From contig NZ_SOCE01000001.1 in assembly GCF_004365175.1 (NCBI RefSeq), positions 3,231,403 through 3,295,402 on the forward strand: a stretch of DNA of 64,000 nucleotides, in the 5' to 3' direction. This stretch comes from Kribbella voronezhensis. GTDB taxonomy: Bacteria; Actinomycetota; Actinomycetes; Propionibacteriales; Kribbellaceae. Of the stretch, positions 1 through 64,000 are shown one piece after another. Made by a program: the position numbers and the translations under genes. The notes beneath the pieces were generated by a model that saw only the letters and a program-made list of their open reading frames with translations, ran no database searches and was not told the origin of the DNA. Positions within the stretch are counted from its first letter, which is position 1, and the number at the start of each line of letters is the position of its first letter.

Positions 1-173
1 ATCCGGGCGCTGGTGGTCTTGCCGCAGCCGCGCGGGCCGGAGAAGAGGTAGGCGTGGTTCACCCGGTTGTTGCTCAGAGCGTTCCGCAGGGGAACGGTGA
101 CATGGTCCTGCCCGATCACCTCGGAGAACGTCTCCGGGCGGTATCGGCGGTACAACGCTAGGGGTGCTTCCAC
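1..173 (-). CDS. dnaX: DNA polymerase III subunit gamma/tau, 5' end only
   Basis: The clamp-loader ATPase loads the beta sliding clamp at the replication fork. Only the first 57 codons lie in the window, and the gene runs off the left edge. Reading from a GTG at 171-173, the peptide contains [18 protein letters not shown] and then the Walker A stretch [14 protein letters not shown], the signature start of bacterial gamma/tau subunits. The SRP RNA gene 7.6 kb away on the same strand fits the usual actinobacterial neighbourhood of dnaX. The identification is secure; the length and C-terminus cannot be seen. Confidence 0.95.
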
Positions 174-253
174 GACCGCAACCCTAGCGCCGCCCACGGA
201 CAAATCGTGCCGAGGCCGTCACGACCCCGGGGCGAGCGGATCCCCGGCCAGGA

Positions 254-1132
254 TCAGGGCAGCTGGCCGGGTTCCTCGAGGAGGCCGCGGAGGTAGTTGC
301 CGTAACCCGACTTGGCCAGCGCGTCGGCACGTTGCAGCAGGCCGGCGTCGTCGATGAAGCCGCGGCGCCAGGCGATCTCCTCGGGGCAGCTGATCTTCTG
401 CCCCTGCCGCACCTCGACGGCCCGGACGAACTCACCGGCCGACATCAGCGAGTCGAACGTCCCGGTGTCCAGCCACGCCGTACCGCGCGGAAGCACCTCG
501 ACCTGGAGCCGGTTCGCCTTCAGGTACACGTCGTTGATCGACGAGATCTCCAGCTCGCCCCGGGCCGAGGGCTTGATGTCCTTGGCGATCTCGATGACGT
601 CGCTGGAGTAGAAGTACAGCCCCGGTACGGCGTAGTTGCTCTTCGGCTCGGCCGGCTTCTCCTCGATACTGAGCGCGCGTCCTTCCGCGTCGAACTCGAC
701 CACGCCGTACGCGCTCGGGTCGGCGACCCGGTACGCGAACACGACTCCGCCGTCGACCTCGTTGAACGTCTGCAGCCGGAGACCGAGCCCAGGGCCGTAG
801 AAGATGTTGTCGCCCAGAGCCAGCGCGACCGGCTCGGAGCCGATGAAGGACTCACCGATCAGGAAGGCCTGCGCGAGTCCGTCCGGGCTCGGCTGAACGG
901 CGTACGAGATGCTCATCCCGAACTGCGACCCGTCGCCGAGCAGACGCTGGAACTGCGCGGCGTCGTCCGGGGTGGTGATGACGAGCACCTCGCGGATGTT
1001 CGCCAGCATCAGGGTGGACAGCGGGTAGTAGATCATCGGCTTGTCGTACACCGGCAGCAACTGCTTGCTGGCCGCCATCGTGAGCGGATGCAGTCTGGTG
1101 CCGGAACCGCCGGCCAGGATGATGCCTCGCAT
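254..1132 (-). CDS. rfbA: Glucose-1-phosphate thymidylyltransferase (292 aa)
   Basis: The enzyme makes dTDP-glucose from glucose-1-phosphate and dTTP, the first step to dTDP-rhamnose and other deoxysugars for cell wall or natural products. The N-terminus [16 protein letters not shown], the segment [16 protein letters not shown] and the metal-site region ALGDNIFYG are diagnostic of RfbA/RmlA. The length of 292 aa is normal for the family. A longer open frame exists upstream, but the family start coincides with the ATG at 1130-1132. No rfbB, rfbC or rfbD gene is adjacent, so the gene stands alone here. Confidence 0.95.
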
Positions 1133-1170
1133 GCGAACGCACCCTACCGATATCCGGCGGTCAGGCCACA

Positions 1171-2796
1171 TCAGCCCAGGTGATAGTCCGCGAACCGGGT
1201 CCGCAGATCTTTCTTCGAGAACTTGCCCACCGACGTCTTCGGCACCTCCTCGATGAACTCCACCGCGTCCGGTAGCCACCACTTGGCGACCAGCGGCTCG
1301 AGGTACGCCAGGATCTCCTCCGACGTCGCCGTCGCCCCTTCCACCAGTACTACGCACGCCAGCGGCCGCTCGTCCCACTTGGGATGCGGTACGCCGATGA
1401 CCGCCGCCTCCTTGATGGCGGGGTGACCCATCAGCAGGTTCTCCAGTTCCACCGAGCTGATCCACTCGCCGCCGGACTTGACCAGATCCTTGGTCCGGTC
1501 GACCAGCCGCACCGATCCGAACTTGTCGATCGCCGCCACGTCGCCGGTCTTCATCCAGCCGTCCTCGGTGTTCAGCTCGACCCCGTCGTCCGGCCGGTAG
1601 TACTCCGCGGCGATCCACGGCCCGCGGACCTGCAGCTCACCGGTCGCCTCGTCGTTCCACGGCAGCGGCGTGATCGACCCTGGCTCGACGATCCGGACCT
1701 CCACGCCGGGCAGGGGAAGGCCCTGCCGCGCCCTGAGATCTGCCTTCTCGTCCTCAGGCAGATCCGCATAGCGAGCCGGCACATGCGCTGCTGTGGCGAC
1801 CGGACTCGTCTCGGTCATGCCCCACGCCTGCAGGATCGGCCTCCCCAGCTTCTCCCGGAACGCCTCGGACAACGCCTTCGGTACCGCGGAACCGCCGCAC
1901 GGGATCCGCCGGAGTTTCGGCAACTCGACCCCGTCGAGCAGCGGAAGCAACCCTTGCCAGATCGTCGGCACCCCGGCCGCCAGCGTGACCTCGCGCTCCT
2001 GCAGAAGCTTCAGGATGCCCGCCGGGGACATGTCCGGTCCGGGGAACACCAGGCTTGCCCCGGCCATCGGCGCCGCGTGGGCCAGACCCCAGGCGTTCGC
2101 GTGGAACATCGGCACCACCGGCATCACCGTGTCGGTCTCGGTCAGCCCGATCCCGGCATTGGTGAGCACCCCGATCGAGTGCAGCCAGGTGGACCGGTGG
2201 GAGTAGACGACACCCTTCGGGTTCCCCGTCGTACCGCTCGTGTAGCACATGGCCGCAGCCTGGTTCTCGTCCTCGACGTGGAAATCGACCGGCGCGGCAG
2301 CCGCGAGGAGCTCCTCGTAGTCGTGGAACCGGTCGTCCGCCGGCACCTCCACCCCGGCGGCGCCGGGCGGCAGGTCGTCCATCACCACGACGTGCCGGAC
2401 GAGCGGCAGCCGTTCGAGCAGCGGCAGGAAGAGGCCGAGCAGCGACCGGTCGACGAAGACCACCTCGTCCTCGGCGTGGTTCGCGATGTAGACGACCTGG
2501 TCGGGGAACAGCCTGATGTTCAGGGTGTGCAGGACCCGCCCGGTGCACGGCGCCGCGAAGTACAGCTCGAGGTGGCGGCCCGAGTTCCAGGCGAAGGTGC
2601 CGACGCGTCCGTCCGCGCTGATACCCAGCGTGTCGAGCACCCCGCCGAGGCGTCTGGTGCGCTCGGCCCATTCGGCGTACGTCGTGAGGGTGGGCGCGGG
2701 CCCGCCCGTATAGACCGTCTTGTCCGGGTAGTACTCCTCGGCCCGGCGGAAGATGGTGTCCAGGGACAGCTGGTAGTCCTGCATCAGACCCTTCAT
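1171..2796 (-). CDS. Long-chain fatty-acid--CoA ligase / AMP-dependent acyl-CoA synthetase (541 aa)
   Basis: It activates a carboxylic acid to an acyl-AMP and then an acyl-CoA thioester. The ANL-family motifs are complete: the phosphate loop [11 protein letters not shown] at about residues 185-195, WGMTETSP at 325-332, the adenylate motif GWMKTGDVA at 413-421, the hinge [11 protein letters not shown] near 437-447, and a C-terminal catalytic Lys in TSVGKF. Two in-frame ATGs are possible, at 2796 and 2784; the second has a better-placed GAAGGG upstream. It is divergent from a MarR regulator, and an acyl-CoA dehydrogenase lies about 1.2 kb beyond its start, which suggests fatty-acid degradation. 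The exact chain length or substrate cannot be told. Confidence 0.93.
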
Positions 2797-2911
2797 GGAC
2801 CCACAATGCCAGTCCCGGTGTCAGGTTGGCCATGACCGCGTTGTACACCGTGTCTGCACTCAACCCGCCCTGAATCGGCCCTCGTTGCCTCCAACCTCCT
2901 TCCACTAATAA

Positions 2912-2939
2912 TTGACACGACATACGTGTCGTGTAATCT
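2912..2939 (+). promoter_or_regulatory. marR promoter with overlapping 20-bp palindromic operator
   Basis: A consensus -35 TTGACA is at 2912-2917 and a plausible -10 TAATCT at 2934-2939. The spacer is occupied by a perfect inverted repeat, arms ACACGACA/TGTCGTGT at 2915-2922 and 2927-2934. The expected transcription start is at or next to the ATG at 2947, so the mRNA would be leaderless. A repressor bound here would block RNA polymerase, the usual design of MarR autoregulation. Binding by the adjacent MarR protein is inferred. Confidence 0.75.
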
Positions 2940-2946
2940 ATTTCTC

Positions 2947-3405
2947 ATGAAGGCGGCAGAAGAGCTTCGGTACTTGGTGCTGGCGATCCAGCGCGAGGGC
3001 AACCGGCTGCTTGCTGCCGAGCTCAAACCGCTCGGGATCACACCATCACAAGCCGAAGTCCTCCGTGTTCTTCGTGATCACGGGCCGCTGACGCTCAACG
3101 CCCTCGGCGACCTGCTGGTGTGCGAGACCGGCAACAGTCCCAGCCGGCTCGTCGACCGCCTGGTCGCCCGCGGACTGGTCCAGCGAGACATCGACCGGGT
3201 GGATCGTCGGTATCTCGCGTTGAGCCTGACCCGGCAAGGCAGAGCTATGTGCCGCCGGATCGTCGCAGCTGAAGACGTTCTGCACAGAACCATCGACCGA
3301 CTCGTCCGAGGCCGGCAGGCCGAGGTGACCCTCCAAACGCTGCGAGCTGTCGCCGGCGCCTTTCCGGCCGGCGAAGCACTGGCCCGCCGGCGCGCTGTCG
3401 CATAG
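2947..3405 (+). CDS. MarR-family transcriptional regulator (152 aa)
   Basis: A winged-helix repressor/activator of the MarR type: the sequence reads as a helix-turn-helix around LTLNALGDLL...SRLVDRLVARGLV followed by the wing DRVDRRYLALSLT. An open frame extends upstream to 2926, but that would run through the operator, and the ATG at 2947 lies at the predicted transcription start. The next gene (SRPBCC protein) begins 12 nt downstream, so the two probably form one transcript. The divergent acyl-CoA synthetase is a likely second target. The ligand is unknown. Confidence 0.88.
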   Translation: MKAAEELRYLVLAIQREGNRLLAAELKPLGITPSQAEVLRVLRDHGPLTLNALGDLLVCETGNSPSRLVDRLVARGLVQRDIDRVDRRYLALSLTRQGRAMCRRIVAAEDVLHRTIDRLVRGRQAEVTLQTLRAVAGAFPAGEALARRRAVA

Positions 3406-3417
3406 GAGAAAACAGCC

Positions 3418-3816
3418 ATGGAAGAAGCCGTTTCCCACATCCCCGCCGACCCGGCCGCGATTCGTCATGCGCTGCTGGACGCGCTCTCCCTGCCGGAGTG
3501 GAACGAAGCGTTCCTCGCGATCGACGGCCCGGCCGATGCTGCCGTCGGTGTTCGCTACGTACTGCGGGTGAGGCCGGGGCTGACCGGGCATCTCGAGTAC
3601 ACGGTGATCCAGGCGGATCGGATCGACTTCACCTGGCAGGTCCCTGGTTTCCACGAGACCAGCAGTTGGGTCCTGGGCCCGGACGGCACGGTCACGCATT
3701 CGTTCGAGCAATCCGGCCCACTGGCCGCAGTACTGCGTCCCGCCTACCGCGGCATCGCTGCCGTCCGGCTCGACCGCCTGGCGAACCGGGTCGCCCAACT
3801 GAGCCGGGCCGCCTGA
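3418..3816 (+). CDS. SRPBCC (START/Bet v1-like) domain protein (132 aa)
   Basis: A small soluble protein with the composition of the polyketide-cyclase/START fold: an N-terminal helix with a LPEWNEAF motif, a series of beta strands, and a long C-terminal helix. Such proteins bind hydrophobic ligands. A Shine-Dalgarno-like GGAGAAA lies just upstream and overlaps the end of marR, which indicates co-transcription with the regulator. A role in binding the MarR effector or a related lipid is only a guess. Confidence 0.75.
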   Translation: MEEAVSHIPADPAAIRHALLDALSLPEWNEAFLAIDGPADAAVGVRYVLRVRPGLTGHLEYTVIQADRIDFTWQVPGFHETSSWVLGPDGTVTHSFEQSGPLAAVLRPAYRGIAAVRLDRLANRVAQLSRAA

Positions 3817-3973
3817 CCGCAGAAGCCCGGACCAGTGAAGGTCTGCCGGGACCATGACTCGGACCGCCAGCGCTCATCGATCGCCTCTTGGCCTGCCTTC
3901 TGTCGACCTCCGACCGACAGAGGGACGGCCGGGCTCGGCTGATGAGCGTCGGCGGTCCGCTTCCGCTGTCTTG

Positions 3974-5146
3974 TCAGCCGAAGTGGGCGCCGGGCTTGCG
4001 GTAGCCGCGGAGGAGGTCGCGGGAGATGATCAGCCGCTGCATCTCGTCGGTGCCTTCGAAGATCCGCCAGAGCCGGACCTCGCGGAACCACCGCTCGATC
4101 GGCAACTCCTTGGTGTAGCCCATCCCGCCATGGATCTGCAGCACCCGGTCCGCCACCCGGTTCACGGTGTTGGTGCCGTAGAGCTTGGCGATCGCGCTGT
4201 CGTGCTGGGGATGGCGCCCCTGGTCGACCGTCCACGCGGCGTACAGGACGAGCCAGCGAGCCGCCTCGAGTTCGACCTCGGAGTCGGCGATCATCCACTG
4301 GATCGCCTGGTTGTCGCCGATCGCGCTGCCGAAGGTCTGCCGGGTGGTCGCGTGCTCGATCGCCAACTGCAACAGGCGTTCGCAGGCGCCGATCCCACGT
4401 GCCGGGATGATGAACCGGCCCTTCATGATCCAGCGCATCGCCAGTTCGTACCCCTGTCCGACCTCGCCGAGCACATGGTCGCCAGGGACCCGCACGTCGT
4501 CGAAGTTCAGCGTCGCCGGGACGGCCTGGCCCATCGTGACGATCGGGTCGGAGGTCCAGCCGCGGTCCCGATCGACCAGGAACGCCGTGAAGCCGCCCTT
4601 CGACCCCTTGTCGGCATCCGTGACCGCGATGACGATCGCGAAGTCGGCCTCGTTCCCGCCGGTGATGAAGGTCTTCTCGCCCCGGATCACCCAGTCGTCG
4701 CCGTCACGGCGGGCCGTCGTACGGATGGCGCGGGTGTCCGAGCCGGCACCCGGTTCGGTGATCGCGAAACAGGACTTCCGCTCACCGGAGATCGTCGGCA
4801 GCAGGTACTCCTTGCGCTGCTCCTCGTTGCTCTCGAAGAGGATGTTGTCCGCCTCGCCGCCGAACGAGAACGGCACGAACGTCCGGCCCAGCTCGCTGGT
4901 GATCAGCGCCTGGTCGACGGCCGACAGGTCCATCCCGCCGTACTCCTCGGGCGTACTCAATCCCCAGAATCCGAACGACTTCGCCTTCAGCCGCAGATCC
5001 CGGATCTGCTCGGGTTCGACACCCGGCAGCCCCTCCCGCTCGCGCCGGAGCACCTCGTTCTCCAGCGGCATCAGCTCGCGGCGGACGAACTCCCGCGTCG
5101 TCTCCCGAATCGCCTGCTGTTCCTCACTGAGCGAGAAGTCGACCAT
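3974..5146 (-). CDS. Acyl-CoA dehydrogenase (390 aa)
   Basis: A FAD-dependent enzyme that makes the alpha,beta double bond of acyl-CoA thioesters. Family signatures are present: FAITEPGAGSDTRAI for substrate/FAD contact, FGSAIGDNQAIQW near the C-terminal domain, and IFEGTDEMQ, which contains the catalytic Glu of the YEGT type. 390 aa is the standard length. The start is the ATG at 5144-5146, where homology begins (VDFSLSEEQQ); the frame stays open further upstream, but that part is antisense to the hydrolase gene. It faces away from the divergent hydrolase at 5202, leaving a 55-bp shared promoter region. Confidence 0.94.
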   Translation of the reverse strand: MVDFSLSEEQQAIRETTREFVRRELMPLENEVLRREREGLPGVEPEQIRDLRLKAKSFGFWGLSTPEEYGGMDLSAVDQALITSELGRTFVPFSFGGEADNILFESNEEQRKEYLLPTISGERKSCFAITEPGAGSDTRAIRTTARRDGDDWVIRGEKTFITGGNEADFAIVIAVTDADKGSKGGFTAFLVDRDRGWTSDPIVTMGQAVPATLNFDDVRVPGDHVLGEVGQGYELAMRWIMKGRFIIPARGIGACERLLQLAIEHATTRQTFGSAIGDNQAIQWMIADSEVELEAARWLVLYAAWTVDQGRHPQHDSAIAKLYGTNTVNRVADRVLQIHGGMGYTKELPIERWFREVRLWRIFEGTDEMQRLIISRDLLRGYRKPGAHFG

Positions 5147-5201
5147 CAGCGCTCCAAACAGTTGGGTACCAGTCACCCTAGGCCGATTTACTCTTCGGTA
5201 C

Positions 5202-6071
5202 ATGCTCCTGGAGATTCGCGGGACCCGCCTGTACGTCGACCGTCGCGGCACCACCGGTTCGCCGCCGTTGCTGTTCCTGCACGGCGGACCGGGCTCCGGC
5301 TCGTACGACTTCCTGTCCTTCCAGGGCGACCGGTTGGCCGCGAAGCTGGACCTGGTCGCCGTCGACCAACGCGGGGTCCAGCACTCCGATCCGCTCGAAG
5401 GGCCGGTTACCGAGGACGACCTGATCGCAGATTTCGAGGCACTCCGGTCAGCCCTCGGCATCGAGCGGTGGTCGATCCTGGGTCACTCGTACGGCGGCCG
5501 GCTGGCGCTGCGGTACGCGGCGACGCATCCCGAAACAGTCAGCAAGGTGATCTTCGAGAATCCGCCGTGGGACATGGTGCTGGCCACCAGGACGCTGGTC
5601 CTCGGTGCCCTTCCGCTGCTGCGGGAACTCGGGCTGGACGACGGCGTGGACGACCTGCTCGCGTACGACGGCCCGGCGACGGCTGAGATGTGGGACCAGC
5701 GCATCGGCGTACTGCAGCGGCTCGGCGACCGCCGGATGGAGCTCTACCTCAGCCCGGACGCGCGCGATCTGGTGCTGCCGGCGGACGACCTGCCGGCCGA
5801 GATTCAGAGCCGGGCCGGCCGGTTCGCGACCGAGATCACCCGTACGCCGGGCTTCTCGGAGTCGCTGCTGCCCTATCTCGAGCGACTGACCCAGCCCGCG
5901 TTGCTGATCAAGGGCGAACTGGACCCGGTCACCAGCCCGGAGGAGATCGCGCTCTTCCAGTCCAAGGTCCCGAACGGCACCTACCGGAATTTCAAGGGTG
6001 TCGGTCACTTCGTGCACGGGGAGGTCCCGGCGGAGTACGCCGAGCTGGTGACGTCCTTCGTCGCCGGTTAA
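5202..6071 (+). CDS. Alpha/beta-hydrolase, proline-iminopeptidase-like (289 aa)
   Basis: The alpha/beta-hydrolase core is clear: the oxyanion motif HGGPGSGSYD, the segment VDQRGVQHSD, the nucleophile elbow GHSYGG, the acid in GELDPVTS and the His in GVGHFVHGE. The HGGPG motif and length point to the prolyl-aminopeptidase (S33) branch. The start is the ATG at 5202; longer open frames upstream are shadows of the acyl-CoA dehydrogenase. The physiological substrate is unknown. Confidence 0.88.
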   Translation: MLLEIRGTRLYVDRRGTTGSPPLLFLHGGPGSGSYDFLSFQGDRLAAKLDLVAVDQRGVQHSDPLEGPVTEDDLIADFEALRSALGIERWSILGHSYGGRLALRYAATHPETVSKVIFENPPWDMVLATRTLVLGALPLLRELGLDDGVDDLLAYDGPATAEMWDQRIGVLQRLGDRRMELYLSPDARDLVLPADDLPAEIQSRAGRFATEITRTPGFSESLLPYLERLTQPALLIKGELDPVTSPEEIALFQSKVPNGTYRNFKGVGHFVHGEVPAEYAELVTSFVAG

Positions 6072-6129
6072 TCGGCTGCTTGCTTCCGTCCCGTTTGGCA
6101 CAATCCGGACCGACCGGAAAGGCGGGCCG

Positions 6130-6663
6130 ATGACAACGCAGGTGATCGTGCTGAACGGTGGTTCCAGCTCGGGCAAGACGGGGATCAGCCGGTGTCTGCA
6201 GGCGATCCTGCCGCAGCCCTGGATCAGCCTGAGCGTGGACGACCTCGTCGACGCGCTGCCGACGTCCGTACTCGAGGGGACCTCCGGCATCACCTTCGGC
6301 GAGCAGGGAGAGGTCGCGGTCGGCGCGGGGTTTCGTGAGATCGAGAGCGCCTGGATGATCGGCATCGCGGCGATGGCGCGAGCCGGGGCGCGGATCATCC
6401 TCGACGACGTGTTCCTCAGCGGCGGCGAGTCGCAGGATCGGGTCCGGCGGCAACTCGAAGGTCTCGAAGTGCTGTGGGTAGGCGTCCGCTGCGACGCCGA
6501 GATCGCAGCCGGCCGCGAAATCGCCCGCGGCGACCGCACCGGCGGCATGGCGGCCCAGCAGGCGGACGTCGTCCACGAGGGCGTCACCTACAACCTCGAG
6601 GTGGACACCGCCAAGGCCGAGTCCCTCACCTGCGCCCGAACGATCGCCACCCACGTCACCTGA
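6130..6663 (+). CDS. Chloramphenicol 3-O-phosphotransferase-like kinase (177 aa)
   Basis: The P-loop GGSSSGKT sits at residues 10-17 and an Asp at position 37 in the context SLSVDDL. Both match chloramphenicol phosphotransferase (CPT) of Streptomyces venezuelae in position, and the motifs IILDDVFL and LWVGVRCD...GREIARGDR are also those of CPT. CPT inactivates chloramphenicol by ATP-dependent phosphorylation of the primary hydroxyl. The family is widespread in actinomycetes that do not make chloramphenicol, so the natural substrate here may differ. No biosynthetic genes are nearby. Confidence 0.85.
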   Translation: MTTQVIVLNGGSSSGKTGISRCLQAILPQPWISLSVDDLVDALPTSVLEGTSGITFGEQGEVAVGAGFREIESAWMIGIAAMARAGARIILDDVFLSGGESQDRVRRQLEGLEVLWVGVRCDAEIAAGREIARGDRTGGMAAQQADVVHEGVTYNLEVDTAKAESLTCARTIATHVT

Positions 6664-6680
6664 CAACCGCGTGTGCCGGC

Positions 6681-6828
6681 AGCACCGCGCCCAGCGCACG
6701 AGCGACCACGTGCGGCGGTAGCACCGCGCCCAGCGCACGAGCGACCGCGGGGGTGAGCGCAGCGGCGGACCCGGCGTACTGGCGTACCGGCGTACCGGCG
6801 TACCGGCGTACCGGCGTACCGGCGTACG
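6681..6828. repeat. GC-rich tandem repeats between convergent genes
   Basis: Two repeat types are adjacent. A 27-bp segment starting AGCACCGCGCCCAGCGCACG occurs at 6681-6707 and again at 6720-6746 (39-bp period). Next comes a run of seven 8-bp units, GGCGTACC with one variant at each end, at 6773-6828. The array fills the gap between the convergent cpt-like gene and nadE. It has no coding capacity of its own. Its number of copies is a likely slippage polymorphism. Confidence 0.9.
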
Positions 6829-6831
6829 GAA

Positions 6832-7647
6832 TCAGACCGCGTACGGGACGGCGCGTTTGTGGGTGGTGCGGCGGTGGGTGGCGATGATGATGTCGGCGGC
6901 CGCGTCGTCGATCTGCTTGCCTTCGAGGAAGTCGTCGATCTGGTCGTAGGTGACGCCGAGCGCCTGCTCGTCGGGCAGCCCCGGGTTGTTCGTCTCCAGG
7001 TCAGCCGTCGGGACCTTGCCGGTGATCAACTCGGACGCACCGAGCCGCTCCGCGACCGCCCGCACCCGCCGCTTGGTCAGCCCCGACAGCGGCGTCAGAT
7101 CACACGCCCCGTCGCCGTACTTCGTGAAGAACCCCATCACCGCCTCGGCCGCGTGATCCGTCCCGACCACGAGCCCACCACGGGCACCCGCCACGACGTA
7201 CTGCGCGATCATCCGCTGCCGCGCCTTGATGTTCCCGGTGTGGAAATCGGCCCGCTCACCGAGATCAGAATGCTTGACCGAGTCAACCATTGCGTCCGTC
7301 GCCGGCTTCACGTCGACCGTCAGCGTCTCGTCCGGCTGGATGAACTCGAGCGCGCGCTGCGCGTCCACCTCATCAGCCTGTACGCCGTACGGCAGCCGCA
7401 TCGCCACGAAGTTGGCCTTCCCGCCGGCCGCGCGGACCCGCTCGACCGCGAGCTGGCAGAGGCGGCCCGCCGTACTGGAGTCGACGCCGCCGCTGATCCC
7501 CAGCACGTACGTCGATGCACCGGCGCGGCGGAGCCGGTCGGTCAGGAAATTGAGCCGGCGCTCGATCTCCACGTCGACATCGAACGAAGGGCTCACCCCG
7601 AGCTCGTCGATGATCAGCTCCTGCAGGTACCGGCGGTCGTCGCTCAT
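6832..7647 (-). CDS. nadE: NH3-dependent NAD+ synthetase (271 aa)
   Basis: It converts nicotinic acid adenine dinucleotide to NAD+ with ATP and ammonia. The PP-loop ISGGVDSS near residue 50, the acidic NaAD-binding region and the FFTKYGDGACDLTPLSGL stretch are those of the short, ammonia-only E. coli-type enzyme. There is no glutaminase (nitrilase) domain, and the length matches that class. Many actinobacteria use the long glutamine-dependent form, so this may be a second or alternative NadE. The 3' end abuts a tandem-repeat array. Confidence 0.95.
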   Translation of the reverse strand: MSDDRRYLQELIIDELGVSPSFDVDVEIERRLNFLTDRLRRAGASTYVLGISGGVDSSTAGRLCQLAVERVRAAGGKANFVAMRLPYGVQADEVDAQRALEFIQPDETLTVDVKPATDAMVDSVKHSDLGERADFHTGNIKARQRMIAQYVVAGARGGLVVGTDHAAEAVMGFFTKYGDGACDLTPLSGLTKRRVRAVAERLGASELITGKVPTADLETNNPGLPDEQALGVTYDQIDDFLEGKQIDDAAADIIIATHRRTTHKRAVPYAV

Positions 7648-7775
7648 CAGGCTCCCTCGTCGACACGATCTGTCGCGGCCAGCCTATTTCGCCTGCTCGA
7701 CAGGTGCATGCAGGCGGTCCGGTTCCCGGAATCCGCGCGGCTCATCGGGACCCTGCCCGGAAGACGTCCGGACAT

Positions 7776-7868
7776 GAGGATTCCCCGCGCACCCGGAAGA
7801 GCTCACTTACCCTTGCTGCCTTCCGGCCCTGGGGGAGTTGGGCGAGATACCGCCACGCGGGGAACCAG
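7776..7868 (-). ncRNA. ffs: Signal recognition particle RNA, short bacterial (4.5S) type
   Basis: On the minus strand the segment holds the conserved SRP domain IV apical loop, GGCCGGAAGGCAGCAAGGG, flanked by the matching strands that close the hairpin. The terminal stem is formed by GGTTCCCCGCG and CGCGGGGAATCC, at 7856-7866 and 7778-7789. The RNA binds Ffh for co-translational membrane targeting. In actinobacteria ffs commonly lies near dnaX, as here. Ends are estimated from the closing stem. Confidence 0.93.
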
Positions 7869-8024
7869 CCAAGAGTGTACTGGACCCGCGCCCGCAATGA
7901 GGAATCCGGCCCCCTCCCTCTCCGCGTCACGGCTCGCCGCCGCACTGGGCCCCTACCCGCGCCGACGCCAACCCCGCGCCTCGCGTCTCATAGCGCGCTT
8001 GGGGACGGTTTCTACGCTGGCGAG

Positions 8025-8846
8025 GTGACCAATCTCGCGCTCGGCCGGATCGGGATCACCACCGGCCTGACCAGCTCACCCGACTCCCTCGCTGCCGCCG
8101 CGGCCGCCGAAGACCTCGGCTACCCCGCCATCTGGCTCTCGGGCGGCCCACTGCCCGGCTTGCAGACGATCACCGACCTGGTCGGCGCGACCCGGTCGAT
8201 CAAGTTCATCAGCGGGATCCTCGCTGTGGACACCTACGCCGCAGACGACGTCGCGACGACGTACGAGCAACTGGAAGCCTCCAGCCCGGGCCGCTTCACC
8301 GTAGGACTCGGCGGTGCTCACGGCGCGAAGCCGCTGGCCACACTGAACGCCTACCTCGACCGGCTGACCGCAGTACCGACAGAGCGGCGTGTGCTCGCAG
8401 CGCTCGGTCCGCGGATGCTGGAGCTCGCACGCGACCGCAGCGAAGGCGCGTACCCGTTCCTGATCACCCCTGCCTATGCAGCCGAGGCACGGAAGGTGCT
8501 CGGGCCCGACAAGCTTCTCGCTGTGAGTCACCTCGTCGTACTGGAGTCGGACCCGGCGCGAGCCCGGTCGATCGCGCGCGACACGATCAGCTTCTTCCCG
8601 AAGATCCCTGGCTACGCGGCATCACTGAAACGCCAGGGCTACAGCGACAGTGACCTCGCTGAACTACCCGACGCGATGGTGGATGCCCTGGCCGCCTGGG
8701 GTACACCGGACGTGATCGCCGCGAAGCTGCAGGAGTTCCACGTAGCCGGCGCCGACCACGTAGCCATCAACATCATCACCGGCGTCACCGGTCCCCAACC
8801 GGTAGCCGAATGGCGAGCCCTGGCCCCAGCACTCCTAGCGCTCTAG
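8025..8846 (+). CDS. LLM-class (F420-dependent-type) oxidoreductase (273 aa)
   Basis: A luciferase-like TIM-barrel oxidoreductase, as seen from the N-terminal GRIGITTGLT, the segment AEDLGYPAIWLSGG, and GRFTVGLGGAHG. This family in actinobacteria mostly uses coenzyme F420. A GTG at 8025 gives the family start; a -10-like TACGCT at 8013-8018 is only seven bases upstream, so the message may be leaderless. A longer open frame upstream runs through the SRP RNA and is not used. The last 12 bp overlap the convergent GNAT-SET gene. Confidence 0.88.
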   Translation: MTNLALGRIGITTGLTSSPDSLAAAAAAEDLGYPAIWLSGGPLPGLQTITDLVGATRSIKFISGILAVDTYAADDVATTYEQLEASSPGRFTVGLGGAHGAKPLATLNAYLDRLTAVPTERRVLAALGPRMLELARDRSEGAYPFLITPAYAAEARKVLGPDKLLAVSHLVVLESDPARARSIARDTISFFPKIPGYAASLKRQGYSDSDLAELPDAMVDALAAWGTPDVIAAKLQEFHVAGADHVAINIITGVTGPQPVAEWRALAPALLAL

Positions 8847-9821
8847 GCCGCGCTGCCGCTTGAGCAGCGCGGGGATCCAGTGATCGCCGTACCGCTCCTG
8901 CAAGTCAGCCCTGCGCCAGTCGTCTCCGGTCACCACACCACGGCAGAGCGCTGACCCACACCTGCATTTCATCTCATAGGGAACACCCGTGCTGGTCCCG
9001 TAGTCGTTGGTGACCTCTTCACCCGCCGCGATGTCGCGACGCGTCTCGAGCGTCACCGCATCGGCCCACCACAGGTTCGGATCACAACTGTGGTTGCCAT
9101 AGGCAATGTCTGGCCGCGGATCGGACGGCAGCACGAGATGCTCGTCGTCATCGATCGTGATGGTGTCGACCGGCGGATTCTTCAATAACTGTTGAAGTTC
9201 CGCGGTCGTCACCTTCCGCCCCGCCAACTGCGAAACCACGACACCTTTCGCGACCGGCTCGGCCGCAAACAACCCCTGCCCTTCGATCCCGGACTTCTTC
9301 ACCACCAGGCTCGGATGCCCCCAAAGCAACCGCTTCTCATACAGCCGGGCCACGGATTCCAGCTTGTCGTACCGATAAGGCTTCGCTTCTCCCGTCGCCT
9401 CAAACCCCAGCCGCTGCCAGAACCCCGCAGCCTGCTCCGCATTGGTATCCACGACCGCCAACCGAAGTACCCGTATCTCGGGCCACTCCTCGATCACAAA
9501 CCGCTCCACCAACTCGTACGCCGTACGCCCAGCTCCTTCGCCGCGATGCCCACCATGCACCTCGAGCAGCCCGATGAACCCGGTGTGTCCATTCGGATAC
9601 CCCCGCAACAGATCAACAACCGCGACCAGTTGCTCCCCGTCCCAAAGCCCCAACACCACCTTCGCGTCCTCGGCGATCCCCTCAGGCCGCATCATCAACA
9701 AACTCTGCGCATCCGCCGCCCCCGGCGGATAACCGGTGATCCGCTCGGTATACCCCGCATCGGACTCGATCAGTTCCTGCACTGCCCCAACGTCGTCGCC
9801 GGTGATCTCAGCAAGTCTCAT
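8835..9821 (-). CDS. GNAT acetyltransferase fused to a SET domain (328 aa)
   Basis: Two domains are visible. Residues 1-165 form a GNAT N-acetyltransferase, with [12 protein letters not shown] as the acetyl-CoA loop and [13 protein letters not shown] near its end. Residues 168-328 form a SET lysine-methyltransferase-like domain, with NHSCDPN at 243-249, GEEVTNDYG at 267-275 and a post-[11 protein letters not shown] zinc cluster at 286-293. These are the SAM-binding, catalytic and substrate-pocket motifs of the eukaryotic-type SET fold. The gene follows the CatB-like gene with a 4-bp overlap, so they are co-transcribed. The target is unknown. Confidence 0.88.
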
Positions 9822-10453
9822 TCAGCCGCCTCCAACTGATCGACACTGCCGGCCATGATCGCCCGCACATTCGCGGTCACCTTCTCGACCGGCCAGTCCC
9901 ACCACGCAACCGCCAGCAACCGCGCGATCTCGTCCTCCCCGAACCGTTTCCGGATCAGCTTCGCCGGATTCCCACCCACAATCCCGTACGCCGGTACGTC
10001 CTCCACCACCACCGCGCGCGCCGCCACGATCGCCCCGTCCCCGATCCGCACCCCCGGCATCACCGTCGCCCCGTTCCCGAACCAGACGTCGTTCCCCACC
10101 ACGGTGTCCCCGCGCCCCGGCAACCCGGTGATCAGCTCGAAGTGCTCCGCCCACGCACCACCCATGATCGGAAACGGAAACGTCGAAGGCCCATCCATCC
10201 GATGATTGGCCCCGTTCATCACGAACGTGGTCCCTTCCCCCAACGCGCAGTACTTCCCGATCACGAGCCGCTCGGGCCCGTAGTGATACAGCACGTTCTT
10301 CGCCTCGAACGCCTCCGGATCCACCGGATCGTCGTAGTACGAGAACTCCCCCACCTCGACCAACGGGGACTTGACCAGCGGCTTCAACAACACCACCCGC
10401 TCCACCCCCACCATCGGCCGCAACACCCCAGCATCCGGCGCCGTCTCATCCAT
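9818..10453 (-). CDS. CatB/Vat-like xenobiotic O-acetyltransferase (211 aa)
   Basis: A left-handed beta-helix acyltransferase with hexapeptide repeats ([40 protein letters not shown]) and the C-terminal signature [12 protein letters not shown]. The region [20 protein letters not shown] resembles Vat/CatB enzymes that acetylate streptogramin A or chloramphenicol, though many members of the family have no drug role. It is the first gene of a two-gene operon with the GNAT-SET protein. Confidence 0.88.
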
Positions 10454-10682
10454 CCCCCGACCCTAGAACCCCCACCACCCCACCTCCACGCCATTTACCT
10501 CCCCCGCGACGACGGCCGCCCGTCGCGGCGCCCCAGCCCATCAATCGCCCCCACCACGCCGCCCGCGCACGCTCCGCCCACGATCACTCCGACCCGCACC
10601 ACCACCCCACTGATGGCCTGCCGATCCGCCTCCCACACCCCGATTTCAGCTACACCCCTCCCCTCGCGTATCCTCTCGCCTT

Positions 10683-10770
10683 GGAGGATTCGCCTAGAGG
10701 CCTAGGGCGCACGCTTGGAAAGCGTGTTGGGGGCAACCCCTCACGAGTTCGAATCTCGTATCCTCCGCCA
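10683..10770 (+). tRNA. tRNA-Ser (anticodon GGA)
   Basis: The acceptor strands GGAGGAT at 10683-10689 and ATCCTCC at 10760-10766 pair, followed by discriminator G and an encoded CCA. The anticodon arm reads CTTGGAAAG (anticodon GGA), there is a long class II variable arm (GTTGGGGGCAACCCC), and the T-loop is GTTCGAATC. A -10-like TATCCT lies about 9 bp upstream. It is the integration target of the AICE, whose own copy of the 3' half rebuilds the gene. Confidence 0.97.
10714..10770 (+). repeat. attL core of the AICE
   Basis: These 57 bp, from the anticodon stem of tRNA-Ser through CCA, recur without mismatch at 24574-24630. Similarity stops sharply on both sides. This copy is joined to the intact 5' half of the tRNA gene and comes from the element. 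The strand exchange probably occurred in or near the anticodon loop, as is typical for tyrosine integrases. Confidence 0.96.
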
Positions 10771-10844
10771 GCTTCCTAGAGGCATAGAGAGCCACGTTTC
10801 CGCAGGTCAGAGCGTGGTTCCAAGCTCTAGAGGCGAGATCGACA

Positions 10845-10875
10845 GAGGGGCTGGACGCTGAGCGTCCGGCCCCTC
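10845..10875 (+). terminator. Terminator downstream of tRNA-Ser, element-borne
   Basis: A strong inverted repeat, GAGGGGCTGGACGCT then GAGCGTCCGGCCCCTC, followed by TTC. It lies inside the element 75 bp after the reconstituted tRNA. A closely related hairpin stands beyond attR at 24638-24664. It would end tRNA transcripts and protect against read-through into the convergent integrase. Confidence 0.8.
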
Positions 10876-10885
10876 TTCATGCCTC

Positions 10886-10909
10886 AGGGTCTCAACGAGG
10901 GTCTCAACA
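10886..10909 (+). repeat. Tandem 12-bp repeats, candidate integrase arm sites (left)
   Basis: AGGGTCTCAACG is repeated directly with one change at 10886-10897 and 10898-10909. The same tandem pair in the same orientation occurs near attR at 24458-24481 and I saw it nowhere else. Paired short repeats flanking both ends of an integrated element are expected of arm-type binding sites of a tyrosine recombinase. The function is inferred. Confidence 0.6.
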
Positions 10910-10916
10910 GCCCCTC

Positions 10917-12239
10917 TCAGGCAGGCACAGACACCCCTGCCGGACCGTCGTCACGGCGACCCTTCTTCCGCTTCTTGCCCTTCGACTTCTTCCCCGCCTT
11001 GGTCTCGGGCTTCGCCCAGATCAGACCGCCGACGCGCTCGGCGATGTCCATGCGAACGACCGCAGTGACGTGCTGATAGCGCTTCACCATCGATGACGAT
11101 GACCAGCCCATCACGTCCATCACTGCCCGATCGGGAACTCCGAGCAAGAGCAGAACCGTCGCGGCGGCATGTCTGGCGTCATGCAATCGGCCTTCACGAA
11201 TCCCGGCCTTTGCCAGGATGTCCTTCCACTCCCGGTAGTCCATGTTCGGGCTGAGCGCCTGGCCGGTCCGCTTCGCGAAAACCCACCCCTCGTCTTTCCA
11301 GAGCTGCCGGGCCGTCACCCGCTCGGCGGCCTGCGCCTTCCAGTGCGCTTGCAGGATCTCCGTCAGCTCTGACGGCAGACCGATCGTCCGGCGTCCAGCA
11401 CGAGACTTCGTCGGCGACGTCTGCGATCGTGCCAGTTGTTTCCCCGGGCAGTGGCCAGGCTTTCGCCCGCATGGCTCGTCACAGCCATGCTTGTACTTCG
11501 GACGGTTGAGGCTTCGCCGGACCTTGAGAACGCCTTTCTCTAGGTCGATGTCGGACCATTTCAATCCCAGCGCCTCGCCCTGGCGCAACCCAAGTGCGAG
11601 CGCGATTGCCCACCGCACATTGTTTCGCCGCTTTCCCGCTTCCACGAGAATCGCCTGGATCTCTTCGACCGTGTACGGGTCGATCTCGTCGTCCTCGTCC
11701 AGGTCGAGACGCGGCGGGTTCGCCTTCTCGGCTGGATTATCTGCGGTCAGTGCACCGCGCTTTTCGGCCTCTCCCAACGCGGTCCGAATCGTGCGGTGCG
11801 CCTGATGAGCGGTGCCCGCGCTCGACCCGTTGTCCTGCATCTTCGTGTAGAAGCGCTCCAGGTGCTCAGGCTGCAACCTATTCAGCTTGTGGGCGCCGAG
11901 CCCCGGAATGAGATGCACGCGCACCGCGACTTCATAGGCGTCGTACGACCCATCGCGAAGGCCCGGGCGGGCGATCGTCAGCCAGTGCGTGAGCCATTCC
12001 GCGACGGTCCACTTCTTCTTTTCGGTCCGACGAACCTTGCCGCTATCGCGCTCCTTCTCCAACTCCTGAACGCGCGCCACAACGTCTTCCTTGCGCCTGC
12101 GTTTTACGTGCGGGCGGTTGGGTGTTCCGTCGTCCTTGACACCCATCGTCACTCGGCCGTGCCAGTAGCCATCTGAACCGAAGTAGATCGATGACCGGCC
12201 GTCAGGGTTCTTGTGACGCTTGTCGTCTTCTTCGCTCAC
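10917..12239 (-). CDS. int: Tyrosine-type site-specific integrase of the AICE (440 aa)
   Basis: It catalyses integration into and, with excisionase, excision from tRNA-Ser. An N-terminal SAM-like/AP2-type DNA-binding part precedes the catalytic domain. The catalytic Arg is in ALGLRQGEALGLKWSD, the HxxR box in LHDARHAAA, and the Tyr nucleophile in VKRYQHVT. The tail is very Lys-rich. A GTG at 12239 is preceded by AAAGGAACCCC and is chosen over the ATG at 12284, which lies inside xis. A Cys/His cluster between the Arg and His boxes (HGCDEPCGRKPGHC) is common in actinobacterial AICE integrases. Confidence 0.95.
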   Translation of the reverse strand: MSEEDDKRHKNPDGRSSIYFGSDGYWHGRVTMGVKDDGTPNRPHVKRRRKEDVVARVQELEKERDSGKVRRTEKKKWTVAEWLTHWLTIARPGLRDGSYDAYEVAVRVHLIPGLGAHKLNRLQPEHLERFYTKMQDNGSSAGTAHQAHRTIRTALGEAEKRGALTADNPAEKANPPRLDLDEDDEIDPYTVEEIQAILVEAGKRRNNVRWAIALALGLRQGEALGLKWSDIDLEKGVLKVRRSLNRPKYKHGCDEPCGRKPGHCPGKQLARSQTSPTKSRAGRRTIGLPSELTEILQAHWKAQAAERVTARQLWKDEGWVFAKRTGQALSPNMDYREWKDILAKAGIREGRLHDARHAAATVLLLLGVPDRAVMDVMGWSSSSMVKRYQHVTAVVRMDIAERVGGLIWAKPETKAGKKSKGKKRKKGRRDDGPAGVSVPA

Positions 12240-12252
12240 TGGGGTTCCTTTC

Positions 12253-12540
12253 CTAGGCGGCCTGTCGGCTATCGCGGGCGGCACCCCGAAGGCGATTGAT
12301 GTACTCGGTGATGCACTCCGCAGGGATGCGCCGCAGGCGACCGAGTGGGATCGATTCGAGGTCGCCTGACTTGACGAGGGCGAAGACGGTGGTCCGGCCG
12401 ATCCCGAGCTGCTGTGCGGCCTGCTCGACGGTTAGCAGAAGGGGCGCGGCGGTAAGGGTCGAATCTTCGGCGATGCTCATGGGGGAGAGATCTCCTTCGG
12501 TCCGTGCGAGTTGCTGGCTGGCTTGCGTCTGCGTAGTCAT
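12253..12540 (-). CDS. xis: Excisionase / MerR-type helix-turn-helix protein (95 aa)
   Basis: A small DNA-binding protein with LLLTVEQAAQQLGIGRTTVF followed by LVKSGDLESIPLGRLRRIP, the excisionase-family fold. It is thought to bend att DNA and steer the integrase to excision. An internal ATG at 12480, preceded by AAGGAG at a longer distance, is an alternative start that would drop a poorly ordered 20-residue N-terminus. It overlaps the upstream DUF3631 gene by 4 bp and precedes int by 13 bp, so these genes form an operon. Confidence 0.88.
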   Translation of the reverse strand: MTTQTQASQQLARTEGDLSPMSIAEDSTLTAAPLLLTVEQAAQQLGIGRTTVFALVKSGDLESIPLGRLRRIPAECITEYINRLRGAARDSRQAA

Positions 12541-13880
12541 GCGCTCTCACAGGTGGCGTGGCTGTGGTTCGAGAGGGGCTGTCGGCAACCAATGCATGTT
12601 GCTTGGGCGGACAGGTGGGGGTGATCCGTCCCATCCGTCCCAACCGTCCCTTCCCAGGTCAGAGCGGGGACGGATGGATTGTCGGGACGGTTCGAACCGT
12701 CCCGGGGAAGTGATCCGTCCCCGGCGTGACCTGGGATGGGACGGTTGGGACGGTTCGGTACGGGTTCCCCCTCGGTAGTGGTTTCGGCCTCGGTTGGGCA
12801 GTACCTCGCCCAGGTGTCTGCGAAGTCGTCGCGGGCGTATCCCTTGGATTGGGTGCCGTCTTCCCAGCGGTGGTTTTTCGGAGTGATGTCGTACTCACGA
12901 AGCAGAGCGGCCAGCCGCCGAACGGTGAGCCCTCCGGGCGCGGGCACTTCAGCCCAGGGCGACTCTTCGTCGTGCCGTAGCCGTTGCACGATGACCGTTG
13001 AGGGCAGCGCCCTTGCTGCACCGAATGCCGTCCGGCAATCGATCAGGAGCCGGATCGACTGAGACGCCTCGGTCGAGTCCTGAAGCTCAGCAATCAATGT
13101 CAGTGCAGCGTTCCGAGCCCGCCTCGGCCAATCTCCGCCCGCGAGATCTGCCAGGGCAATCAACGGTTCCCAGGTGTCCGCCGCGCGGTCTTCCAGTGGC
13201 ATCGCCGGGGCGGCGTTGGTGAGATCGTCCAGGTGCGCTGTGACCCATTCGTGCAGCCGGTCCCGCAGCTCGGCTAGCACCGGACCATCACGACGTACCC
13301 GATACGGATAGACGGTTTCACCGGCCGCCCGCCGACGCATCCGGATCACGGCCGCCCGGTCCTCGATCGTGTCCGGCATCATGCCGATTCCGGCGAGTGC
13401 CGCCATGGCGAAGGTTTCGATCTGCTCGACCGACCGGGAACCGGCGTCATAGCGAAGCGTCGGACGGCCGCGCTGATGACCGGCGTTGAGCAGGCCGCGC
13501 AGGTCTTCGTTGTCGCCTGCCTTGGGGCCAAAGATCGTGTCGGCCTCGTCGATCAGCAACGTCGGCGGGTCAGACGGCGTGAGGCCAATCGACCGGTACA
13601 CGGCAGACGGGGAGGCGTTGGTGGTCATCAGCGGCCGGTGCGACAACCCATCGGCCATGTCCAACAGCCGCGACTTCCCACAGCGCTTCTCTGGCGCCCG
13701 GATCACCAACCGAGGCGCACAGTTCCACGCCGAAACCGCATGCGTGGCAGCGATCCACAGCACGACGGCGACACCGGCCGCCTCGCTCGGCAGTACGACG
13801 TACCGGGCAATGACGGCCCGGACCTCATCCAGCAGTTCGGCGCCGTTCATGGTCTCTCCGGTGTCGTTGGTGGTGCTCAT
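12537..13880 (-). CDS. DUF3631 ATPase-like replication protein (447 aa)
   Basis: The central region carries a P-loop-like APEKRCGKSRLLD and a Walker B-like TLLIDEADT, followed by the DUF3631 region (GGDWPRRARNAALTL and onwards). DUF3631 proteins are frequent in AICEs and phages next to prim-pol proteins and are thought to act as a helicase/loader for replication. The C-terminal 100 residues are Pro/Asn-rich, hold repeated RPNRP-type motifs, and end in a CIGC...HATC metal-ligand-like pattern. It overlaps both neighbours by 4 bp. Confidence 0.85.
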   Translation of the reverse strand: MSTTNDTGETMNGAELLDEVRAVIARYVVLPSEAAGVAVVLWIAATHAVSAWNCAPRLVIRAPEKRCGKSRLLDMADGLSHRPLMTTNASPSAVYRSIGLTPSDPPTLLIDEADTIFGPKAGDNEDLRGLLNAGHQRGRPTLRYDAGSRSVEQIETFAMAALAGIGMMPDTIEDRAAVIRMRRRAAGETVYPYRVRRDGPVLAELRDRLHEWVTAHLDDLTNAAPAMPLEDRAADTWEPLIALADLAGGDWPRRARNAALTLIAELQDSTEASQSIRLLIDCRTAFGAARALPSTVIVQRLRHDEESPWAEVPAPGGLTVRRLAALLREYDITPKNHRWEDGTQSKGYARDDFADTWARYCPTEAETTTEGEPVPNRPNRPIPGHAGDGSLPRDGSNRPDNPSVPALTWEGTVGTDGTDHPHLSAQATCIGCRQPLSNHSHATCESA

Positions 13881-14758
13881 GCGGCGATCCCTTCGTCACG
13901 GAAGCCGCCAGCGATGGCAGCTCTGATCTCTCGTGCGGTTTGGGCGGCTTGGTAGCCCACGTCGGTCAGGGCGTTGACGGCGTCGGTGTGGTCGATTGCT
14001 CCGGCCGCGACCATCCGCGCTACGCCTCTCGCAGCCCCATAGAGCGTCGTGCGGCGCTTGCCTTTAGGTGCTCGGCGTACGGCGTCCAGGTGGGCGCTGA
14101 GGAGCTTGTCCGGGTGGGAGATGCCCCCGCCCGGTTGGGTCGCGACAGCGCCGGTTTGCGGGGTGGACGAATCGGCCGGCGGGGGCGGCAGGCACGCGGC
14201 GATCAGGGCGGGGGGCATCTCTGCAGGCTCGGTCGGTCCGAGTTCGCTCCACTGATAGGGGCGGTGGGTGCGGTGGTGGATTGACGGCGGAAGGACGACG
14301 TACCCGCCGTCCGCCTTGATGTCGATGCCGGGAGATCCGGGCAGCGGCCGGGACAGCATGTGCTGTCCCGGGTGGCGGTAGTACAGGTGAAGCCCATCGG
14401 TGCCGGTGACGACTCGGAGAGTCTGGATGATGAGTCGTTCGGTGATGAGGTTGGCGAGGCTGTTCATGCCGCCGTGTGCGGGATCGACGTCGACCACCAG
14501 GACGCCGGACGCCGCGCCGGTGCGGACTGCGAGCTGACCACCCGGGACAGCGGCAACGATCGCGGCGACCCGAGCCGGATCGGTGCTTGCGGCGTAGAAG
14601 CCGTGGCAGGTCAGGTGACCACAGGTGGCCGGGTCATGAGCATCGAGCGGGCAGGCGTCGCAGTTGGCTACCGGCCGCTTGGAACGGCCGAGCATGAACA
14701 CCGGCCATCCTCGCCCGGCGGCAGCGAGTGCGGCGGTCAGGGTCTGGTTGCTGGTCAC
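13877..14758 (-). CDS. Bifunctional DNA primase/polymerase (prim-pol) (293 aa)
   Basis: The replication initiator of the RepPP-type AICE. The N-terminal prim-pol domain is shown by GWPVFMLGRSKRPVA, a Cys-rich DACPLDAHDPATCGH segment, LAVRTGAASGVLVVDVDP (catalytic DxD), and GIDIKADGGYVVLPPS. The C-terminal part is helical. A GTG at 14756-14758 overlaps the stop of the upstream gene (GTGA), which fixes the start. Together with the DUF3631 protein it makes the replication module. Confidence 0.9.
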   Translation of the reverse strand: MTSNQTLTAALAAAGRGWPVFMLGRSKRPVANCDACPLDAHDPATCGHLTCHGFYAASTDPARVAAIVAAVPGGQLAVRTGAASGVLVVDVDPAHGGMNSLANLITERLIIQTLRVVTGTDGLHLYYRHPGQHMLSRPLPGSPGIDIKADGGYVVLPPSIHHRTHRPYQWSELGPTEPAEMPPALIAACLPPPPADSSTPQTGAVATQPGGGISHPDKLLSAHLDAVRRAPKGKRRTTLYGAARGVARMVAAGAIDHTDAVNALTDVGYQAAQTAREIRAAIAGGFRDEGIAA

Positions 14759-15126
14759 TTCTTGTCTCCCTTGCTGGTCGAGTTGGTTCCGGCGCCTCGG
14801 GTGGCGCGGATGTGGTTGATGACGTGGCGCCCGAGTCGCACTCGCAGGCCGGAGCCTTCGCACTTGCCGCAGTGGCGGTATGCCTTGCCGAACGGGGATT
14901 TGAACTTGCCTTCGCCCTTGCAGCGGTGGCACTTCCCGAACGGCCAGACAGCGCAGGTGAACAGGTAGAAGGCGATGAGCCCGGTCACGATGAGTGCGAC
15001 TGTCGCGGCCTGACTCGCGGTGTGGAGGGTGGCGGCGAGGTCGGCCGACAGCGGCAGTGAGCCGCTACCTGCGCCGCTACCGTGGGTAGCGCCTGTGAAG
15101 GTGGAGGTAGCGAGGGTGCTGGGCAT
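14755..15126 (-). CDS. Small membrane protein with a DnaJ-like zinc-ribbon (123 aa)
   Basis: I do not recognise a named family. Residues about 40-62 form one hydrophobic helix (ATVALIVTGLIAFYLFTCAV). After it comes a cytoplasmic-looking basic region with two CxxCxGxG motifs, CHRCKGEG and CGKCEGSG, as in DnaJ cysteine-rich domains. The gene lies between the transfer and replication modules and is translationally coupled to the prim-pol gene. Its 5' end overlaps the heptamer cluster. A role in transfer or at the membrane-replication interface is speculation. Confidence 0.75.
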   Translation of the reverse strand: MPSTLATSTFTGATHGSGAGSGSLPLSADLAATLHTASQAATVALIVTGLIAFYLFTCAVWPFGKCHRCKGEGKFKSPFGKAYRHCGKCEGSGLRVRLGRHVINHIRATRGAGTNSTSKGDKK

Positions 15127-15271
15127 GGAAAGCCTCCAGTGGGCTGTTTTTGGGCGTGAGGAGCCTGAGCCGCGACCCGCTACCTGCGGATATACGGCCT
15201 GGTCAGTGCTGGGTTGTGGGGTAGCGGAGCGGGTAGCGTTGCCGCTACCGGTAGCGGTGAGCGCGCTACCT
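15062..15271. repeat. Cluster of ten CGCTACC/GGTAGCG heptamers, candidate clt locus
   Basis: The hexamer core GCTACC (or GGTAGC) begins at 15064, 15076, 15085, 15106, 15179, 15220, 15232, 15244, 15250 and 15265. Each is extended to the same heptamer, five in each orientation. Copies at 15244 and 15250 form a perfect 16-bp palindrome, CCGCTACCGGTAGCGG, at 15242-15257. The cluster spans the start of the zinc-ribbon gene and the 174-bp gap after the traB-like gene. Streptomyces TraB proteins recognise short repeated motifs at a clt locus near traB, so this is the best candidate here. An iteron origin is the alternative. Confidence 0.7.
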
Positions 15272-15300
15272 AGACCGTCCCGCCACCCCAGTCAGATTGA

Positions 15301-17502
15301 TTACGCTCCGTTGATGTTGTCGCGGCGGTTGATCGCTGCACGGATGTCATCGGCCTTGGCTCCCTTGCGGGTCGCGCCGTCGCGCTTGACGTTGACGCTG
15401 GGCACATTCAGGCCGCGTGCCTGAGCCGAGATCGCCTCGGCGGTGGTGCCCTCGTACTGCTCGGGCATGTCCTGAGCCAGCCGTCCGGCGATGGTGTCCC
15501 AGTGCGCGGCGTTGTCGCTGCCCATCACGGTCAGCACATCAGCCAGCACGTCACGCGTGGCACGCTCGATCTCTTCTCCGGCCGCCTCGCCGGTCAGCGT
15601 GCCGAGCCGTTCGCGGTGACCTCGGGCAGCGGTAAGGATCTTCTCCGCGTCGCTGTGGTCGGCCAGGAACGTCCGCACCGTGGGTGTCGCGTCGGACGCG
15701 CCGTACAGGTAGCCGACGCCCCGATATTCGTCGCCGACCGGGAGCGAGCTGGCGTCGAAGCCTTCGGCGTAGGCGTCGCCACCTAGAACGGCTTCGGAGA
15801 CGACGCGGTTGCCGCAACGCAGCGCGAACCGGTTGGTGTGGTTGTCCCTGTACCGGTTGAACAACCGCGCCACGTCACCCGCGCCGACGCCGCCCGGCTT
15901 CTGCGAGCACGATTCGATGATCACACCGGCCGACGGCCCAACGGCCTGGATCCGCGACAGCTTCGCCGCGAACTCCTTGTTGACCGCCTGGTCCTCGGTC
16001 TCGAAGTAGACCTGAAACTCTTCCATCACCAGCATCAGCACCCGCAGATCCGGGTAACGCGGGTCGCGGGCCAGCTCCTCGGTCAGCTTCCCTTCCGGGC
16101 ACTGGTCAACCGGCAGCGTGGTCAGGATCGAGTTCACGCGGTCAATGTGGGCAAGGATCTCGTCCAGGATCGCCCGGAAGTGCTCGATCGGGTCGGAGTC
16201 GTTAGGGTTCGGGTGCGTCCCGAAAACGATGCGGTGGGCAACCAACTTGAACTTCAGCCAGTCCGGAGAGTTCTTGCCGTCCACCACGATCAACTTTACG
16301 TACGGGTCCAGCGCGGCATGCAGAGCGATCAGGCGGGCGGCGAACGTCTTGCCCTTGCGCGGCTGGGCACCGATCAGCAGCGATGCCCACAGAAGAGACA
16401 GGTTGACCGGGTTGTCACGCTCATCGCGACCGAACTTCACCGGCCGCCACACCGAGCGCGGCTTGCAGTCCAGCATGTCCGTGCGACCCACCGGCACCGC
16501 GAGCGGGTCAGTGTCGGCCACGAACAGCGTGTGGCGGCGCGAGCTGGTTTTGTCCGGGGACAAGAACACCTGATTGACGTGCACATCAAGGCCAGAGGCG
16601 ATCTTCTCGCGCGCACCTGCAACATCGGACCAGCCCTTGCCGTACGGGAGATCCACCAGCACCTGAGAGCCAGTGTTGCGGGCATCGCGCGACATCTGCG
16701 AACCGAACCGGATCTCCTGATCGGCCTTGTCCGGCTTGCCGAGTCCGGCCGCGTAGTAGGCGCGCAGCACGATGTCCGAGTTCAGCTTGCGATACCTCGG
16801 AGCAACCACCGCAGTACCGACCAGCGTCTGACCGGCCGGACGGCCATAGTGCGCCAGCGCAGCGACCGCACCGGCTCCCGCAGCCGCTAGAAGCCCTGCG
16901 GGAGCGGCGTTCCAGGCGATCGGCGCACTAACGGCCAGGGCAAGGTTCTGAGCCGCCAGAACGCCACCACGCCAAAGCCGGGTTGCCTTGAGCTGACGGT
17001 GGATCTTCTCCCACTCCCTCAGCTCGGACGCGTCTGCGGCCTTCTGCTCAAGGGCAAACGAGTTCGGCACCCACCACCACTGAATCTGGCTACGCACCAG
17101 CCGGGTGAAGCCGCGACCCGCGAACCAGGACAGCTTCGCGCCATACCAAGGCGAGCGAACCGCGTGGAACGCGGCCACATGACCCGAACGGGCCAGCGCG
17201 CGGCTGATCGTGACCCGCAGGTTCTCCGGGCGCAGGTGAACCGGGATGATCGGCAGCCGCTCCCCCACCGCGACCGCTACCGGCATGCCCGGCTTGTCTA
17301 CCGGCGTCAGTACCTTGCCCGCACCCGGGTCGGTGTCGGTGTCGTCGTCCAGGGCGACTTCGTACGCCGTATCCATCCGCTCAACCTCGGCCGCTGACAG
17401 CGTCACCATTTGGCCGGCCCTCTCGGCCGACCCCTGCGCGGTGTCGTCGCGGCGGGCGCGGCGAGCGTCCAGATCGATCGGTTCAGGAATCTGCTCGGTC
17501 AT
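15301..17502 (-). CDS. FtsK/SpoIIIE-type conjugative DNA translocase, TraB-like (733 aa)
   Basis: The transfer ATPase of the AICE, thought to pump double-stranded DNA through a membrane pore during mycelial mating. A hydrophobic stretch at about residues 180-218 is the membrane part. Walker A GAQPRKGKT is at 378-386 and Walker B LRVLMLVMEE near 486-495. A C-terminal winged-helix-like segment (TAEAISAQARGLNVPSVNVK) corresponds to the gamma-type DNA-recognition domain. It heads an operon with the small gene at 17505 and the DUF2637-like gene. Confidence 0.9.
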   Translation of the reverse strand: MTEQIPEPIDLDARRARRDDTAQGSAERAGQMVTLSAAEVERMDTAYEVALDDDTDTDPGAGKVLTPVDKPGMPVAVAVGERLPIIPVHLRPENLRVTISRALARSGHVAAFHAVRSPWYGAKLSWFAGRGFTRLVRSQIQWWWVPNSFALEQKAADASELREWEKIHRQLKATRLWRGGVLAAQNLALAVSAPIAWNAAPAGLLAAAGAGAVAALAHYGRPAGQTLVGTAVVAPRYRKLNSDIVLRAYYAAGLGKPDKADQEIRFGSQMSRDARNTGSQVLVDLPYGKGWSDVAGAREKIASGLDVHVNQVFLSPDKTSSRRHTLFVADTDPLAVPVGRTDMLDCKPRSVWRPVKFGRDERDNPVNLSLLWASLLIGAQPRKGKTFAARLIALHAALDPYVKLIVVDGKNSPDWLKFKLVAHRIVFGTHPNPNDSDPIEHFRAILDEILAHIDRVNSILTTLPVDQCPEGKLTEELARDPRYPDLRVLMLVMEEFQVYFETEDQAVNKEFAAKLSRIQAVGPSAGVIIESCSQKPGGVGAGDVARLFNRYRDNHTNRFALRCGNRVVSEAVLGGDAYAEGFDASSLPVGDEYRGVGYLYGASDATPTVRTFLADHSDAEKILTAARGHRERLGTLTGEAAGEEIERATRDVLADVLTVMGSDNAAHWDTIAGRLAQDMPEQYEGTTAEAISAQARGLNVPSVNVKRDGATRKGAKADDIRAAINRRDNINGA

Positions 17503-17504
17503 GA

Positions 17505-17756
17505 CTACTGCCCCTCACAGTTGCAAGCGGTCTTGGCGTCTACTCGGAAGGTGCCGACGTTCACGGCGGTCAGGCCCACTTCGGGGATACCGCTGACGGA
17601 GGCCACGTCCAGGGCCTTGGTGACGGCCTCGCGGTACCGCTCGGGCCAACCCGGCATCGCGGCCACGACAACCGGCTGCAGTGCTGCGAGGGCACCAATC
17701 AGGCTTTCGATCTCGCACAGGCTGAACACCGGCACGGAGCTACTGGGATCGGTCAT
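17505..17756 (-). CDS. Small AICE-conserved hypothetical protein (83 aa)
   Basis: No family is recognised. The protein has a mildly acidic N-terminus, a mostly helical body (IESLIGALAALQPVVVAAMP) and ends in TACNCEGQ with two Cys. It starts 3 bp after the upstream gene's stop region with GGAGAAGTGACC as ribosome binding site, and ends 2 bp before the traB-like gene. The tight spacing makes a transfer-related role plausible. Confidence 0.75.
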   Translation of the reverse strand: MTDPSSSVPVFSLCEIESLIGALAALQPVVVAAMPGWPERYREAVTKALDVASVSGIPEVGLTAVNVGTFRVDAKTACNCEGQ

Positions 17757-17758
17757 GG

Positions 17759-18616
17759 TCACTTCTCCCCGGTCTGGAACAGGCGGGCGCGGAGCTGGCG
17801 GAACCGGCTCGGTATGCGGATGGGTTGTGGTCCGGCGTGGACCAGGTGGGCAAGGGCGGCGCCCATGCCGAGCACGGCGACGGGCAGGCAGGCGACAACG
17901 GTGGTGATCTGCCACGGCGCCCGGGTGACCCCGGCTGCCTCTAGCAGGTGGTAGGCGACCTGACCGAGCGCGCCCAGGACCAGAGCGGCCAGAGCCGACC
18001 ACTTCGCGAACTGGCGAGCCGATGCCGGAACTTGACCCGACAGCCAGACCCGCAGCGCGAACGCGGCATAGGTCTCGACACCGATCGGCAACGTGATGGC
18101 GGAGTTGATGGTGAAACCGTCCGCGATCCCGGGCAGCGGGTGGACCACCCCGAACCCGGTCAGCGTGCCCAGTCCGACCCACCCGGACCAGACCGCGACG
18201 AACGCGGGCAGAGCCAGCAACAGCACCGGCCAAGTCCGGACCGGCCCGGCGTCCTGAGAGGCAGCCGCGGGGACCTCCTCAGACCGGGCGGAGCTGGCAT
18301 CGATTCCCGGTTCTACCTGCGGCGTGACCTGCGGAGATGCCCCCGCCCCCGGCGCGAGGGGCAACTCCTCGTCACCCGCGTCAGACTCAGTCTGGAACCG
18401 ATTCGGTACGGCGTGAAGGTGAGGCTCAGCGGCGGCCGGGGTGGTCTCCTCGGTGAGGCCAGCGATGACGGCGCGGGCCTTATCGGCACCGATCCGGAAC
18501 TCGCTCTTGATCCGGTTCTGTGACGGGATCCTGCCCAGCTCGGCGGCGAGCTCGCGGGCAGCCGGGATCAGGTCCTCAACCGGTACCGGGTAGGTCGTGC
18601 GAAGCGGTGTACTCAT
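17759..18616 (-). CDS. DUF2637/SpdB-like membrane protein (285 aa)
   Basis: An N-terminal helical part (residues 1-60) with the look of a DNA-binding helix-turn-helix, GRIPSQNRIKSEFRIGADKA, is followed by an Ala/Pro-rich linker. Then come four or five transmembrane helices (WPVLLLALPAFVAVWSG; ITLPIGVETYAAFALRVWL; WSALAALVLGALGQVAYHLL; ITTVVACLPVAVLGMGAALA). AICEs and Streptomyces plasmids often carry such proteins next to traB as spread (Spd) proteins. The overlap with DUF6284 downstream of its own promoter indicates one operon. Confidence 0.8.
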   Translation of the reverse strand: MSTPLRTTYPVPVEDLIPAARELAAELGRIPSQNRIKSEFRIGADKARAVIAGLTEETTPAAAEPHLHAVPNRFQTESDAGDEELPLAPGAGASPQVTPQVEPGIDASSARSEEVPAAASQDAGPVRTWPVLLLALPAFVAVWSGWVGLGTLTGFGVVHPLPGIADGFTINSAITLPIGVETYAAFALRVWLSGQVPASARQFAKWSALAALVLGALGQVAYHLLEAAGVTRAPWQITTVVACLPVAVLGMGAALAHLVHAGPQPIRIPSRFRQLRARLFQTGEK

Positions 18617-18867
18617 CAGGCGACCTCGTCCGCGTCGATCTCGGCGCCGAAGGTCAGTTGGTGCTCAACGGCCAGGACGCGCCGCTCGGCGCGGCGGACA
18701 CGGCGCCGGTCCAGCGCGGACGGCGACGGACCCGCGTTGATGTAGGAGATCTCCGCGTCCAACAGGTCCAGCTCGGCCGCGATCAGCGGCCACTCACGCT
18801 CAATGGCGGCAAGGTCTGCTGCGGTCGGCTCATCGCCAGGGACGGCCGAAAGGTAGATGATGCTCAC
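18616..18867 (-). CDS. DUF6284-like small protein (83 aa)
   Basis: A short helical protein, PTAADLAAIEREWPLIAAELDLLDAEI-like in pattern, that resembles the DUF6284 proteins found in many AICEs. It starts with GTG at 18867, preceded by GAGGAG at good distance. It is the first gene of the leftward transfer operon. Its function is unknown. Its promoter lies in the palindrome-bearing divergent region 18868-19024. Confidence 0.75.
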   Translation of the reverse strand: MSIIYLSAVPGDEPTAADLAAIEREWPLIAAELDLLDAEISYINAGPSPSALDRRRVRRAERRVLAVEHQLTFGAEIDADEVA

Positions 18868-18960
18868 GGGTTGTACTCCTCTGCTGAAACGGACTGGTGC
18901 GACCCAGACGCCTCGGCGGTTGCACCCGCCGGGGCGTCCCCAAGAGATGATGCGATCTCA

Positions 18961-19004
18961 TGTTGCGCAACACAGTAGCGCTATGCGAGCGAGATGCGCA
19001 ACAG
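18961..19004. promoter_or_regulatory. Divergent control region with TGTTGCGCAACA operator
   Basis: A perfect 12-bp palindrome TGTTGCGCAACA lies at 18961-18972, and a half-site GCGCAACA at 18996-19003. They sit between the leftward transfer operon and the rightward small HTH gene. For the rightward gene a -10-like TACTCT is at 19013-19018. The arrangement suggests a repressor of the Pra/KorSA type controlling transfer, but the binding protein is not identified. Confidence 0.6.
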
Positions 19005-19024
19005 GGTCGCGCTACTCTGGTGCG

Positions 19025-19264
19025 GTGACTGACTTACGAGACGAACTAACTGCGGCAACACGCCGTTATCAACGGACCGAAGCGGCCCACGAAGATGCTC
19101 GACAGAAAGTCATGGCGGCTGTCCTCGCCGCTCTGCGCGCTGGCATTGCACCGACCGAGGTAGAGCGGCTGTCGCCGTTCACATCTGCGTATATCCGGAA
19201 GATGGCGCGGGCCGAGGGAATCCCGCCAGCCGCACCCGGGCCAAAGTCGTACCGGCTCGACTGA
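19025..19264 (+). CDS. Small helix-turn-helix-like AICE protein (79 aa)
   Basis: A basic, helical protein starting VTDLRDELTAATRRYQ and containing AGIAPTEVERLSPFTSAYIRKMAR, which reads like a recognition helix pair. Similar short proteins are often found at this spot in AICEs. A GTG at 19025 sits seven bases after a -10-like box, so it is probably translated from a leaderless mRNA. It is a candidate for binding the adjacent palindrome. Confidence 0.75.
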   Translation: MTDLRDELTAATRRYQRTEAAHEDARQKVMAAVLAALRAGIAPTEVERLSPFTSAYIRKMARAEGIPPAAPGPKSYRLD

Positions 19265-19429
19265 TTCAGCTTCGTGGGTGAGGTCTTCGACATGCCTTGA
19301 GTGTTGGCGAGATCCAGTCTCGATCTAGCCCCGCGTGTATCTCATCTCCACCGTCCGTGACCCATCTAGTCCCGTTTGTGTCTCACCCGCTTGATAGGCT
19401 CCCGACTCCGACGTCCTCTGGGGGAGGCT

Positions 19430-20275
19430 GTGGCTACAGAGACCGCACTGAAGGCCTTACTTCGGCAACGCCACCTACAGGAGCACCGAGCGTTCTGCCG
19501 CGAGTACGACCGCGTCGCACGAGCCATAGACCGAGAGCTAGTCGGCAGCCACCCGAGCAAGGCAACCTTCTACCGCTGGCTGTCCGGCAACCTGACCGGC
19601 CTGCCCCACCCAAACCATTGCCGAATCCTCGAAACGATGATTCCTGGCATGACAGTCCAAGCGATGTTCGAATCTTGGTCCGGCGAGAGCAGCGAACACA
19701 CCCCAACTGACGGGGCGCATGCGTCCATGCCGGCCGAATTGGCGGGCGTGACAGCGGTCTACACGAGCCGCACTGAGTTCTCTCACGAGATGCCGCCTAC
19801 GAAGCTATTCGATACCGCCAACGCGATCGACGCGGTCGGCCTCTCGCTCAACCTGATCTGCCAGCAATACCCCGACCTCAAGCTCCGCGCACTCCTCCGG
19901 CGCGCCTCAGTTCGGCTCCTGTTCCTCGACCCAGACGGGGAAGCAATCAAGCGCCGAAATAGCGAAGAGGGCCACGAGGAGGGGCACCTCTCAGCCTGGT
20001 CCATCGGCAACATCAATATCATGAGGCGCCTCCGGGAAGGTCTTCCGCCCGAGGCGGCCGAGCGCATCGAGCTGCGCATGTACGACGAGACAATCCGCTT
20101 CAACCTGATGTTCATCGACAACCAACTCGGCGTCATGCAGACATACCTACCAGCACTCCGCGGCCTGGACTCCCCTACGTTCCTGATGCAACGGACCGGA
20201 CCAGAGGGAGCCGATCTCTACTCCGTCTACTCCCATGTCTTCACCTCACTCTGGGAACGAGGTAAACCCCTGTGA
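19430..20275 (+). CDS. HTH transcriptional regulator with DUF5919 domain (281 aa)
   Basis: The N-terminal 80 residues are a DNA-binding domain (HPSKATFYRWLSGNLTGLPHP). The rest has the DUF5919 pattern: AVYTSRTEFSHEMPPTKLF, SLNLICQQYPD, VRLLFLDPDGEAIK, and ending near SPTFLMQRTGPEG. DUF5919 looks like a phospholipase-D-type or ligand-sensing fold, but I know of no defined role. A GTG at 19430 with GGGGGAGG just upstream is chosen over a TTG at 19376. It overlaps the next gene by GTGA, so regulator and phosphatase are coupled. Confidence 0.8.
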   Translation: MATETALKALLRQRHLQEHRAFCREYDRVARAIDRELVGSHPSKATFYRWLSGNLTGLPHPNHCRILETMIPGMTVQAMFESWSGESSEHTPTDGAHASMPAELAGVTAVYTSRTEFSHEMPPTKLFDTANAIDAVGLSLNLICQQYPDLKLRALLRRASVRLLFLDPDGEAIKRRNSEEGHEEGHLSAWSIGNINIMRRLREGLPPEAAERIELRMYDETIRFNLMFIDNQLGVMQTYLPALRGLDSPTFLMQRTGPEGADLYSVYSHVFTSLWERGKPL

Positions 20276-21075
20276 CGGACCTCCACGCGCTCCTAGCCAC
20301 TGCGAACGAAGCGGTCAGCAAGGCAGCCGACATCATCAGATCTCGTCAACCCGGCATGCTGACCGCCAAAGGTGACCGAGACATGGCATCAGAGGTCGAC
20401 TACGCCGTCGAAAAAGCCCTCCGCAGGTTCCTCGCTGCTGCAACACCGCAAATCGGATTCCTAGGTGAAGAAGAGGGCCGCACGGCAGGCAATTCGGACG
20501 AGTTGCTTTGGGTACTCGATCCGGTGGACGGCACTGTGAATTTCATCCACGGACTGCCGATCGTGGCCGTGTCTCTAGGCCTTGTCGCCGGTGATCATTC
20601 AATTCTTGGCGTCATCGATATGCCGCTCATGGACAGACGGTACGCGGCTGCGGACGGCCTGGGCGCCACACTCGACGGCCAGTCAATCCGCGGCAGCAAG
20701 TGTGCTCGCCTCAGCGACGCCCTGGTCGCCATCGGCGACTATGCGGTGGGTGAGGCAGCGACGCAGAAGAACGTGCAGCGGCTCGCTCTCACAGCCCTCC
20801 TCGCTGCCAACGTTCAGCGGATACGCATGCTCGGCACAGCGGCAACTGACCTCGCATGGGTTGCTGAAGGCATCCTTGACGCATCGGTGATGTTCACCAA
20901 CAAGCCTTGGGACACCAGCGCAGGCGTACTCATCGCCCGCGAGGCAGGCGTCCAGGTGCTCGACATCGACGGTTCCCAGCACACCTTCAACGCCAACGGA
21001 ACTGTGTCTGTCGCGAAGCCACTTGCGGCAGAGTTGTTAGATCTGATTCACGAAGCGAGTGAATACAAGCAGTAG
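20272..21075 (+). CDS. Inositol monophosphatase family protein (267 aa)
   Basis: A metal-dependent phosphatase of the IMPase/FBPase fold. It has the metal-site motifs FLGEEEG, WVLDPVDGTVNFIHG and, near the C-terminus, KPWDTSAGVLIAREAG. The usual WDxAAG is WDTSAG here. The length of 267 aa is normal. It is coupled to the DUF5919 regulator and is the first cargo of the element. The substrate may be inositol phosphate, PAP or another small phosphate; the sequence cannot decide. Confidence 0.9.
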   Translation: MTDLHALLATANEAVSKAADIIRSRQPGMLTAKGDRDMASEVDYAVEKALRRFLAAATPQIGFLGEEEGRTAGNSDELLWVLDPVDGTVNFIHGLPIVAVSLGLVAGDHSILGVIDMPLMDRRYAAADGLGATLDGQSIRGSKCARLSDALVAIGDYAVGEAATQKNVQRLALTALLAANVQRIRMLGTAATDLAWVAEGILDASVMFTNKPWDTSAGVLIAREAGVQVLDIDGSQHTFNANGTVSVAKPLAAELLDLIHEASEYKQ

Positions 21076-22020
21076 ACAAACCGCTCGATACGGCACATCG
21101 CCTGAGGACAAGTTCGACTAACGAATCCTACGTCCTCCAGGGCGGCGGTCACGGCGTCCCGCAAGTTGCGAACCGCGTAGGCGACCAAAGTTGGAAGGTC
21201 TCCGCCTAGCCCATCGACGTCGCCTCGAAGTATCTCCAGGAAATGCGAAGAGTGTGGGCTCACTATCGGTCAGCGATCTCCGAAAACCTACCTCAAACGC
21301 CCTGACATCGGCCGGTCTTCGATCTCTCGCCCTCTGCTTCCTTGCTTGAAACTTTGCGGAATTCGACTCAAGTTCACCCCACAGAGCCAGCATGTCAGAA
21401 AGCCGGTCAGACCATCTTTCTAAGTGTGCATCCAACTCCGAGGCGATCGGCGCAGAAGAAAACCCCTGATCATCCACTTTCGCACGTTCAACCTCTAGCC
21501 TCGTCACCTTCTCTTGCATGAGCAAAATGACTTCGCGTAGCTTGCCCCTCCAACGCCAAAACCAAAGCGACAACCCGAGGAATCGGACTCGACGCCCTAG
21601 GTTATACAGAAAGACGACTGAGTGCGCAATCGCACCAGAATTCGCATAAGCAAGGATATTAAGCATAGGCGACAGTATTAACACACCTACACCCACCGAA
21701 ACTACATTTGTAATTATGGCGGCATAGTAATCTGGTACGGCACCGTCCCTCAGAGCCAGAAGCGAACTCGGAATGAGATATCCGTAAGCGATGATAGGCA
21801 CAGCCCAGGTGACCATCATGATTCGCTGCAAGACCGAGAACCGGCCGTTTCTGGACCATCGAGACATGATCGCGCGCGCCTCGATGATCTGAGCCAAGGC
21901 GAGGACTGGAAGCGTCTGGGCACTAGTCGCCCAAAAATCATGTTCTATGGCCATCCCGAGAGTATGACTCGTCATGTCCCAACTGGAGTAGCCCTCCGGC
22001 AAATTCATTGCGATCCGCAT
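21048..22020 (-). pseudogene. Four-helix membrane protein with apparent frameshift near the 3' end
   Basis: Not recognised. The first frame (22020 to 21118) encodes several hydrophobic helices (LPVLALAQIIEARAI, ILSPMLNILAYAN) and a coiled-coil-like segment (LREVILLMQEKVTRLE). After about 21270 it turns into implausible Arg-rich sequence. Another frame entered at 21263 continues with sensible composition and high GC3 (PHSSHFLEILRGDVDG... VRNLRDAVTAALEDVG) to a stop at 21048. A one-base slip near 21255-21285 would join them. It may be a real mutation, a sequencing error or two overlapping ORFs. Base composition is lower in GC than the AICE core. Confidence 0.5.
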
Positions 22021-22047
22021 CCAAGCGTGGGCTATGACGCCCCAGGG

Positions 22048-23568
22048 TTAAGCCCCTCCGCTCCCAGGCGTCGTCGCCCATGGGACCAGCGTGACTGCAC
22101 CCACCCACCGATTCTTACTCAACATTGAGTGATGAGTACCCGCGTATCCGATGGTATTGAGAATTGCAAGAGTAAGGTAGTACCGAGAGACCATGCTGGC
22201 CTCATACCAACTATAGACACTCCAATTGCTGGGATTCTTTTTCGTCGGGTGAATAATCTTGTTCCGCAGGAATACAGCGGTACCCAATGCGTCGCGTAGC
22301 GGTCTATTCGGCTCCGGCGGAATCGAAGCCTGTGCGACTGCTAAATACCCGAGATGGTCGGGTAGTGACATATCAACACTGCAATCCTCCAGCAATAGCC
22401 TAATCTGAGGCTCAGTGTCGAGCCGCTCGAACGCAGCGGGGCTGTGGGTATGCAATTCTTCGACAAGCCGATGGTGCGCCAGCAACTGCAAGCCAGAAAT
22501 TGGCACCGCAACAGCCAACTCAGCATCCAGATCAAAATTGGCCGTAGTCAAATAGGAAATAGCATAGCGAACTATCTCCCGTTTGAACGGGTCACCGCAG
22601 TAATCGAGCATGCATTTAATCACGTCGGCAACTTGCGTCATTGCCCCGACCGGGTCGATCCATGTGGCGACCGTACGATACGGATCTACGTTTGGACCTG
22701 CCCACAACGCCCACACAGCCTGATCCTGTTTCCAACCAACCGGAAGCACCGGATTGACGGTACGTCCGCATGCGAAGGTGAATGCCAGGCGCAGGATTTC
22801 CAACAAATCCTCCGCCTCCACGGCATCAAATTTTTCTCCTGAAGTACGACTCACTTCGCCGATGTGAGTGGCACAATATCCTCCTGATTCCTTCAGAGCC
22901 TTTCTGAAATCTGGATTGCTCATATCGGAGCGCGCATCGACAACGATATCCCAGCCGCCATGACTCAAGGAGAGACGACCTCGCCAACGGTGCCATAAAT
23001 TGTCTGGATCGCAGATCCAGGAACCGTCAGATGAAAACCATCCATTCGGAAGGAGGAATGTGATCCGATCTAAAGCAGAACCATCGCCTACCTCTGTTGG
23101 CTGAAGATTCTCGTCCACGTAGGACGAGCCAGACGACCTAGACCATCCTGGGTAAACATCGCCAGACGAGGGTGGGAGCGTCGACGAGGCCGGCACTACG
23201 ACCTTCGGCATGTCGACCCAAACCGCATCCGAACTATCATATTGAGTGGATTTGAGCAGTTCTTTCGCATCTTGAGCCCGTTCTCCCTGTGCTACTACAC
23301 GCGGATGCGGCAGCCACCGAAACTGAACGTCTCCGGTCCAGTCCGCATTCGCATCCCCGTCGAAGCCAAAATTCCCAGAATACAAAATGATTGGAGTGTT
23401 CAGTCCGGCGGCGGAATAGTAGTGTCGGGTAGCGTCAGGACTCGCATGTTCAACGAGTACATGCGAAGCGCCGGTCTTCGAAGTAAAAGTTCGCTTAACC
23501 AGACGCTTCCCGTCTATATATTCCACTTCGTCGACTATCGATGCGCTCGCATCTTTAGCGTCTGACAT
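22048..23568 (-). CDS. HEPN-domain (RX4H) protein, candidate anti-phage effector (506 aa)
   Basis: Not assignable to a named family with certainty. The C-terminal region has the HEPN ribonuclease signature RNKIIH (R435-H440) in a helical context, preceded by helices such as ISGLQLLAHHRLVEEL. The N-terminal 200 residues are beta-rich (ITFLLPNGWFSS, LWHRWRGRLSLSHGGW), and the middle contains LRLAFTFACGRTVNPVLPVGW. This layout recalls Abi-type proteins such as ApeA with an N-terminal sensor and a C-terminal HEPN RNase. The start is the ATG at 23566-23568 after GGAGG. GC content is low for this genome, and the gene sits in AICE cargo with two membrane-protein genes. Confidence 0.7.
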   Translation of the reverse strand: MSDAKDASASIVDEVEYIDGKRLVKRTFTSKTGASHVLVEHASPDATRHYYSAAGLNTPIILYSGNFGFDGDANADWTGDVQFRWLPHPRVVAQGERAQDAKELLKSTQYDSSDAVWVDMPKVVVPASSTLPPSSGDVYPGWSRSSGSSYVDENLQPTEVGDGSALDRITFLLPNGWFSSDGSWICDPDNLWHRWRGRLSLSHGGWDIVVDARSDMSNPDFRKALKESGGYCATHIGEVSRTSGEKFDAVEAEDLLEILRLAFTFACGRTVNPVLPVGWKQDQAVWALWAGPNVDPYRTVATWIDPVGAMTQVADVIKCMLDYCGDPFKREIVRYAISYLTTANFDLDAELAVAVPISGLQLLAHHRLVEELHTHSPAAFERLDTEPQIRLLLEDCSVDMSLPDHLGYLAVAQASIPPEPNRPLRDALGTAVFLRNKIIHPTKKNPSNWSVYSWYEASMVSRYYLTLAILNTIGYAGTHHSMLSKNRWVGAVTLVPWATTPGSGGA

Positions 23569-23695
23569 AATGCCTCCACTATCTGGTAAACCACCTAGGA
23601 GCCCACAAGGCTCTCCGCGAGAGCTCGCTTTCCTCACCATCGCTTGGTTGTCGGCACAAAGTTTGTCAACCTACGTCAGCCTCAACCCAGAAGCC

Positions 23696-24298
23696 TTATG
23701 CCGGTCCCGCCTGATTGAATCTGATCTCCGTAGAGGTGTCGATCCATATGTCGTCAGCTACTGGATCCTTCGGCGGATTCGCCGACACATACACGCGCGG
23801 CGACTCGGCGACCATCTGGACCAATGATGCGACTCCGCCAGTAACCCCTAACAGTTCCTTGCGAAGATCAGCGGCTTCCTCGGCCGCACCCGGCAGGTGC
23901 TGAGTTAGCCTCCGTTCGATCTCCATCCTGCGCGCCTGCAGACCTGCGAGCTGAGCGACGATATTCGGAAGTTCCTGTCGCGCCCGCTCCCTAGAGCGGA
24001 GGTGGCGCACCAGCGCCGAGTACTCGTCTGGGATGTGAACCAAGTCCTCCTCAGACGGCCGGGCTGGCGAATCTGCTGCCAGCGCCCTGGAGATCGCATC
24101 TAACTGCGCGCCTTGGGCAGAGATGGAGGCAGTGAGCAACTCCAGCGCGGCCTTGTCCGCCTGAAGCTCCGTGAGCCTCCGTGTCGCGTCCTGCCCTCGG
24201 TAGTTGCCGATTTCTCTAAATATCAGCACTGCTAACACCAACACGAACAAGACCCATCCCAACCAGGCGGGACCATCCGGTATATCGGGCAGATTCAT
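23696..24298 (-). CDS. Membrane-anchored coiled-coil protein (200 aa)
   Basis: No known family is recognised. Residues about 11-27 form one transmembrane helix (AWLGWVLFVLVLAVLIF), with a short outside N-terminus. The cytoplasmic part is mostly a coiled coil (LTELQADKAALELL; VAQLAGLQARRMEIERRL). The C-terminal 45 residues contain PPKDPVADDIWIDTSTEIRF, which looks like a short beta domain. It is the last gene before attR and may work with the HEPN gene 128 bp downstream of it. Confidence 0.7.
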   Translation of the reverse strand: MNLPDIPDGPAWLGWVLFVLVLAVLIFREIGNYRGQDATRRLTELQADKAALELLTASISAQGAQLDAISRALAADSPARPSEEDLVHIPDEYSALVRHLRSRERARQELPNIVAQLAGLQARRMEIERRLTQHLPGAAEEAADLRKELLGVTGGVASLVQMVAESPRVYVSANPPKDPVADDIWIDTSTEIRFNQAGPA

Positions 24299-24457
24299 CT
24301 AGCCAGTATGGGACCAGGGATTGGGTCGACTGCACCGTGGCAGTCGCAAGCCCCTTCTCAGACGCGATGAGCTGAGAGTGCTCGAGCTTTGCCTGATCGG
24401 CGTCGGAGGAACTCTGACAAGTGGCGGTGGCGATCGACCGCATCGCCGGGCTCCAGA

Positions 24458-24481
24458 AGGGTCTCAATGTGGGTCTCATCC
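24458..24481 (+). repeat. Tandem 12-bp repeats, candidate integrase arm sites (right)
   Basis: AGGGTCTCAATG at 24458-24469 is followed by TGGGTCTCATC at 24470-24480. They match the tandem pair near attL in sequence, spacing and orientation. They lie 93 bp inside attR. The rest of the 24299-24573 gap contains no gene that I can support. Confidence 0.6.
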
Positions 24482-24573
24482 GCGACCGTCCGGGGGCGTT
24501 CGCTGTGGTTCACGAACCCCGTCGGCAACGCTTAGGAGTTGGTCCCGATCTGAACTGAACGTCGGATTGCGGT

Positions 24574-24630
24574 CTTGGAAAGCGTGTTGGGGGCAACCCC
24601 TCACGAGTTCGAATCTCGTATCCTCCGCCA
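24574..24630 (+). repeat. attR core of the AICE
   Basis: An exact 57-bp copy of the tRNA-Ser 3' half, including the T arm and CCA, but without the 5' half, so it is not a functional tRNA. It marks the right end of the element and is the original chromosomal 3' end of the gene. Confidence 0.96.
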
Positions 24631-24637
24631 CCAACAG

Positions 24638-24664
24638 AGGGCCGGACGCTCAGCGTCCGGCCCT
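24638..24664 (+). terminator. Original chromosomal terminator of tRNA-Ser
   Basis: A perfect inverted repeat, AGGGCCGGACGCT-C-AGCGTCCGGCCCT, eight bases after attR, followed by TCC. Its core is nearly identical to the element-borne hairpin after attL. The 24665-24728 stretch after it contains nothing I can identify. Confidence 0.85.
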
Positions 24665-24728
24665 TCCTGCGCCCAGCAAACCCCGCCCCGCCGGGCTCCT
24701 ACGTTCGCCCGGCTCCCCACCCCCCCAG

Positions 24729-25013
24729 CTACGGGCTCCTCCGTCGCCGCACGCTGCCTCGCACCGAACACTCTCCCGACGCGGCGAAGTACTCAGCCCG
24801 TCTCTCTACCCGCCTGGAGTGCCAGCCCCTCGCAGCAGCACGGCCAACATCCTTGCGAAGCTCACTAAGCCGCAGCCCCAGCGCCTCTTCAGACGTCAGT
24901 CTCATCCGCATCAGTCCGGGGACGTTCATGAACGTCGAACTGGTCTGCGGCCGATGGGGAACCTCGTTGGACCATGCGTACGAACGTCGCCCGTTGGCTG
25001 TCAGCATCCGCAT
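24729..25013 (-). CDS. Small hypothetical protein (94 aa)
   Basis: The start ATG lies one base after the stop of the XRE-TPR gene, an arrangement typical of translational coupling. The N-terminal half looks like real protein (RRSYAWSNEVPHRPQTSSTF, LTSEEALGLRLSELRKD), whereas the last 35 residues are Arg-rich and less convincing. XRE-TPR regulators in actinomycetes are often followed by a small unknown gene. The function is unknown. Confidence 0.45.
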   Translation of the reverse strand: MRMLTANGRRSYAWSNEVPHRPQTSSTFMNVPGLMRMRLTSEEALGLRLSELRKDVGRAAARGWHSRRVERRAEYFAASGECSVRGSVRRRRSP

Positions 25014-25014
25014 G

Positions 25015-26175
25015 TCATAGGGCTCTCAGGGCCTCTTCGAAGTTGGTTACAAGTCCCTCACTGGGGAAGCGGTGGCGTAGCTCCTGGTCGAGCTCTCCGG
25101 CGATCATGTGCAGGTGCATCTTGCTCTGGCGGCCGTTCTTGAGGCCGCTCACGCCAAGCTCGACGGCTTGCTCAAGGTCGCCCTCTCGGCCAGCGACGAA
25201 GCCGAGAGTGATGCGGCATTCAGCGATCCGCATTGGGCTCAGCTCGTAGCCCTTTGGAGTGATGTTGTCCTTGATCACAGTGCGGGCGTACCGGGCGGCT
25301 AGCTCGTCGTCTCCGGCGATTCTGTGGACATCCATTGCGTAGTAGTCCCACTTGGCGGGGTCCACCTTGAAGTGGTTGTCTGGCCGGTCCGGATACGGAA
25401 GGCGAGTAAGCATCTCCTTGCCGCTCTCCAGCAGGGTTTGCAGGTCCGATTCGCCGAGGCGCGCTTTGGCCTTCGCCTCCTGGGCGATGAGCTGCACGTG
25501 CGCACTGCTGGTCTGGGCTACAGCTTGGCCACGTTGGGCAGCGTCGACCGCCTGGCGAAACCGACCTTGTGTCAGAGCGAACCAGGCGGTCATTTCATGG
25601 GCCCAACCGGCTATTTCGGGGTGGCCGGCCTCCAGGCCTAGCTGCATGGCTGCGGACTTGGTGGACTCCGCCGCTGTCCGCATGCCGAGGTCGTACTCAA
25701 CACACCCAGCAAGCAAGGCAAGCCATCCACCCGCTACTAGCAGGTCTGCATGGGCTTTGAGGCCGACTGGTCGACGTAGGAGACCTGCGACGTGCTGAAG
25801 CCAGCCGTGGGCCTCCTGGCGCAGCTCTAGGGCGTCGCGGTGGTTGTACTGGCAGCAGAGTTCTTCGATAGTCGCCTGGAGGCTCTCCAAGGTTGCCGCT
25901 GTGGTGTCGCTGGCCTGCATGCGTTGGATCAGCTCGGCCGTCTGCCACGGCGTCAGGTCGAGCTTCGAGACTGTGTCTCCTCGGGCTGCCGAGATCAGCT
26001 CACCTTTGGCCCGTAGCGCCTCGTCACAGGACCGAGCCAGATCCTCGGTCGGGGTCTTCCTGCCGTTCTCCAGATTCGACAAGTAGGAGCGGCTGTAGTG
26101 CGTTGCATTACTGAGGTCGGCCAAGGACCAACCCCGGTGCTCTCGGTACTCCCTCAGGCGATCTCCGAAGGTCAC
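25015..26175 (-). CDS. XRE-family regulator with C-terminal TPR-like domain (386 aa)
   Basis: An N-terminal XRE helix-turn-helix (FGDRLREYREHRGWSLADLS... YLSNLENGRKTP) is followed by about 300 residues of helical repeats (FALTQGRFRQAVDAAQRG, FVAGREGDLEQAVELGVSG). These TPR-type regulators are numerous in Streptomyces and relatives, and many pair with a small divergently or adjacently encoded protein. A GTG at 26175 matches the domain start; the open frame extends upstream to 26250 without sense. It is divergent from the 53-aa gene at 26276. Confidence 0.88.
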   Translation of the reverse strand: MTFGDRLREYREHRGWSLADLSNATHYSRSYLSNLENGRKTPTEDLARSCDEALRAKGELISAARGDTVSKLDLTPWQTAELIQRMQASDTTAATLESLQATIEELCCQYNHRDALELRQEAHGWLQHVAGLLRRPVGLKAHADLLVAGGWLALLAGCVEYDLGMRTAAESTKSAAMQLGLEAGHPEIAGWAHEMTAWFALTQGRFRQAVDAAQRGQAVAQTSSAHVQLIAQEAKAKARLGESDLQTLLESGKEMLTRLPYPDRPDNHFKVDPAKWDYYAMDVHRIAGDDELAARYARTVIKDNITPKGYELSPMRIAECRITLGFVAGREGDLEQAVELGVSGLKNGRQSKMHLHMIAGELDQELRHRFPSEGLVTNFEEALRAL

Positions 26176-26275
26176 GTGGCCCAGTGTCCCCCATGCCCTT
26201 GTATCCCTGCATCCTGAGCCAGAGGGATACGCAGGAACCAGTGATCTCACCCTCTGTTGTCGTCAAGCTGAGGAC

Positions 26276-26437
26276 ATGAACGGGACATATACGGGGCGCG
26301 ATGTGGACGGGGTGGAGTGGTCAGGAACCGACGTATGCGACGGCCTGCACCCGAAGACCGGCATGCCGTGCGTCCTCGGAGATCACAAGGGCTACCACCG
26401 CACCGCTGACGGCGCGGGATGGCAAGACGAGGACTGA
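26276..26437 (+). CDS. Small conserved-looking protein (53 aa)
   Basis: The ATG after GCTGAGGAC opens a 53-codon frame starting MNGTYTGRDVDGVEWSG and ending DGAGWQDED. It contains two Cys and three His in VCDGLHPKTGMPCVLGDHKG-like order. It is divergent to the XRE-TPR regulator with a 100-bp shared upstream region, and a strong hairpin follows it. Small acidic proteins in this position are a common partner of such regulators. The function is unknown. Confidence 0.6.
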   Translation: MNGTYTGRDVDGVEWSGTDVCDGLHPKTGMPCVLGDHKGYHRTADGAGWQDED

Positions 26438-26512
26438 CCTCACAGTCTGGCGGGGTGTGCGTGTGAAGCCCTGAGAACCGCGCACACCCTGCCTACCAAG
26501 CAGGACACCAAG

Positions 26513-26547
26513 ACCGGGCGAGGCGTTGGATATCCGCCTCGCCCGGT
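26513..26547 (+). terminator. Strong rho-independent-type hairpin
   Basis: ACCGGGCGAGGCG and its reverse complement CGCCTCGCCCGGT are separated by a nine-base loop, followed by CCTCC. A weaker hairpin (GGGTGTGCG/CGCACACCC) lies at 26453-26489. Both lie behind the 53-aa gene. Confidence 0.75.
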
Positions 26548-27130
26548 CCTCCCGGTCCCGTCGCGCAGACGAATCCAGAGAAGTCGTTGCGGCCAGTGCA
26601 ATGGCCTCCACGTCCACAGCGGACACCGGAGCAACGGGACGAGACGTAGCTCAGGTGCCCGTTTCTCTACGCTGAATCGGTACGGCTGATGTGTGCTCTC
26701 GGCAACCTTCTTGAGGTACCTGCCCAGAAGGCGCAGGCGGGTCGTCTCTATCGGCTGGGGAAAACCCAACCCCGAAACGCTCCGGACGCCAACCCGAGGG
26801 CGCGCGGTCGAACTCGCGGTTGGCGAACACCTCGGCGAGCGGCTTTCCGTATCGAGGTCGGCAGATGTCTAGGTAATGAGGACGATTTGAACGGCCTCCA
26901 CCTGCTGGGTGATGCCACGATTGCGGATCGCTGGGTCGCCAGCCTGTCGGTGCGCTGGCCTGCGCACCGCGTGGTTGGCTGTCTGCGTCAACCCTGACAT
27001 GGCTAAGGAAGCCGAGGAGAACCGGTCCGCGATTCCTTGGGAGTCGTGTCGAATTCGGGAGCGGTCGTTCGACGCCTAGGCAGATGGCGCCCACAGGTGG
27101 CCAGTTGGCTGGAGACCACAGGAGGTCGAA
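26548..27130. other. Gene-poor stretch with no supported gene
   Basis: About 580 bp between the hairpin and the dihydrofolate-reductase-like gene. Open frames exist on both strands, but none has a coherent composition, a ribosome binding site and a recognisable domain together. Short parts on the minus strand (for example RYGKPLAEVFANREFDR around 26820-26870) look protein-like and may be a decayed gene. AGGAGG at the right end belongs to the next gene. Confidence 0.5.
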
Positions 27131-27682
27131 GTGTCTATATCCATCCTCGACATGTCGATGTCGCTCGACGGGTACATCGCTGATCCCGACGACTTCCTCG
27201 GCGGGGAGAACGGTGAGTTGCTCCACGACTGGTTCGCTGCCGGCGGGCCTGCTGGACAGTTCGAAGCCGAGTGGAACGCCGCCGGCGCCATCCTCGCAGG
27301 GCGGCGGACCGCCGAGCTCATGGATCACTGGGGCGGTGACCACAACGGCGCCCCGATCTTCGTACCCAGTCATCGGCCGCCCGGCCCGGCCGCCCGGTGG
27401 AACTACCCGTTGGTGACCTACGTGACCGACGGAATCGAAAGCGCCATGGCACAGGCGAAGGCCGCCGCCGGGGACCGGGACGTCCAGGTGCGCGGCGGCT
27501 ACGTCGCGCAGCGTGCAATCGAGGCAGGGGTGCTCGACGAGGTGCAGATCCATCACATCCCGGTACTACTCGGTGCCGGCCGCCGACTCTTCGACCTGCT
27601 GCCCTCGCTCGTCACCCTGGACATCATTCGCGTCATCGACACCCCCCAGGCCACCCACATCCGCTACCGCGTCCGCCGCTGA
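27131..27682 (+). CDS. Dihydrofolate reductase / RibD C-terminal family protein (183 aa)
   Basis: A reductase of the DHFR-RibD fold. It has the N-terminal signature ILDMSMSLDGYIADPDD, GAILAGRRTAELM in the cofactor region, VTDGIESAMAQAKAAAGDRDVQVRGG for the second NADPH segment, and IHHIPVLLGAGRRLFD at the C-terminus. A GTG start follows AGGAGG at ideal spacing. Such stand-alone proteins are common in actinobacteria and are usually not DHFR or RibD themselves. The substrate is unknown. Confidence 0.88.
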   Translation: MSISILDMSMSLDGYIADPDDFLGGENGELLHDWFAAGGPAGQFEAEWNAAGAILAGRRTAELMDHWGGDHNGAPIFVPSHRPPGPAARWNYPLVTYVTDGIESAMAQAKAAAGDRDVQVRGGYVAQRAIEAGVLDEVQIHHIPVLLGAGRRLFDLLPSLVTLDIIRVIDTPQATHIRYRVRR

Positions 27683-27863
27683 CCGGCATGACCCTGGCGC
27701 CCTAGAGTCGACTGAAGCGGTGTACCGAGAGGAACGACAAGCCGGGGTGGCAGCACGTCGCCGAAACCTTCCCGGACGGGCCCTCAGATCTGGGAGCCGC
27801 CCCGGAGTTGATAGTCACAACAAGCCACTCAGGCAGGCGAGTAGCGGCCGCGGCCTTGGGGGA

Positions 27864-28637
27864 TCAAGCCGAGTGGGCTAGGCGACTGACGAGGGAGCGG
27901 GCTTCGTCGAATCCTGCCGCCGGCGAATCGGCGCCGACCGCGGAGAGGACCGTGTCCAAGGTACGACGGTCGTGGGCGTACATCCCCGATTTCGTCTCCG
28001 GGCTGCCCGCCAGTAGACCGGCGACGCCGGCGGCGACCGGCTCGTTGTCGAGCAAGAGCGCGGCATGGGCCAGATGCACCAGGTCGACGTGCTGCTGCTC
28101 CAGGTCCCCGATCTCGGTGCGGATTCCCAGCGCGCCAAGAAGGAAGGGAACAGCATCAGCCGTCCGGCCGAGGGCGAGGAGGGATACACCCATCCCGCTG
28201 AGGCCATTCCCGGTCAGGTTCACGATGCCAACACTCGGCGCCAGCCCCAGCACGCGGAGAAACTCGGAATGTGCCGCTGCAGGCTCGCCTTCGCCGAGGA
28301 GGAGAAATCCAAACTCTTGCCGCGTATAGGCCTCTAGCGAGGTGTCCCCGGCAGCGAGCGCCATACTGAGGGCTGTCTCGAGGTGAGGCCGCGCAGCCTC
28401 CAGATTGTTCTCCTTGAGGCTGACGATACCGAGGAATGCGTGGGCTTTCCTCACCAACTCCAGCAGCCCCGCCGCGGTAGCCGCCGCTAACACTTCCCCA
28501 AAGAGCCGACGGGCGGGAACGACTTCATGTCGCATCTCATGCTGGCGACCCCGCCGAAACAACTCGTCGACGTACTGCCGCCCTGCAATGTCCGGGCCCG
28601 GTTCAACCTGATCCGTCACCCGACGATTGTCACCCAT
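27864..28637 (-). CDS. TPR-repeat protein (257 aa)
   Basis: A helical-repeat protein with tetratricopeptide-like units (AHAFLGIVSLKENNLEAARPHLETAL; FGFLLLGEGEPAAAHSEFLRVL; GMGVSLLALGRTADAVPFLLGALG). There is no DNA-binding or catalytic domain and no signal peptide. An alternative GTG start at 28619 is equally possible. TPR proteins mediate protein-protein contacts, and the partner is unknown. Confidence 0.75.
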   Translation of the reverse strand: MGDNRRVTDQVEPGPDIAGRQYVDELFRRGRQHEMRHEVVPARRLFGEVLAAATAAGLLELVRKAHAFLGIVSLKENNLEAARPHLETALSMALAAGDTSLEAYTRQEFGFLLLGEGEPAAAHSEFLRVLGLAPSVGIVNLTGNGLSGMGVSLLALGRTADAVPFLLGALGIRTEIGDLEQQHVDLVHLAHAALLLDNEPVAAGVAGLLAGSPETKSGMYAHDRRTLDTVLSAVGADSPAAGFDEARSLVSRLAHSA

Positions 28638-28766
28638 CGAGCTGAAGCCGACCTGATGCCCGAACCACTGCCCGCCACCCAGCCGGCTAACAGGCTAGTA
28701 CTGGCGCCGGGGTCGGAAACTCCGACAGAGGACCGCGTACGTCGAGCCGGTGGGAAGTCGCCGGTT

Positions 28767-29459
28767 TCAGTTGTCTCGGCCCTGCCAGGTGGTTACGCAG
28801 GCTTCGTTTCCCTCCCGGTCGGCGAGCACCCAGAAGGCGGGGGCGCGCGTCGCGGACACAAGACGGCCCCCAGCTGCCAGGGCGGCTTCGACGCGCGGCG
28901 CGGCCTCGTCATGGGGAACACTGATGTCGAAGTGGATGCGATTGCGCTGCGGGCGCGGCGAATCCATCTGCTGGAACCAGATGGCCGGGCTCTGCCCGAC
29001 CGGGTCGACAAGCGGATCCGCCGGTCCGTCGGCACCCGACTCAGCGGTGTAGCCCATCACCGCCTTCCAGAACGGCCGAATCCCGGCAATGTCCAGTGCA
29101 TCGATCGCGATCTCCACAATCTGAACGGATCGCGGTGCCCCCGTTCCGATTTCGGGCTCGGCCCGCAACCCAGCGCTGTCCGCGGAAGCAGAGATCAGAA
29201 GCGCCAGTTCGACATCCCGCGTGGTCACCGCCGCGCGCTCCAGCGACTGCAGAGTGAAGACGACTCGATCGGGGCGGGCATCGACGCTCAGGTGCCGATC
29301 GGCGTCGTCGCCGCAAACCGCGACAGCGTCCGCTGCAAAGCCGATCGCTCGAGCCAACGATCCGACCGGGACCGACGTGCGCAAGGAGCCCAGCAAGAAG
29401 CGCCACCCGAATTCCTGGACCGCCTCAGATGCTTCCTGCCGACCCAATGTCCGTTCCAT
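28767..29459 (-). CDS. PCD-like + VOC (glyoxalase-like) two-domain protein (230 aa)
   Basis: The first 95 residues resemble a pterin-carbinolamine-dehydratase (PCD) fold: ASEAVQEFGWRFL..., LARAIGFAADAVAVC, HLSVDARPDRVVFTLQS, VTTRDVELALLIS. The catalytic HH..H motif of true PCD enzymes is missing. Residues 110-230 are a VOC/glyoxalase-like domain (VQIVEIAIDALDIAGIRPFW, QQMDSPRPQRNRIHFDISVP, AGGRLVS, WVLADREGNEACV). A second copy of this architecture is at 33013-33642. The function is unknown. Confidence 0.8.
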   Translation of the reverse strand: MERTLGRQEASEAVQEFGWRFLLGSLRTSVPVGSLARAIGFAADAVAVCGDDADRHLSVDARPDRVVFTLQSLERAAVTTRDVELALLISASADSAGLRAEPEIGTGAPRSVQIVEIAIDALDIAGIRPFWKAVMGYTAESGADGPADPLVDPVGQSPAIWFQQMDSPRPQRNRIHFDISVPHDEAAPRVEAALAAGGRLVSATRAPAFWVLADREGNEACVTTWQGRDN

Positions 29460-29496
29460 GACAGCATCCTCGCAGCCGCGCCTCCTCAGACACCTA

Positions 29497-29536
29497 GTAC
29501 TACGTGGCGCCGGTGGCCGTGGTCTTATTCCGCGAC
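29497..29536. repeat. Short dispersed repeat, copy A (40 bp)
   Basis: GTACTACGTGGCGCCGGTGG and the following 20 bases match 42171-42209 at about 35 of 40 positions with one gap. Both copies overlap the 3' end of a leftward gene. Confidence 0.5.
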
Positions 29537-30523
29537 GGTTACCGAGAAGTGCTGGCGGTAGCGTTCTGGAGTGGTTGCGAGGTGGCGGGTGAAGAGGCGG
29601 TGGAGGGTTTCGCCGTGTTTGTAGCCGACTGTTCTGGCGATGGCGGTGACGGTCAGGGCGGTTGTTTCCAGGAGACGGCGGGCTGCTTCTACGCGCAGGC
29701 TTTCCACGAAGGCGGCCGGGGTACTGCCGGTCTCGGCGCGGAAGGCGCGGGCGAAATTACGTTCGCTCATTCCTGCCCGCCGCGCCAACGCGGCCACGCT
29801 GAGGTCTTGGGCGAGATGGTCGGGTAGCCAGTTCTGTACTGCCCGGATGGCTGGGGTTCGTGCGGTCTGCACTCGCAGCTGAGCGCTGAACTGGGTCTGG
29901 CCGCCGGGCCTGCGGGTGAAGACGACGAACCCACGGGCGATCAACTGCGCCAGCTCCGGGCCGTGATCGTCCTCGACCAAGGCCAACGCCAGATCGATGC
30001 TCGCCGTGACTCCCGCCGAGGTCCAGCGGTTGCGGTCGCGGACGTAGATCCGGTCCGGCTCGACGCGCACGAGCGGGTAGCGCTCGACGAGTTGCTCAGT
30101 CGCTCCCCAGTGCGTCGTCGCGCGGTACCCGTCGAGCAGTCCTGCCGCGGCCAGCAGGAGGGAGCCGGCGCAGACCGCGGTCACCCGGCGCGAACGCCGG
30201 GCGAGCGCCGGAAGCTCCGGCACCACCTCGGCCGAGGCGGCCGGATCGTAGACGCCGAATCCTCCGATCACGATCATCGTGTCGATGTCCTCGTCGCCGT
30301 TGGCCAAGTCCTGCAGGGTGTGCTCGACGGGAATCGTCAGGCCGCCGTTGACGGTGACCGTCCCTGCCCTCGGCGAGGCCAGTACGACGCGGTAGACCGG
30401 TGTTCCTATGGCGATGTTCGCCGCATCGAAGATGTCCATCGGCCCGGCCAGTTCGATCAGCTGGATGCCGTCGTACACGACGAGCACAACGGTGCGGAGT
30501 GGGACCACGGCTCTATCGTCCAC
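29525..30523 (-). CDS. GlxA-family AraC-type regulator with DJ-1/PfpI-like domain (332 aa)
   Basis: The N-terminal half is a DJ-1/PfpI class I glutamine-amidotransferase-like sensor (VVLVVYDGIQLIELAGPMDIF; VTAVCAGSLLLAAAGLLDG with the nucleophile-elbow Cys). The C-terminal half is an AraC helix-turn-helix pair (LSVAALARRAGMSERNFARAF; LTVTAIARTVGYKHGETLHR). Members of this family regulate, among others, amine and osmolyte catabolism. It lies 30 bp after the hydrolase gene on the same strand, so it may share its transcript. Confidence 0.92.
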   Translation of the reverse strand: MDDRAVVPLRTVVLVVYDGIQLIELAGPMDIFDAANIAIGTPVYRVVLASPRAGTVTVNGGLTIPVEHTLQDLANGDEDIDTMIVIGGFGVYDPAASAEVVPELPALARRSRRVTAVCAGSLLLAAAGLLDGYRATTHWGATEQLVERYPLVRVEPDRIYVRDRNRWTSAGVTASIDLALALVEDDHGPELAQLIARGFVVFTRRPGGQTQFSAQLRVQTARTPAIRAVQNWLPDHLAQDLSVAALARRAGMSERNFARAFRAETGSTPAAFVESLRVEAARRLLETTALTVTAIARTVGYKHGETLHRLFTRHLATTPERYRQHFSVTVAE

Positions 30524-30553
30524 CCTGTCGATGCGTCCGGGCCGCAGAGGCGA

Positions 30554-31423
30554 TCACTCGACCCGTCGGGCGGGATCGTCGGCGTGCTGGCGCACGAACC
30601 CGATGATCAGTTCGGCGACTCGATCGGCGTACTCCGCCTGTGCGTAGTGCCCGCCTCCCTCGACGACGGCCACCTGGCCGATGCCGGCGGGTGCGGCGGC
30701 GACGATCGCTTCGCCTTCGGCCCGCGGGTCGACGAAGTCCGGGTCCTCGGAGCCCATGATCACCAGGAGGGGACGCTTCAGTTCGGGCAGCTTGGCTTCC
30801 GCGTCGGCCGGAGTGGTCTTGCCAGTCTTCATGAACTCTTCCCAGCGGCCCGGCTGTCGCAGGGTCTCCATCAAGCCGTCGGTGTACTGGCGGTAGTCGT
30901 CGGGCTTGTGGGGGTAGGCGACGTCGAGATACGAGCGCCACATCTTCGGCGACTTCAGCAGCTGCGTCCCGACCAACCGGGCGAAGCCTCGGCGATACCG
31001 CCGTACGGCGAACAGCGCGCCGAAGTTCAGCTTCGCGACGCGGGTGAAGGGGTTGATCTCGACGATCGCGGTCACCAGTTCCGGAGCCAGAGCCGCGGCG
31101 ATGGTGGCGGCGCCGCCGGACAGCGACTGGCCGACGATCACCGCGGGGCCGCCGAAGTACCGGATGACGCCGAGCAGGTCGTTGGCGACATCCGTGCGAC
31201 TGATGGCGGCCTTTCCGGTCACCGAAGGCCAGTTCAGGCTGGACTCGCCGTGACCGCGCATGTCCACGTTCACCACCCGGAATCCCGCGTCGGCCAGCAG
31301 TGGCGCCAGGTGCCGATAGTCCTGCCGCCGAACGCCCATTCCGTGCGAGAGCACCACCAGCGGCCCGTCGCCGATCACGTCGTACGCGATGCGCCCGCCG
31401 TCGAGAGTCACGAACTCGGTCAT
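30554..31423 (-). CDS. Alpha/beta-hydrolase (289 aa)
   Basis: The fold is clear from VVLSHGMGVRRQDY (oxyanion region), VNVDMRGHGESS, the nucleophile elbow GQSLSGGAA, MGSEDPDFVDP for the acid and VEGGGHYAQAE for the catalytic His. The start MTEFVTLDGG at 31423 follows AGGAAGG. It lies upstream of the GlxA-type regulator on the same strand. The substrate is unknown. Confidence 0.88.
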   Translation of the reverse strand: MTEFVTLDGGRIAYDVIGDGPLVVLSHGMGVRRQDYRHLAPLLADAGFRVVNVDMRGHGESSLNWPSVTGKAAISRTDVANDLLGVIRYFGGPAVIVGQSLSGGAATIAAALAPELVTAIVEINPFTRVAKLNFGALFAVRRYRRGFARLVGTQLLKSPKMWRSYLDVAYPHKPDDYRQYTDGLMETLRQPGRWEEFMKTGKTTPADAEAKLPELKRPLLVIMGSEDPDFVDPRAEGEAIVAAAPAGIGQVAVVEGGGHYAQAEYADRVAELIIGFVRQHADDPARRVE

Positions 31424-31541
31424 TCGCCACACCTTCCTCACTGTTCGCAGCAAGTCGCGAAGCCCGCGACCAGGACGATTGAATGCGTCAGCCGCGCGTC
31501 AGTACGGCGTTCGGGCAGGAACGGTCAGACGCGTGGCTGTC

Positions 31542-32232
31542 TCAGTCAGAAGCTGACTCGTTCGGCAGAGGGATCCAACGGCCGGCGGTCTTGCTCGCCC
31601 CGCTGGCAACCACGGGAGACAGCAGCCAGACGAACGGGATGTTGCTGAACCACCAGGTCAGTACGGCGGTGAGCGCCCAGAACAAGCCGAAAACCACGAG
31701 CATGATCGCCTTGATCGTCAACTGCCTCCCGTCCGCGCCGGGCTCCAGTACGCCGCTGCGCACCACCACGAACAACAGGGCGGCCTGACAAAGGAGCAGC
31801 AAGGCCTCGACCCCGGCGAAGAGGCAGATGGTCAAGGGATTGTCGGCGAGGTCCCCGACGAGTGACTCTCCGACGAGCGCGGTCGGATACGGCAGCAGAA
31901 CCACGAGAATCAGCAGCGGGATGTGCAGGAACATCATCGCCGGAGTGACCCGCTCGAGCTGATCGAAGACGGCATGATGCTGGCGCCACGCCGCCCACAG
32001 CATCAAGAACGCGACGACGAACGCCACGAACGAGCCGACGTTGTCCCCGAGAAACCGCCACAATTCGGAGGCCATCGCCATTCGGTCCTCCCCGCCGCCG
32101 GCCGCGCTCCGGCTTGGGGATCTCGATGACGAGCAGCGTCATGGCGATCGCGAACACCGCGTCGGTGAACATCCCCACGCGCTCAGAGGTCAGCCCGGGC
32201 GCGACTGCACGTCGTACGGCGGTGGTTGTCAC
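31542..32232 (-). pseudogene. TMEM175 (DUF1211)-family potassium channel, frameshifted
   Basis: Bacterial TMEM175 proteins are K+-selective channels with six helices. The N-terminal signature is here as RVGMFTDAVFAIAMTLLVIEIP, starting from a GTG at 32232 after AGGAG. The remaining helices (GSFVAFVVAFLMLWAAW; MFLHIPLLILVVLLP; ALLLLCQAALLFVVV; AIMLVVFGLFWALTAVLTWW) are in another frame, readable from 32081 to 31542. The frames join in a G-rich tract at about 32085-32110. It is a pseudogene unless the shift is a sequencing error. Confidence 0.75.
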
Positions 32233-32306
32233 AATTTCTCCTGACGGGCGGCGGGTCTGAGCGAGTTCGTACTGCGGGTCGCCGGCCGGCCGGGTTGGTC
32301 AGGCTT

Positions 32307-32367
32307 AGACGGAACGACTCCGTATCGACTAAAGCACGGAACAAGTCGAGACGCAACCGTTCCGTCT
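32307..32367 (+). promoter_or_regulatory. tetR promoter region with ACGGAAC half-sites
   Basis: AGACGGAACG at 32307-32316 and its reverse complement CGTTCCGTCT at 32358-32367 flank a third copy, ACGGAAC, at 32336-32342. A -10-like TAGGGT lies at 32373-32378, six bases before the ATG at 32384, so the message would be leaderless. The arrangement fits autoregulation by the downstream TetR protein and control of the divergent TMEM175 gene. Confidence 0.6.
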
Positions 32368-32383
32368 CGTGCTAGGGTCGGGC

Positions 32384-33016
32384 ATGGCCAGTTCACCAGC
32401 GCGCAGGGCTCCCGGCGGGCCGGTGCTTCAGGACACCGTCACCGAGGCAATCGGCACCGCGCTGTTCGAAGAGCTCGCCGCGGTCGGCTACGGGAGGCTC
32501 ACAGTCGAGGCCGTCGCCAAACGCGCCGGCGCCGGCAAGGCAGCTGTCTATCGACGCTGGCCCTCCAAGCAGGCGATGGTCATCGACCTGGTCACCCGGG
32601 TCGCGACCACCACAGCGGACGCCCCCGACACCGGCACGCTGCGCGGCGACGTACTCGAGTTTCTGTCCGCCGGCGCCAAGGCTCTGGCTCACCCACTGAT
32701 GTCGCGGATCGTCCCGGACCTGCTCGCTGAGGGTTCTCGCAATCCCGAGGTGGCCGCGATTCTGCTGGAGCAAGTCGGGGGCACTCGCAGGAAAAAGGCG
32801 GCGGCGATCCTGTACCGCGCGATCGAGCGCGGCGAAATCCCCGCCGACACCGACATCGAACTCGGCCTGGACTTCTTGGCCGGCCCTCTCTATTGGCGAG
32901 TGGGAATTCTCCGCGACCCGATGGATACCGAGCGTCTCCAACGCCTCACCGACAAGGTGGTTGCCGCGATAGCCGCCGCGCCGATCTCCGACGGCGAGGT
33001 AGCTTCGCGAGCATGA
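32384..33016 (+). CDS. TetR-family transcriptional regulator (210 aa)
   Basis: An N-terminal TetR helix-turn-helix (GYGRLTVEAVAKRAGAGKAAVYRRWPSK-type) and a C-terminal domain with DRIVPDLLAEG-like and LAGPLYWRVGIL segments, as in TetR_C_16-type regulators. The chosen ATG at 32384 lies at the predicted transcription start. ATGA overlap with the PCD-VOC gene shows co-transcription, and the divergent TMEM175 channel gene probably shares the operator. Confidence 0.9.
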   Translation: MASSPARRAPGGPVLQDTVTEAIGTALFEELAAVGYGRLTVEAVAKRAGAGKAAVYRRWPSKQAMVIDLVTRVATTTADAPDTGTLRGDVLEFLSAGAKALAHPLMSRIVPDLLAEGSRNPEVAAILLEQVGGTRRKKAAAILYRAIERGEIPADTDIELGLDFLAGPLYWRVGILRDPMDTERLQRLTDKVVAAIAAAPISDGEVASRA

Positions 33017-33642
33017 TGGAGCAGATTCCGGCACGGGAGTTCCATGCTGCTGATGGCGTTGAGGACTGGCGCTCGCTGTACCACCTGGTCTCGGCGCATT
33101 TCCGTACTGCGTCGCTGGCCGAAGGCGTCGCGTTCGTTGAAGAGATCGGCCGCATCACCGGGGAAGCCGAGGCGCAGTATCTCGCTGTTGACCTGAGGGC
33201 TGCCGGTGTCACGGTGTCGTTGGGACGGCGTGATGTTGCGCTGGCTCGGCGGGTCTCGTCGGCGGCGAAGGAGTTGCATCTCCGCGCCGATCCGACCGCT
33301 GTGCAGGTCGTCAACGTGACGCTCGATGTGCTTGTCGGCGGCAACGTTCTCCCGTTCTGGAAGGCGCTGCTCGGATACGGGCAGATCGGGGACGACTACC
33401 TGTTCGACTCACTGCGCCGGGGGCCGGGATTCGGCTTACAGCAAATGGATTCCGAGCGCCCGCAGCGCAACCGGATTCACCTCGACGTCGCCGTACCGCA
33501 CGATCAGGCCGAGGCGCGTGTCGCCGCCGCTCTGGCCGCGGGCGGTCGTCTGGTGTCCGATTCCTACGCACCGAAGTGGTGGGTTCTTGCCGATGCCGAG
33601 GGCAACGAGGCCTGCATCGCAACGTGGCTCGGGCGTGAATAG
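33013..33642 (+). CDS. PCD-like + VOC two-domain protein, paralogue (209 aa)
   Basis: It has the same architecture as the gene at 28767-29459. The N-terminal half has a PCD-like pattern (GVAFVEEIGRITGEAE, YLAVDLRAAGVTVSLGRRDV). The C-terminal VOC domain has VQVVNVTLDVLVGGNVLPFW, QQMDSERPQRNRIHLDVAVP and WWVLADAEGNEACIATW. Several blocks are nearly identical between the two copies. It overlaps tetR by 4 bp and is its likely target. The function is unknown. Confidence 0.82.
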   Translation: MMEQIPAREFHAADGVEDWRSLYHLVSAHFRTASLAEGVAFVEEIGRITGEAEAQYLAVDLRAAGVTVSLGRRDVALARRVSSAAKELHLRADPTAVQVVNVTLDVLVGGNVLPFWKALLGYGQIGDDYLFDSLRRGPGFGLQQMDSERPQRNRIHLDVAVPHDQAEARVAAALAAGGRLVSDSYAPKWWVLADAEGNEACIATWLGRE

Positions 33643-33679
33643 GACGGGGTTCGTTCCGCGGCTGGAGCTTCCTTCGCTA

Positions 33680-34602
33680 CTAGGGCGTGAGTAGCGTCGC
33701 GAGGGTGTCGGCGTAGCTGGTGAGGCGATCCAACTGGGAGCCGTTGCGGGTGATGCGGAAGCCGTGGCGGCGGCCCCAGAAGGCGCCTTCGACCAGGTGG
33801 AGTTGGGCCCAGCGCTGGGTGCGTTCGCGGTCGAGGTTCGCAGCTTCGGTGAAGATGTCGAGGAAGCGGCGTACCGGCTTTGCCAAATCGCCTGCTTCGA
33901 AGAAGGTCAGCGCGCGGACCTTGAGCAGGGCGCCGGCGTCATACGCGGGATCGCCTGCGTAGCCTTTCGGATCGACGACCAGCCAGGGCTCGCGGTCTGC
34001 CCGCAGGATGTTTCTGGCGTGGAAATCGCCGTGGACAAGGGTATCCGGCTGGATCGGCCCGAGTTCGCGGACGGTCGCGAGGGCGGCATCGACGACGTAC
34101 GACGGCAACGGGTGCGGCAACTCCGTCGAATCGCGGAGCAGTTGCTCCTCCCACTCGCCGGCCCGATCTCGCAGCCGCGGCAGAGCAGGTGGCGCCGGGA
34201 TTGCCAGCCGGCGGCTGAGCTCCCCTGCGACGGTCGCCACCTCGTCACTGTCTTCGACGCCCGCCAGGGTTGACGTCCGAGCCCGCTCGAGCAACATCGC
34301 GTACTGCGAATCGTCGCGCTCGTACAGCTGACTGCGGCGCCACCATTCCACGCCACGAACGCGTCGGGCTCGTGCACATTGCCGGGATGCGGAAACGACA
34401 CCTTCAACGCGGCGGGACCCTGAGCCCGTCGTACCGGGACGATGACCCCGACGCCGCCGTGCATGACTTCGCCGTCTTGCGCGCATTCCCACCGGTCAAG
34501 CAACCCGTCCACAATGCTGGGCAGTTCGGCAAGCCACTTCGCGCCGCGCTCCCCTTCACGCTCGACCGTGCTCCGTTCAAACGCCCCAGGTATCCCAACC
34601 AT
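33680..34602 (-). pseudogene. Streptomycin 6-kinase-like aminoglycoside phosphotransferase, frameshifted
   Basis: APH(6)-type kinases phosphorylate streptomycin. The N-terminal frame from 34602 contains the APH(6) start (WLAELPSIVDGLLDRWE; AALKVSFPHPGNVHEPDAF). After about 34335 the protein continues in another frame (SQLYERDDSQYAMLLERA) with the catalytic loop VHGDFHARNIL and DPKGYAGDPAYDAGALL. Adding one base near 34330, in GCCGCAGTCAGC, restores a full-length kinase. It is a pseudogene unless the indel is an assembly error. Confidence 0.78.
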
Positions 34603-34719
34603 CCGCGCACCCTAGGCGCGCCGACCTGCTTCAGAACGACTGGGGTACGCCAACTCGCTGAGGTTGAGCAGCTCTGGCATGCCCGGTACATACCGATCGA
34701 CAACCACCACACCGAACCG

Positions 34720-35067
34720 CAGGAGCCGCACGGGGCACCACCTGCACCGGATCCAGGACGAGCAACCACCGCTTCGTTACCGAGCCCGCGACGCAGGAGC
34801 GGCGACGCAGGAGCGGCGACGCAGGAGCCGCACGGGCACCACCTGCACCGGATCCAGGACGAGCAACCCCCCTTCGCTACCGAGCCGCGACGAGGGAGCG
34901 GCGAACCACGGGGCGGGCGGGAGCCGCGACGCAGGAGCCGCGTGGCGTACCACCCGCACCCGACCGACGACGGCAACCACCGCGTCTTTCACCGAGCCGC
35001 GACGCAGGAGCGGCGACTGCGGGCGGGTGGGAGCGGCGACGCAGGAGCCGCGTGGGGGATCACCTGA
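34720..35067. repeat. About 105-bp imperfect tandem repeats, 3.3 copies
   Basis: Units start with CAGGAGCCGC at 34720, 34822, 34932 and 35042 (periods 102, 110, 110). Each contains a block like GCACCGGATCCAGGACGAGC and ends with one to three CGACGCAGGAGCGG submotifs. The array fills most of the 544-bp gap between the divergent kinase-like gene and the RAE. Its translation is low-complexity in every frame, so I do not regard it as coding. Confidence 0.85.
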
Positions 35068-35134
35068 GCAACATGGTTGCTGCAGGCATACAAAACAGAA
35101 GGCAAGGAGATGACTCTCCCTGCCGTGTCTAAGT

Positions 35135-35167
35135 TATAACGCATGGGGGGACTTGCCGCAAGGCCCC
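35135..35167 (+). promoter_or_regulatory. helR promoter with rifamycin-associated element (RAE)-like palindrome
   Basis: GGGGACTTGC-C-GCAAGGCCCC at 35147-35167 is a 21-bp inverted repeat with one mismatch. It matches, as far as I remember it, the RAE consensus upstream of rifamycin-inactivating genes and helR in actinomycetes. A -10-like TATAAC lies at 35135-35140, which would put the RAE in the first transcribed bases. Induction by rifamycins is expected from the known element. Confidence 0.75.
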
Positions 35168-35226
35168 GTGGGTGGCGGAGAATCGTCGGCCGTAGCTGAA
35201 TCTGCCGAACGACGGGGAGTCGCAGA

Positions 35227-35262
35227 GTGCGTGTGTTGTTGTCGATGTACGGGAGCCGCTGA
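35227..35262 (+). CDS. 11-codon leader ORF resembling a glycosyltransferase N-terminus
   Basis: GTG at 35227, after GGGGAG, reads MRVLLSMYGSR and stops one base before the helR ATG. This is the typical beginning of MGT-type glycosyltransferases (MRVLLSTYGSRGD and similar), a family that includes rifamycin glycosyltransferases. It may be a remnant of a gene that once stood behind the RAE, or a short coupled leader for helR. Translation is not shown. Confidence 0.45.
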   Translation: MRVLLSMYGSR

Positions 35263-35263
35263 T

Positions 35264-37426
35264 ATGACCACCAGTGCGTTCGATCTCCCGGAAAGCCTCA
35301 GCAGTAAAGCCGATCCACACCTGATCGCCCAGGACGAGCAGCACTTCGCGGCGATCAAGGAAAGCCTCGAGCAGTCCATCGCCGAGTTGACCGACCGGCT
35401 CGACGAGACCCGCAGAGCGCCCGGCGGCGAAGGCCAGGCGGCCCTCGACCGGGACCTGGAGATCCACCGGCTGACCACCAGACTGCGCACCCTGCGCAGA
35501 TTCGGGCTGGACCTCTGCCTCGGCCACATGGTCAGCGCGGAAGACAACCAGGCACTGTACGTCGGACGTCTCGGCCTCACCGACAGCGACGGCCGCCGGC
35601 TCCTGATCGACTGGCGATCGCCTGCGGCGGAGCCGTTCTTCGGTGCGACCCATGCGAACCCGATGGGTCTGACCAGCCGCCGCCGGTACCGCTGGACGCG
35701 CGGCAAGATCAGTGACTACTGGGACGAGATCTTCACCGAGGACGGCCTCGAAGGACACAAAGCGTCACTCGACGACCAGTCCGCCTTCATCGCCAGCCTC
35801 GGCAGCAACCGCTCGCCTCGCATGCGCGACGTACTCGGCACCATCCAGGCCGATCAGGACGCGATCATCCGGGCGAGTTCCCGCGGCGCCCTGGTCGTCG
35901 ACGGCGGCCCAGGAACGGGGAAGACGGTCGTCGCGCTGCACCGTACGGCGTACCTCCTGTACTCCGATCCGCGCCTCGGCCACCGACGTGGCGGCGTACT
36001 GTTCGTCGGTCCGCACCAGCCCTACCTGGCGTACGTCTCCGATGTCCTCCCCAGCCTCGGCGAGGAAGGCGTGCAGACCTGCACCGTCAGAGATCTGCTG
36101 CCCGAAGGCCGAACAGCACCGGACGAAACGGACCCCGAAGTAGCGCGCCTGAAGGCCACAGCGGACATGGTGAAGGCGATCGAGCCGGCGGTGAAGTTGT
36201 ACGAGGAGCCGCCGACCAAGCCGATGACGGTCGAGACGCACTGGGCCGACATCTGGCTCAGTGCGGCCGACTGGGTCGAGGCGTTCGGGGCGGCAGACCC
36301 CAGTACTCCGCACAACGAGGCGCGCGACCAGGTCTGGGACGAGCTGATCACGATCCTGCTCGACAAGCACGAGGAGGAGAACGAGGACGACGACCTCTCG
36401 ATCGACCTGGTGCGCAGATCCCTTGAGCAGAACGAGGATCTGATCGATGCCTTCGGCAAGGCCTGGCCGCTGATCGAGCCGACCGACCTCGTCGGTGACC
36501 TCTGGTCGGTGCCCGCCTACCTGCGGATGTGCGCGCCCTGGCTCAGCCCCGACGAAGTGAAGAAGCTGCAACGCAAGGAAGCACCGCAGGCCTGGACGAC
36601 CTCCGACCTCCCCCTGTTGGACGCGGCGCGACAGCGGCTCGGCGATCCCGAGGCGTCCCGACGCAAGCGCCGGCAGAAGGCAGCCGCGGCAGCCGAGAAG
36701 GAGCGGATGGCCGACGTCATCGACAACATCATCCAGGCCGACGACGACAACGAAGGCTGGGTGCCGATGCTGCGCGGGCAGGACATCCAGAACAGCCTGA
36801 TCGACCTCGGTGGCCTCCCCACCGCGGACCCAGACCTGCTCGCCGGCCCCTTCGCCCACATCGTCGTCGACGAGGCTCAGGAACTGACCGACGCGGAATG
36901 GCAGATGTTGCTGCTCCGCTGCCCGTCCAGAAGTTTCACCATCGTCGGCGACCGCGCCCAGGCCAGGCACGGCTTCACCGAATCGTGGCAGGAACGGCTC
37001 GAAAGAGTCGGTCTCGACCGGGTCGAGCTGGCCTCGCTGAGCATCAACTACCGAACGCCGGAAGAGGTGATGACCGAAGCCGAGCCCGTCATCCGCGCCG
37101 CACTGCCGGACGCCAATGTGCCGACCTCCATCCGCAGCAGCGGCGTACCGGTCCGGCACGGATCAACAGCGGAGCTCGACTCGATCCTGGACACCTGGCT
37201 GGTCGAGAACGCGGAGGGGATCGGCTGTGTCATCAGTGCCGACGGGACAGTCCGTACGCCGGACCGCGTGCGCTCCTTGACGCCTGTGCTGTCCAAGGGA
37301 CTCGAGTTCGATCTGGTCGTCGTGATCGACCCGGAGTCGTTCGGCGAAGGGATCGAAGGAGCTGTCGACCGCTATGTCGCGATGACCAGAGCGACCCAGC
37401 AACTCGTCGTACTCACCACCGGGTAG
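35264..37426 (+). CDS. helR: RNA polymerase recycling motor ATPase HelR (HelD-like) (720 aa)
   Basis: A UvrD/Rep-like superfamily 1 ATPase that enters the RNA polymerase channels and releases stalled or rifamycin-bound enzyme. The N-terminal helical arm (AIKESLEQSIAELTDRLDE) is of the HelD type. The motor has Walker A GGPGTGKT at 214-221, Walker B HIVVDEAQELTDAEW, SFTIVGDRAQARHGF and the C-terminal AMTRATQQLVVLT. A further upstream extension of the frame is ignored because the ATG at 35264 has GGGAG at eight bases. The RAE upstream supports the HelR (rifamycin-tolerance) assignment over general HelD. Confidence 0.9.
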   Translation: MTTSAFDLPESLSSKADPHLIAQDEQHFAAIKESLEQSIAELTDRLDETRRAPGGEGQAALDRDLEIHRLTTRLRTLRRFGLDLCLGHMVSAEDNQALYVGRLGLTDSDGRRLLIDWRSPAAEPFFGATHANPMGLTSRRRYRWTRGKISDYWDEIFTEDGLEGHKASLDDQSAFIASLGSNRSPRMRDVLGTIQADQDAIIRASSRGALVVDGGPGTGKTVVALHRTAYLLYSDPRLGHRRGGVLFVGPHQPYLAYVSDVLPSLGEEGVQTCTVRDLLPEGRTAPDETDPEVARLKATADMVKAIEPAVKLYEEPPTKPMTVETHWADIWLSAADWVEAFGAADPSTPHNEARDQVWDELITILLDKHEEENEDDDLSIDLVRRSLEQNEDLIDAFGKAWPLIEPTDLVGDLWSVPAYLRMCAPWLSPDEVKKLQRKEAPQAWTTSDLPLLDAARQRLGDPEASRRKRRQKAAAAAEKERMADVIDNIIQADDDNEGWVPMLRGQDIQNSLIDLGGLPTADPDLLAGPFAHIVVDEAQELTDAEWQMLLLRCPSRSFTIVGDRAQARHGFTESWQERLERVGLDRVELASLSINYRTPEEVMTEAEPVIRAALPDANVPTSIRSSGVPVRHGSTAELDSILDTWLVENAEGIGCVISADGTVRTPDRVRSLTPVLSKGLEFDLVVVIDPESFGEGIEGAVDRYVAMTRATQQLVVLTTG

Positions 37427-37429
37427 GAC

Positions 37430-38611
37430 TCAGCTCGTGCCGAGCGCGTACTGGGTCCCGGTGACGGCGGCACCGCGGGCCCAGTCGGTGAAGGTGAGCG
37501 GGGTGGTGAGGATGGTGAGCTCGCAGCGTTGCACTTCTCGCGGCCCGGGCCGCAACCGGTCCGCGATCACCTCGTTCAGCGCGGCGGAGTCCGCCAGGGC
37601 AGCGACGTCTTCGCCGGCCAGCACGATGCAGGTGCTCTGGAGTGCCCCAGCGAAGGTCGCGATCAGATGTCCGAGCGCCCGGGCCGCCGCGTCGAGCCGG
37701 GCGGTGGCGTCCGGGTCGCCGGCGGCGCGGGCGGCGATCAGGTCGGCCATGGTGACGGGCCGGCCGGCAGCCGCCGACGCCTGCGCCTCGAAGTCCTCGC
37801 GATTGAGATACGCGGCCACACACCCACGGTGTCCGAGGCCGCAGACAGGACCCGTCACGTCGACCGGCGCGTGCGCGAGCAGATGCCCGTTGTCGATGGT
37901 CTGCTCGACCGGAACGCCTTCGCGGACGACACCGATGCCCAGACCGGCGCCCACGGTGATCACCCCGAAGGTCGAGTGAGTGCGCCCGGCGCCGAACCAC
38001 AACTGCTCGCGCGCGAGAGCCGCGACATCATTGGTGACGATCACCGGCAACCCGGTCCGCTCCCGCAGCGGGCCGGCGAGATCGACCTCGCTCCAGCCGA
38101 GGAAACTTCCTTCGAGTACGACGGACTGGTCGGCGACCACCCCGCCGACGGACACGCCGATGCCGTCCAGCGATGGGACCTTGCGGCCCAGCTTGGTGAC
38201 GAGCTGGGCGATGACTTTGACGGTGCCGTCGACCGGGACGACACCATCGACCGCCGCGGGGAGGGCCGCCTTCGCAGTCCCCTGCACCTCGCCGAAGAGG
38301 TCGCACACCACGCCGTACGCCGTGTCGCCGGTGAGCTTGCAACCGACCACGTGCCGGGCGCTCGGGATCGCGGCGAGGATCTGCCGCGGCCGGCCGATCG
38401 CGGTCGCGGGGTCGAGATCCTCCGAGGCGATGCCGCCCCCGATCAACGAGCGGGCGACCCGCGACATCGAGGCGTAGGAAAGGTTCAGCCGGTCGCCGAG
38501 ATCGCCGCGGGTAGCGGGGCCGTGGACCAGCAACTGCTGGGTCACGGCGAACTCACCCGCCGACAGTGATCTCTCGGGCGCGGACCGCGCAGGCCTGCTG
38601 GTCACTGTCAC
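37430..38611 (-). CDS. ROK-family transcriptional regulator (393 aa)
   Basis: An N-terminal winged helix (FAVTQQLLVHGPATRGDLGDRL... LSYASMSRVARSLI) precedes a sugar-kinase-like ROK domain with VTVGAGLGIGVV and the zinc-site-like segment CGLGHRGCVAAYL. The usual ROK zinc pattern CxCGxxGC lacks its first Cys. It is divergent from a sugar ABC importer and very likely its regulator. The GTG at 38611 lies next to the operator, so the mRNA is probably leaderless. Confidence 0.9.
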   Translation of the reverse strand: MTVTSRPARSAPERSLSAGEFAVTQQLLVHGPATRGDLGDRLNLSYASMSRVARSLIGGGIASEDLDPATAIGRPRQILAAIPSARHVVGCKLTGDTAYGVVCDLFGEVQGTAKAALPAAVDGVVPVDGTVKVIAQLVTKLGRKVPSLDGIGVSVGGVVADQSVVLEGSFLGWSEVDLAGPLRERTGLPVIVTNDVAALAREQLWFGAGRTHSTFGVITVGAGLGIGVVREGVPVEQTIDNGHLLAHAPVDVTGPVCGLGHRGCVAAYLNREDFEAQASAAAGRPVTMADLIAARAAGDPDATARLDAAARALGHLIATFAGALQSTCIVLAGEDVAALADSAALNEVIADRLRPGPREVQRCELTILTTPLTFTDWARGAAVTGTQYALGTS

Positions 38612-38612
38612 C

Positions 38613-38629
38613 CACTTAGTTTACAAGTG
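38613..38629. promoter_or_regulatory. ROK operator candidate
   Basis: The inverted repeat CACTT-AGTTTAC-AAGTG lies directly before the regulator's start codon. A second part-match, GTGAC...GTCAC, extends to 38640. The AT-rich centre contains a -10-like TAAACT for the leftward regulator. The rest of the 227-bp gap contains no further feature I can name apart from the GGAGGA of the permease gene. Confidence 0.55.
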
Positions 38630-38838
38630 ACCCTTGTCACACCGGCCATCATGGCTTATTTTCAATCTGACTGTAAATACCTCAGGGCCGGGATACCTCA
38701 CGCCGGCTCTTGGGCAGTCGATCAATCGGCTGGCGTCCGTGGGTACGGGGTCACGACAGGGGAGTTCACGGGCGCCACCCGTTCGAGCGGTTCGAGCGTG
38801 CCGGTGCGCCGCAGTACACCGGGCGGAGGAGACACCCC

Positions 38839-39762
38839 ATGGCCACAGCGACCCCGACCCAGCAGCAGGCCAGCCGCCGGAAAGCCCCCACCGGCTACCG
38901 CGACGACACCCGGCTCGCCCTGCTCTTCATCCTGCCCGCCCTGATCGGCTTCTCGGTCTTCATGATCTGGCCGACGCTGCGCGGCATCTATCTCAGCTTC
39001 ACCAAGTTCAACCTGCTCACGCCGCCGAAGTTCAACGGCCTGGACAACTACATCCGGATGGTCCAGGACCCGGTCTTCTGGAACGCCCTGAAAGTCACCC
39101 TGTACTACGTGGCCCTGAACATCGGATTGCAGACAGTGCTCGCCCTCGTCATCGCCGTGATGATGCAACGGCTCACCCAGAAGACCTGGCTGCGCGGCAT
39201 CGTGCTCACGCCGTACCTGGTCTCGAACGTCGTGGCGGCGATGGTGTTCCTGTGGATCCTGGACTACCAGCTCGGGATCGGGAACACGATCCTGGCCGGC
39301 CTGGGATTCGACCGGTTGCCGTTCCTGTCCTCCGACACCTGGGTCATCCCGACGATCGCGTTGATCAACGTCTGGCGGCACGTGGGCTACACCGCGCTGC
39401 TGATCTTCGCCGGGCTGCAGATGATTCCGGAGACCGTGTACGAGGCGGGCAAGATCGACGGGGCGAGCGAAGTACGGATGTTCCGCAGCATCACCATTCC
39501 GTTGCTGCGGCCGATTCTCTCGCTGGTGTTGATCATCACGGTGGTCGGCTCGTTCCAGGTGTTCGACACCGTGGCGATCGCGACCCGTGGTGGACCCGTC
39601 GATTCGTCCCGGGTGCTGCAGTTCTACATCTACGACGTCGCTTTCGGGCGGTTCCAGTTCGGTTATGCCTCGGCGATGTCGGTCGCCCTGCTCGCAGTAC
39701 TGGTGGTCATCACTTTCGTCCAGTACCGGCTCACCCGCGCCGAGTCTTCCGACCTGGCCTGA
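38839..39762 (+). CDS. Carbohydrate ABC transporter permease (MalF-type) (307 aa)
   Basis: An inner-membrane permease of the CUT1 class with six or seven helices (LALLFILPALIGFSVFMIWP; TLYYVALNIGLQTVLALVIA; YASAMSVALLAVLVVITFV). The EAA loop is YEAGKIDGASEVRMFRSITI. A start ATG follows GGAGGA. The operon is permease-permease-binding protein without its own ATPase, so a shared MsiK-like ATPase is expected elsewhere, as usual in actinobacteria. Confidence 0.94.
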   Translation: MATATPTQQQASRRKAPTGYRDDTRLALLFILPALIGFSVFMIWPTLRGIYLSFTKFNLLTPPKFNGLDNYIRMVQDPVFWNALKVTLYYVALNIGLQTVLALVIAVMMQRLTQKTWLRGIVLTPYLVSNVVAAMVFLWILDYQLGIGNTILAGLGFDRLPFLSSDTWVIPTIALINVWRHVGYTALLIFAGLQMIPETVYEAGKIDGASEVRMFRSITIPLLRPILSLVLIITVVGSFQVFDTVAIATRGGPVDSSRVLQFYIYDVAFGRFQFGYASAMSVALLAVLVVITFVQYRLTRAESSDLA

Positions 39763-39775
39763 AAGGCGACGACCA

Positions 39776-40729
39776 ATGACTACCGACACCACTCCGCAGG
39801 TCGCGACCATCGCGCCCACCACTACGGTTCGTCACGCCGCCCCGAAGGAGCCGCGCAGCTTCAACCCCGGCCGCGCACTCGCCTGGGCCTTCATGATCCT
39901 CGTGATCCTCGTCAGCCTCTTCCCCTTCTACTGGATGCTGCGGACCGCTTTGTCGAGTAACAACGCCTTGTACGCCGGTTCGCACAGCCTCCTGCCCGTG
40001 CAAGCCTCGGCCGGTGGTTTCGAGCGGGTTTTCGGCCTGCAGACCGGGCAGGAGGCGATCGACGCGGGCGGCGCCGGCCAGGCGATCAACTTCTGGCGCT
40101 ATCTGTTCAACTCGGTCGTCGTGTCGACGCTGATCACGGTCGGCCAGGTGTTCTTCTCCGCGATGGCGGCCTACGCCTTCGCGCGGTTGCAGTGGAAGCA
40201 CCGGGAGAAGGTCTTCGCGTTCTTCCTTGCCGGGTTGATGATTCCGGCCATCTTCACGCTGCTGCCGAACTTCGTGCTGATCAAGCAGCTCGGCCTGGTG
40301 GACACGCTGCTCGGGATCGCGTTGCCGACGATGTTCATGACGCCGTTCGCGGTGTTCTTCCTGCGCCAGTTCTTCCTCGGCATCTCCCGTGAGGTCGAGG
40401 AGGCGGCGCTGATGGACGGCGCTTCCAAGGTCCGGGTGTTCTTCCGGCTGATCCTGCCGATGTCGGTGGCGCCGATCACCACGCTGGCGATCCTCACCTA
40501 CATCGCGTCCTGGAACGAGTACTTCTGGGCGTTGATGGTCAGCTACACCGACAAGTCCCGGGTGCTCACCGTCGCGCTCGGGGTGTTCAAGTCGCAGACG
40601 CCGCAGACCGGTCCGGACTGGTCGGGGCTGATGGCGGCCACGCTCGTCGCGGCCCTGCCGATGCTGGTGCTGTTCATGCTCTTCGCGAAACGCATCGTCA
40701 ACTCCATCGGCTTCAGCGGGATCAAGTGA
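39776..40729 (+). CDS. Carbohydrate ABC transporter permease (MalG-type) (317 aa)
   Basis: The partner permease of the CUT1 importer. It has the hydrophobic start LAWAFMILVILVSLFPFYWM, the EAA loop VEEAALMDGASKVRVFFRLI and the C-terminal segment AKRIVNSIGFSGIK, typical of MalG-type subunits. Compared with other MalG proteins it has an inserted periplasmic stretch between the first two helices (LLPVQASAGGFERVFGLQTG). It lies 13 bp after the first permease. Confidence 0.94.
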   Translation: MTTDTTPQVATIAPTTTVRHAAPKEPRSFNPGRALAWAFMILVILVSLFPFYWMLRTALSSNNALYAGSHSLLPVQASAGGFERVFGLQTGQEAIDAGGAGQAINFWRYLFNSVVVSTLITVGQVFFSAMAAYAFARLQWKHREKVFAFFLAGLMIPAIFTLLPNFVLIKQLGLVDTLLGIALPTMFMTPFAVFFLRQFFLGISREVEEAALMDGASKVRVFFRLILPMSVAPITTLAILTYIASWNEYFWALMVSYTDKSRVLTVALGVFKSQTPQTGPDWSGLMAATLVAALPMLVLFMLFAKRIVNSIGFSGIK

Positions 40730-40736
40730 GGACGTC

Positions 40737-42122
40737 ATGACCAGTCTCAGACACCGGATCCAGGCCGCCGCCGCGGTCGCCGCACTCGCCATCGGAGCGT
40801 TGACGGCCTGCAGTGGCGGTGGCGGTGGCAGCGCGAACGGCCCCATCGAGTACTGGCTGTGGGACTCGGCCCAGCAGCCCGGCTACCAGAAATGCGCCGA
40901 CGCCTTCCAGCAGCAGAATCCAGGGTTGAAGATCCACATCTCGCAGTACGGCTGGGATGCGTACTGGTCCAAGCTCACCGCCGGTTTCATCGCCGACACG
41001 GCGCCGGACGTCTTCACCGATCACCTGTCGAAGTTCGCGCAGTACGTCGATCTGAAGGTACTGCGGCCGCTCGACGACCTCGGTCCGACCAGCGACATCT
41101 CCGACGGCGACTACCAGCAAGGCCTGGCGGAGTTGTGGAAAGGCCAGGACGGCAAGCGATACGGCGCTCCGAAGGACTGGGACACCATCGCGATCTTCTA
41201 CAACAACGCGGCGCTCAAAGCGGCCGGCGTGGATCCCAGCGCACTGCAGAACCTGACCTGGAACCCGACCGACGGCGGCACTTTCGAAAAGCTGGTCGCG
41301 CATCTCACCATCGACACCAAAGGAAGGCGTGGTGACGAGGCGGGCTTCGACAAGGCGCATGTGAAGACGCACGGGCTCGCGTCGGAAGGCTCCGGTGGTG
41401 GCGGTTGGGGCCAGACGCAGTGGTCTGCGTTCGCCGGGAGCGCCGGCTGGGAGGCGACCGACAAGAACCCGTGGGGCAGCCGGTTCAACCTCGACAAGCC
41501 GGAGTTGCAGGACACGCTCAGCTGGTACTTCGGCCTGGTGCGCAAGGGCTACATGCCCAGCTACGAAGAGATCGGTGGCGCCAACGCGGTCGGCACGGAC
41601 AAGCAGATCCAGTCCGGTACGGCGGCGCTCGGGCTCAGCGGGTCGTGGATGATCTCGACCTTCACCAAGCTGACCGATGCCGCCGGCAAGAAACTCGACA
41701 TCGGTCTGGCCCCGACGCCGATCGGCCCGAGCGGCAAGCGGGCGTCGATGTTCAACGGGCTGGCGGACTCGGTCACGACCTTGTCCAAGCAGCCGGAGAA
41801 CGCGGCGAAATGGGTGAAGTTCCTGTCCGGCGCGGAATGCCAGAACATCATCGGCCAGTCCGGCGTGGTCTTCCCGGCCCGCCCGGCCGGAACGAACCTG
41901 GCGATCGCCTACAACAAGAACGAACGCAAACTCGACGTCACACCGTTCACCCAGCAGGTCAAGGACAAGACGACCTTCTTGTTCCCGGTGACCACCAACG
42001 CGGCCGACATCGCCGCGCTGATGGCTCCCCGGTTCGACGCGGTCTACATCGGCAGCTCGCCGATCTCGTCGCTGAACAAACTGAACAACCAACTCAACGA
42101 CCTCTTCAAGGTCGCCCAGTAG
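40737..42122 (+). CDS. Sugar-binding lipoprotein of the ABC importer (461 aa)
   Basis: An extracellular solute-binding protein, family 1. It has a signal peptide with lipobox LTAC at residues 22-25 followed by a Gly/Ser linker. The fold shows IEYWLWDSAQQPGYQKCADAF near the N-terminus and GTAALGLSGSWMISTF in the hinge region. The gene starts 7 bp after the permease and is followed by a terminator. The sugar cannot be named from sequence. Confidence 0.93.
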   Translation: MTSLRHRIQAAAAVAALAIGALTACSGGGGGSANGPIEYWLWDSAQQPGYQKCADAFQQQNPGLKIHISQYGWDAYWSKLTAGFIADTAPDVFTDHLSKFAQYVDLKVLRPLDDLGPTSDISDGDYQQGLAELWKGQDGKRYGAPKDWDTIAIFYNNAALKAAGVDPSALQNLTWNPTDGGTFEKLVAHLTIDTKGRRGDEAGFDKAHVKTHGLASEGSGGGGWGQTQWSAFAGSAGWEATDKNPWGSRFNLDKPELQDTLSWYFGLVRKGYMPSYEEIGGANAVGTDKQIQSGTAALGLSGSWMISTFTKLTDAAGKKLDIGLAPTPIGPSGKRASMFNGLADSVTTLSKQPENAAKWVKFLSGAECQNIIGQSGVVFPARPAGTNLAIAYNKNERKLDVTPFTQQVKDKTTFLFPVTTNAADIAALMAPRFDAVYIGSSPISSLNKLNNQLNDLFKVAQ

Positions 42123-42129
42123 ACGCCCC

Positions 42130-42158
42130 GGCCGGGTGCACTCATCACGCACCCGGCC
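42130..42158 (+). terminator. Terminator of the first sugar ABC operon
   Basis: GGCCGGGTGC and its reverse complement GCACCCGGCC flank a nine-base loop, starting eight bases after the stop codon of the binding-protein gene. Confidence 0.8.
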
Positions 42159-42170
42159 AGCCGGCATCCC

Positions 42171-42209
42171 GTACTACGTGTCGCCGGTGGCCGCGGTCTG
42201 GTCCGCGAC
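42171..42209. repeat. Short dispersed repeat, copy B (39 bp)
   Basis: GTACTACGTGTCGCCGGTGG and the following 19 bases match 29497-29536. Here it encodes the C-terminus of the DUF6000-like protein. Confidence 0.5.
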
Positions 42210-42704
42210 CGGTTTCAGGCAGTTGGCGAGCACCGACAGAGCCTTGAAGGTCTCCTCGTCGGCAGCGGTCGGGGCGAGCAGGGGCGAGTTGGGAAGAGTC
42301 GCCGCTGCCGCCAGGGCCAGGCCGGCAGAACCCCAGCCACCGGCGACGTCGGCTTCGTAGTACGCCTGGATCGATGCTGTCGCGGTGGGTGCTTCCAGGG
42401 TGACGACGGCGGCCAGGAGCGGGGGCGCGGTGAGGCTGCCGCCGCTGGTTTCGAGGGCGCGGGTGACCGCGGCGAGCACCGCATCGTCGAACGGGTGTGC
42501 CAGCGAGAGCCAGGCGCCCATCACCTGCTCCCGCCAGTCGGAGCGCAGCAGATGGACGACCTCGTCAGCCTTCATCGAGTCGACCAGCGCGGCGAGTCCG
42601 GCGAGCACCGAAGGGCCGGCCTCCAGCGCGTTGGTGCCCATCAGCTCACGATAGAAAGGCACCACACAGCGCGCTTTCAGTTCACTCCACGATTCACCAC
42701 TCAC
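42174..42704 (-). CDS. DUF6000-like protein (176 aa)
   Basis: A soluble helical protein, with CVVPFYRELMGTNALEAG and SDWREQVMGAWLSLAHPFD matching the pattern of DUF6000 proteins as I recall them. These carry armadillo/HEAT-like helices and are frequent in actinomycetes near polymorphic or accessory loci. The GTG at 42704 is chosen from the start of similarity; the open frame extends upstream. No function is known. Confidence 0.7.
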   Translation of the reverse strand: MSGESWSELKARCVVPFYRELMGTNALEAGPSVLAGLAALVDSMKADEVVHLLRSDWREQVMGAWLSLAHPFDDAVLAAVTRALETSGGSLTAPPLLAAVVTLEAPTATASIQAYYEADVAGGWGSAGLALAAAATLPNSPLLAPTAADEETFKALSVLANCLKPVADQTAATGDT

Positions 42705-42772
42705 ACCCCGACCATAGATGTCGAAAGCCTCGCTCCCGCCACACTTGCACGGAGTTGCAAATGATTCGGCGA

Positions 42773-43591
42773 TCAGATCAGCGGGACGAGTTGGGCTTCC
42801 TCGTAGTCCAGGTGGTTGATGACGGCATCGATCAGGTGGTCGAGGTCTGCGAGGGTCGTGCCTGAGGCGGTGGTGCTGACGAGGCGTTGAAGTTCTTCGA
42901 GGAGTTCCGCGATCTTGGCGTGTTCGGCGTCGAGACGCTCGACGGTGGCCGCTGCTTCGGGGTGCTGGGCCAGGATCGACGGGAAGAGCATCGTCGACTC
43001 GCCGGTGTGGTGGTGATGCAGGCCCTGGCACATCGTCAGGCAGTTGATCCGGAGCTGGGCCCCGAGCGAAGGACCGGCGGCCGCGAACTCCTTGCGGATC
43101 AGGACGAGTTCGCGGCGGAAGAGGTCGTGGATCAGTTTGAGCGACTCGGCGAGGGAACCACGGTGGCCGGGTGGGCCGGTGACGACCTGCTGCAAGGCGA
43201 CCACCGGGATGATCCGGGTGGTCTTCGACTGGTACTCGCCCCAGCCCGGATCCGCCTCGACCAGGCGCGCGAAGATCTCGTCGCGCTCGGCATCCCGGAG
43301 TACGACGGCGTCGGCTTCGTAGCTGAACAGGCCGGTCTCGACCGTGACCCGCGGGTGGGCGAGCAGATTGTGGTACCAGTCCGGGTGCTTGGGACCGCCG
43401 CCGGCCGATCCGACGACGAGGACGCGCCCGCCGGTGTCGGGGTAGTAGCCGAGGATGGTCGTGTGCGGCTTTCCGGAGCGGGCCCCGGTCGTGGTGAGCA
43501 GGAGCAGGCGGGCACCGTCGAAGGGGCCACCCACCTGCCCTGCGTTGGCGCGGAATTCGGTGATGATCTGGTCGGTGAAGTCGTTCAGCAT
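42773..43591 (-). CDS. Deazaflavin-dependent nitroreductase-family + hemerythrin fusion (272 aa)
   Basis: Residues 1-135 form a DDN-type split-barrel that binds F420: GARLLLLTTTGARSGKPHTT, GRVLVVGSAGGGPKHPDWYHNLLAHP. Residues 145-272 form a hemerythrin HHE domain with iron ligands in LIHDLFRREL, GLHHHHTGESTMLFP, LDAEHAKI and VINHLDYEEAQLVP. The pairing suggests an F420-linked redox reaction coupled to oxygen or NO sensing. An ATG at 43591 behind AAAGAAGAGA is the probable start. The gene reads leftward toward DUF6000. Confidence 0.9.
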   Translation of the reverse strand: MLNDFTDQIITEFRANAGQVGGPFDGARLLLLTTTGARSGKPHTTILGYYPDTGGRVLVVGSAGGGPKHPDWYHNLLAHPRVTVETGLFSYEADAVVLRDAERDEIFARLVEADPGWGEYQSKTTRIIPVVALQQVVTGPPGHRGSLAESLKLIHDLFRRELVLIRKEFAAAGPSLGAQLRINCLTMCQGLHHHHTGESTMLFPSILAQHPEAAATVERLDAEHAKIAELLEELQRLVSTTASGTTLADLDHLIDAVINHLDYEEAQLVPLI

Positions 43592-43807
43592 TCTCTTCTT
43601 TCTCACTGGGATGTTCGGCAACAGGGCAGCACGAAGCGTTGTCAGCGGAAGAAGAAGGCGGGCCTCTAGCGGCCCTGCCGGCGCTCAGAGCGCAGCCGGG
43701 AACCCAACGAACTCACGGCACGAGGCCGACCCGGCAGTCATGGGCTCATCGTAGAACACCCGCGGGTCCACCCTCCAGCGCCGATCGGTGGTGCTAGACA
43801 AGGTCCC

Positions 43808-44374
43808 GTGGAGAATGCGCCGCTTCGTGAACGGCTGGTCCAGGTCGGTGTCGAGTTGCTCGAGGAGGAGGGCCTCGAGGCGCTCACCCTGCGCGCGATC
43901 ACCCGGCGTACGGGGGTCTCCCACGGGGCACCCCGGCGGTACTTCGCGACCCACAACGCCTTGCTGGCCGCGATCGCGGCGACCGGGCTGGCCGATCTCG
44001 CCGCGCGGCTCGGGCCTGCCGCGAGCGACACCGCCGTACCGGCCGATCGGCGGCTGATCCAGTTGGGCGTGCGCTACCTGGCCTTCTCGGCGGAGCGTCC
44101 GGCGATGTTCGAACTGATCTTCCGGCACGACCTGCTCGCCGGGGCCGGCGGCAACCTGCGCCAGACCTCGCTGCCGCTCTTCGACACCGTCACCGCTCTG
44201 ATCCAGGAAGCCCTGCCGACGGCGACCGATGCCCGCGAACGTGCGCTGGCGCTCTGGACCAACCTCCACGGCCTGGCCACGCTTCGCACCACGCACGCCC
44301 TGGACGTCCTCGACCTCCCGGGCGACGACCCGACCGGATGGATCACCCGCATCGTGCAGGCCCATCTGGCCTGA
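43808..44374 (+). CDS. TetR-family transcriptional regulator (188 aa)
   Basis: A short TetR protein with a helix-turn-helix at residues 10-50 (LTLRAITRRTGVSHGAPRRYF) and a helical C-terminal WHG-type domain (PAMFELIFRHDLLAG). It starts with GTG at 43808. It is divergent from the DDN-hemerythrin gene with a 216-bp gap, so that gene is a likely target. No clear palindrome was found in the gap. Confidence 0.88.
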   Translation: MENAPLRERLVQVGVELLEEEGLEALTLRAITRRTGVSHGAPRRYFATHNALLAAIAATGLADLAARLGPAASDTAVPADRRLIQLGVRYLAFSAERPAMFELIFRHDLLAGAGGNLRQTSLPLFDTVTALIQEALPTATDARERALALWTNLHGLATLRTTHALDVLDLPGDDPTGWITRIVQAHLA

Positions 44375-44430
44375 CGGAAATCCGGAATTGATCACGGATC
44401 GTCGCAGCGCGCATTCGCCGGGTAGCAGAA

Positions 44431-44600
44431 TGAGTGGTTATTGGTTGAGCTGGCAGGAAAACCTGGGGAATCCGAGAAAAAAGAAACGAAACGTGTAACG
44501 GTCCGTAGGTTGTGACGATAAAAGGTTGAGCGACCAAGCCGGGGGGCTTAGTGGGCGCTCCGGTGTTTCTTCGGGACCACCGGTGATTGTGGAGGGGGCC
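44431..44600. other. AT-richer gap with two stacked hairpins
   Basis: Part of the 305-bp gap between the TetR gene and a leftward ABC operon. One hairpin has outer stem GAGCG/CGCTC at 44528-44532 and 44556-44560 and inner stem AAGCC/GGCTT around a G loop. It is followed directly by a second, CCGGTG/CACCGG at 44560-44583. An A-rich tract (GAGAAAAAAGAAACGAAACG) lies at 44473-44492. A 22-codon ORF starts at 44431 with MSGYWLSWQENLG. It may be a small RNA, a leader of a lost gene, or a compound terminator. Confidence 0.4.
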
Positions 44601-44603
44601 CCA

Positions 44604-44637
44604 GCAGGTGCTCGCCCGGGGCGGGGCGAGCACCTGC
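44604..44637 (-). terminator. Terminator of the second sugar ABC operon
   Basis: A 14-bp perfect stem, GCAGGTGCTCGCCC with GGGCGAGCACCTGC, and a six-base loop. It lies 43 bp after the stop codon of the last permease gene on the minus strand. Confidence 0.85.
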
Positions 44638-44679
44638 GACGGGGACTACCGCGGCCGGCCGTTCCAGCCGCCGCCGGGC

Positions 44680-45585
44680 TCAGCCCTTGATGCCGACATT
44701 GGCCATTCCTTCGACGAACCGCTTCTGCGCGAAGACGAACATCACGATCATCGGCAGCGTCGCCAGCGCCGTCCCGGCCATCAGATAAGGCCATTGCACC
44801 TCGGCCGGATTCTGCGCGAAGATCGCCAGCCCGAGTTGCAGCGGCCGCATCGTGTCCGACGTGGTGATCATCAGCGGCCAGAGAAATCCGTTCCAGGCCG
44901 CCTCGATCTGGAACACGCAGATCGTGATCAGGGCCGGCTTGATCAGCGGCGTCATGATCCGCCAGAAGATCCCGAATTCGCCGAGCCCGTCGACGCGTGC
45001 CGCCTGGGCCAGTTCGTTCGGAACGGAGACGTAGAACTGCCGGGCCAGGAACGTGAACAGCGGCGCCGCGCCGAGCGGGATGATGAGACCCCACCAGGAG
45101 TTCAGCCAGCCGATGCCGCCCTGGCCGAGGATGTTGTTGCCGCCGAACAGCGGGATCGACTTCACGATCAGGAACAACGGCACCAGGATGATCTGGAACG
45201 GCACCAGCAACAGCAGGATGAAGTAGCTCAGCAGCGCCTTGGATCCCTTGATCGGCAGCTTCGCCAGCGCGTAGCCGGCCGTCGTACAGACCGCCAGGGT
45301 GAAGGCGGTCTCACCGACCGCGATGAACAGGCTGTTGCGGAAGTACCGCAGGAACGGTGCGGTCCGCATCGCCTCGACGAAGTTGTGCCAGCGCAGTTCG
45401 CCCGGCAGCCAGGAGAACTTGGCGATCTCCAGGTCGCTCTTGAACGCGGTCAGCACCATCCACAGGAACGGCGTGATCATCAGCAGCGCGCCGACGGTCA
45501 GGACGACGTACAGCAGGATCCGGCCGGGTCGCCAGGCCGATGGCGCCGCGATCGGAGCGGTAACGGTTGCGCTAGTCATTGACAT
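44680..45585 (-). CDS. Carbohydrate ABC transporter permease (MalG-type) (301 aa)
   Basis: A CUT1-class permease: LYVVLTVGALLMITPFLWMV at the start, NSLFIAVGETAFTLAVCTTAG, the EAA loop ELAQAARVDGLGEFGIFWRI, and the C-terminal FVEGMANVGIKG. A second ATG, two codons in, at 45579 is possible. It overlaps the upstream permease gene by 14 bp, and the operon has no ATPase gene. Confidence 0.94.
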   Translation of the reverse strand: MSMTSATVTAPIAAPSAWRPGRILLYVVLTVGALLMITPFLWMVLTAFKSDLEIAKFSWLPGELRWHNFVEAMRTAPFLRYFRNSLFIAVGETAFTLAVCTTAGYALAKLPIKGSKALLSYFILLLLVPFQIILVPLFLIVKSIPLFGGNNILGQGGIGWLNSWWGLIIPLGAAPLFTFLARQFYVSVPNELAQAARVDGLGEFGIFWRIMTPLIKPALITICVFQIEAAWNGFLWPLMITTSDTMRPLQLGLAIFAQNPAEVQWPYLMAGTALATLPMIVMFVFAQKRFVEGMANVGIKG

Positions 45586-46513
45586 CCGCCTTCTGGAGCA
45601 GGCGTCCCAGCCCGATGAAGATCGCGATCAGCAGCATCATGATCACCGTCTCGGCCGACGCGAAACCGAGTCGCAGGGCCTGGAACGCGTTCTGATAGAT
45701 GTCCAGCACCAGCACCGTCGTCTCGGTACCGGGGCCGCCCTTCGTCATCACGTAGACCAGGTCGAAGACCTGGAAGGTGCCGACGATCGAGGTGACCAGG
45801 ACGAAGAACTGGACCGGCCCGAGCGCGGGCCAGGTGACGTTGGCGAACTTCTGCCAGCGGCTCGCGCCGTCCAGCGAGGCCGATTCGAGCAGGTCGCGGG
45901 AAACGCCCTGCAGGGCGGCCAGGTAGATGATGATCTTCGTGCCGAGGCCCTGCCAGATGCCGACCAGCATCAGCGACGGCAGCGCCGTGTTCGGGTCGGA
46001 CAGCCAGCGGCCCGGCGCGAACCCGAACAGGCTGAGGAATCCGTTCGCCAGCCCCGAGCCCGGGTTGTAGATCCACAGCCAGATGGTGGCGACCGCGACC
46101 GTCGCGGTCACCGTGGGGATGTAGAACGCGGTCCGGAAGAACCCGAGCCCCTTGATCTTCTGGTTCAGCCCGATCGCGACCGCCAGCGAGAGCGCCATCG
46201 AGACGGGGATCACCACCACGGCGTACAGGATCGTGTTGACCAGGGCGGCCCGGAAGTCCTGGTCCTTGAACAGGTCGACGTAGTTGCCGAAGCCGACCCA
46301 GGCCCAGGAGTCACCGAAGCTGTAGTCGGTGAAGCTCAGTACCACCGCCGCGACCACTGGGATCACGATGAAGATCGCGGAGTGCAGCAGGGCGGGAGAG
46401 AGGAACAGCCAACCGGCCCGGACCTGGCCGCGGATCAGCTTGCGGCTGTCCTTGGCCGGAGTGAGGCGGCGCGGGGCGACGGTCGGCGCGGTGCGTTCGA
46501 GGGTTGCGCTCAT
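45572..46513 (-). CDS. Carbohydrate ABC transporter permease (MalF-type) (313 aa)
   Basis: A CUT1 permease with AGWLFLSPALLHSAIFIVIP as first helix, the FTDYSFGDSWAWVGFGNYV periplasmic entry, the EAA loop LLESASLDGASRWQKFANVT, and VTSIVGTFQVFDLVYVMTKG near the C-terminus. It overlaps both neighbours, so the operon is translated in a coupled way. Confidence 0.94.
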   Translation of the reverse strand: MSATLERTAPTVAPRRLTPAKDSRKLIRGQVRAGWLFLSPALLHSAIFIVIPVVAAVVLSFTDYSFGDSWAWVGFGNYVDLFKDQDFRAALVNTILYAVVVIPVSMALSLAVAIGLNQKIKGLGFFRTAFYIPTVTATVAVATIWLWIYNPGSGLANGFLSLFGFAPGRWLSDPNTALPSLMLVGIWQGLGTKIIIYLAALQGVSRDLLESASLDGASRWQKFANVTWPALGPVQFFVLVTSIVGTFQVFDLVYVMTKGGPGTETTVLVLDIYQNAFQALRLGFASAETVIMMLLIAIFIGLGRLLQKADVND

Positions 46514-47787
46514 CGGGACTGTCCTGCCAGGTTGGCCAGCACCTTGGCGGGATCCTTCTGACCGAGGACCGCCTGGGTGAGCTGGGAGTCGAAGTTGGCA
46601 CGCATCTCCAGCCAGTTGGCCGAACCGCCTTCGTAGATGGCCAGCGGCAGGCCTTCGGCGACGAACTTGCTCAGCGGGTTCGACTTCGCCTGCGGTGAGT
46701 TCGCCGCGTCCTTGTAGGCGGGGAGCTTCTTGTTCAGCTTGGCGATCGCGTCCAGCGAGCTCGGCTTGGTCAGCGACTGGATGAAGGACCAGGCCGCCTC
46801 CTTGTGCCGGCTGCGGGAGCCGATCGAGGCCAGGTCGCCGCCGACGAACTCGACCTCCTTACCGCTGTCGAAGCGGAAGAACTTCAGGTCGTCGCAGTTC
46901 TTCTTGCCGACGCCCTTGTCCGAGCAGTCGACCGCACCGCCGACGATGCCCATCGCGGCCTCACCAGTGAGCACGAGGGGTTGCTGCGCGGCGTTCTGCT
47001 GACCGTAGGGCTGGACGTGGTTCGCCATCGACTTCAGCAGGTTCAGGGTTTCGAGGCCCTTCTCGTTGCTGTAGTTCGGCTGGCCGTCGACGTACAGGTT
47101 CGTGCCGGTCGAGGCGAGCAGTGTGGTGTAGGTCTGCCGGAAACTGGTCGCCGCGGCCATGTCGAAGCCGGACCGGGTGATGGTGCCCTTGGCGTTCTTC
47201 ACGGTCAGCTTCTCCGCGGCCGCCTTGAGTTCGTCCAGGCTCTTCGGCGGCTTGTCCGGGTCGAGTCCGGCCTCCTTGAAGGCACTGATCCGGAGCGCGG
47301 CGGCGCGGGCGTCGGCGACCAAGGGGTACGCGTAGAGCTTGCCGTCGTACGTCGCGGCCGGCACCAGCGCACCGATGCTCTTCTCCTCGATCACCTGCGG
47401 CGTCACGCCGTACGGCGCGAGGTCGGCGAAGATCCGCTTGGACGCGAACGGCTGGATCCAGCCGACGCCGGTGACCATCACGTCGTACGGGATGCCGGCC
47501 GCGATCGAGGTGGACATCTTCTCGTTCAGGGTCGCGTACGTCGCGAAGTCCGGCTCGACCTTCATCTTCGGATAGGTCCGGTGGAAGTCCGCGACGACCT
47601 TGTCGAACTCCGCCCGGCCCTTCGTGCTGGGCGGGAAGGACGGGATCAGCACCCGCAGCGTCCCGGTCGCCTCGGCCGGCGGGAGGCCGTCCGTCGATTT
47701 GTCGATCACCCCGTTGCCACAACTGCTCGCGGCCAGGCCGAGTATCGCGGCCAGCACCACCAGTCCACTCTTGGCGCCACGTCTCAC
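46510..47787 (-). CDS. Sugar-binding lipoprotein of the second ABC importer (425 aa)
   Basis: A family 1 solute-binding protein with signal peptide and a lipobox ASSC near residues 20-23. The fold is shown by TGTLRVLIPSFPPSTKGRAEFD, YDVMVTGVGWIQPF and GEAAMGIVGGAVDCSDKG. First gene of the leftward operon, ahead of the two permeases. The regulator gene lies just upstream on the same strand. Confidence 0.93.
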   Translation of the reverse strand: MRRGAKSGLVVLAAILGLAASSCGNGVIDKSTDGLPPAEATGTLRVLIPSFPPSTKGRAEFDKVVADFHRTYPKMKVEPDFATYATLNEKMSTSIAAGIPYDVMVTGVGWIQPFASKRIFADLAPYGVTPQVIEEKSIGALVPAATYDGKLYAYPLVADARAAALRISAFKEAGLDPDKPPKSLDELKAAAEKLTVKNAKGTITRSGFDMAAATSFRQTYTTLLASTGTNLYVDGQPNYSNEKGLETLNLLKSMANHVQPYGQQNAAQQPLVLTGEAAMGIVGGAVDCSDKGVGKKNCDDLKFFRFDSGKEVEFVGGDLASIGSRSRHKEAAWSFIQSLTKPSSLDAIAKLNKKLPAYKDAANSPQAKSNPLSKFVAEGLPLAIYEGGSANWLEMRANFDSQLTQAVLGQKDPAKVLANLAGQSR

Positions 47788-47865
47788 AGGGGAACTCCTT
47801 CGCTGACGAGTGCAGCGAAAGTATGGGAAAGGGCTTTCCCCGTCAATACCTCGACGCTCGAATGA

Positions 47866-48936
47866 TCAAATTCGATCAGCGAGTGCCGACCCACAGGACT
47901 CGCGGACGCGAAGTTCCGGCAAGAGGCTCACATGCTGGGTCGCAGCGGTCACGCCCGGCGCCCGCTTCACCTTGCGCAGGAGGAGTTCGCAGGCGGTTTC
48001 GCCCAGCGTCAGCTTCGGCGGGCAGACGGCGGTCAATGGCACGACCGCCATCGCGGCGGTCTCGTCGTTGTAGGCGATCACGGCCAGCTCGTGCGGGATC
48101 CGCAGGCCGCGCTCCATCGCCCGTTCGATCAGCCGCGCTGCCGGCTCGTCGGAGTGCATCAGTACGGCGTGCGCGCCGAACGCCTCACATTCGTCCAGAA
48201 ACGCGTCCAGTTCGCCGGTCGCGGTCCGTTCGTCACCCCGTCCCGGCAACTCGACAGCCGACACGAACAGCTCGATCCCGAGCGTCGAGGCCGCCTCGTC
48301 GATCCCCTTCCGGAGCCAGTACGTCGTCACGGTGGGGTTCAGGTTGATCCCGATCTTGCGATGCCCGAGCGAGACCAGGTGCCGCAGCGCCAGCATCGCG
48401 CCGTACGCGTGGTCGGTGCGGACATGGTCGTACTCCCGCCGCACCTGCGGAAACCCGAAAGCGCGCTCCATCAGGACCACCGGTACGTCGATGTCGTCCA
48501 GCCACCGGCCGAGTTCAGCGGCCCGGCCGTCGCCCAGCGCGGTGCTCAGCAGCAGCCCGGAGACACCGACGCCGAGCACCTTCTCGAGCCGTTCCGCCTC
48601 GACCGCCACGTCGTACCCGGAGACGCCCAGCACCAGGCGAGCGCCGTACCGCTCGGCCACCGCCTCGGCGCCGCGGATCACGTCGGTGTAGTAGAAGGTC
48701 GAGTTCGGGACGACGATGCCGAGGGTGAGCTGGGCGCCCTGGCCGGCGCCGAGCGGGTTGGTGCCGACCGCGCCGCCGTGCACCCGGCGGAGCAGTCCGG
48801 CCTGGTCCAGCTCGGCGAGGTCCCGGCGTACTGTGATCGCGGAAACGCCCAGCTCGGCGGCCAGCTCCGCCACCCGGAGCCGGCCGTGCCGGCGCAGGCT
48901 CCGCAGGATGAGCTCGTGGCGTTCCGGTGCAAGCAT
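47866..48936 (-). CDS. DeoR-type HTH fused to LacI-type sugar-binding domain (356 aa)
   Basis: The DNA-binding part is of DeoR type (ERHELILRSLRRHGRLRVAE, VSAITVRRDLAELDQAGLLR, VHGGAV). The rest is a periplasmic-binding-protein-like effector domain of LacI regulators (LGIVVPNSTFYYTDVIRGAE, VPVVLMERAFGFPQ, LVSLGHRKIGINL, VIAYNDETA). An ATG at 48936 after GGGGA is used. It lies between the ABC operon and a divergent yesL-like gene and probably controls both. A sugar is the likely inducer. Confidence 0.9.
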   Translation of the reverse strand: MLAPERHELILRSLRRHGRLRVAELAAELGVSAITVRRDLAELDQAGLLRRVHGGAVGTNPLGAGQGAQLTLGIVVPNSTFYYTDVIRGAEAVAERYGARLVLGVSGYDVAVEAERLEKVLGVGVSGLLLSTALGDGRAAELGRWLDDIDVPVVLMERAFGFPQVRREYDHVRTDHAYGAMLALRHLVSLGHRKIGINLNPTVTTYWLRKGIDEAASTLGIELFVSAVELPGRGDERTATGELDAFLDECEAFGAHAVLMHSDEPAARLIERAMERGLRIPHELAVIAYNDETAAMAVVPLTAVCPPKLTLGETACELLLRKVKRAPGVTAATQHVSLLPELRVRESCGSALADRI

Positions 48937-48968
48937 GCGGTCCCCGGTTATCCGAGTGTGATTGTTTG

Positions 48969-48982
48969 TGATCATACGATCA
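48969..48982. promoter_or_regulatory. Operator candidate between the regulator and yesL-like gene
   Basis: The inverted repeat TGATC-ATAC-GATCA lies 33 bp upstream of the regulator's start and 39 bp before the divergent gene, in a locally AT-rich stretch (TTGTTTGTGATCATACGATC). It is a natural site for autoregulation. Confidence 0.5.
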
Positions 48983-49020
48983 TGTCGTTGTGAGGTGCTC
49001 GCCGATGCGAAGGAACTTGT

Positions 49021-49656
49021 GTGAGTGACGCCGGAGGAGTCGGCCGCACCAATGCGGTGCTGTCCAAGCTGTCGCTGATCGGCGACCTGCTGATGCTGCA
49101 ACTGGTGTTCCTGGTCTGCAGCGTCGGGATCGTCACGCTGTATCCGGCCGCGTTCGCGCTGCAACGAGTGCTGCCCGAGGCGCTGGCGCAGGAGCACCCG
49201 GCGCTGCTGCGGCGGTTCTGGCGGCAGTTCAAATGGGCCTTCGGCCGCTACTGGGCCGCCGGACTAGGCCTGTACGCCGGCAGCATCGCGCTCGCCTTCG
49301 GCCTCCTCTTCTGGGCCTCGACGGACGGACCGATCCGGATCGTGGCGCTGGCGATCCTCATCCCGCTGACCGGAATGATCATCGGCCTCTACCTGAGCAC
49401 CCTTGCTGTACTTCCTGACGCACCGCAGGACAGTACGCCGCGCAGCCTGTTCCGCTCGGCCAACTTGTTCCTGCTCCGCCGGTCGCTGGGAGTCGCGGGC
49501 GGCGTGATCGGGCTGCTCACCTGGTTCGCTCTGCTGTCACGGCTGCCGACACTCTTCGTCATCGGCTCCGGGCTGGTGCCGGCCCTGCTCGCGTACTGGA
49601 TCTCGCGCACGACGGACAAGCGGCCAAAAAATGATTCCGGGGACGTGTCAATCTGA
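49021..49656 (+). CDS. YesL-like (DUF624) membrane protein (211 aa)
   Basis: Four to five transmembrane helices: LSLIGDLLMLQLVFLVCSVG, YWAAGLGLYAGSIALAFGLL, VALAILIPLTGMIIGLYLST, GVAGGVIGLLTWFALL. YesL/DUF624 proteins are encoded with carbohydrate ABC importers in Firmicutes and actinobacteria and may affect their assembly or activity. It is divergent from the DeoR/LacI chimera. The start GTG is at 49021. Confidence 0.82.
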   Translation: MSDAGGVGRTNAVLSKLSLIGDLLMLQLVFLVCSVGIVTLYPAAFALQRVLPEALAQEHPALLRRFWRQFKWAFGRYWAAGLGLYAGSIALAFGLLFWASTDGPIRIVALAILIPLTGMIIGLYLSTLAVLPDAPQDSTPRSLFRSANLFLLRRSLGVAGGVIGLLTWFALLSRLPTLFVIGSGLVPALLAYWISRTTDKRPKNDSGDVSI

Positions 49657-49714
49657 GCCCTGCTGGTTCGACGTATGGGTGTAAGGCCCACAACGGACCA
49701 GAAGGAGAACCAAG

Positions 49715-51211
49715 ATGTACGCGACGACCGAATCCCTGGCGACGACGCCGGCTGCGCAGGGCGGCCGCTCGCGCTGGCTGGCCCTCTACGTACTCTGCGC
49801 CGGCATGCTGATGATCGTTCTCGACGTGACCGTCGTGAACGTGGCGCTGCCGGCGATCCAGGACGACCTCGGCTTCACCAGCTCCAGCCTCGCCTGGGTC
49901 GTGAACGCCTACCTGATCGCCTTCGGCGGGCTGCTCCTGCTGGCCGGCCGGCTCGGCGACCTGCTCGGCCGGCGGAACATCTTCGTCAGCGGGCTGGTCG
50001 TCTTCACCGCCGCCTCCGTGCTCTGCGGTCTGGCCGAGTCGCAGGAGGTGCTGGTCGCGGCCCGCTTCGTCCAGGGCGTCGGCGGCGCGCTGACCTCCGC
50101 GGTCATCCTGGGCATGATCGTCACGCTGTTCCCCGAACCGCGTGAGCAGGCCAAGGCGATCGGTGTCTACGCCTTCGTCGCCTCCGCCGGCGGCTCGATC
50201 GGTCTGCTGGCCGGTGGCGTCCTGACCCAGGCGATCAACTGGCACTGGATCTTCTTCGTGAACCTGCCGATCGGCGTCGTCACCGCCGTGCTGGCCGTCA
50301 AGCTGATCGAGAAGGACAAGGGCCTCGGGATGGGCCGCGGCACCGACGTACCGGGCGCCGTCCTGATCACCGCCGCACTGATGGTCGGCGTCTTCACCAT
50401 CGTCAAGCCGGCCGCCGAGCTGGGCTGGACCGCTCCCCGCACCATCGCGCTCGGCCTGCTGACCCTGACCCTGCTGGCCTGCTTCATCGTCCGTGAGGCG
50501 ACCGCCGCGAACCCGCTGGTCCCGCTGCGGATCTTCAAGTCGCGCAACCTGACCGGCGCCAACCTGATCCAGGCGCTGTCCGCCTCCGGGATGTTCGGCA
50601 TCTTCTTCCTCGGCTCGCTGTACCTGCAGCGGGTGCTCGGCTACAACGCACTGGAGATCGGGCTGGCCTTCCTGCCGACCACCGTCGTGATGGGCCTGCT
50701 GTCGGTCCGCTACTCGGAGAAGCTCGTGATGCGGTTCGGTCCGCGTCGTCCGATGATCGCCGGCCTGGTGCTGATCGTCGTCGGCCTGGCTCTGTTCACC
50801 CAGGCTCCGGTCAACGGCAACTACTTCATCCACGTCCTGCCGGTGCTGGCGCTGCTGGGCCTGGGTGGCGGCATCTGCTTCCCGGCGCTGATGGGGCTGT
50901 CGATGGCGGACGTGAAGCCGGAGGACGCCGGACTGGCCTCTGGGCTGATCGGGACCATGGGTGAGGTCGGCGCCGCGCTCGGGCTGGCCGTGCTGGCGAC
51001 GCTGTCGGCCACTCGTACCGAGAGCCTGGCCGCGGCCGGCAAGCCCGCGCTGGACGCACTGACCAGCGGCTTCCACCTCTCCTTCGCGATCGCCGGAGTC
51101 ATCGTCGCCGCCGCCGTGGTGATCGCCTGCACGCTGATGCGCCCGGCTCGCCCGGCCGCCGACGCCGCCGCCGCTTCGCAGACCGAGGTCGAGGAACTGG
51201 CCGCCGCCTGA
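49715..51211 (+). CDS. MFS drug exporter, DHA2 (14-TM) family (498 aa)
   Basis: A proton-driven multidrug exporter. It has the 14-helix family motifs LDVTVVNVALPAIQDDLG (motif D1), GRLGDLLGRRNIF (motif A) and FVQGVGGALTSAVILGMI (motif B/C region). AAGGAGAACCAAG precedes the ATG. No TetR regulator is adjacent; the gene is monocistronic and followed by a strong terminator. Drug specificity is unknown. Confidence 0.93.
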   Translation: MYATTESLATTPAAQGGRSRWLALYVLCAGMLMIVLDVTVVNVALPAIQDDLGFTSSSLAWVVNAYLIAFGGLLLLAGRLGDLLGRRNIFVSGLVVFTAASVLCGLAESQEVLVAARFVQGVGGALTSAVILGMIVTLFPEPREQAKAIGVYAFVASAGGSIGLLAGGVLTQAINWHWIFFVNLPIGVVTAVLAVKLIEKDKGLGMGRGTDVPGAVLITAALMVGVFTIVKPAAELGWTAPRTIALGLLTLTLLACFIVREATAANPLVPLRIFKSRNLTGANLIQALSASGMFGIFFLGSLYLQRVLGYNALEIGLAFLPTTVVMGLLSVRYSEKLVMRFGPRRPMIAGLVLIVVGLALFTQAPVNGNYFIHVLPVLALLGLGGGICFPALMGLSMADVKPEDAGLASGLIGTMGEVGAALGLAVLATLSATRTESLAAAGKPALDALTSGFHLSFAIAGVIVAAAVVIACTLMRPARPAADAAAASQTEVEELAAA

Positions 51212-51226
51212 CCATCCGTACGACGT

Positions 51227-51262
51227 ACTGCGGGCTCCCTCAGTTCTGAGGGAGCCCGCAGT
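51227..51262 (+). terminator. Rho-independent-type terminator of the MFS exporter gene
   Basis: ACTGCGGGCTCCCTCAG and CTGAGGGAGCCCGCAGT form a 17-bp perfect stem with a two-base loop (TT), followed by CCTGCTTTG. Confidence 0.9.
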
Positions 51263-51431
51263 CCTGCTTTGTCCGGTACTACGGGGAGTCGGCGGGCGTT
51301 CGTCGTACGGGTTTGTCCACAGGGTCGGGGGCGGAGGTCGTGCGCTGTCCCCGCGATAAGGAAGGATGTGGTCTGCGGCGAGCGGGGCAGAATGCTCGTC
51401 TGTCATCTGGACGTAGAGGGGATGCGGCACA

Positions 51432-53912
51432 GTGGTTTTGCAGTCGATCGAGCAGAAGATCGCCGATGAGCTGGCAGTCGGCGCGCACCAGGTCCGGGCG
51501 GCCGTCGGCCTGCTGGACGAGGGCTCGACGGTCCCGTTCATCGCGCGGTACCGCAAGGAGGTCACCGGCGAGCTCGACGACGCGCAACTGCGCACCCTCG
51601 AGGAGCGCCTGCGCTACCTGCGCGAGCTGGAGGAACGCCGGCAGACGGTGCTCGAGTCGATCGAGAGCCAGGGGAAGCTGGACGACGCGCTGAAGGCGTC
51701 GATCCTCGCCGCGGAGACCAAGTCGCGGCTGGAGGACATCTACCTGCCGTTCAAGCCGAAGCGCCGGACCAAGGCGATGATCGCCCGCGAGGCCGGGCTG
51801 GAGCCGCTGGCGGACGGCCTGCTGTCCGACCCGTCGGTGCCGCCGCTGGCCGCCGCGACCGTGTTCGTGAATGACGAGGTGCCCGATCCGCAGGCTGCTC
51901 TGGACGGCGCCCGGGCGATCCTGGTCGAGCGGTTCGGTGAGGACCCGGACCTGATCGGTGAGCTGCGCGAGCGGCTCTGGAGTCGCGGCCGGATCGCCTC
52001 GGCGGTGCGCGAGGGCAAGGAGACCGACGGGGCCAAGTTCTCCGACTACTTCGACTTCGACGAGCCGTTCACCAAGATGCCGTCGCACCGGATCCTGGCG
52101 CTGTTCCGTGGCGAGAAGGAGGACGTGCTCACGCTCACCGTCGAGCCCGAGCCGGCCGGCGTCGAGCCGGCCGAGGGCCCGTCGGAGTACGAGGCGACCA
52201 TCGCGCGCAAGTTCGGCGTGGAGAACAAGGGGCGTCCGGCCGACCAGTGGCTGGTCGAGACGGTTCGCTGGGCCTGGAAGACCAAGATCCTCGTGCATCT
52301 GGGCATCGACTTGCGGATGCGCCTGCGGCAGACCGCCGAGGAGGAAGCGGTCCGCGTCTTCGCGTCGAACCTGCGCGACCTGCTGCTCGCCGCACCGGCC
52401 GGCACCCGCGCGACGATGGGCCTCGACCCGGGCTTCCGGACCGGCGTCAAGGTGGCCGTCGTGGACGCCACCGGCAAGGTCACCGCCACCGGCGTGATCT
52501 ACCCGCACGTCCCGCAGAACCAGTGGGACAAGTCGATCGCCCAGCTGGCCGCACTGGCCGCCGCGCACAAGGTCGACTTGATTGCCATCGGCAACGGTAC
52601 GGCGTCGCGGGAGACCGACAAGCTGGCGGCCGAGCTGATCGCGAAGCACCCGGAGCTCAAGCTGACCAAGGCTGTCGTCTCCGAGGCGGGCGCGTCGGTC
52701 TACTCCGCGTCGGCCTTCGCCTCGCAGGAGTTGCCGGGGATGGACGTGTCGCTGCGCGGCGCGGTGTCGATCGCGCGCCGGCTGCAGGATCCGCTCGCCG
52801 AGCTGGTGAAGATCGATCCGAAGTCGATCGGCGTCGGGCAGTACCAGCACGACCTGCCGGAGAACTCGTTGTCCCGTTCGCTCGACGCGGTGGTCGAGGA
52901 CTGTGTGAACGCGGTCGGCGTCGACCTCAACACGGCGTCCGCTCCGCTGCTCACCCGGGTGTCCGGCATCACCGCCGGACTGGCGGAGAACATCGTCCAG
53001 CACCGCGACCAGAACGGGCCGTTCAAGTCGCGGACCGCGCTGAAGAACGTGCCGCGGCTCGGGCCGAAGGCGTTCGAGCAGGCGGCCGGGTTCCTCCGGA
53101 TCCCCGGAGGCGACGACCCGCTCGACTCCTCCAGCGTGCACCCGGAGGCGTACCCGGTGGTCCGGCGGATCCTCCAGGCGACCGGGCAGGAGCTCAAGTC
53201 GCTGATCGGGTCGCCGGTGCTGAAGACGCTGAAGCCGGCCCAGTTCGTCGACGACACCTTCGGTCTGCCGACGGTGTCGGACATCCTGGCCGAGCTGGAG
53301 AAGCCCGGGCGTGACCCGCGGCCGGCGTTCAAGACCGCCACCTTCGCCGAGGGCGTGGAGAAGATCGCCGATCTGAAGCCGGGGATGCGGCTGGAGGGCC
53401 AGGTCACCAACGTGGCCGCCTTCGGCGCCTTCATCGACATCGGCGTCCACCAGGACGGCCTCGCCCACGTGTCTGCGCTGTCGAAGAACTTCGTCAAGGA
53501 TCCCCGCGAGGTCGTCAAGCCCGGCGACATCGTCAAGGTCAAGGTGCTCGAGGTGGACATCCCCCGCCAGCGCATCTCCCTCACCCTCCGCCTCGACGAC
53601 GAGGTAGGCGCTCCTACCTCCGGCGGGGGCCGCGGCGGCTCCCGAGCAGGCGACAACCGCGACCAGAGCGGCGGCGGTCGCGGTGGTCAGGGCGGGCGCG
53701 GTCCTGGTGGTCAGGGCGGCGGACGCGGTCCTGGTGGTCAAGGCGGACGCGGTCCGGGCGGCTCCGGTGGTCAGGGCCGAGGAGCCGGCGGGCGCGGCGG
53801 TCAGGGCGGCGGCGCGGGTCGCGGCGGTCAAAGCACCCCGCAGACGGAGACCCCGATGGACGAAGGCTCCCTCGCCGACGCCTTCCGCAAAGCAGGCTTC
53901 ACCGTCCGCTAG
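51432..53912 (+). CDS. tex: Tex-family RNA-binding transcription accessory protein with Gly/Arg-rich tail (826 aa)
   Basis: Tex is a conserved S1-domain nucleic-acid-binding protein related to Spt6. The N-terminal Tex domain ([17 protein letters not shown]), the YqgF/RNase H-like region ([17 protein letters not shown]), the helix-hairpin-helix part ([30 protein letters not shown]) and the S1 domain ([20 protein letters not shown]) are in order. Residues 720-800 are an extra disordered segment built of [10 protein letters not shown]-like repeats, and the last residues ([15 protein letters not shown]) are conserved again. It starts with GTG. Confidence 0.94.
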
Positions 53913-53932
53913 AACCCACTGCACAAGCAGCC

Positions 53933-53956
53933 AGCCGGTCCCTCAGAGGGCCGGCT
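53933..53956 (+). terminator. Terminator of tex
   Basis: AGCCGG-T-CCCTC and GAGGG-CCGGCT with a single-base bulge, 20 bp after the stop codon, followed by GTCTG. Confidence 0.7.
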
Positions 53957-53967
53957 GTCTGCGTTCC

Positions 53968-54236
53968 GGCGCCCGGCCCCTGCCCGGGGCAGGCGTGGAG
54001 TTTCGGTGCCCAGCCACTGCCCGGGGCGGGCGTGGAGTTTCGGTGCCCGGCCACTGCGCGCGCCGGGTGCGGCGTTGCGACGGCGCCCGGCCCCTGCCCC
54101 GGCGGGGGCCGGAGTTTCGGTGCCCGGCCGCTGCGCGCGCCGGGTGCGGCGTTGCGACGGCGGTGCCCGGCCATTGCCCGCGCCGGGTGCGGCGTTGCGA
54201 TGGCGCCCGCTCTCGGGCCGGATGCTGCGTTGCAGC
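53968..54236. repeat. Degenerate tandem repeat of about 38-41 bp, seven copies
   Basis: Units resemble GTGCCCGGCCACTGCCCGGG followed by GCGGGCGTGGAGTTTCG, or by GCGCCGGGTGCGGCGTTGCG in a second variant. Both variants alternate. The array lies between the convergent tex and NCS1 permease genes and has no coding sense on either strand. It is one of three such arrays in the window. Confidence 0.85.
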
Positions 54237-54242
54237 TTGCGG

Positions 54243-55634
54243 TCAGGGGTAGATCATTTGCTCGGGTGGGGTGGTGGTGCGGCGCGCCAGGGGGTAGTAG
54301 ACGGCGGCCGTGAGGGTGAGGCCGACGAGCCAGGAGATGTCGGCGCCGCCGAGCTTGTCGGTGAGGGGGCCGGTGTAGAGCTTCTGGGCCAGGAAAGGGA
54401 TCTGGGCGGCGATGCCCAGGAAATAGGAGCCTAGGGCAACTAGGTTCCAGCCGCCGTAGCGCCCGGCCGGATCGTAGAGGGCCGGTACGTCGACCCGTTC
54501 GCGGGAGATCAGATAGTAGTCGGTCAGGTTGATCGCGCTCCACGGCGTGAACACCATCAGCAGGACCAGGACGAAGTTCTTGAAGTTGTCCAGGAAGTCC
54601 GCCGACGCGAAGATCGCGATCAGCACGGAGACGAGCAGGAAAGCACTCGTGTACGCCGCGCGCACCGCGGGCCGGAAGGCCGCCGTACGGGTGAAGGCCG
54701 AGACGGTCGTCAGGATCGTCATCGAGCCGCCGTACGCGTTGAGGCAGTTGACCGCGAGCTTGCCGATCACGATCACCAGATAGATCAGTACGCCGACCGC
54801 GCTCGGCCCGGCCAGCGAACCGAGGTACCCGACCTGGTTCGCGAGGAACCCGGCGCCACCGGCGGCGACCAGGGCGCCCAGCGTCATCGACCACTGTGAG
54901 CCGATCACACTGCCGAGAAAGGTGGCGAGGAACGTCGTCCGCTCCGGAGTGTCCCGGGGCAGGTAGCGCGAGTAGTCCGCGACGTACGGACCGAAGGTGA
55001 GTTGCCAGCCGGCGCCGAGCGAGATCGCCAGCAGGAATGTCGCCCACGTGAACGGCTTGGCTCCGAAGAGGGCGCCCACATCGACGGTGACGAGGAGGCG
55101 GATGCCGAGATAGGTGAAGCCGATCACGCCGCAGACGGTCGCGATCCGCCCGAGCCGGTGGATCCAGCGGTAGCCGAGGGTCGCGACGACCGCGGTCAGT
55201 ACGCCGAACACGATAATCCCGATCGCGGCGTCGTCCACGTGCAGGATCTTGTTCACCGCCTGGCCCGCGAGGACCGTGCCGGTGGCGGCGAAACCGAGGT
55301 ACATGACGACCACGAGCACGAGCGGCACCACCGCGCCGTACACGCCGAACTGCGCCCGGCTGGAGATCATCTGTGGCAACCCGAGCCGCGGTCCCTGGGC
55401 GGAGTGCAGGGCCATCACGATGCCGCCGAGGACGTTGCCGATCAGCAGCCCGATGATTGCCCAGAGCGCGTCGGCGCCGAACACCACCGCGAGGGCACCG
55501 TCGACGACGGCGGTGACCTGCATGTTCGCGCCGAACCACAAGGTGAACTGGCTGATCGGCGTACCGTGCCGTTCGCTGTCCGGTACGACGTCGATGCTGC
55601 GCCGCTCGATGACTCCGTTGCTCATGCCGAGCAT
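54243..55634 (-). CDS. NCS1-family purine/cytosine/allantoin permease (463 aa)
   Basis: A 12-helix nucleobase:cation symporter. It has the N-terminal ISQFTLWFGANMQVTAVVDG, the LPQMISSRAQFGVYGAVVP signature, WQLTFGPYVADYSRYLP and FTPWSAINLTDYYLI. The annotation as cytosine/purine permease is by family; the substrate is not certain. An in-frame ATG at 55622 (MSNGVIERR) is a possible start. It lies 22 bp after the GNAT gene. Confidence 0.9.
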   Translation of the reverse strand: MLGMSNGVIERRSIDVVPDSERHGTPISQFTLWFGANMQVTAVVDGALAVVFGADALWAIIGLLIGNVLGGIVMALHSAQGPRLGLPQMISSRAQFGVYGAVVPLVLVVVMYLGFAATGTVLAGQAVNKILHVDDAAIGIIVFGVLTAVVATLGYRWIHRLGRIATVCGVIGFTYLGIRLLVTVDVGALFGAKPFTWATFLLAISLGAGWQLTFGPYVADYSRYLPRDTPERTTFLATFLGSVIGSQWSMTLGALVAAGGAGFLANQVGYLGSLAGPSAVGVLIYLVIVIGKLAVNCLNAYGGSMTILTTVSAFTRTAAFRPAVRAAYTSAFLLVSVLIAIFASADFLDNFKNFVLVLLMVFTPWSAINLTDYYLISRERVDVPALYDPAGRYGGWNLVALGSYFLGIAAQIPFLAQKLYTGPLTDKLGGADISWLVGLTLTAAVYYPLARRTTTPPEQMIYP

Positions 55635-55656
55635 GTTGCCACCGACAACGAGTTCT

Positions 55657-56433
55657 CTAACGTAGATCTTCCAGGTGACCGCCGGGATCGCCGAGGTGTA
55701 CCGCGGTCGCCTTCGGCGCGTAGCCGAGTCGCCGGTAGATCCGGTCCGCGCCGTCGTCGCCCGGCGTCAGCCAGGCCAGGGTGGCGCCGGCGTCCTCGAA
55801 GGCGTGCCGGGTCGCGTACGCCGTGGCGATCGCGCCGAGCCCGCGTCGCCGGTGCGAGGGAAGCGTGCCGACTCCGGCCACCTCGGTCACGCCGTCCGCC
55901 ATGGCCGTCCACGCGGCTGTCGCGGCTGGTGCTCCATCCACGTGAACCAGCACGTTCCCGCCGTCGGCAGGATCAGGCTGGAACGACCGCTCGCCGAGCG
56001 CCATCTCGTACGCCGATGCTGCGACCGCATCCGCCTCGGCCAACTCCCCGGCCGAGGACACTACTGAAACAGTCACGCCTTCAGGAAGGTCGGGGAGGAC
56101 GAGATCGGCCGGCTCGAGTACGAGGAGCGGTGGACGCGCGGCGATGGTCATCCCGTTCGCGGCGAGCGCATCGGCGAGGCCAAAACTGGCTTCCTCGATC
56201 AGTTCGACACTGAGCCAGCGCCCCTCGGCGGCGAACGCTTGGCGGATGGTGTCGAGCGCCCAAGGCACCTCTTCGGGGTCGAACGCCGTACCGGGCTCGG
56301 CTGCCACGGCTCCCGACAAGAACCACAGGTCACTGTCGTGCAGCAACCCCACCAACGGCCCCGCCACGATCTGCCGCCGCGACCTGATCCGCCCCTGCAA
56401 CTGAGCGGACGCGATCCGCACACCAATCTCCAC
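55657..56433 (-). CDS. GNAT-family N-acetyltransferase (258 aa)
   Basis: The C-terminal 130 residues are a GNAT domain, with VAGVGTLPSHRRRGLGAIAT as acetyl-CoA-binding motif A and AWLTPGDDGADRIYRRLGY as motif B. The N-terminal half (LHDSDLWFLSGAV, LADALAANGMTI) is a related, degenerate part, common in two-lobe GNATs. Upstream of the NCS1 permease in a probable operon. The substrate is unknown. Confidence 0.88.
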   Translation of the reverse strand: MEIGVRIASAQLQGRIRSRRQIVAGPLVGLLHDSDLWFLSGAVAAEPGTAFDPEEVPWALDTIRQAFAAEGRWLSVELIEEASFGLADALAANGMTIAARPPLLVLEPADLVLPDLPEGVTVSVVSSAGELAEADAVAASAYEMALGERSFQPDPADGGNVLVHVDGAPAATAAWTAMADGVTEVAGVGTLPSHRRRGLGAIATAYATRHAFEDAGATLAWLTPGDDGADRIYRRLGYAPKATAVHLGDPGGHLEDLR

Positions 56434-56475
56434 CCCAAGACCCTAGATCAAGCCCCGGCGAAAGCGACGAGCGGT

Positions 56476-56901
56476 TCAGTTGGCCAGGAGGAGCAGGTCC
56501 AACAGGCGGTGGAGGTCGGGCTCGGTGGGAGTGGTGGGGAGTAGAGGGGTCATGGCCTCGAGGGTGGCGATCAAATGGGCTCGTACTGGGGGGCGGGTGG
56601 TGGCGTGGGTGGCTGCCAGGTGGCGGATCACCTGGGTGGCGCGAGGGGAGGCGTCCAGCAAGGCGGCGATGGCGTCGTTGGAGGTGGCGGGTATGGACGT
56701 GTCGTTCAGGGAGACCGTGAGGGTGGCGCCCAGGGCGGTGGAGAGGCGGTCGAGGGCGGCGAGCGTCGGGTTGCCGCGACCGTTCTCCAGGTTCGCGATG
56801 TAGGGCACCGAGAGGCCGGCGTCGACAGCCACCGAGGCGATCGTCCGGTCGGCTGCCTTGCGGCGTGCCCGGAGCGCGCTGCCCAGTTCGAGTTCATCCA
56901 C
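56476..56901 (-). CDS. XRE-family transcriptional regulator (141 aa)
   Basis: An N-terminal helix-turn-helix (LGSALRARRKAADRTIASVA... LSVPYIANLENGRGNPTLAA) with a short helical C-terminus. The GTG at 56901 lies six bases after a -10-like TAGGAT on the minus strand, so the mRNA is leaderless. It is divergent from an MFS exporter, and the shared 65-bp region has two inverted repeats; the exporter is the likely target. Confidence 0.88.
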   Translation of the reverse strand: MDELELGSALRARRKAADRTIASVAVDAGLSVPYIANLENGRGNPTLAALDRLSTALGATLTVSLNDTSIPATSNDAIAALLDASPRATQVIRHLAATHATTRPPVRAHLIATLEAMTPLLPTTPTEPDLHRLLDLLLLAN

Positions 56902-56903
56902 GC

Positions 56904-56959
56904 GAAGATCCTATCTTCACAGAACACTATTGCCAATAAGTGTCCCCACAAGATACTTT
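56904..56959. promoter_or_regulatory. Divergent promoter region of the XRE and MFS genes
   Basis: The inverted repeat GAAGAT-CCT-ATCTTC at 56904-56918 covers the XRE -10 region. A second, imperfect one, ACACTATTGC/CAATAAGTGT, lies at 56924-56943. For the MFS gene TTGCCA at 56930-56935 and TACTTT at 56954-56959 give an 18-bp spacing, seven bases before its GTG. Both sides would give leaderless transcripts. Confidence 0.6.
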
Positions 56960-56966
56960 CCGTCGA

Positions 56967-58184
56967 GTGACCATCCTCCGGAACCGCGACTTCAGGCTGC
57001 TCTGGACCAGCAACGCGATCTCGGGGATCGGCTCCTGGCTGCTGATCGTGGCGCTTCCGGTCCAGGTGTTCGCCTTGACCGGCTCGGCGGCGGCCACCGG
57101 TCTGACCTTGGCCCTCGAAGCCCTTCCTGCGTTGATGATCGGCCCATGGGCGGGTGCCGTACTGGACCGCTGGAACCTGTCCCGGGCCATGTGGCTGGCC
57201 GATCTCGCCGGCGCGGCCGCGGTGGCGTCGATCCTGCTCGCGGACAGGCCCGAGCGGGTGTGGATCGTCTACGTCGCCGTCCTCGCCGAGAACCTCGCCA
57301 CCACCGTGTTCCGCCCGGCCGCTCGCGCCCTGACGCCGACAGTTGTCGGCACCGGCGAAGAGCTCGCCGCCGCCAATTCCCTCACCGCCTTCTCCGGCAG
57401 CGTCATCCGGCTGGCCGCGCCACCACTGGGCGCGGTACTGCTGGCCGGACCGGGAATTCACTTCGTTCTCGCCGTCGACGTCCTCAGCTATTTGTTGTCA
57501 GCGGCAATCATCGCTGCGGTCAGCCGGCGGCTGCCCCGAAGGCCCGAAACCTCCGACGAAGCACACGGAGCCCTGCACGGCCTTCGCTACCTCCGCGAAA
57601 GCAAGATCCTCCGCGGCATTCTCGCCGGCAACGGCGTCTTTCTCACCGCCAACGCCGGACTCACCGCTTTGCTCGTACCACTCATCGTCCAACGGCTCCA
57701 CGCACCCGGCTACGCGATCGGCTATCTGATCTCCGGCCTCGGCGCGGGATTTCTCCTCGGCGCCGCGATCAGCACGAAAGCCTCGACCTGGTTGAGCGTC
57801 CGTAATCTCCTGATCGTCACCCAGGTCGCCACAGCGGCCGCCTTCTTCGCTCTCGTCAACGCGCGGAACGTCCACCAGGCCGTACTCGCCGCCGGTCTGA
57901 TCGGCGTTCCAGGCAGCATCCTGCTGATCACCGCGGAGACCACCGTCCAACGCGTCACCCCGGCAGGCATGCTGGCCAGGATCGGGGCCCTGTTCTTCGC
58001 GATGGATTCACTCTCCGTCATTGTCGGCGCTCTGATCGCCCCTGCCTTGACCACGCTGATCGGCCTTCCGATGGCTCTCAATCTCCTCGCCGCCTCGGCT
58101 CTGACAGCTGCCCCGATCACCCTTCTCGCGGTACCGGCGCATCCCGCCGCACTCATCCGCCCGAAGGCGCCGGAGCCGCGATAA
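56967..58184 (+). CDS. MFS transporter, 12-TM exporter type (405 aa)
   Basis: A major-facilitator exporter of the MFS_3/enterobactin-exporter type: RNRDFRLLWTSNAISGIGSW at the N-terminus, GPWAGAVLDRWNLSRAMW as motif A, and QRVTPAGMLARIGALFFAMD in the second half. The GTG at 56967 is preferred to that at 56940, because the promoter runs into the longer frame. It is divergent from the XRE gene. Confidence 0.9.
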   Translation: MTILRNRDFRLLWTSNAISGIGSWLLIVALPVQVFALTGSAAATGLTLALEALPALMIGPWAGAVLDRWNLSRAMWLADLAGAAAVASILLADRPERVWIVYVAVLAENLATTVFRPAARALTPTVVGTGEELAAANSLTAFSGSVIRLAAPPLGAVLLAGPGIHFVLAVDVLSYLLSAAIIAAVSRRLPRRPETSDEAHGALHGLRYLRESKILRGILAGNGVFLTANAGLTALLVPLIVQRLHAPGYAIGYLISGLGAGFLLGAAISTKASTWLSVRNLLIVTQVATAAAFFALVNARNVHQAVLAAGLIGVPGSILLITAETTVQRVTPAGMLARIGALFFAMDSLSVIVGALIAPALTTLIGLPMALNLLAASALTAAPITLLAVPAHPAALIRPKAPEPR

Positions 58185-58502
58185 CCGCTCCGTGTCCGGA
58201 CGACTCCCAGCGGTTACCAGGATGTCCGACAATTTGATCTCCATCGAAAGAACGGCAGTGTTCGAATCGTTATTGGTAAATCGGTGCAAACATTCTTGAC
58301 AGAGGAAATCCTTCGTCCGGCCGGAACCGCTCCCATCTGTCCTGACCAGCGGTTTCACCGTTGTAACCGGGCCAGCGGCAGGCGGGCGCCCAGAACCGGC
58401 GTAAGGCCTCTGTTAAGGTCCCTGCCGGTTTATTCCCCGGTCCGGCTTTTTGCGGTGTTCTTCTCTTATCCGCAAACCGCCACTGCAGACGAAGGACCGA
58501 AG
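58185..58502. other. Gene-free upstream region of the small-protein pair
   Basis: A 318-bp gap. It contains an AT-richer part (58228-58310) with TTGACA at 58296-58301 but no matching -10 at normal distance. Further on, GTTAAGGT near 58410 could act as a -10. No hairpin strong enough for a terminator and no supported ORF was seen. Confidence 0.4.
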
Positions 58503-58703
58503 ATGACCGAGTCGTTCGGGACCACCGCACCGCACCGCCGCGTGCGGGTCTGGTTCGGCGCCCACCCGATCGCGGATCACACCGCCGTCGCGGATCAGGC
58601 CGCACAGTACGAAGAAGCCATGCGCCGCCGGTTCGCGTCGCTGCGAGTGACCAGCGAGCCCGTCCTGGTGACCACCGCGACGCCTGCGGAAATGTCGCGA
58701 TGA
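58503..58703 (+). CDS. Small hypothetical protein (66 aa)
   Basis: Starts with ATG after GAAGGACCGAAG and reads MTESFGTTAPHRRVRVWFGA, then AQYEEAMRRRFASLRVTSEP. No family is recognised. It overlaps the next gene by ATGA, so the two are coupled. The basic, single-domain sequence with sensible codon use makes it likely to be real. Confidence 0.65.
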   Translation: MTESFGTTAPHRRVRVWFGAHPIADHTAVADQAAQYEEAMRRRFASLRVTSEPVLVTTATPAEMSR

Positions 58704-59008
58704 CCACCCGCCCGACGTTGCTCGGCTACGTGCGAGCCGACGCGTTGAGCTGCGCGGAGGAGCTGGCCGCGGCCACCGACTCGCTGGCCCTGTTCGCCAG
58801 CACCGAGGGCTACACCCTCGGCACCGTCTACACCGAGCGGGACGCCGCCGAGTCCGCCGCGTTCTACGCGCTGCTGGACGAGGCGAAGCGAACCGAGGTG
58901 CGGGCGGTCGTGGTACCGAGTCTTCAGCACCTCGGTGCGGTCGGAGCGCCCGCCGGGATGCGGCAGCAGCTCGAGTTCCACCAGGCCCGCGCGGTCGAAG
59001 CGAGGTAA
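58700..59008 (+). CDS. Serine-recombinase N-terminal-like protein, catalytically degenerate (102 aa)
   Basis: The pattern LLGYVRADAL, EGYTLGTVYTERDAAESAAF, LLDEAKRTEVRAVVVPSLQHLG follows the resolvase N-terminal fold (YxRVS...D...S...LxRLxR). The catalytic Ser after YVR is replaced by Ala and the RL-R motif is lost. There is no DNA-binding domain. It is presumably not a recombinase; a regulatory or structural role is possible. A strong terminator follows at 59108. Confidence 0.65.
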   Translation: MTTRPTLLGYVRADALSCAEELAAATDSLALFASTEGYTLGTVYTERDAAESAAFYALLDEAKRTEVRAVVVPSLQHLGAVGAPAGMRQQLEFHQARAVEAR

Positions 59009-59107
59009 CCCCCAGACAAGCGGAGCTGACGTCTTGACCCCTGCATCGGCGTCGGTTCCGCTCTCCACCTCCACAGCTGCACCGGAATGCCGGGCGGTAG
59101 TGGATAA

Positions 59108-59139
59108 AAGGCCCCACCGGCTGCTACCGGTGGGGCCTT
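59108..59139 (+). terminator. Bidirectional-type terminator
   Basis: AAGGCCCCACCGG and CCGGTGGGGCCTT, with loop CTGCTA, lie between the convergent small resolvase-like gene and the M15-like gene. Flanking AAA and TTG runs allow use in both directions. Confidence 0.85.
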
Positions 59140-59160
59140 GTCATGTCTCGGGCCGGCAGC

Positions 59161-59931
59161 TCAGGCGATGATCGTGTAGCCGTACCGCTGCATGACGGCC
59201 CCGGTCGCCGCGGTGAAGACACCGGTCGCCGGCAGCTTGAACTTGAGCTGGATCTTCTTGACCATCTGCTGGAAGTGCAGATGCCACGGCACTCCGGCCG
59301 GCGGCCGGGTCTCGGCCTGGCTGATCGCCGCGACCTTCGGGTGCGCGGCCCAGGCGAGCACCTGGGCCCGGTCCGCGCCCCAGACGCCGTTCATCGAGTC
59401 GTGGGTGCGGGCGTACTCCATCGCTCCCAGCGAGATCGTCGTGTTGGGCGGTGGTGGCGGTTGCACGCCGGGCACCGGATTCGGGTGGTAGTGCAGATAC
59501 AGCTCCCACGTCATCCCGTAGTACCCGGGCGGTCCGTCGTCGCGGCCGCGGTTCGCCAGCCCGTTGCGGCAGCGTCTGTACTCCGCGACCTGGTTGGCCG
59601 CGCCGCGCGACAGATCCTTGTCGCCCTGGGCGACCGCGTGCACGTGGTACGGCCAGTCCGACTGCGCGGGCGTCCGCAACCAGGCCGCGAACCCAACCTG
59701 CCGCAACGCCCGTACTACGGCCTGCCGCTGCGCCTGGTCGAGGCCCGCGCAGGCCACGTCCACCGCGCCGCCACCGTCGTGCGTGCCGGCCGAAGCGGCC
59801 ACCCCGCCCTTGTTGTACGACCCCTGCAGGATCGTGAACTGGAACTTCGCCAGTCGCTCCGCGGCCTGGATCATCGCCACGGTCCGCTGGTTCAGCTGCT
59901 TGCCCCGCCAGACGATCCTTGCCTCAGGCAT
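59161..59931 (-). CDS. M15-type peptidase-like (D-Ala-D-Ala carboxypeptidase fold) protein (256 aa)
   Basis: Residues about 35-100 contain SYNKGGVAASAGTHDGGGAV with following DVA, and DWPYHVHAV further on. This gives the zinc ligands H, D and H of the M15/VanY-like fold. The C-terminal 100 residues (ISLGAMEYARTHDSMNGVWG; KIQLKFKLPATGVFTAATGA) resemble a peptidoglycan-binding segment. No signal peptide is present. The gene starts with ATG overlapping the 39-aa ORF. It may cut cell-wall peptides, for instance in lysis or export by a non-Sec way. Confidence 0.75.
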   Translation of the reverse strand: MPEARIVWRGKQLNQRTVAMIQAAERLAKFQFTILQGSYNKGGVAASAGTHDGGGAVDVACAGLDQAQRQAVVRALRQVGFAAWLRTPAQSDWPYHVHAVAQGDKDLSRGAANQVAEYRRCRNGLANRGRDDGPPGYYGMTWELYLHYHPNPVPGVQPPPPPNTTISLGAMEYARTHDSMNGVWGADRAQVLAWAAHPKVAAISQAETRPPAGVPWHLHFQQMVKKIQLKFKLPATGVFTAATGAVMQRYGYTIIA

Positions 59932-60043
59932 CTAACTGCCCGAGGATCCGGTCCGCGTCCTCGGCGGCGCCCAGTGCCTCGAGAACCTCCAGGTCCTCGT
60001 CGGTGAGCTCGTCGTCGTGGACATGTTCGAAGACGTCCGTCAT
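59924..60043 (-). CDS. Small acidic protein (39 aa)
   Basis: An ATG at 60043 follows the strong GGGGGAGGGG at seven bases. The peptide MTDVFEHVHDDELTDEDLEV-type is very acidic, with about a third D or E, and ends LGQLDA. It overlaps the M15-like gene by 8 bp. It could be a regulatory or inhibitory partner of the peptidase. No homologous family is known to me. Confidence 0.6.
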   Translation of the reverse strand: MTDVFEHVHDDELTDEDLEVLEALGAAEDADRILGQLDA

Positions 60044-60401
60044 CGAATTTCCCCTCCCCCTTGCGCTGCGGCCGCAGCCACCCCCGGCCACGGAACCGCT
60101 TTTCAGAGTAGGTGCCGCCGGGTGCACCCGTCCACGGCCGGTCGAGTGGGCGAAGGTATGAGGAACGTCAAGTTTTCGGCCGCCGATTGGTTCATATCCG
60201 CGCTGATGGGGTACCTCTTGACGTGTCCCGCGGTTCAGTCGGCCCCATTCGGGCATGGGTGGTGCTCACCGAGCCGTGAGTTCTCCCACTGAGGGGCGGG
60301 AGGACGACCGACGGCGGCGGGCGTATCCCACGGTACGCCCGCCCCTGGGTCGGTCCCGGACGCACGCCGTACCCCGAACACCCCGCCGTACGCCGAACAC
60401 C
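60044..60401. other. Intergenic region with a terminator hairpin
   Basis: 358 bp between the methyltransferase end and the small acidic gene start (both leftward). GGCGGGCGTA and TACGCCCGCC at 60316-60343 form a hairpin that would end the methyltransferase transcript. The right part repeats CGCCGTAC-type motifs. No ORF with a ribosome binding site was seen. Confidence 0.6.
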
Positions 60402-61184
60402 TCAGAGCGCAGAGGCGACGAACAGATAGCGGTTCAGGCTGAAGAAGTAGGACTCGCCGAGACTGCGCAGATCGTCCGCCCAGGCCTTGGCCTCCGCCTC
60501 GGTGACCTCGCCCCGGCCGGGAACGAAACCCGAGACGATGTCGATCAGCCCCGCGCTGTAGGTGCGCGGATCGAAGCCCGCGTTCAGCATCGGGACCACG
60601 TCGCGATGGGTGACCGTGAAGCCGGCCCCGGCCAGCGAATCGCCGAGCGTGCGCGGCAGATGCGGATCCTCGAGGTGCTCCTCGAACGCGGTCAGTACCC
60701 GGGCCATCCGCGCGTCGTCGCGGGAACGCCACACGATCGAGTCCCAGTCGGTGTCCAGTACGACGACGCGCCCGGCCGGCCGCAGTACCCGGCGGATCTC
60801 CGCGAGCGCGCCGGGCACGTCCTCGACGTACTCGAGAACCTGCGTGGACACCACCACGTCGAAGCTCTCGGCGCCGTACGGCAGCCGGCCGGCGGCAGCG
60901 GACTCCAGCTCGATCTTCGGCCCGCCCGGGACGGTCGCCCGGGTGCCGGCGATCGCGAGCATGCTCTCGCTGACGTCGACCCCGCAGACCCGCCCGTCGG
61001 CGCCGACCTCGGCGGCCATCTCGGCCGCCAGCAGGCCGGGGCCGACGCCGACGTCGAGCACCCGGTCGCCCGGCCGCAAGGCCAGCGCGATCCGGACCAC
61101 CCGGCGCTGCTCGATCACATCCGGGGTCGTGTAAACCGCTTCGATCTGCCGTGACACCTCGGGGTCGAACTGCAGATTGCTCAT
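60402..61184 (-). CDS. SAM-dependent methyltransferase, class I (260 aa)
   Basis: A Rossmann-fold methyltransferase with motif I VLDVGVGPGLLA, the acidic end of strand 2 VCGVDVSESMLA, motif IV FDVVVSTQVLEYVEDVPG and post-motif LRPAGRVVVLDTDW. It is of the UbiE/Methyltransf_11 type. Either MSNLQF at 61184 or MGTPG at 61199 can start it. The acceptor is unknown, and no pathway gene is adjacent. Confidence 0.88.
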   Translation of the reverse strand: MSNLQFDPEVSRQIEAVYTTPDVIEQRRVVRIALALRPGDRVLDVGVGPGLLAAEMAAEVGADGRVCGVDVSESMLAIAGTRATVPGGPKIELESAAAGRLPYGAESFDVVVSTQVLEYVEDVPGALAEIRRVLRPAGRVVVLDTDWDSIVWRSRDDARMARVLTAFEEHLEDPHLPRTLGDSLAGAGFTVTHRDVVPMLNAGFDPRTYSAGLIDIVSGFVPGRGEVTEAEAKAWADDLRSLGESYFFSLNRYLFVASAL

Positions 61185-61273
61185 CCCCGGTGTTCCCATC
61201 CGCCCATGGACGACATCATGGTCCGCCCGACCCCGAAAGCGGGAGACCAGATGCCCACCAATCACATCAAGTG

Positions 61274-62725
61274 TCAGCTACAGCGCGGACGCTCCGGCGG
61301 CATCACGCCGGTCTCCAGGTACTTCGTGATCCGGGTGCGGGCGCACTCGGAGTTGAACCACGAGGTGTGGCCGTAGACGTCGGTGACCATCAGGTGGCTG
61401 CCGCGGAGCTGGCGGTGCAGGCCGCGCGCCGACTCCAGCGGGGTCGACGGGTCGTGGGTGTTGCCGGCGATCAGGATCGGCGGCGCGTCGTCGACCGGCG
61501 TCGGCTGCCACGGGTTGGTCGGCGGGATCGGCCAACCGGAGCAGGCCGCCGTGATCGCCCAGCCCTCGACCGCCGCACCGACGCGGGGTGCGAGCGCCTT
61601 CGCCAGCGCGAGGCGCGCCTTCGCGTCGGCGTACGAGGTGAGCCCGGGTGGGAAGTCCAGGCAGGAGACCGCCGCGTACGCCGATTCGGGATCGCCGACG
61701 TAGCTGCGGCCGATGAAGCCGGAGCCGTCGCCCTTCTCGGCCGCCGCCAATGCCGCCGCGAGCTCGGTCCACGGGGTCACGTAGTCGCCGATCGCGGGGA
61801 TGAAGACCGGGAGCGACATCCGGATCGTGTCGCCGCTGACCTTGACGTACGGCGTACCGGGCAGTGGCTTCTTGTCCGCCTTGCGCACCACCTCGTCGTA
61901 CACCTTGCCCACGTCCCGTCCGTGCAGCGCGCAACTCGGTGCGGACTTGCACCAGGCGGCGAACCGGTTGAAGCCGTACTCCATCTGGCGCGCCTCGGTG
62001 AGCATGAGCGTGGTCGGACCGGCCGCGTGGTCCAGGATGCCGTCGAGCACCATCCGGTTGATCCGGTGCGGGAAGAGCTGGGCGTACGTCGTGCCGACGA
62101 ACGAGCCGTAGGAGGGACCGAAGTAGTTGAGCTTGTTGACGCCAAGTGCTGCGCGCAGTGCGTCCAGGTCGCGAGCGGCGGCCCTGGTGTCCAGGTTCCG
62201 CAGAAGATCACCGTGCTGCTTCAGGCACTGCTCGCCGAAGGCGCGACTCGAAGCGACCATCGCGTCGTACTGCGCCTTCGAGCGGGGAAACACCGGTACG
62301 CCGGGGCGCAGGATCGTCCCGCAGTCGAGCTGGGTCGATCCACCGGTACCGCGCGGATCCCAGCTGACGATGTCGAACTTGTCGCGCCACTGTGGGAAGA
62401 GCTGATCCGCATACCCCTCGGCGATGATCGAGGCTCCCGCCCCACCCGGACCGCCGGGATTGAACGCCAGTACGCCGACCTTGTGCGCCTGGTCCTTCGC
62501 GGGAATCCGGGCCACCAGCAACTCGGTCTTCGCGCCGCCCGGCTTCGACCAGTCCAGCGGGACGGTCAGCTTCCCGCACTGCTGGGCCGCCCCCGGCTTG
62601 CAGGCGGTCCAGTCCACCGTCGGCGGCGCTGCCTCCGCCACGGCCGGCAACGATCCCGCCACCAACGCCCCCGCGACCAACACGCCGACTGATCGCCGGC
62701 CACCTCTGCGCATCGAAAGTCTCAT
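61274..62725 (-). CDS. Secreted tripeptidyl-aminopeptidase-like alpha/beta-hydrolase (483 aa)
   Basis: An S33-type serine peptidase of the Streptomyces Slp/Tap group. It has a Sec signal peptide (RRSVGVLVAGALVAGSLPAV AEA), FNPGGPGGAGA as oxyanion motif, WDPRGTGGSTQLDC, the nucleophile elbow GPSYGSFVGT, and the C-terminal AGNTHDPSTPLESARGLHRQ with YGHTSWFNSEC as the acid and His region. Several Cys pairs fit an exported protein. It cleaves N-terminal peptides from secreted proteins in related strains. Confidence 0.9.
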   Translation of the reverse strand: MRLSMRRGGRRSVGVLVAGALVAGSLPAVAEAAPPTVDWTACKPGAAQQCGKLTVPLDWSKPGGAKTELLVARIPAKDQAHKVGVLAFNPGGPGGAGASIIAEGYADQLFPQWRDKFDIVSWDPRGTGGSTQLDCGTILRPGVPVFPRSKAQYDAMVASSRAFGEQCLKQHGDLLRNLDTRAAARDLDALRAALGVNKLNYFGPSYGSFVGTTYAQLFPHRINRMVLDGILDHAAGPTTLMLTEARQMEYGFNRFAAWCKSAPSCALHGRDVGKVYDEVVRKADKKPLPGTPYVKVSGDTIRMSLPVFIPAIGDYVTPWTELAAALAAAEKGDGSGFIGRSYVGDPESAYAAVSCLDFPPGLTSYADAKARLALAKALAPRVGAAVEGWAITAACSGWPIPPTNPWQPTPVDDAPPILIAGNTHDPSTPLESARGLHRQLRGSHLMVTDVYGHTSWFNSECARTRITKYLETGVMPPERPRCS

Positions 62726-62868
62726 GCGCCGAACCTACGCACGACGGGTCCCGCCAACCATCCGCCGATGGGCGGGTCCGGCATCATCCCCGGGTCGTAC
62801 GCAGCAGCGGACGGCACCGCGCCGATGGTCGGTGACCATCGGCGCGAAAGCCTTGTCCAGCAGGGGTT

Positions 62869-63237
62869 TCAGTGCGCCGGCGCGAAGTCGATGAAGCCGA
62901 CCACCTCGAGGATCTTGCCGCTCGGGGCGAGCGTGACGACATCGGTGCCGCCGGCCACCGCGGGCTGACCTTCGGCGGCGAGCTCCCAGGTCCAGCGCAG
63001 CCGGTTGTGGTGCTCGTCGATGCTGCCGGTGCGGGTGAAGCGGTAGCCCGGGAACATCTCGTGGGCGGTCTGGACCGTCTTGCTCAGGCCGTCGTGGCCG
63101 GTCACCTCGAAGGTCGGGTCCACGAACATCGCCTCGTCCACCCACAGGCCGGCGATGATCTCGGCCCGGGCCTCGGCGTCGTCGCAGTTCCACATCGCGA
63201 AGTACTGGTCGGCGATGGTGGCGGCGGTGCTGGTCAT
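62869..63237 (-). CDS. Nuclear-transport-factor-2 / SnoaL-like protein (122 aa)
   Basis: A small cone-shaped fold of the NTF2 superfamily, with ADQYFAMWNCDDAEARAEII, VDEAMFVDPTFEVTGHDGL, and the strands NRLRWTWELAAEG and ILEVVGFIDF. An ATG at 63237 follows AAGGAG. It is divergent from an XRE regulator with a 116-bp gap, so it may be its target. The function is unknown. Confidence 0.85.
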   Translation of the reverse strand: MTSTAATIADQYFAMWNCDDAEARAEIIAGLWVDEAMFVDPTFEVTGHDGLSKTVQTAHEMFPGYRFTRTGSIDEHHNRLRWTWELAAEGQPAVAGGTDVVTLAPSGKILEVVGFIDFAPAH

Positions 63238-63322
63238 GGTGACTCCTTGGGGTTCGTTCGGTTGATGCCGAGAACCTTGCCGCCGCGGGCCGGTGCCGGT
63301 CGATGACGTCACAGGTAATGGC

Positions 63323-63346
63323 GGTGATCACCTCAGCGGTTACGGT
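63323..63346. promoter_or_regulatory. XRE promoter with GGTGATCACC palindrome
   Basis: A perfect 10-bp palindrome GGTGATCACC at 63323-63332 lies upstream of a -10-like TACGGT at 63341-63346, seven bases before the ATG. A second palindrome, TGACGTCA, is at 63304-63311. Both are candidates for autoregulation. Confidence 0.5.
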
Positions 63347-63353
63347 CTGAGGC

Positions 63354-64000
63354 ATGACCGTGTCAGTCGAAGAGACCTTCCAGCGTCCAGTGGGGGAGCT
63401 TCTGCGCGGTTGGCGGGAGCGTCGCCGGCTCAGTCAGCTCGAGCTCGCCAACCAGGTCGAGGTGTCGACCAGGCACGTGAGCTTCGTCGAGACCGGCCGC
63501 TCGAAGCCGAGCCGCGAGATGGTGCTGCGTCTGGCCGAGCATCTCGACGTACCGCTGCGGGATCGCAACCAGTTGCTGCTCGCCGGCGGGTACGCGCCGA
63601 TCTACACCGAGACCTCGCTGCACTCCCCGGCGATGCTCGCGATCCGCTCCGCGCTGCGCCGCCTGCTCAAGGCGCACGAGCCCTACCCAGCGATGGTGGT
63701 GGACCGTTGGTGGAACCTGGTCGAAGCCAACGAAGGGATCAGCCTGTTCACCGAGGGCGTCGCCCCTGAGTTGCTGACGGCACCGATCAACGTCCTGCGG
63801 CTGACCCTGCATCCCGACGGCCTGGGCGGCCGGATCGTCAACCTGGCCGAGATCCGGGCGAACATACTGACCAGCCTGCAACGCCAGATCATCAGCACCG
63901 CCGACCCGGACCTCCAGGACCTGTACGACGAACTGCACGGGTACTCCGGCCTCTCCAGGCCTGACCACCCCGGCCCCGCCGAGGTCGTCATCGCGATGAA
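63354..64000 (+). CDS. XRE-family (MmyB-like) transcriptional regulator, 3' end missing
   Basis: The first 215 codons are visible; the gene runs off the right edge. The helix-turn-helix is VGELLRGWRERRRLSQLELA... VEVSTRHVSFVETGRSKPSR, followed by the MmyB-like ligand domain (ETSLHSPAMLAIRSALRRLL, YPAMVVDRWWNLVEANEG). These regulators often control a divergent oxidoreductase-like or hydrolase gene; here the NTF2-like gene is divergent. The mRNA appears leaderless. Confidence 0.9.
   Translation, partial: MTVSVEETFQRPVGELLRGWRERRRLSQLELANQVEVSTRHVSFVETGRSKPSREMVLRLAEHLDVPLRDRNQLLLAGGYAPIYTETSLHSPAMLAIRSALRRLLKAHEPYPAMVVDRWWNLVEANEGISLFTEGVAPELLTAPINVLRLTLHPDGLGGRIVNLAEIRANILTSLQRQIISTADPDLQDLYDELHGYSGLSRPDHPGPAEVVIAM

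Follow-up and report, generated by a model that had tools for sequence, protein, structure and literature searches.

The window, by which we mean the whole 64-kb stretch of DNA that was analysed, contains a 13.9-kb actinomycete integrative and conjugative element (AICE) that is integrated in a tRNA-Ser gene and bounded by 57-bp repeats. A repeat search places the first att repeat, which is the 3' part of tRNA-Ser(GGA), at 10714–10770 and the second copy, at the other end of the element, at 24574–24630, both on the + strand. Between them, and all on the − strand, are found a tyrosine integrase (10917–12284, profile match), an HTH_17 protein whose excisionase-like character we infer from this domain and from its place (12253–12540), a replication gene of the RepAM type matching the DUF3631 profile (12537–13880), a bifunctional primase/polymerase (Prim-Pol) ORF, likewise assigned by profile match (13877–14932), and a small membrane or zinc-ribbon-like ORF with a weak match to a DnaJ zinc domain, below cut-off (14755–15126). 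They are followed by traB (15301–17502), which encodes an FtsK/SpoIIIE-type DNA translocase of 733 residues with a Walker-A-like motif (GAQPRKGKT), recognised by its homology to pSVH1 TraB, and by a membrane protein (17759–18616) that we call SpdB-like on account of its position, the label not resting on a family match. The modules expected of an AICE, as given in the accessible part of the source (PMC3218068), are an integrase, a replication module, an FtsK-type Tra and att sites in a tRNA gene, and RepAM is there equated with DUF3631. The element has all of these and an excisionase-like protein as well, and it is an AICE by its gene content and att repeats, there being no experimental data on its excision or conjugation.

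Layout and statistics of the heptamer array

Just past traB lies a cluster in which the heptamer CGCTACC, or its complement GGTAGCG, occurs as ten exact copies within 208 bp (15063–15270), five in each orientation. The + strand copies, of 7 bp each as are the others, start at 15063, 15075, 15178, 15243 and 15264, and those on the − strand at 15085, 15106, 15220, 15232 and 15250, two abutting heptamers forming the perfect 16-bp palindrome CCGCTACCGGTAGCGG at 15242–15257. A sequence-only reading of this DNA had reported the ten copies, five each way, as well as the palindrome, and an exact count and a sequence check bear out both statements. Its further claim that such clustering exceeds chance also holds, as in 60 simulated 64-kb windows (first-order Markov) the maximum per 210 bp was 1 in 52 runs and 2 in 8 runs, compared with the 10 copies observed. 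The window has 21 copies in total, 10 of them inside the cluster, where 7.55 are expected and the maximum in 100 shuffles was 15. When all heptamers are ranked over the window in 210-bp steps, the CGCTACC cluster comes out on top with its 10 copies, and the runner-up is CCGTCCC, with 9 copies near 12600, in another cluster of the same element. Four of the heptamers (15063–15112) lie within the 5' end of the small − strand ORF 14755–15126, so that the cluster is only partly intergenic.

The sequence-only reading had accepted that an equal density of the heptamer elsewhere in the genome would speak against a special role; the genome-wide counts are of close pairs. Of the 4 places in the 8.03-Mb genome with close inverted pairs (CGCTACCN0-12GGTAGCG), two belong to the 15063–15270 cluster, a third to its counterpart in a second AICE and the last to neither. 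Close direct pairs (CGCTACCN0-14CGCTACC) are present at 11 places, and the two AICE clusters account for 8. The reversed control patterns gave 4 places for the inverted pairs and 8 matches for the direct pairs genome-wide, from which it follows that the genome total of close heptamer pairs is not raised. What is unusual about these pairs is their concentration in two spots, not their total.

The second AICE just mentioned is integrated in the same genome at tRNA-Phe, with 43-bp repeats (L008, G000:C1:2935001-2955000, from about 7994 onward). Its TraB is 88% identical and it has eight copies of the same heptamer at the same place, while its integrase differs (28.6%). The tRNA-Ser and the tRNA-Phe AICEs may be able to move each other.

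Homology of TraB and model of its C-terminal domain

The gene next to the cluster had been called TraB-like from the letters alone, and this assignment is confirmed: the cluster extends from 31 to 238 bp past the stop codon of traB, whose product is homologous to pSVH1 TraB (hhalign probability 99.65%, E 4e-25, residues 281–667; tblastn 31%). The protein has no Pfam match at E≤10, including FtsK_SpoIIIE (PF01580), which pSVH1 TraB matches at 5e-12, and no NCBIfam match above cut-off. In view of the clear kinship to pSVH1 TraB, the absence of these matches is a gap in the family libraries.

The winged helix-turn-helix that had been proposed at the C-terminus of the 15301–17502 protein agrees with an AlphaFold2 model of residues 622–733, computed with 90 sequences, which predicts a winged-helix domain at residues 652–732 (15307–15549, − strand), with pLDDT ≥90 for most of the domain from about residue 652 on. 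The modelled helices comprise residues 652–660, 668–678, 688–697 and 717–732, and the strands of the wing residues 703–707 and 710–716. In the model, residues 704 (15391–15393), 706 (15385–15387) and 711 (15370–15372), which covary with the motif as described below, are thus predicted to be part of the wing and not of the third helix, and a location of the three on one face of the hairpin is inferred from the strand positions. No Foldseek match to this model reached E≤0.001, and the Foldseek/VIA entries are for the most part winged helices of a generic kind, PadR and FOX among them, with Z up to 6.3. The FtsK gamma domain is not among the matches listed for this model, which proves nothing. 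Comparison of the TraB profile with solved structures gave nothing meaningful, the one entry being a ribosomal protein at E 0.21.

Conservation of the array in related elements

Relatives were gathered from several sets of genomes. TraB was matched in 17 of the 38 family genomes (E≤1e-20) and in 55 of the 394 class genomes (E≤1e-30), a second family (35 genomes, to which a search at the order level added none) contributed 7 matches at E≤1e-100 and a third (341 genomes) 32, and GTDB contigs supplied 28 TraB loci, of which Kribbella makes up the closest set; the 22 genomes searched in the family around G272 gave no TraB match. Of the 161 loci gathered, 79 non-redundant TraB loci were retained, a reason being recorded for the exclusion of the other 82. 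Each was classified by the commonest motif, present in at least 3 copies, in the 300 bp past the traB stop, resulting in 51 loci with CGCTACC, 12 with CGCGACC, 8 with GTTAC[C/A] (the T3 class, counted with a looser six-letter pattern), 6 with CGCTACA and 2 that are unclear. At least 3 copies of one word of this family are found in the 300 bp past traB in 77 of these 79 close loci, and those from GTDB contigs represent nine named genera, two of them with a variant word only. Where CGCTACC is rare or absent, most of the copies at the same place have changed to CGCGACC, GTTAC[C/A] or CGCTACA, the 6 CGCTACA loci retaining 1–2 copies of CGCTACC each.

In a separate test with its own locus filter, the 250 bp that follow the traB stop contain a significantly repeated heptamer (p≤0.02) in 70/79 close and 34/60 distant loci, in comparison to 3/79 and 0/60 for the final 250 bp of traB itself and 8/79 and 0/60 for the next 250 bp further downstream. 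The 60 distant loci include pSVH1, and in 26 of them a significant heptamer cluster is absent. Within the Kribbella arrays (n=21) the site columns are on average 96.9% identical and the columns between sites 83.4%. As to orientation, both directions occur in 63/63 loci of the CGCTACC and CGCGACC classes (287 + and 205 −), with recurring spacings, namely −+ at 11 bp (56 times), ++ at 12 bp (45), +− at 7 bp (34) and −− at 7 bp (23). The inverted arrangement had been taken as a possible sign of a new type of locus. As a regular property of these arrays it is upheld; by itself it does not rule out a clt, as published clt loci are described with direct and/or inverted repeats, at least in the accessible part of PMC3583192.

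Covariation between the motif and the TraB wing

When 675 TraB columns were scored blind for association with motif class, the highest normalised score fell to column 706, followed by 704, with 711 in fifth place, and the third and fourth ranks were taken by columns 499 and 450 of the TraB body, some of whose columns rank high because of shared ancestry. Individual bases of the motif correlate with individual residues: base 3 with 704, base 4 with 711 and base 7 with 706. Thus K706 is changed to R in 6/6 CGCTACA loci, residue 704 is A or P in 7/8 GTTAC[C/A] loci and in 0/69 others, and the residue that precedes [R/L]KG, which is 711 here, is A, S or P in 12/12 CGCGACC loci; of the 50 CGCTACC loci on the tree, 49 have T, V or N at this position. 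The A/S/P set was picked after the data had been viewed, a reservation which the blind scans answer only in part. There are also exceptions, as L061 has a P before RKG and yet carries CGCTACC, L065 combines mixed motifs with N704/Q706, L068 is mixed 3:3, and L070 is without a clear motif.

On a TraB tree built without the C-terminal domain, the CGCGACC label requires at least 7 changes on well-supported branches. Among the independent well-supported pairs (n=7), 6–7 agree and none opposes (sign-test p 0.016–0.031), and residue 711 is the only one of the 733 columns that differs in 7/7 CGCGACC/CGCTACC sister pairs. Two of these seven pairs belong to a single Actinomadura clade, so that the same switch may underlie both, and in L054 and L057 a two-residue insertion shifts the alignment at 711 and blurs it. 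The T3 and base-7 switches offer only 3 and 4 independent pairs, which are too few for significance. A close comparison is provided by L075 and L098, both in genome G053, whose TraB bodies are 99% identical over 260 columns and whose wings and arrays differ; similarly, L055 and L057, with different motifs, are both found in Actinomadura montaniterrae. The coexistence of two motifs in one genome is a strong argument against a binder supplied by the host. The expectation that the specificity for the motif would be set by the winged-helix domain of TraB is met, as judged from covariation only and with no binding data.

Since four heptamers overlap the start of the small zinc-ribbon ORF (14755–15126), the array might instead be the operator of that ORF, its product acting as SpdA does on its own sps palindromes within spdA. 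Such an arrangement has a precedent in SpdA2 of pIJ101, a protein with zinc-finger hits whose target palindromes are located in the gene that encodes it, according to the accessible part of PMC4170104, and palindromic sites within the start of a small zinc-finger-like gene are indeed what the array has in common with sps. However, the array is kept in L094, L067 and L097, where the next ORF lacks the C-x2-C motif, and in L054, L055, L057 and L149, where the ORF is an unrelated-looking protein with C-x2-C pairs. In addition, TraB outscores the ORF in the 42 T4/G4 loci where the latter is present: its best column, again 711, reaches 0.489, compared with 0.338 for the best column of the ORF, and all but one of the top 8 TraB columns fall within the winged helix; unlike sps, the AICE motif covaries more with TraB than with the small gene. 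We find this explanation very unlikely. The ORF was also not found in 14/14 T3/A7 loci, by a test that misses L052 and L056, and L063 has C-x2-C pairs. An assignment of the array as a sps, that is, as a site located in a spdA-like gene and travelling with it, was rejected, the ORF being replaced in some clades. As a separate observation, the heptamers at the start of the small gene in L075 and L098 are translated into Ala-Thr-Ala-Thr whichever motif class they belong to, and a change between GCTACC and GCGACC that is silent in the small gene is expected if the DNA word is under selection.

Replication genes and the second repeat of the element

The sequence-only reading had left room for an iteron origin, in which the DUF3631 or the Prim-Pol protein would bind the heptamers to start replication. 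Direct and inverted repeats near replication genes do resemble iterons, and the Prim-Pol ORF starts less than 400 bp from the cluster. This alternative is nevertheless not supported, as the cluster or a variant word is found near five kinds of replication-type genes: within ~5 kb of the heptamers are a diverged Prim-Pol (L044, L059), AAA_25 (L045, L046), DnaB-N/DUF3987 (L055) and DUF3631 (L049, L050), and in L063 a polA-Prim-Pol fusion together with a diverged DUF3631 lies within the same distance of the variant word CGTTACC. That the genes in this range belong to the element is assumed. Moreover, it is a different word, CCGTCCC, that goes with DUF3631, and the heptamer motif changes with the TraB wing. 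We consider it highly improbable that the heptamers are an origin of replication; repeats of that kind would travel with the replication initiator gene, and the CGCTACC cluster does not.

In the window, CCGTCCC is present nine times, in both orientations, at 12626–12753, an iteron-like cluster at the 3' end of the DUF3631 gene and a candidate replication origin. Among 29 loci scanned, some with short flanks, CCGTCCC reaches at least 5 copies per 260 bp in 7; six of these dense clusters immediately adjoin the 3' end of a DUF3631 match, and that of L062 is 525 bp past a partial DUF3631 match. In the same scan the cluster is absent from three DUF3631 loci (L037, L043 and L063). The 12626–12753 cluster is likely to represent the iterons of a replication origin. 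As the heptamer stays with traB and CCGTCCC with DUF3631, each of the two repeats in the element goes with a protein of its own.

Palindromic sites near the start of a gene are typical of operators, and the array could also be the target of a transcription regulator, coded by the element or by the host, for traB or for the small gene. Against this, ten copies pointing both ways are more than an operator usually has, the array is past the end of traB and not at its start, no GntR-type regulator is found among the 14 window ORFs scanned, a set that does not take in every ORF of the element, and the different motifs in two elements of one genome (L075/L098; L055/L057) speak against a host regulator, which leaves this explanation with hardly any credit. 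Finally, pairing of the heptamers within a transcript, whose folding was not computed, is an idea of negligible weight: inverted copies can pair, and a concerted change of the motif preserves pairing, but direct pairs also occur at fixed spacings (the 12-bp ++ and 7-bp −− pairs counted above), copies that abut (CGCTACCGGTAGCG) leave no loop, and the covariation with TraB residues remains unexplained.

Comparison with known systems

The plasmid pSVH1 of Streptomyces venezuelae served as a control. For GACCCGGA, which we take to be its TraB recognition motif, 5 of the 7 copies on the plasmid are 16–114 bp past the traB stop, four on the + and one on the − strand. The AICE array is similar to this clt in being a short repeated motif directly 3' of a homologous traB, and distinct from it in being composed of a seven-letter motif in ten copies, five each way, with recurring spacings. 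A further distinction concerns recognition, which in pSVH1 TraB is attributed to the C-terminal winged helix with helix alpha3 as the named determinant, as far as the accessible part of PMC3583192 goes, whereas the covariation in the AICE TraB points to the wing. According to the same part of that source, the clt loci of pIJ101, pJV1 and pWTY27 differ among themselves but all contain several repeats, direct and/or inverted, and TraA of pWTY27 leaves footprints on the repeats of its clt. These loci share with the AICE array the short direct or inverted repeats at a tra gene or needed with tra, and differ in having other motifs and in belonging to autonomous plasmids.

With pSAM2 and its relatives the element has in common the integrase, replication and FtsK-type Tra modules and an att site in a tRNA gene; no clt motif is described for pSAM2 in the available portion of PMC9513070, unlike the candidate clt family defined here for another AICE TraB clade. 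The current view, as expressed in the accessible text of PMC12857230, is that TraB binds 8-bp clt repeats and moves double-stranded DNA. We found no prior description of a clt or of a motif for the present AICE TraB clade in the open-licence literature. A related principle is that of KOPS, a short DNA word recognised by FtsK gamma, which is the C-terminal winged helix of a hexameric DNA translocase. KOPS is read as directional, in contrast to the AICE array with its two orientations in every one of the 63 loci counted.

Proposed role of the array

The proposal of the sequence-only reading that the cluster is a clt recognised by TraB is supported by its position directly 3' of traB, like the repeats of pSVH1, by the fact that it remains with traB when the replication module changes, and by the covariation of its motif with the TraB C-terminal winged helix. 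We estimate at about 0.9 the probability that the ten heptamers at 15063–15270, proposed here as a clt from their counts and their conservation 3' of traB in relatives, are the TraB recognition site for transfer of the element, for which no binding or transfer data exist. The cluster is very probably the docking site at which TraB recognises the DNA of its own element when this is passed from one soil bacterium to another, because its word changes together with a few residues of the DNA-binding tip of TraB across related elements.

With regard to mechanism, each heptamer would be read by the TraB of the same element, by means of the wing of its C-terminal domain, physical binding being inferred. 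After excision, TraB would gather on the array and form a ring around the circular double-stranded element, a loading step that is also inferred, and would then pump the excised circle into a neighbouring cell, the need for the array in cis being again a matter of inference. The array would most likely serve to mark the element's own DNA and to load the motor rather than to set the direction of travel: since the heptamers point both ways, identity and loading, and not direction, are the functions suggested.

What we regard as new is a candidate AICE clt with an inverted layout and a specificity code located in the wing rather than in helix alpha3, without binding data. In a broader and less certain form, which we favour with modest confidence, the wing of AICE TraBs would hold a code for DNA addresses that is able to evolve, changes at 704, 706 and 711 having repeatedly re-addressed some ten sites in concert. 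Elements in one cell could then keep separate transfer identities, as is suggested by L075 and L098, which share a genome, and the array would act as a loading site without direction, its geometry recurring and partly palindromic. A candidate clt is in this way provided for a large clade of AICE TraBs, together with a simple rule for finding others, which is to look just past traB, the region significant in 34/60 distant loci. The residue-to-base code is testable, its main switch requiring at least 7 changes on the TraB tree, and it would allow one to predict which elements in one cell can move each other and to test whether TraB needs directional sites.

Additional observations

A second conserved element of unknown function, CTGACCAG, with the consensus CTGACC[T/A]G, is inside the cluster at 15199–15206 on the − strand. 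It is found on the traB strand in 54/137 TraB 3' flanks, that of pSVH1 among them, and on the opposite strand in 4/137, compared with 2/137 and 5/137 on either strand in control stretches. Arrays with mixed words are seen in L046 and L157, in which CGCTACC (4 and 5 copies) stands beside CGCGACC (3 and 4 copies), and it is possible that they are evolutionary intermediates between two specificities. In L140 a short T3 array seems to end ~55 bp past traB and to be followed by different sequence, possibly as a damaged clt. Outside the AICE, the window contains seven tandem copies of GGCGTAC with an 8-bp period at 6773–6827.
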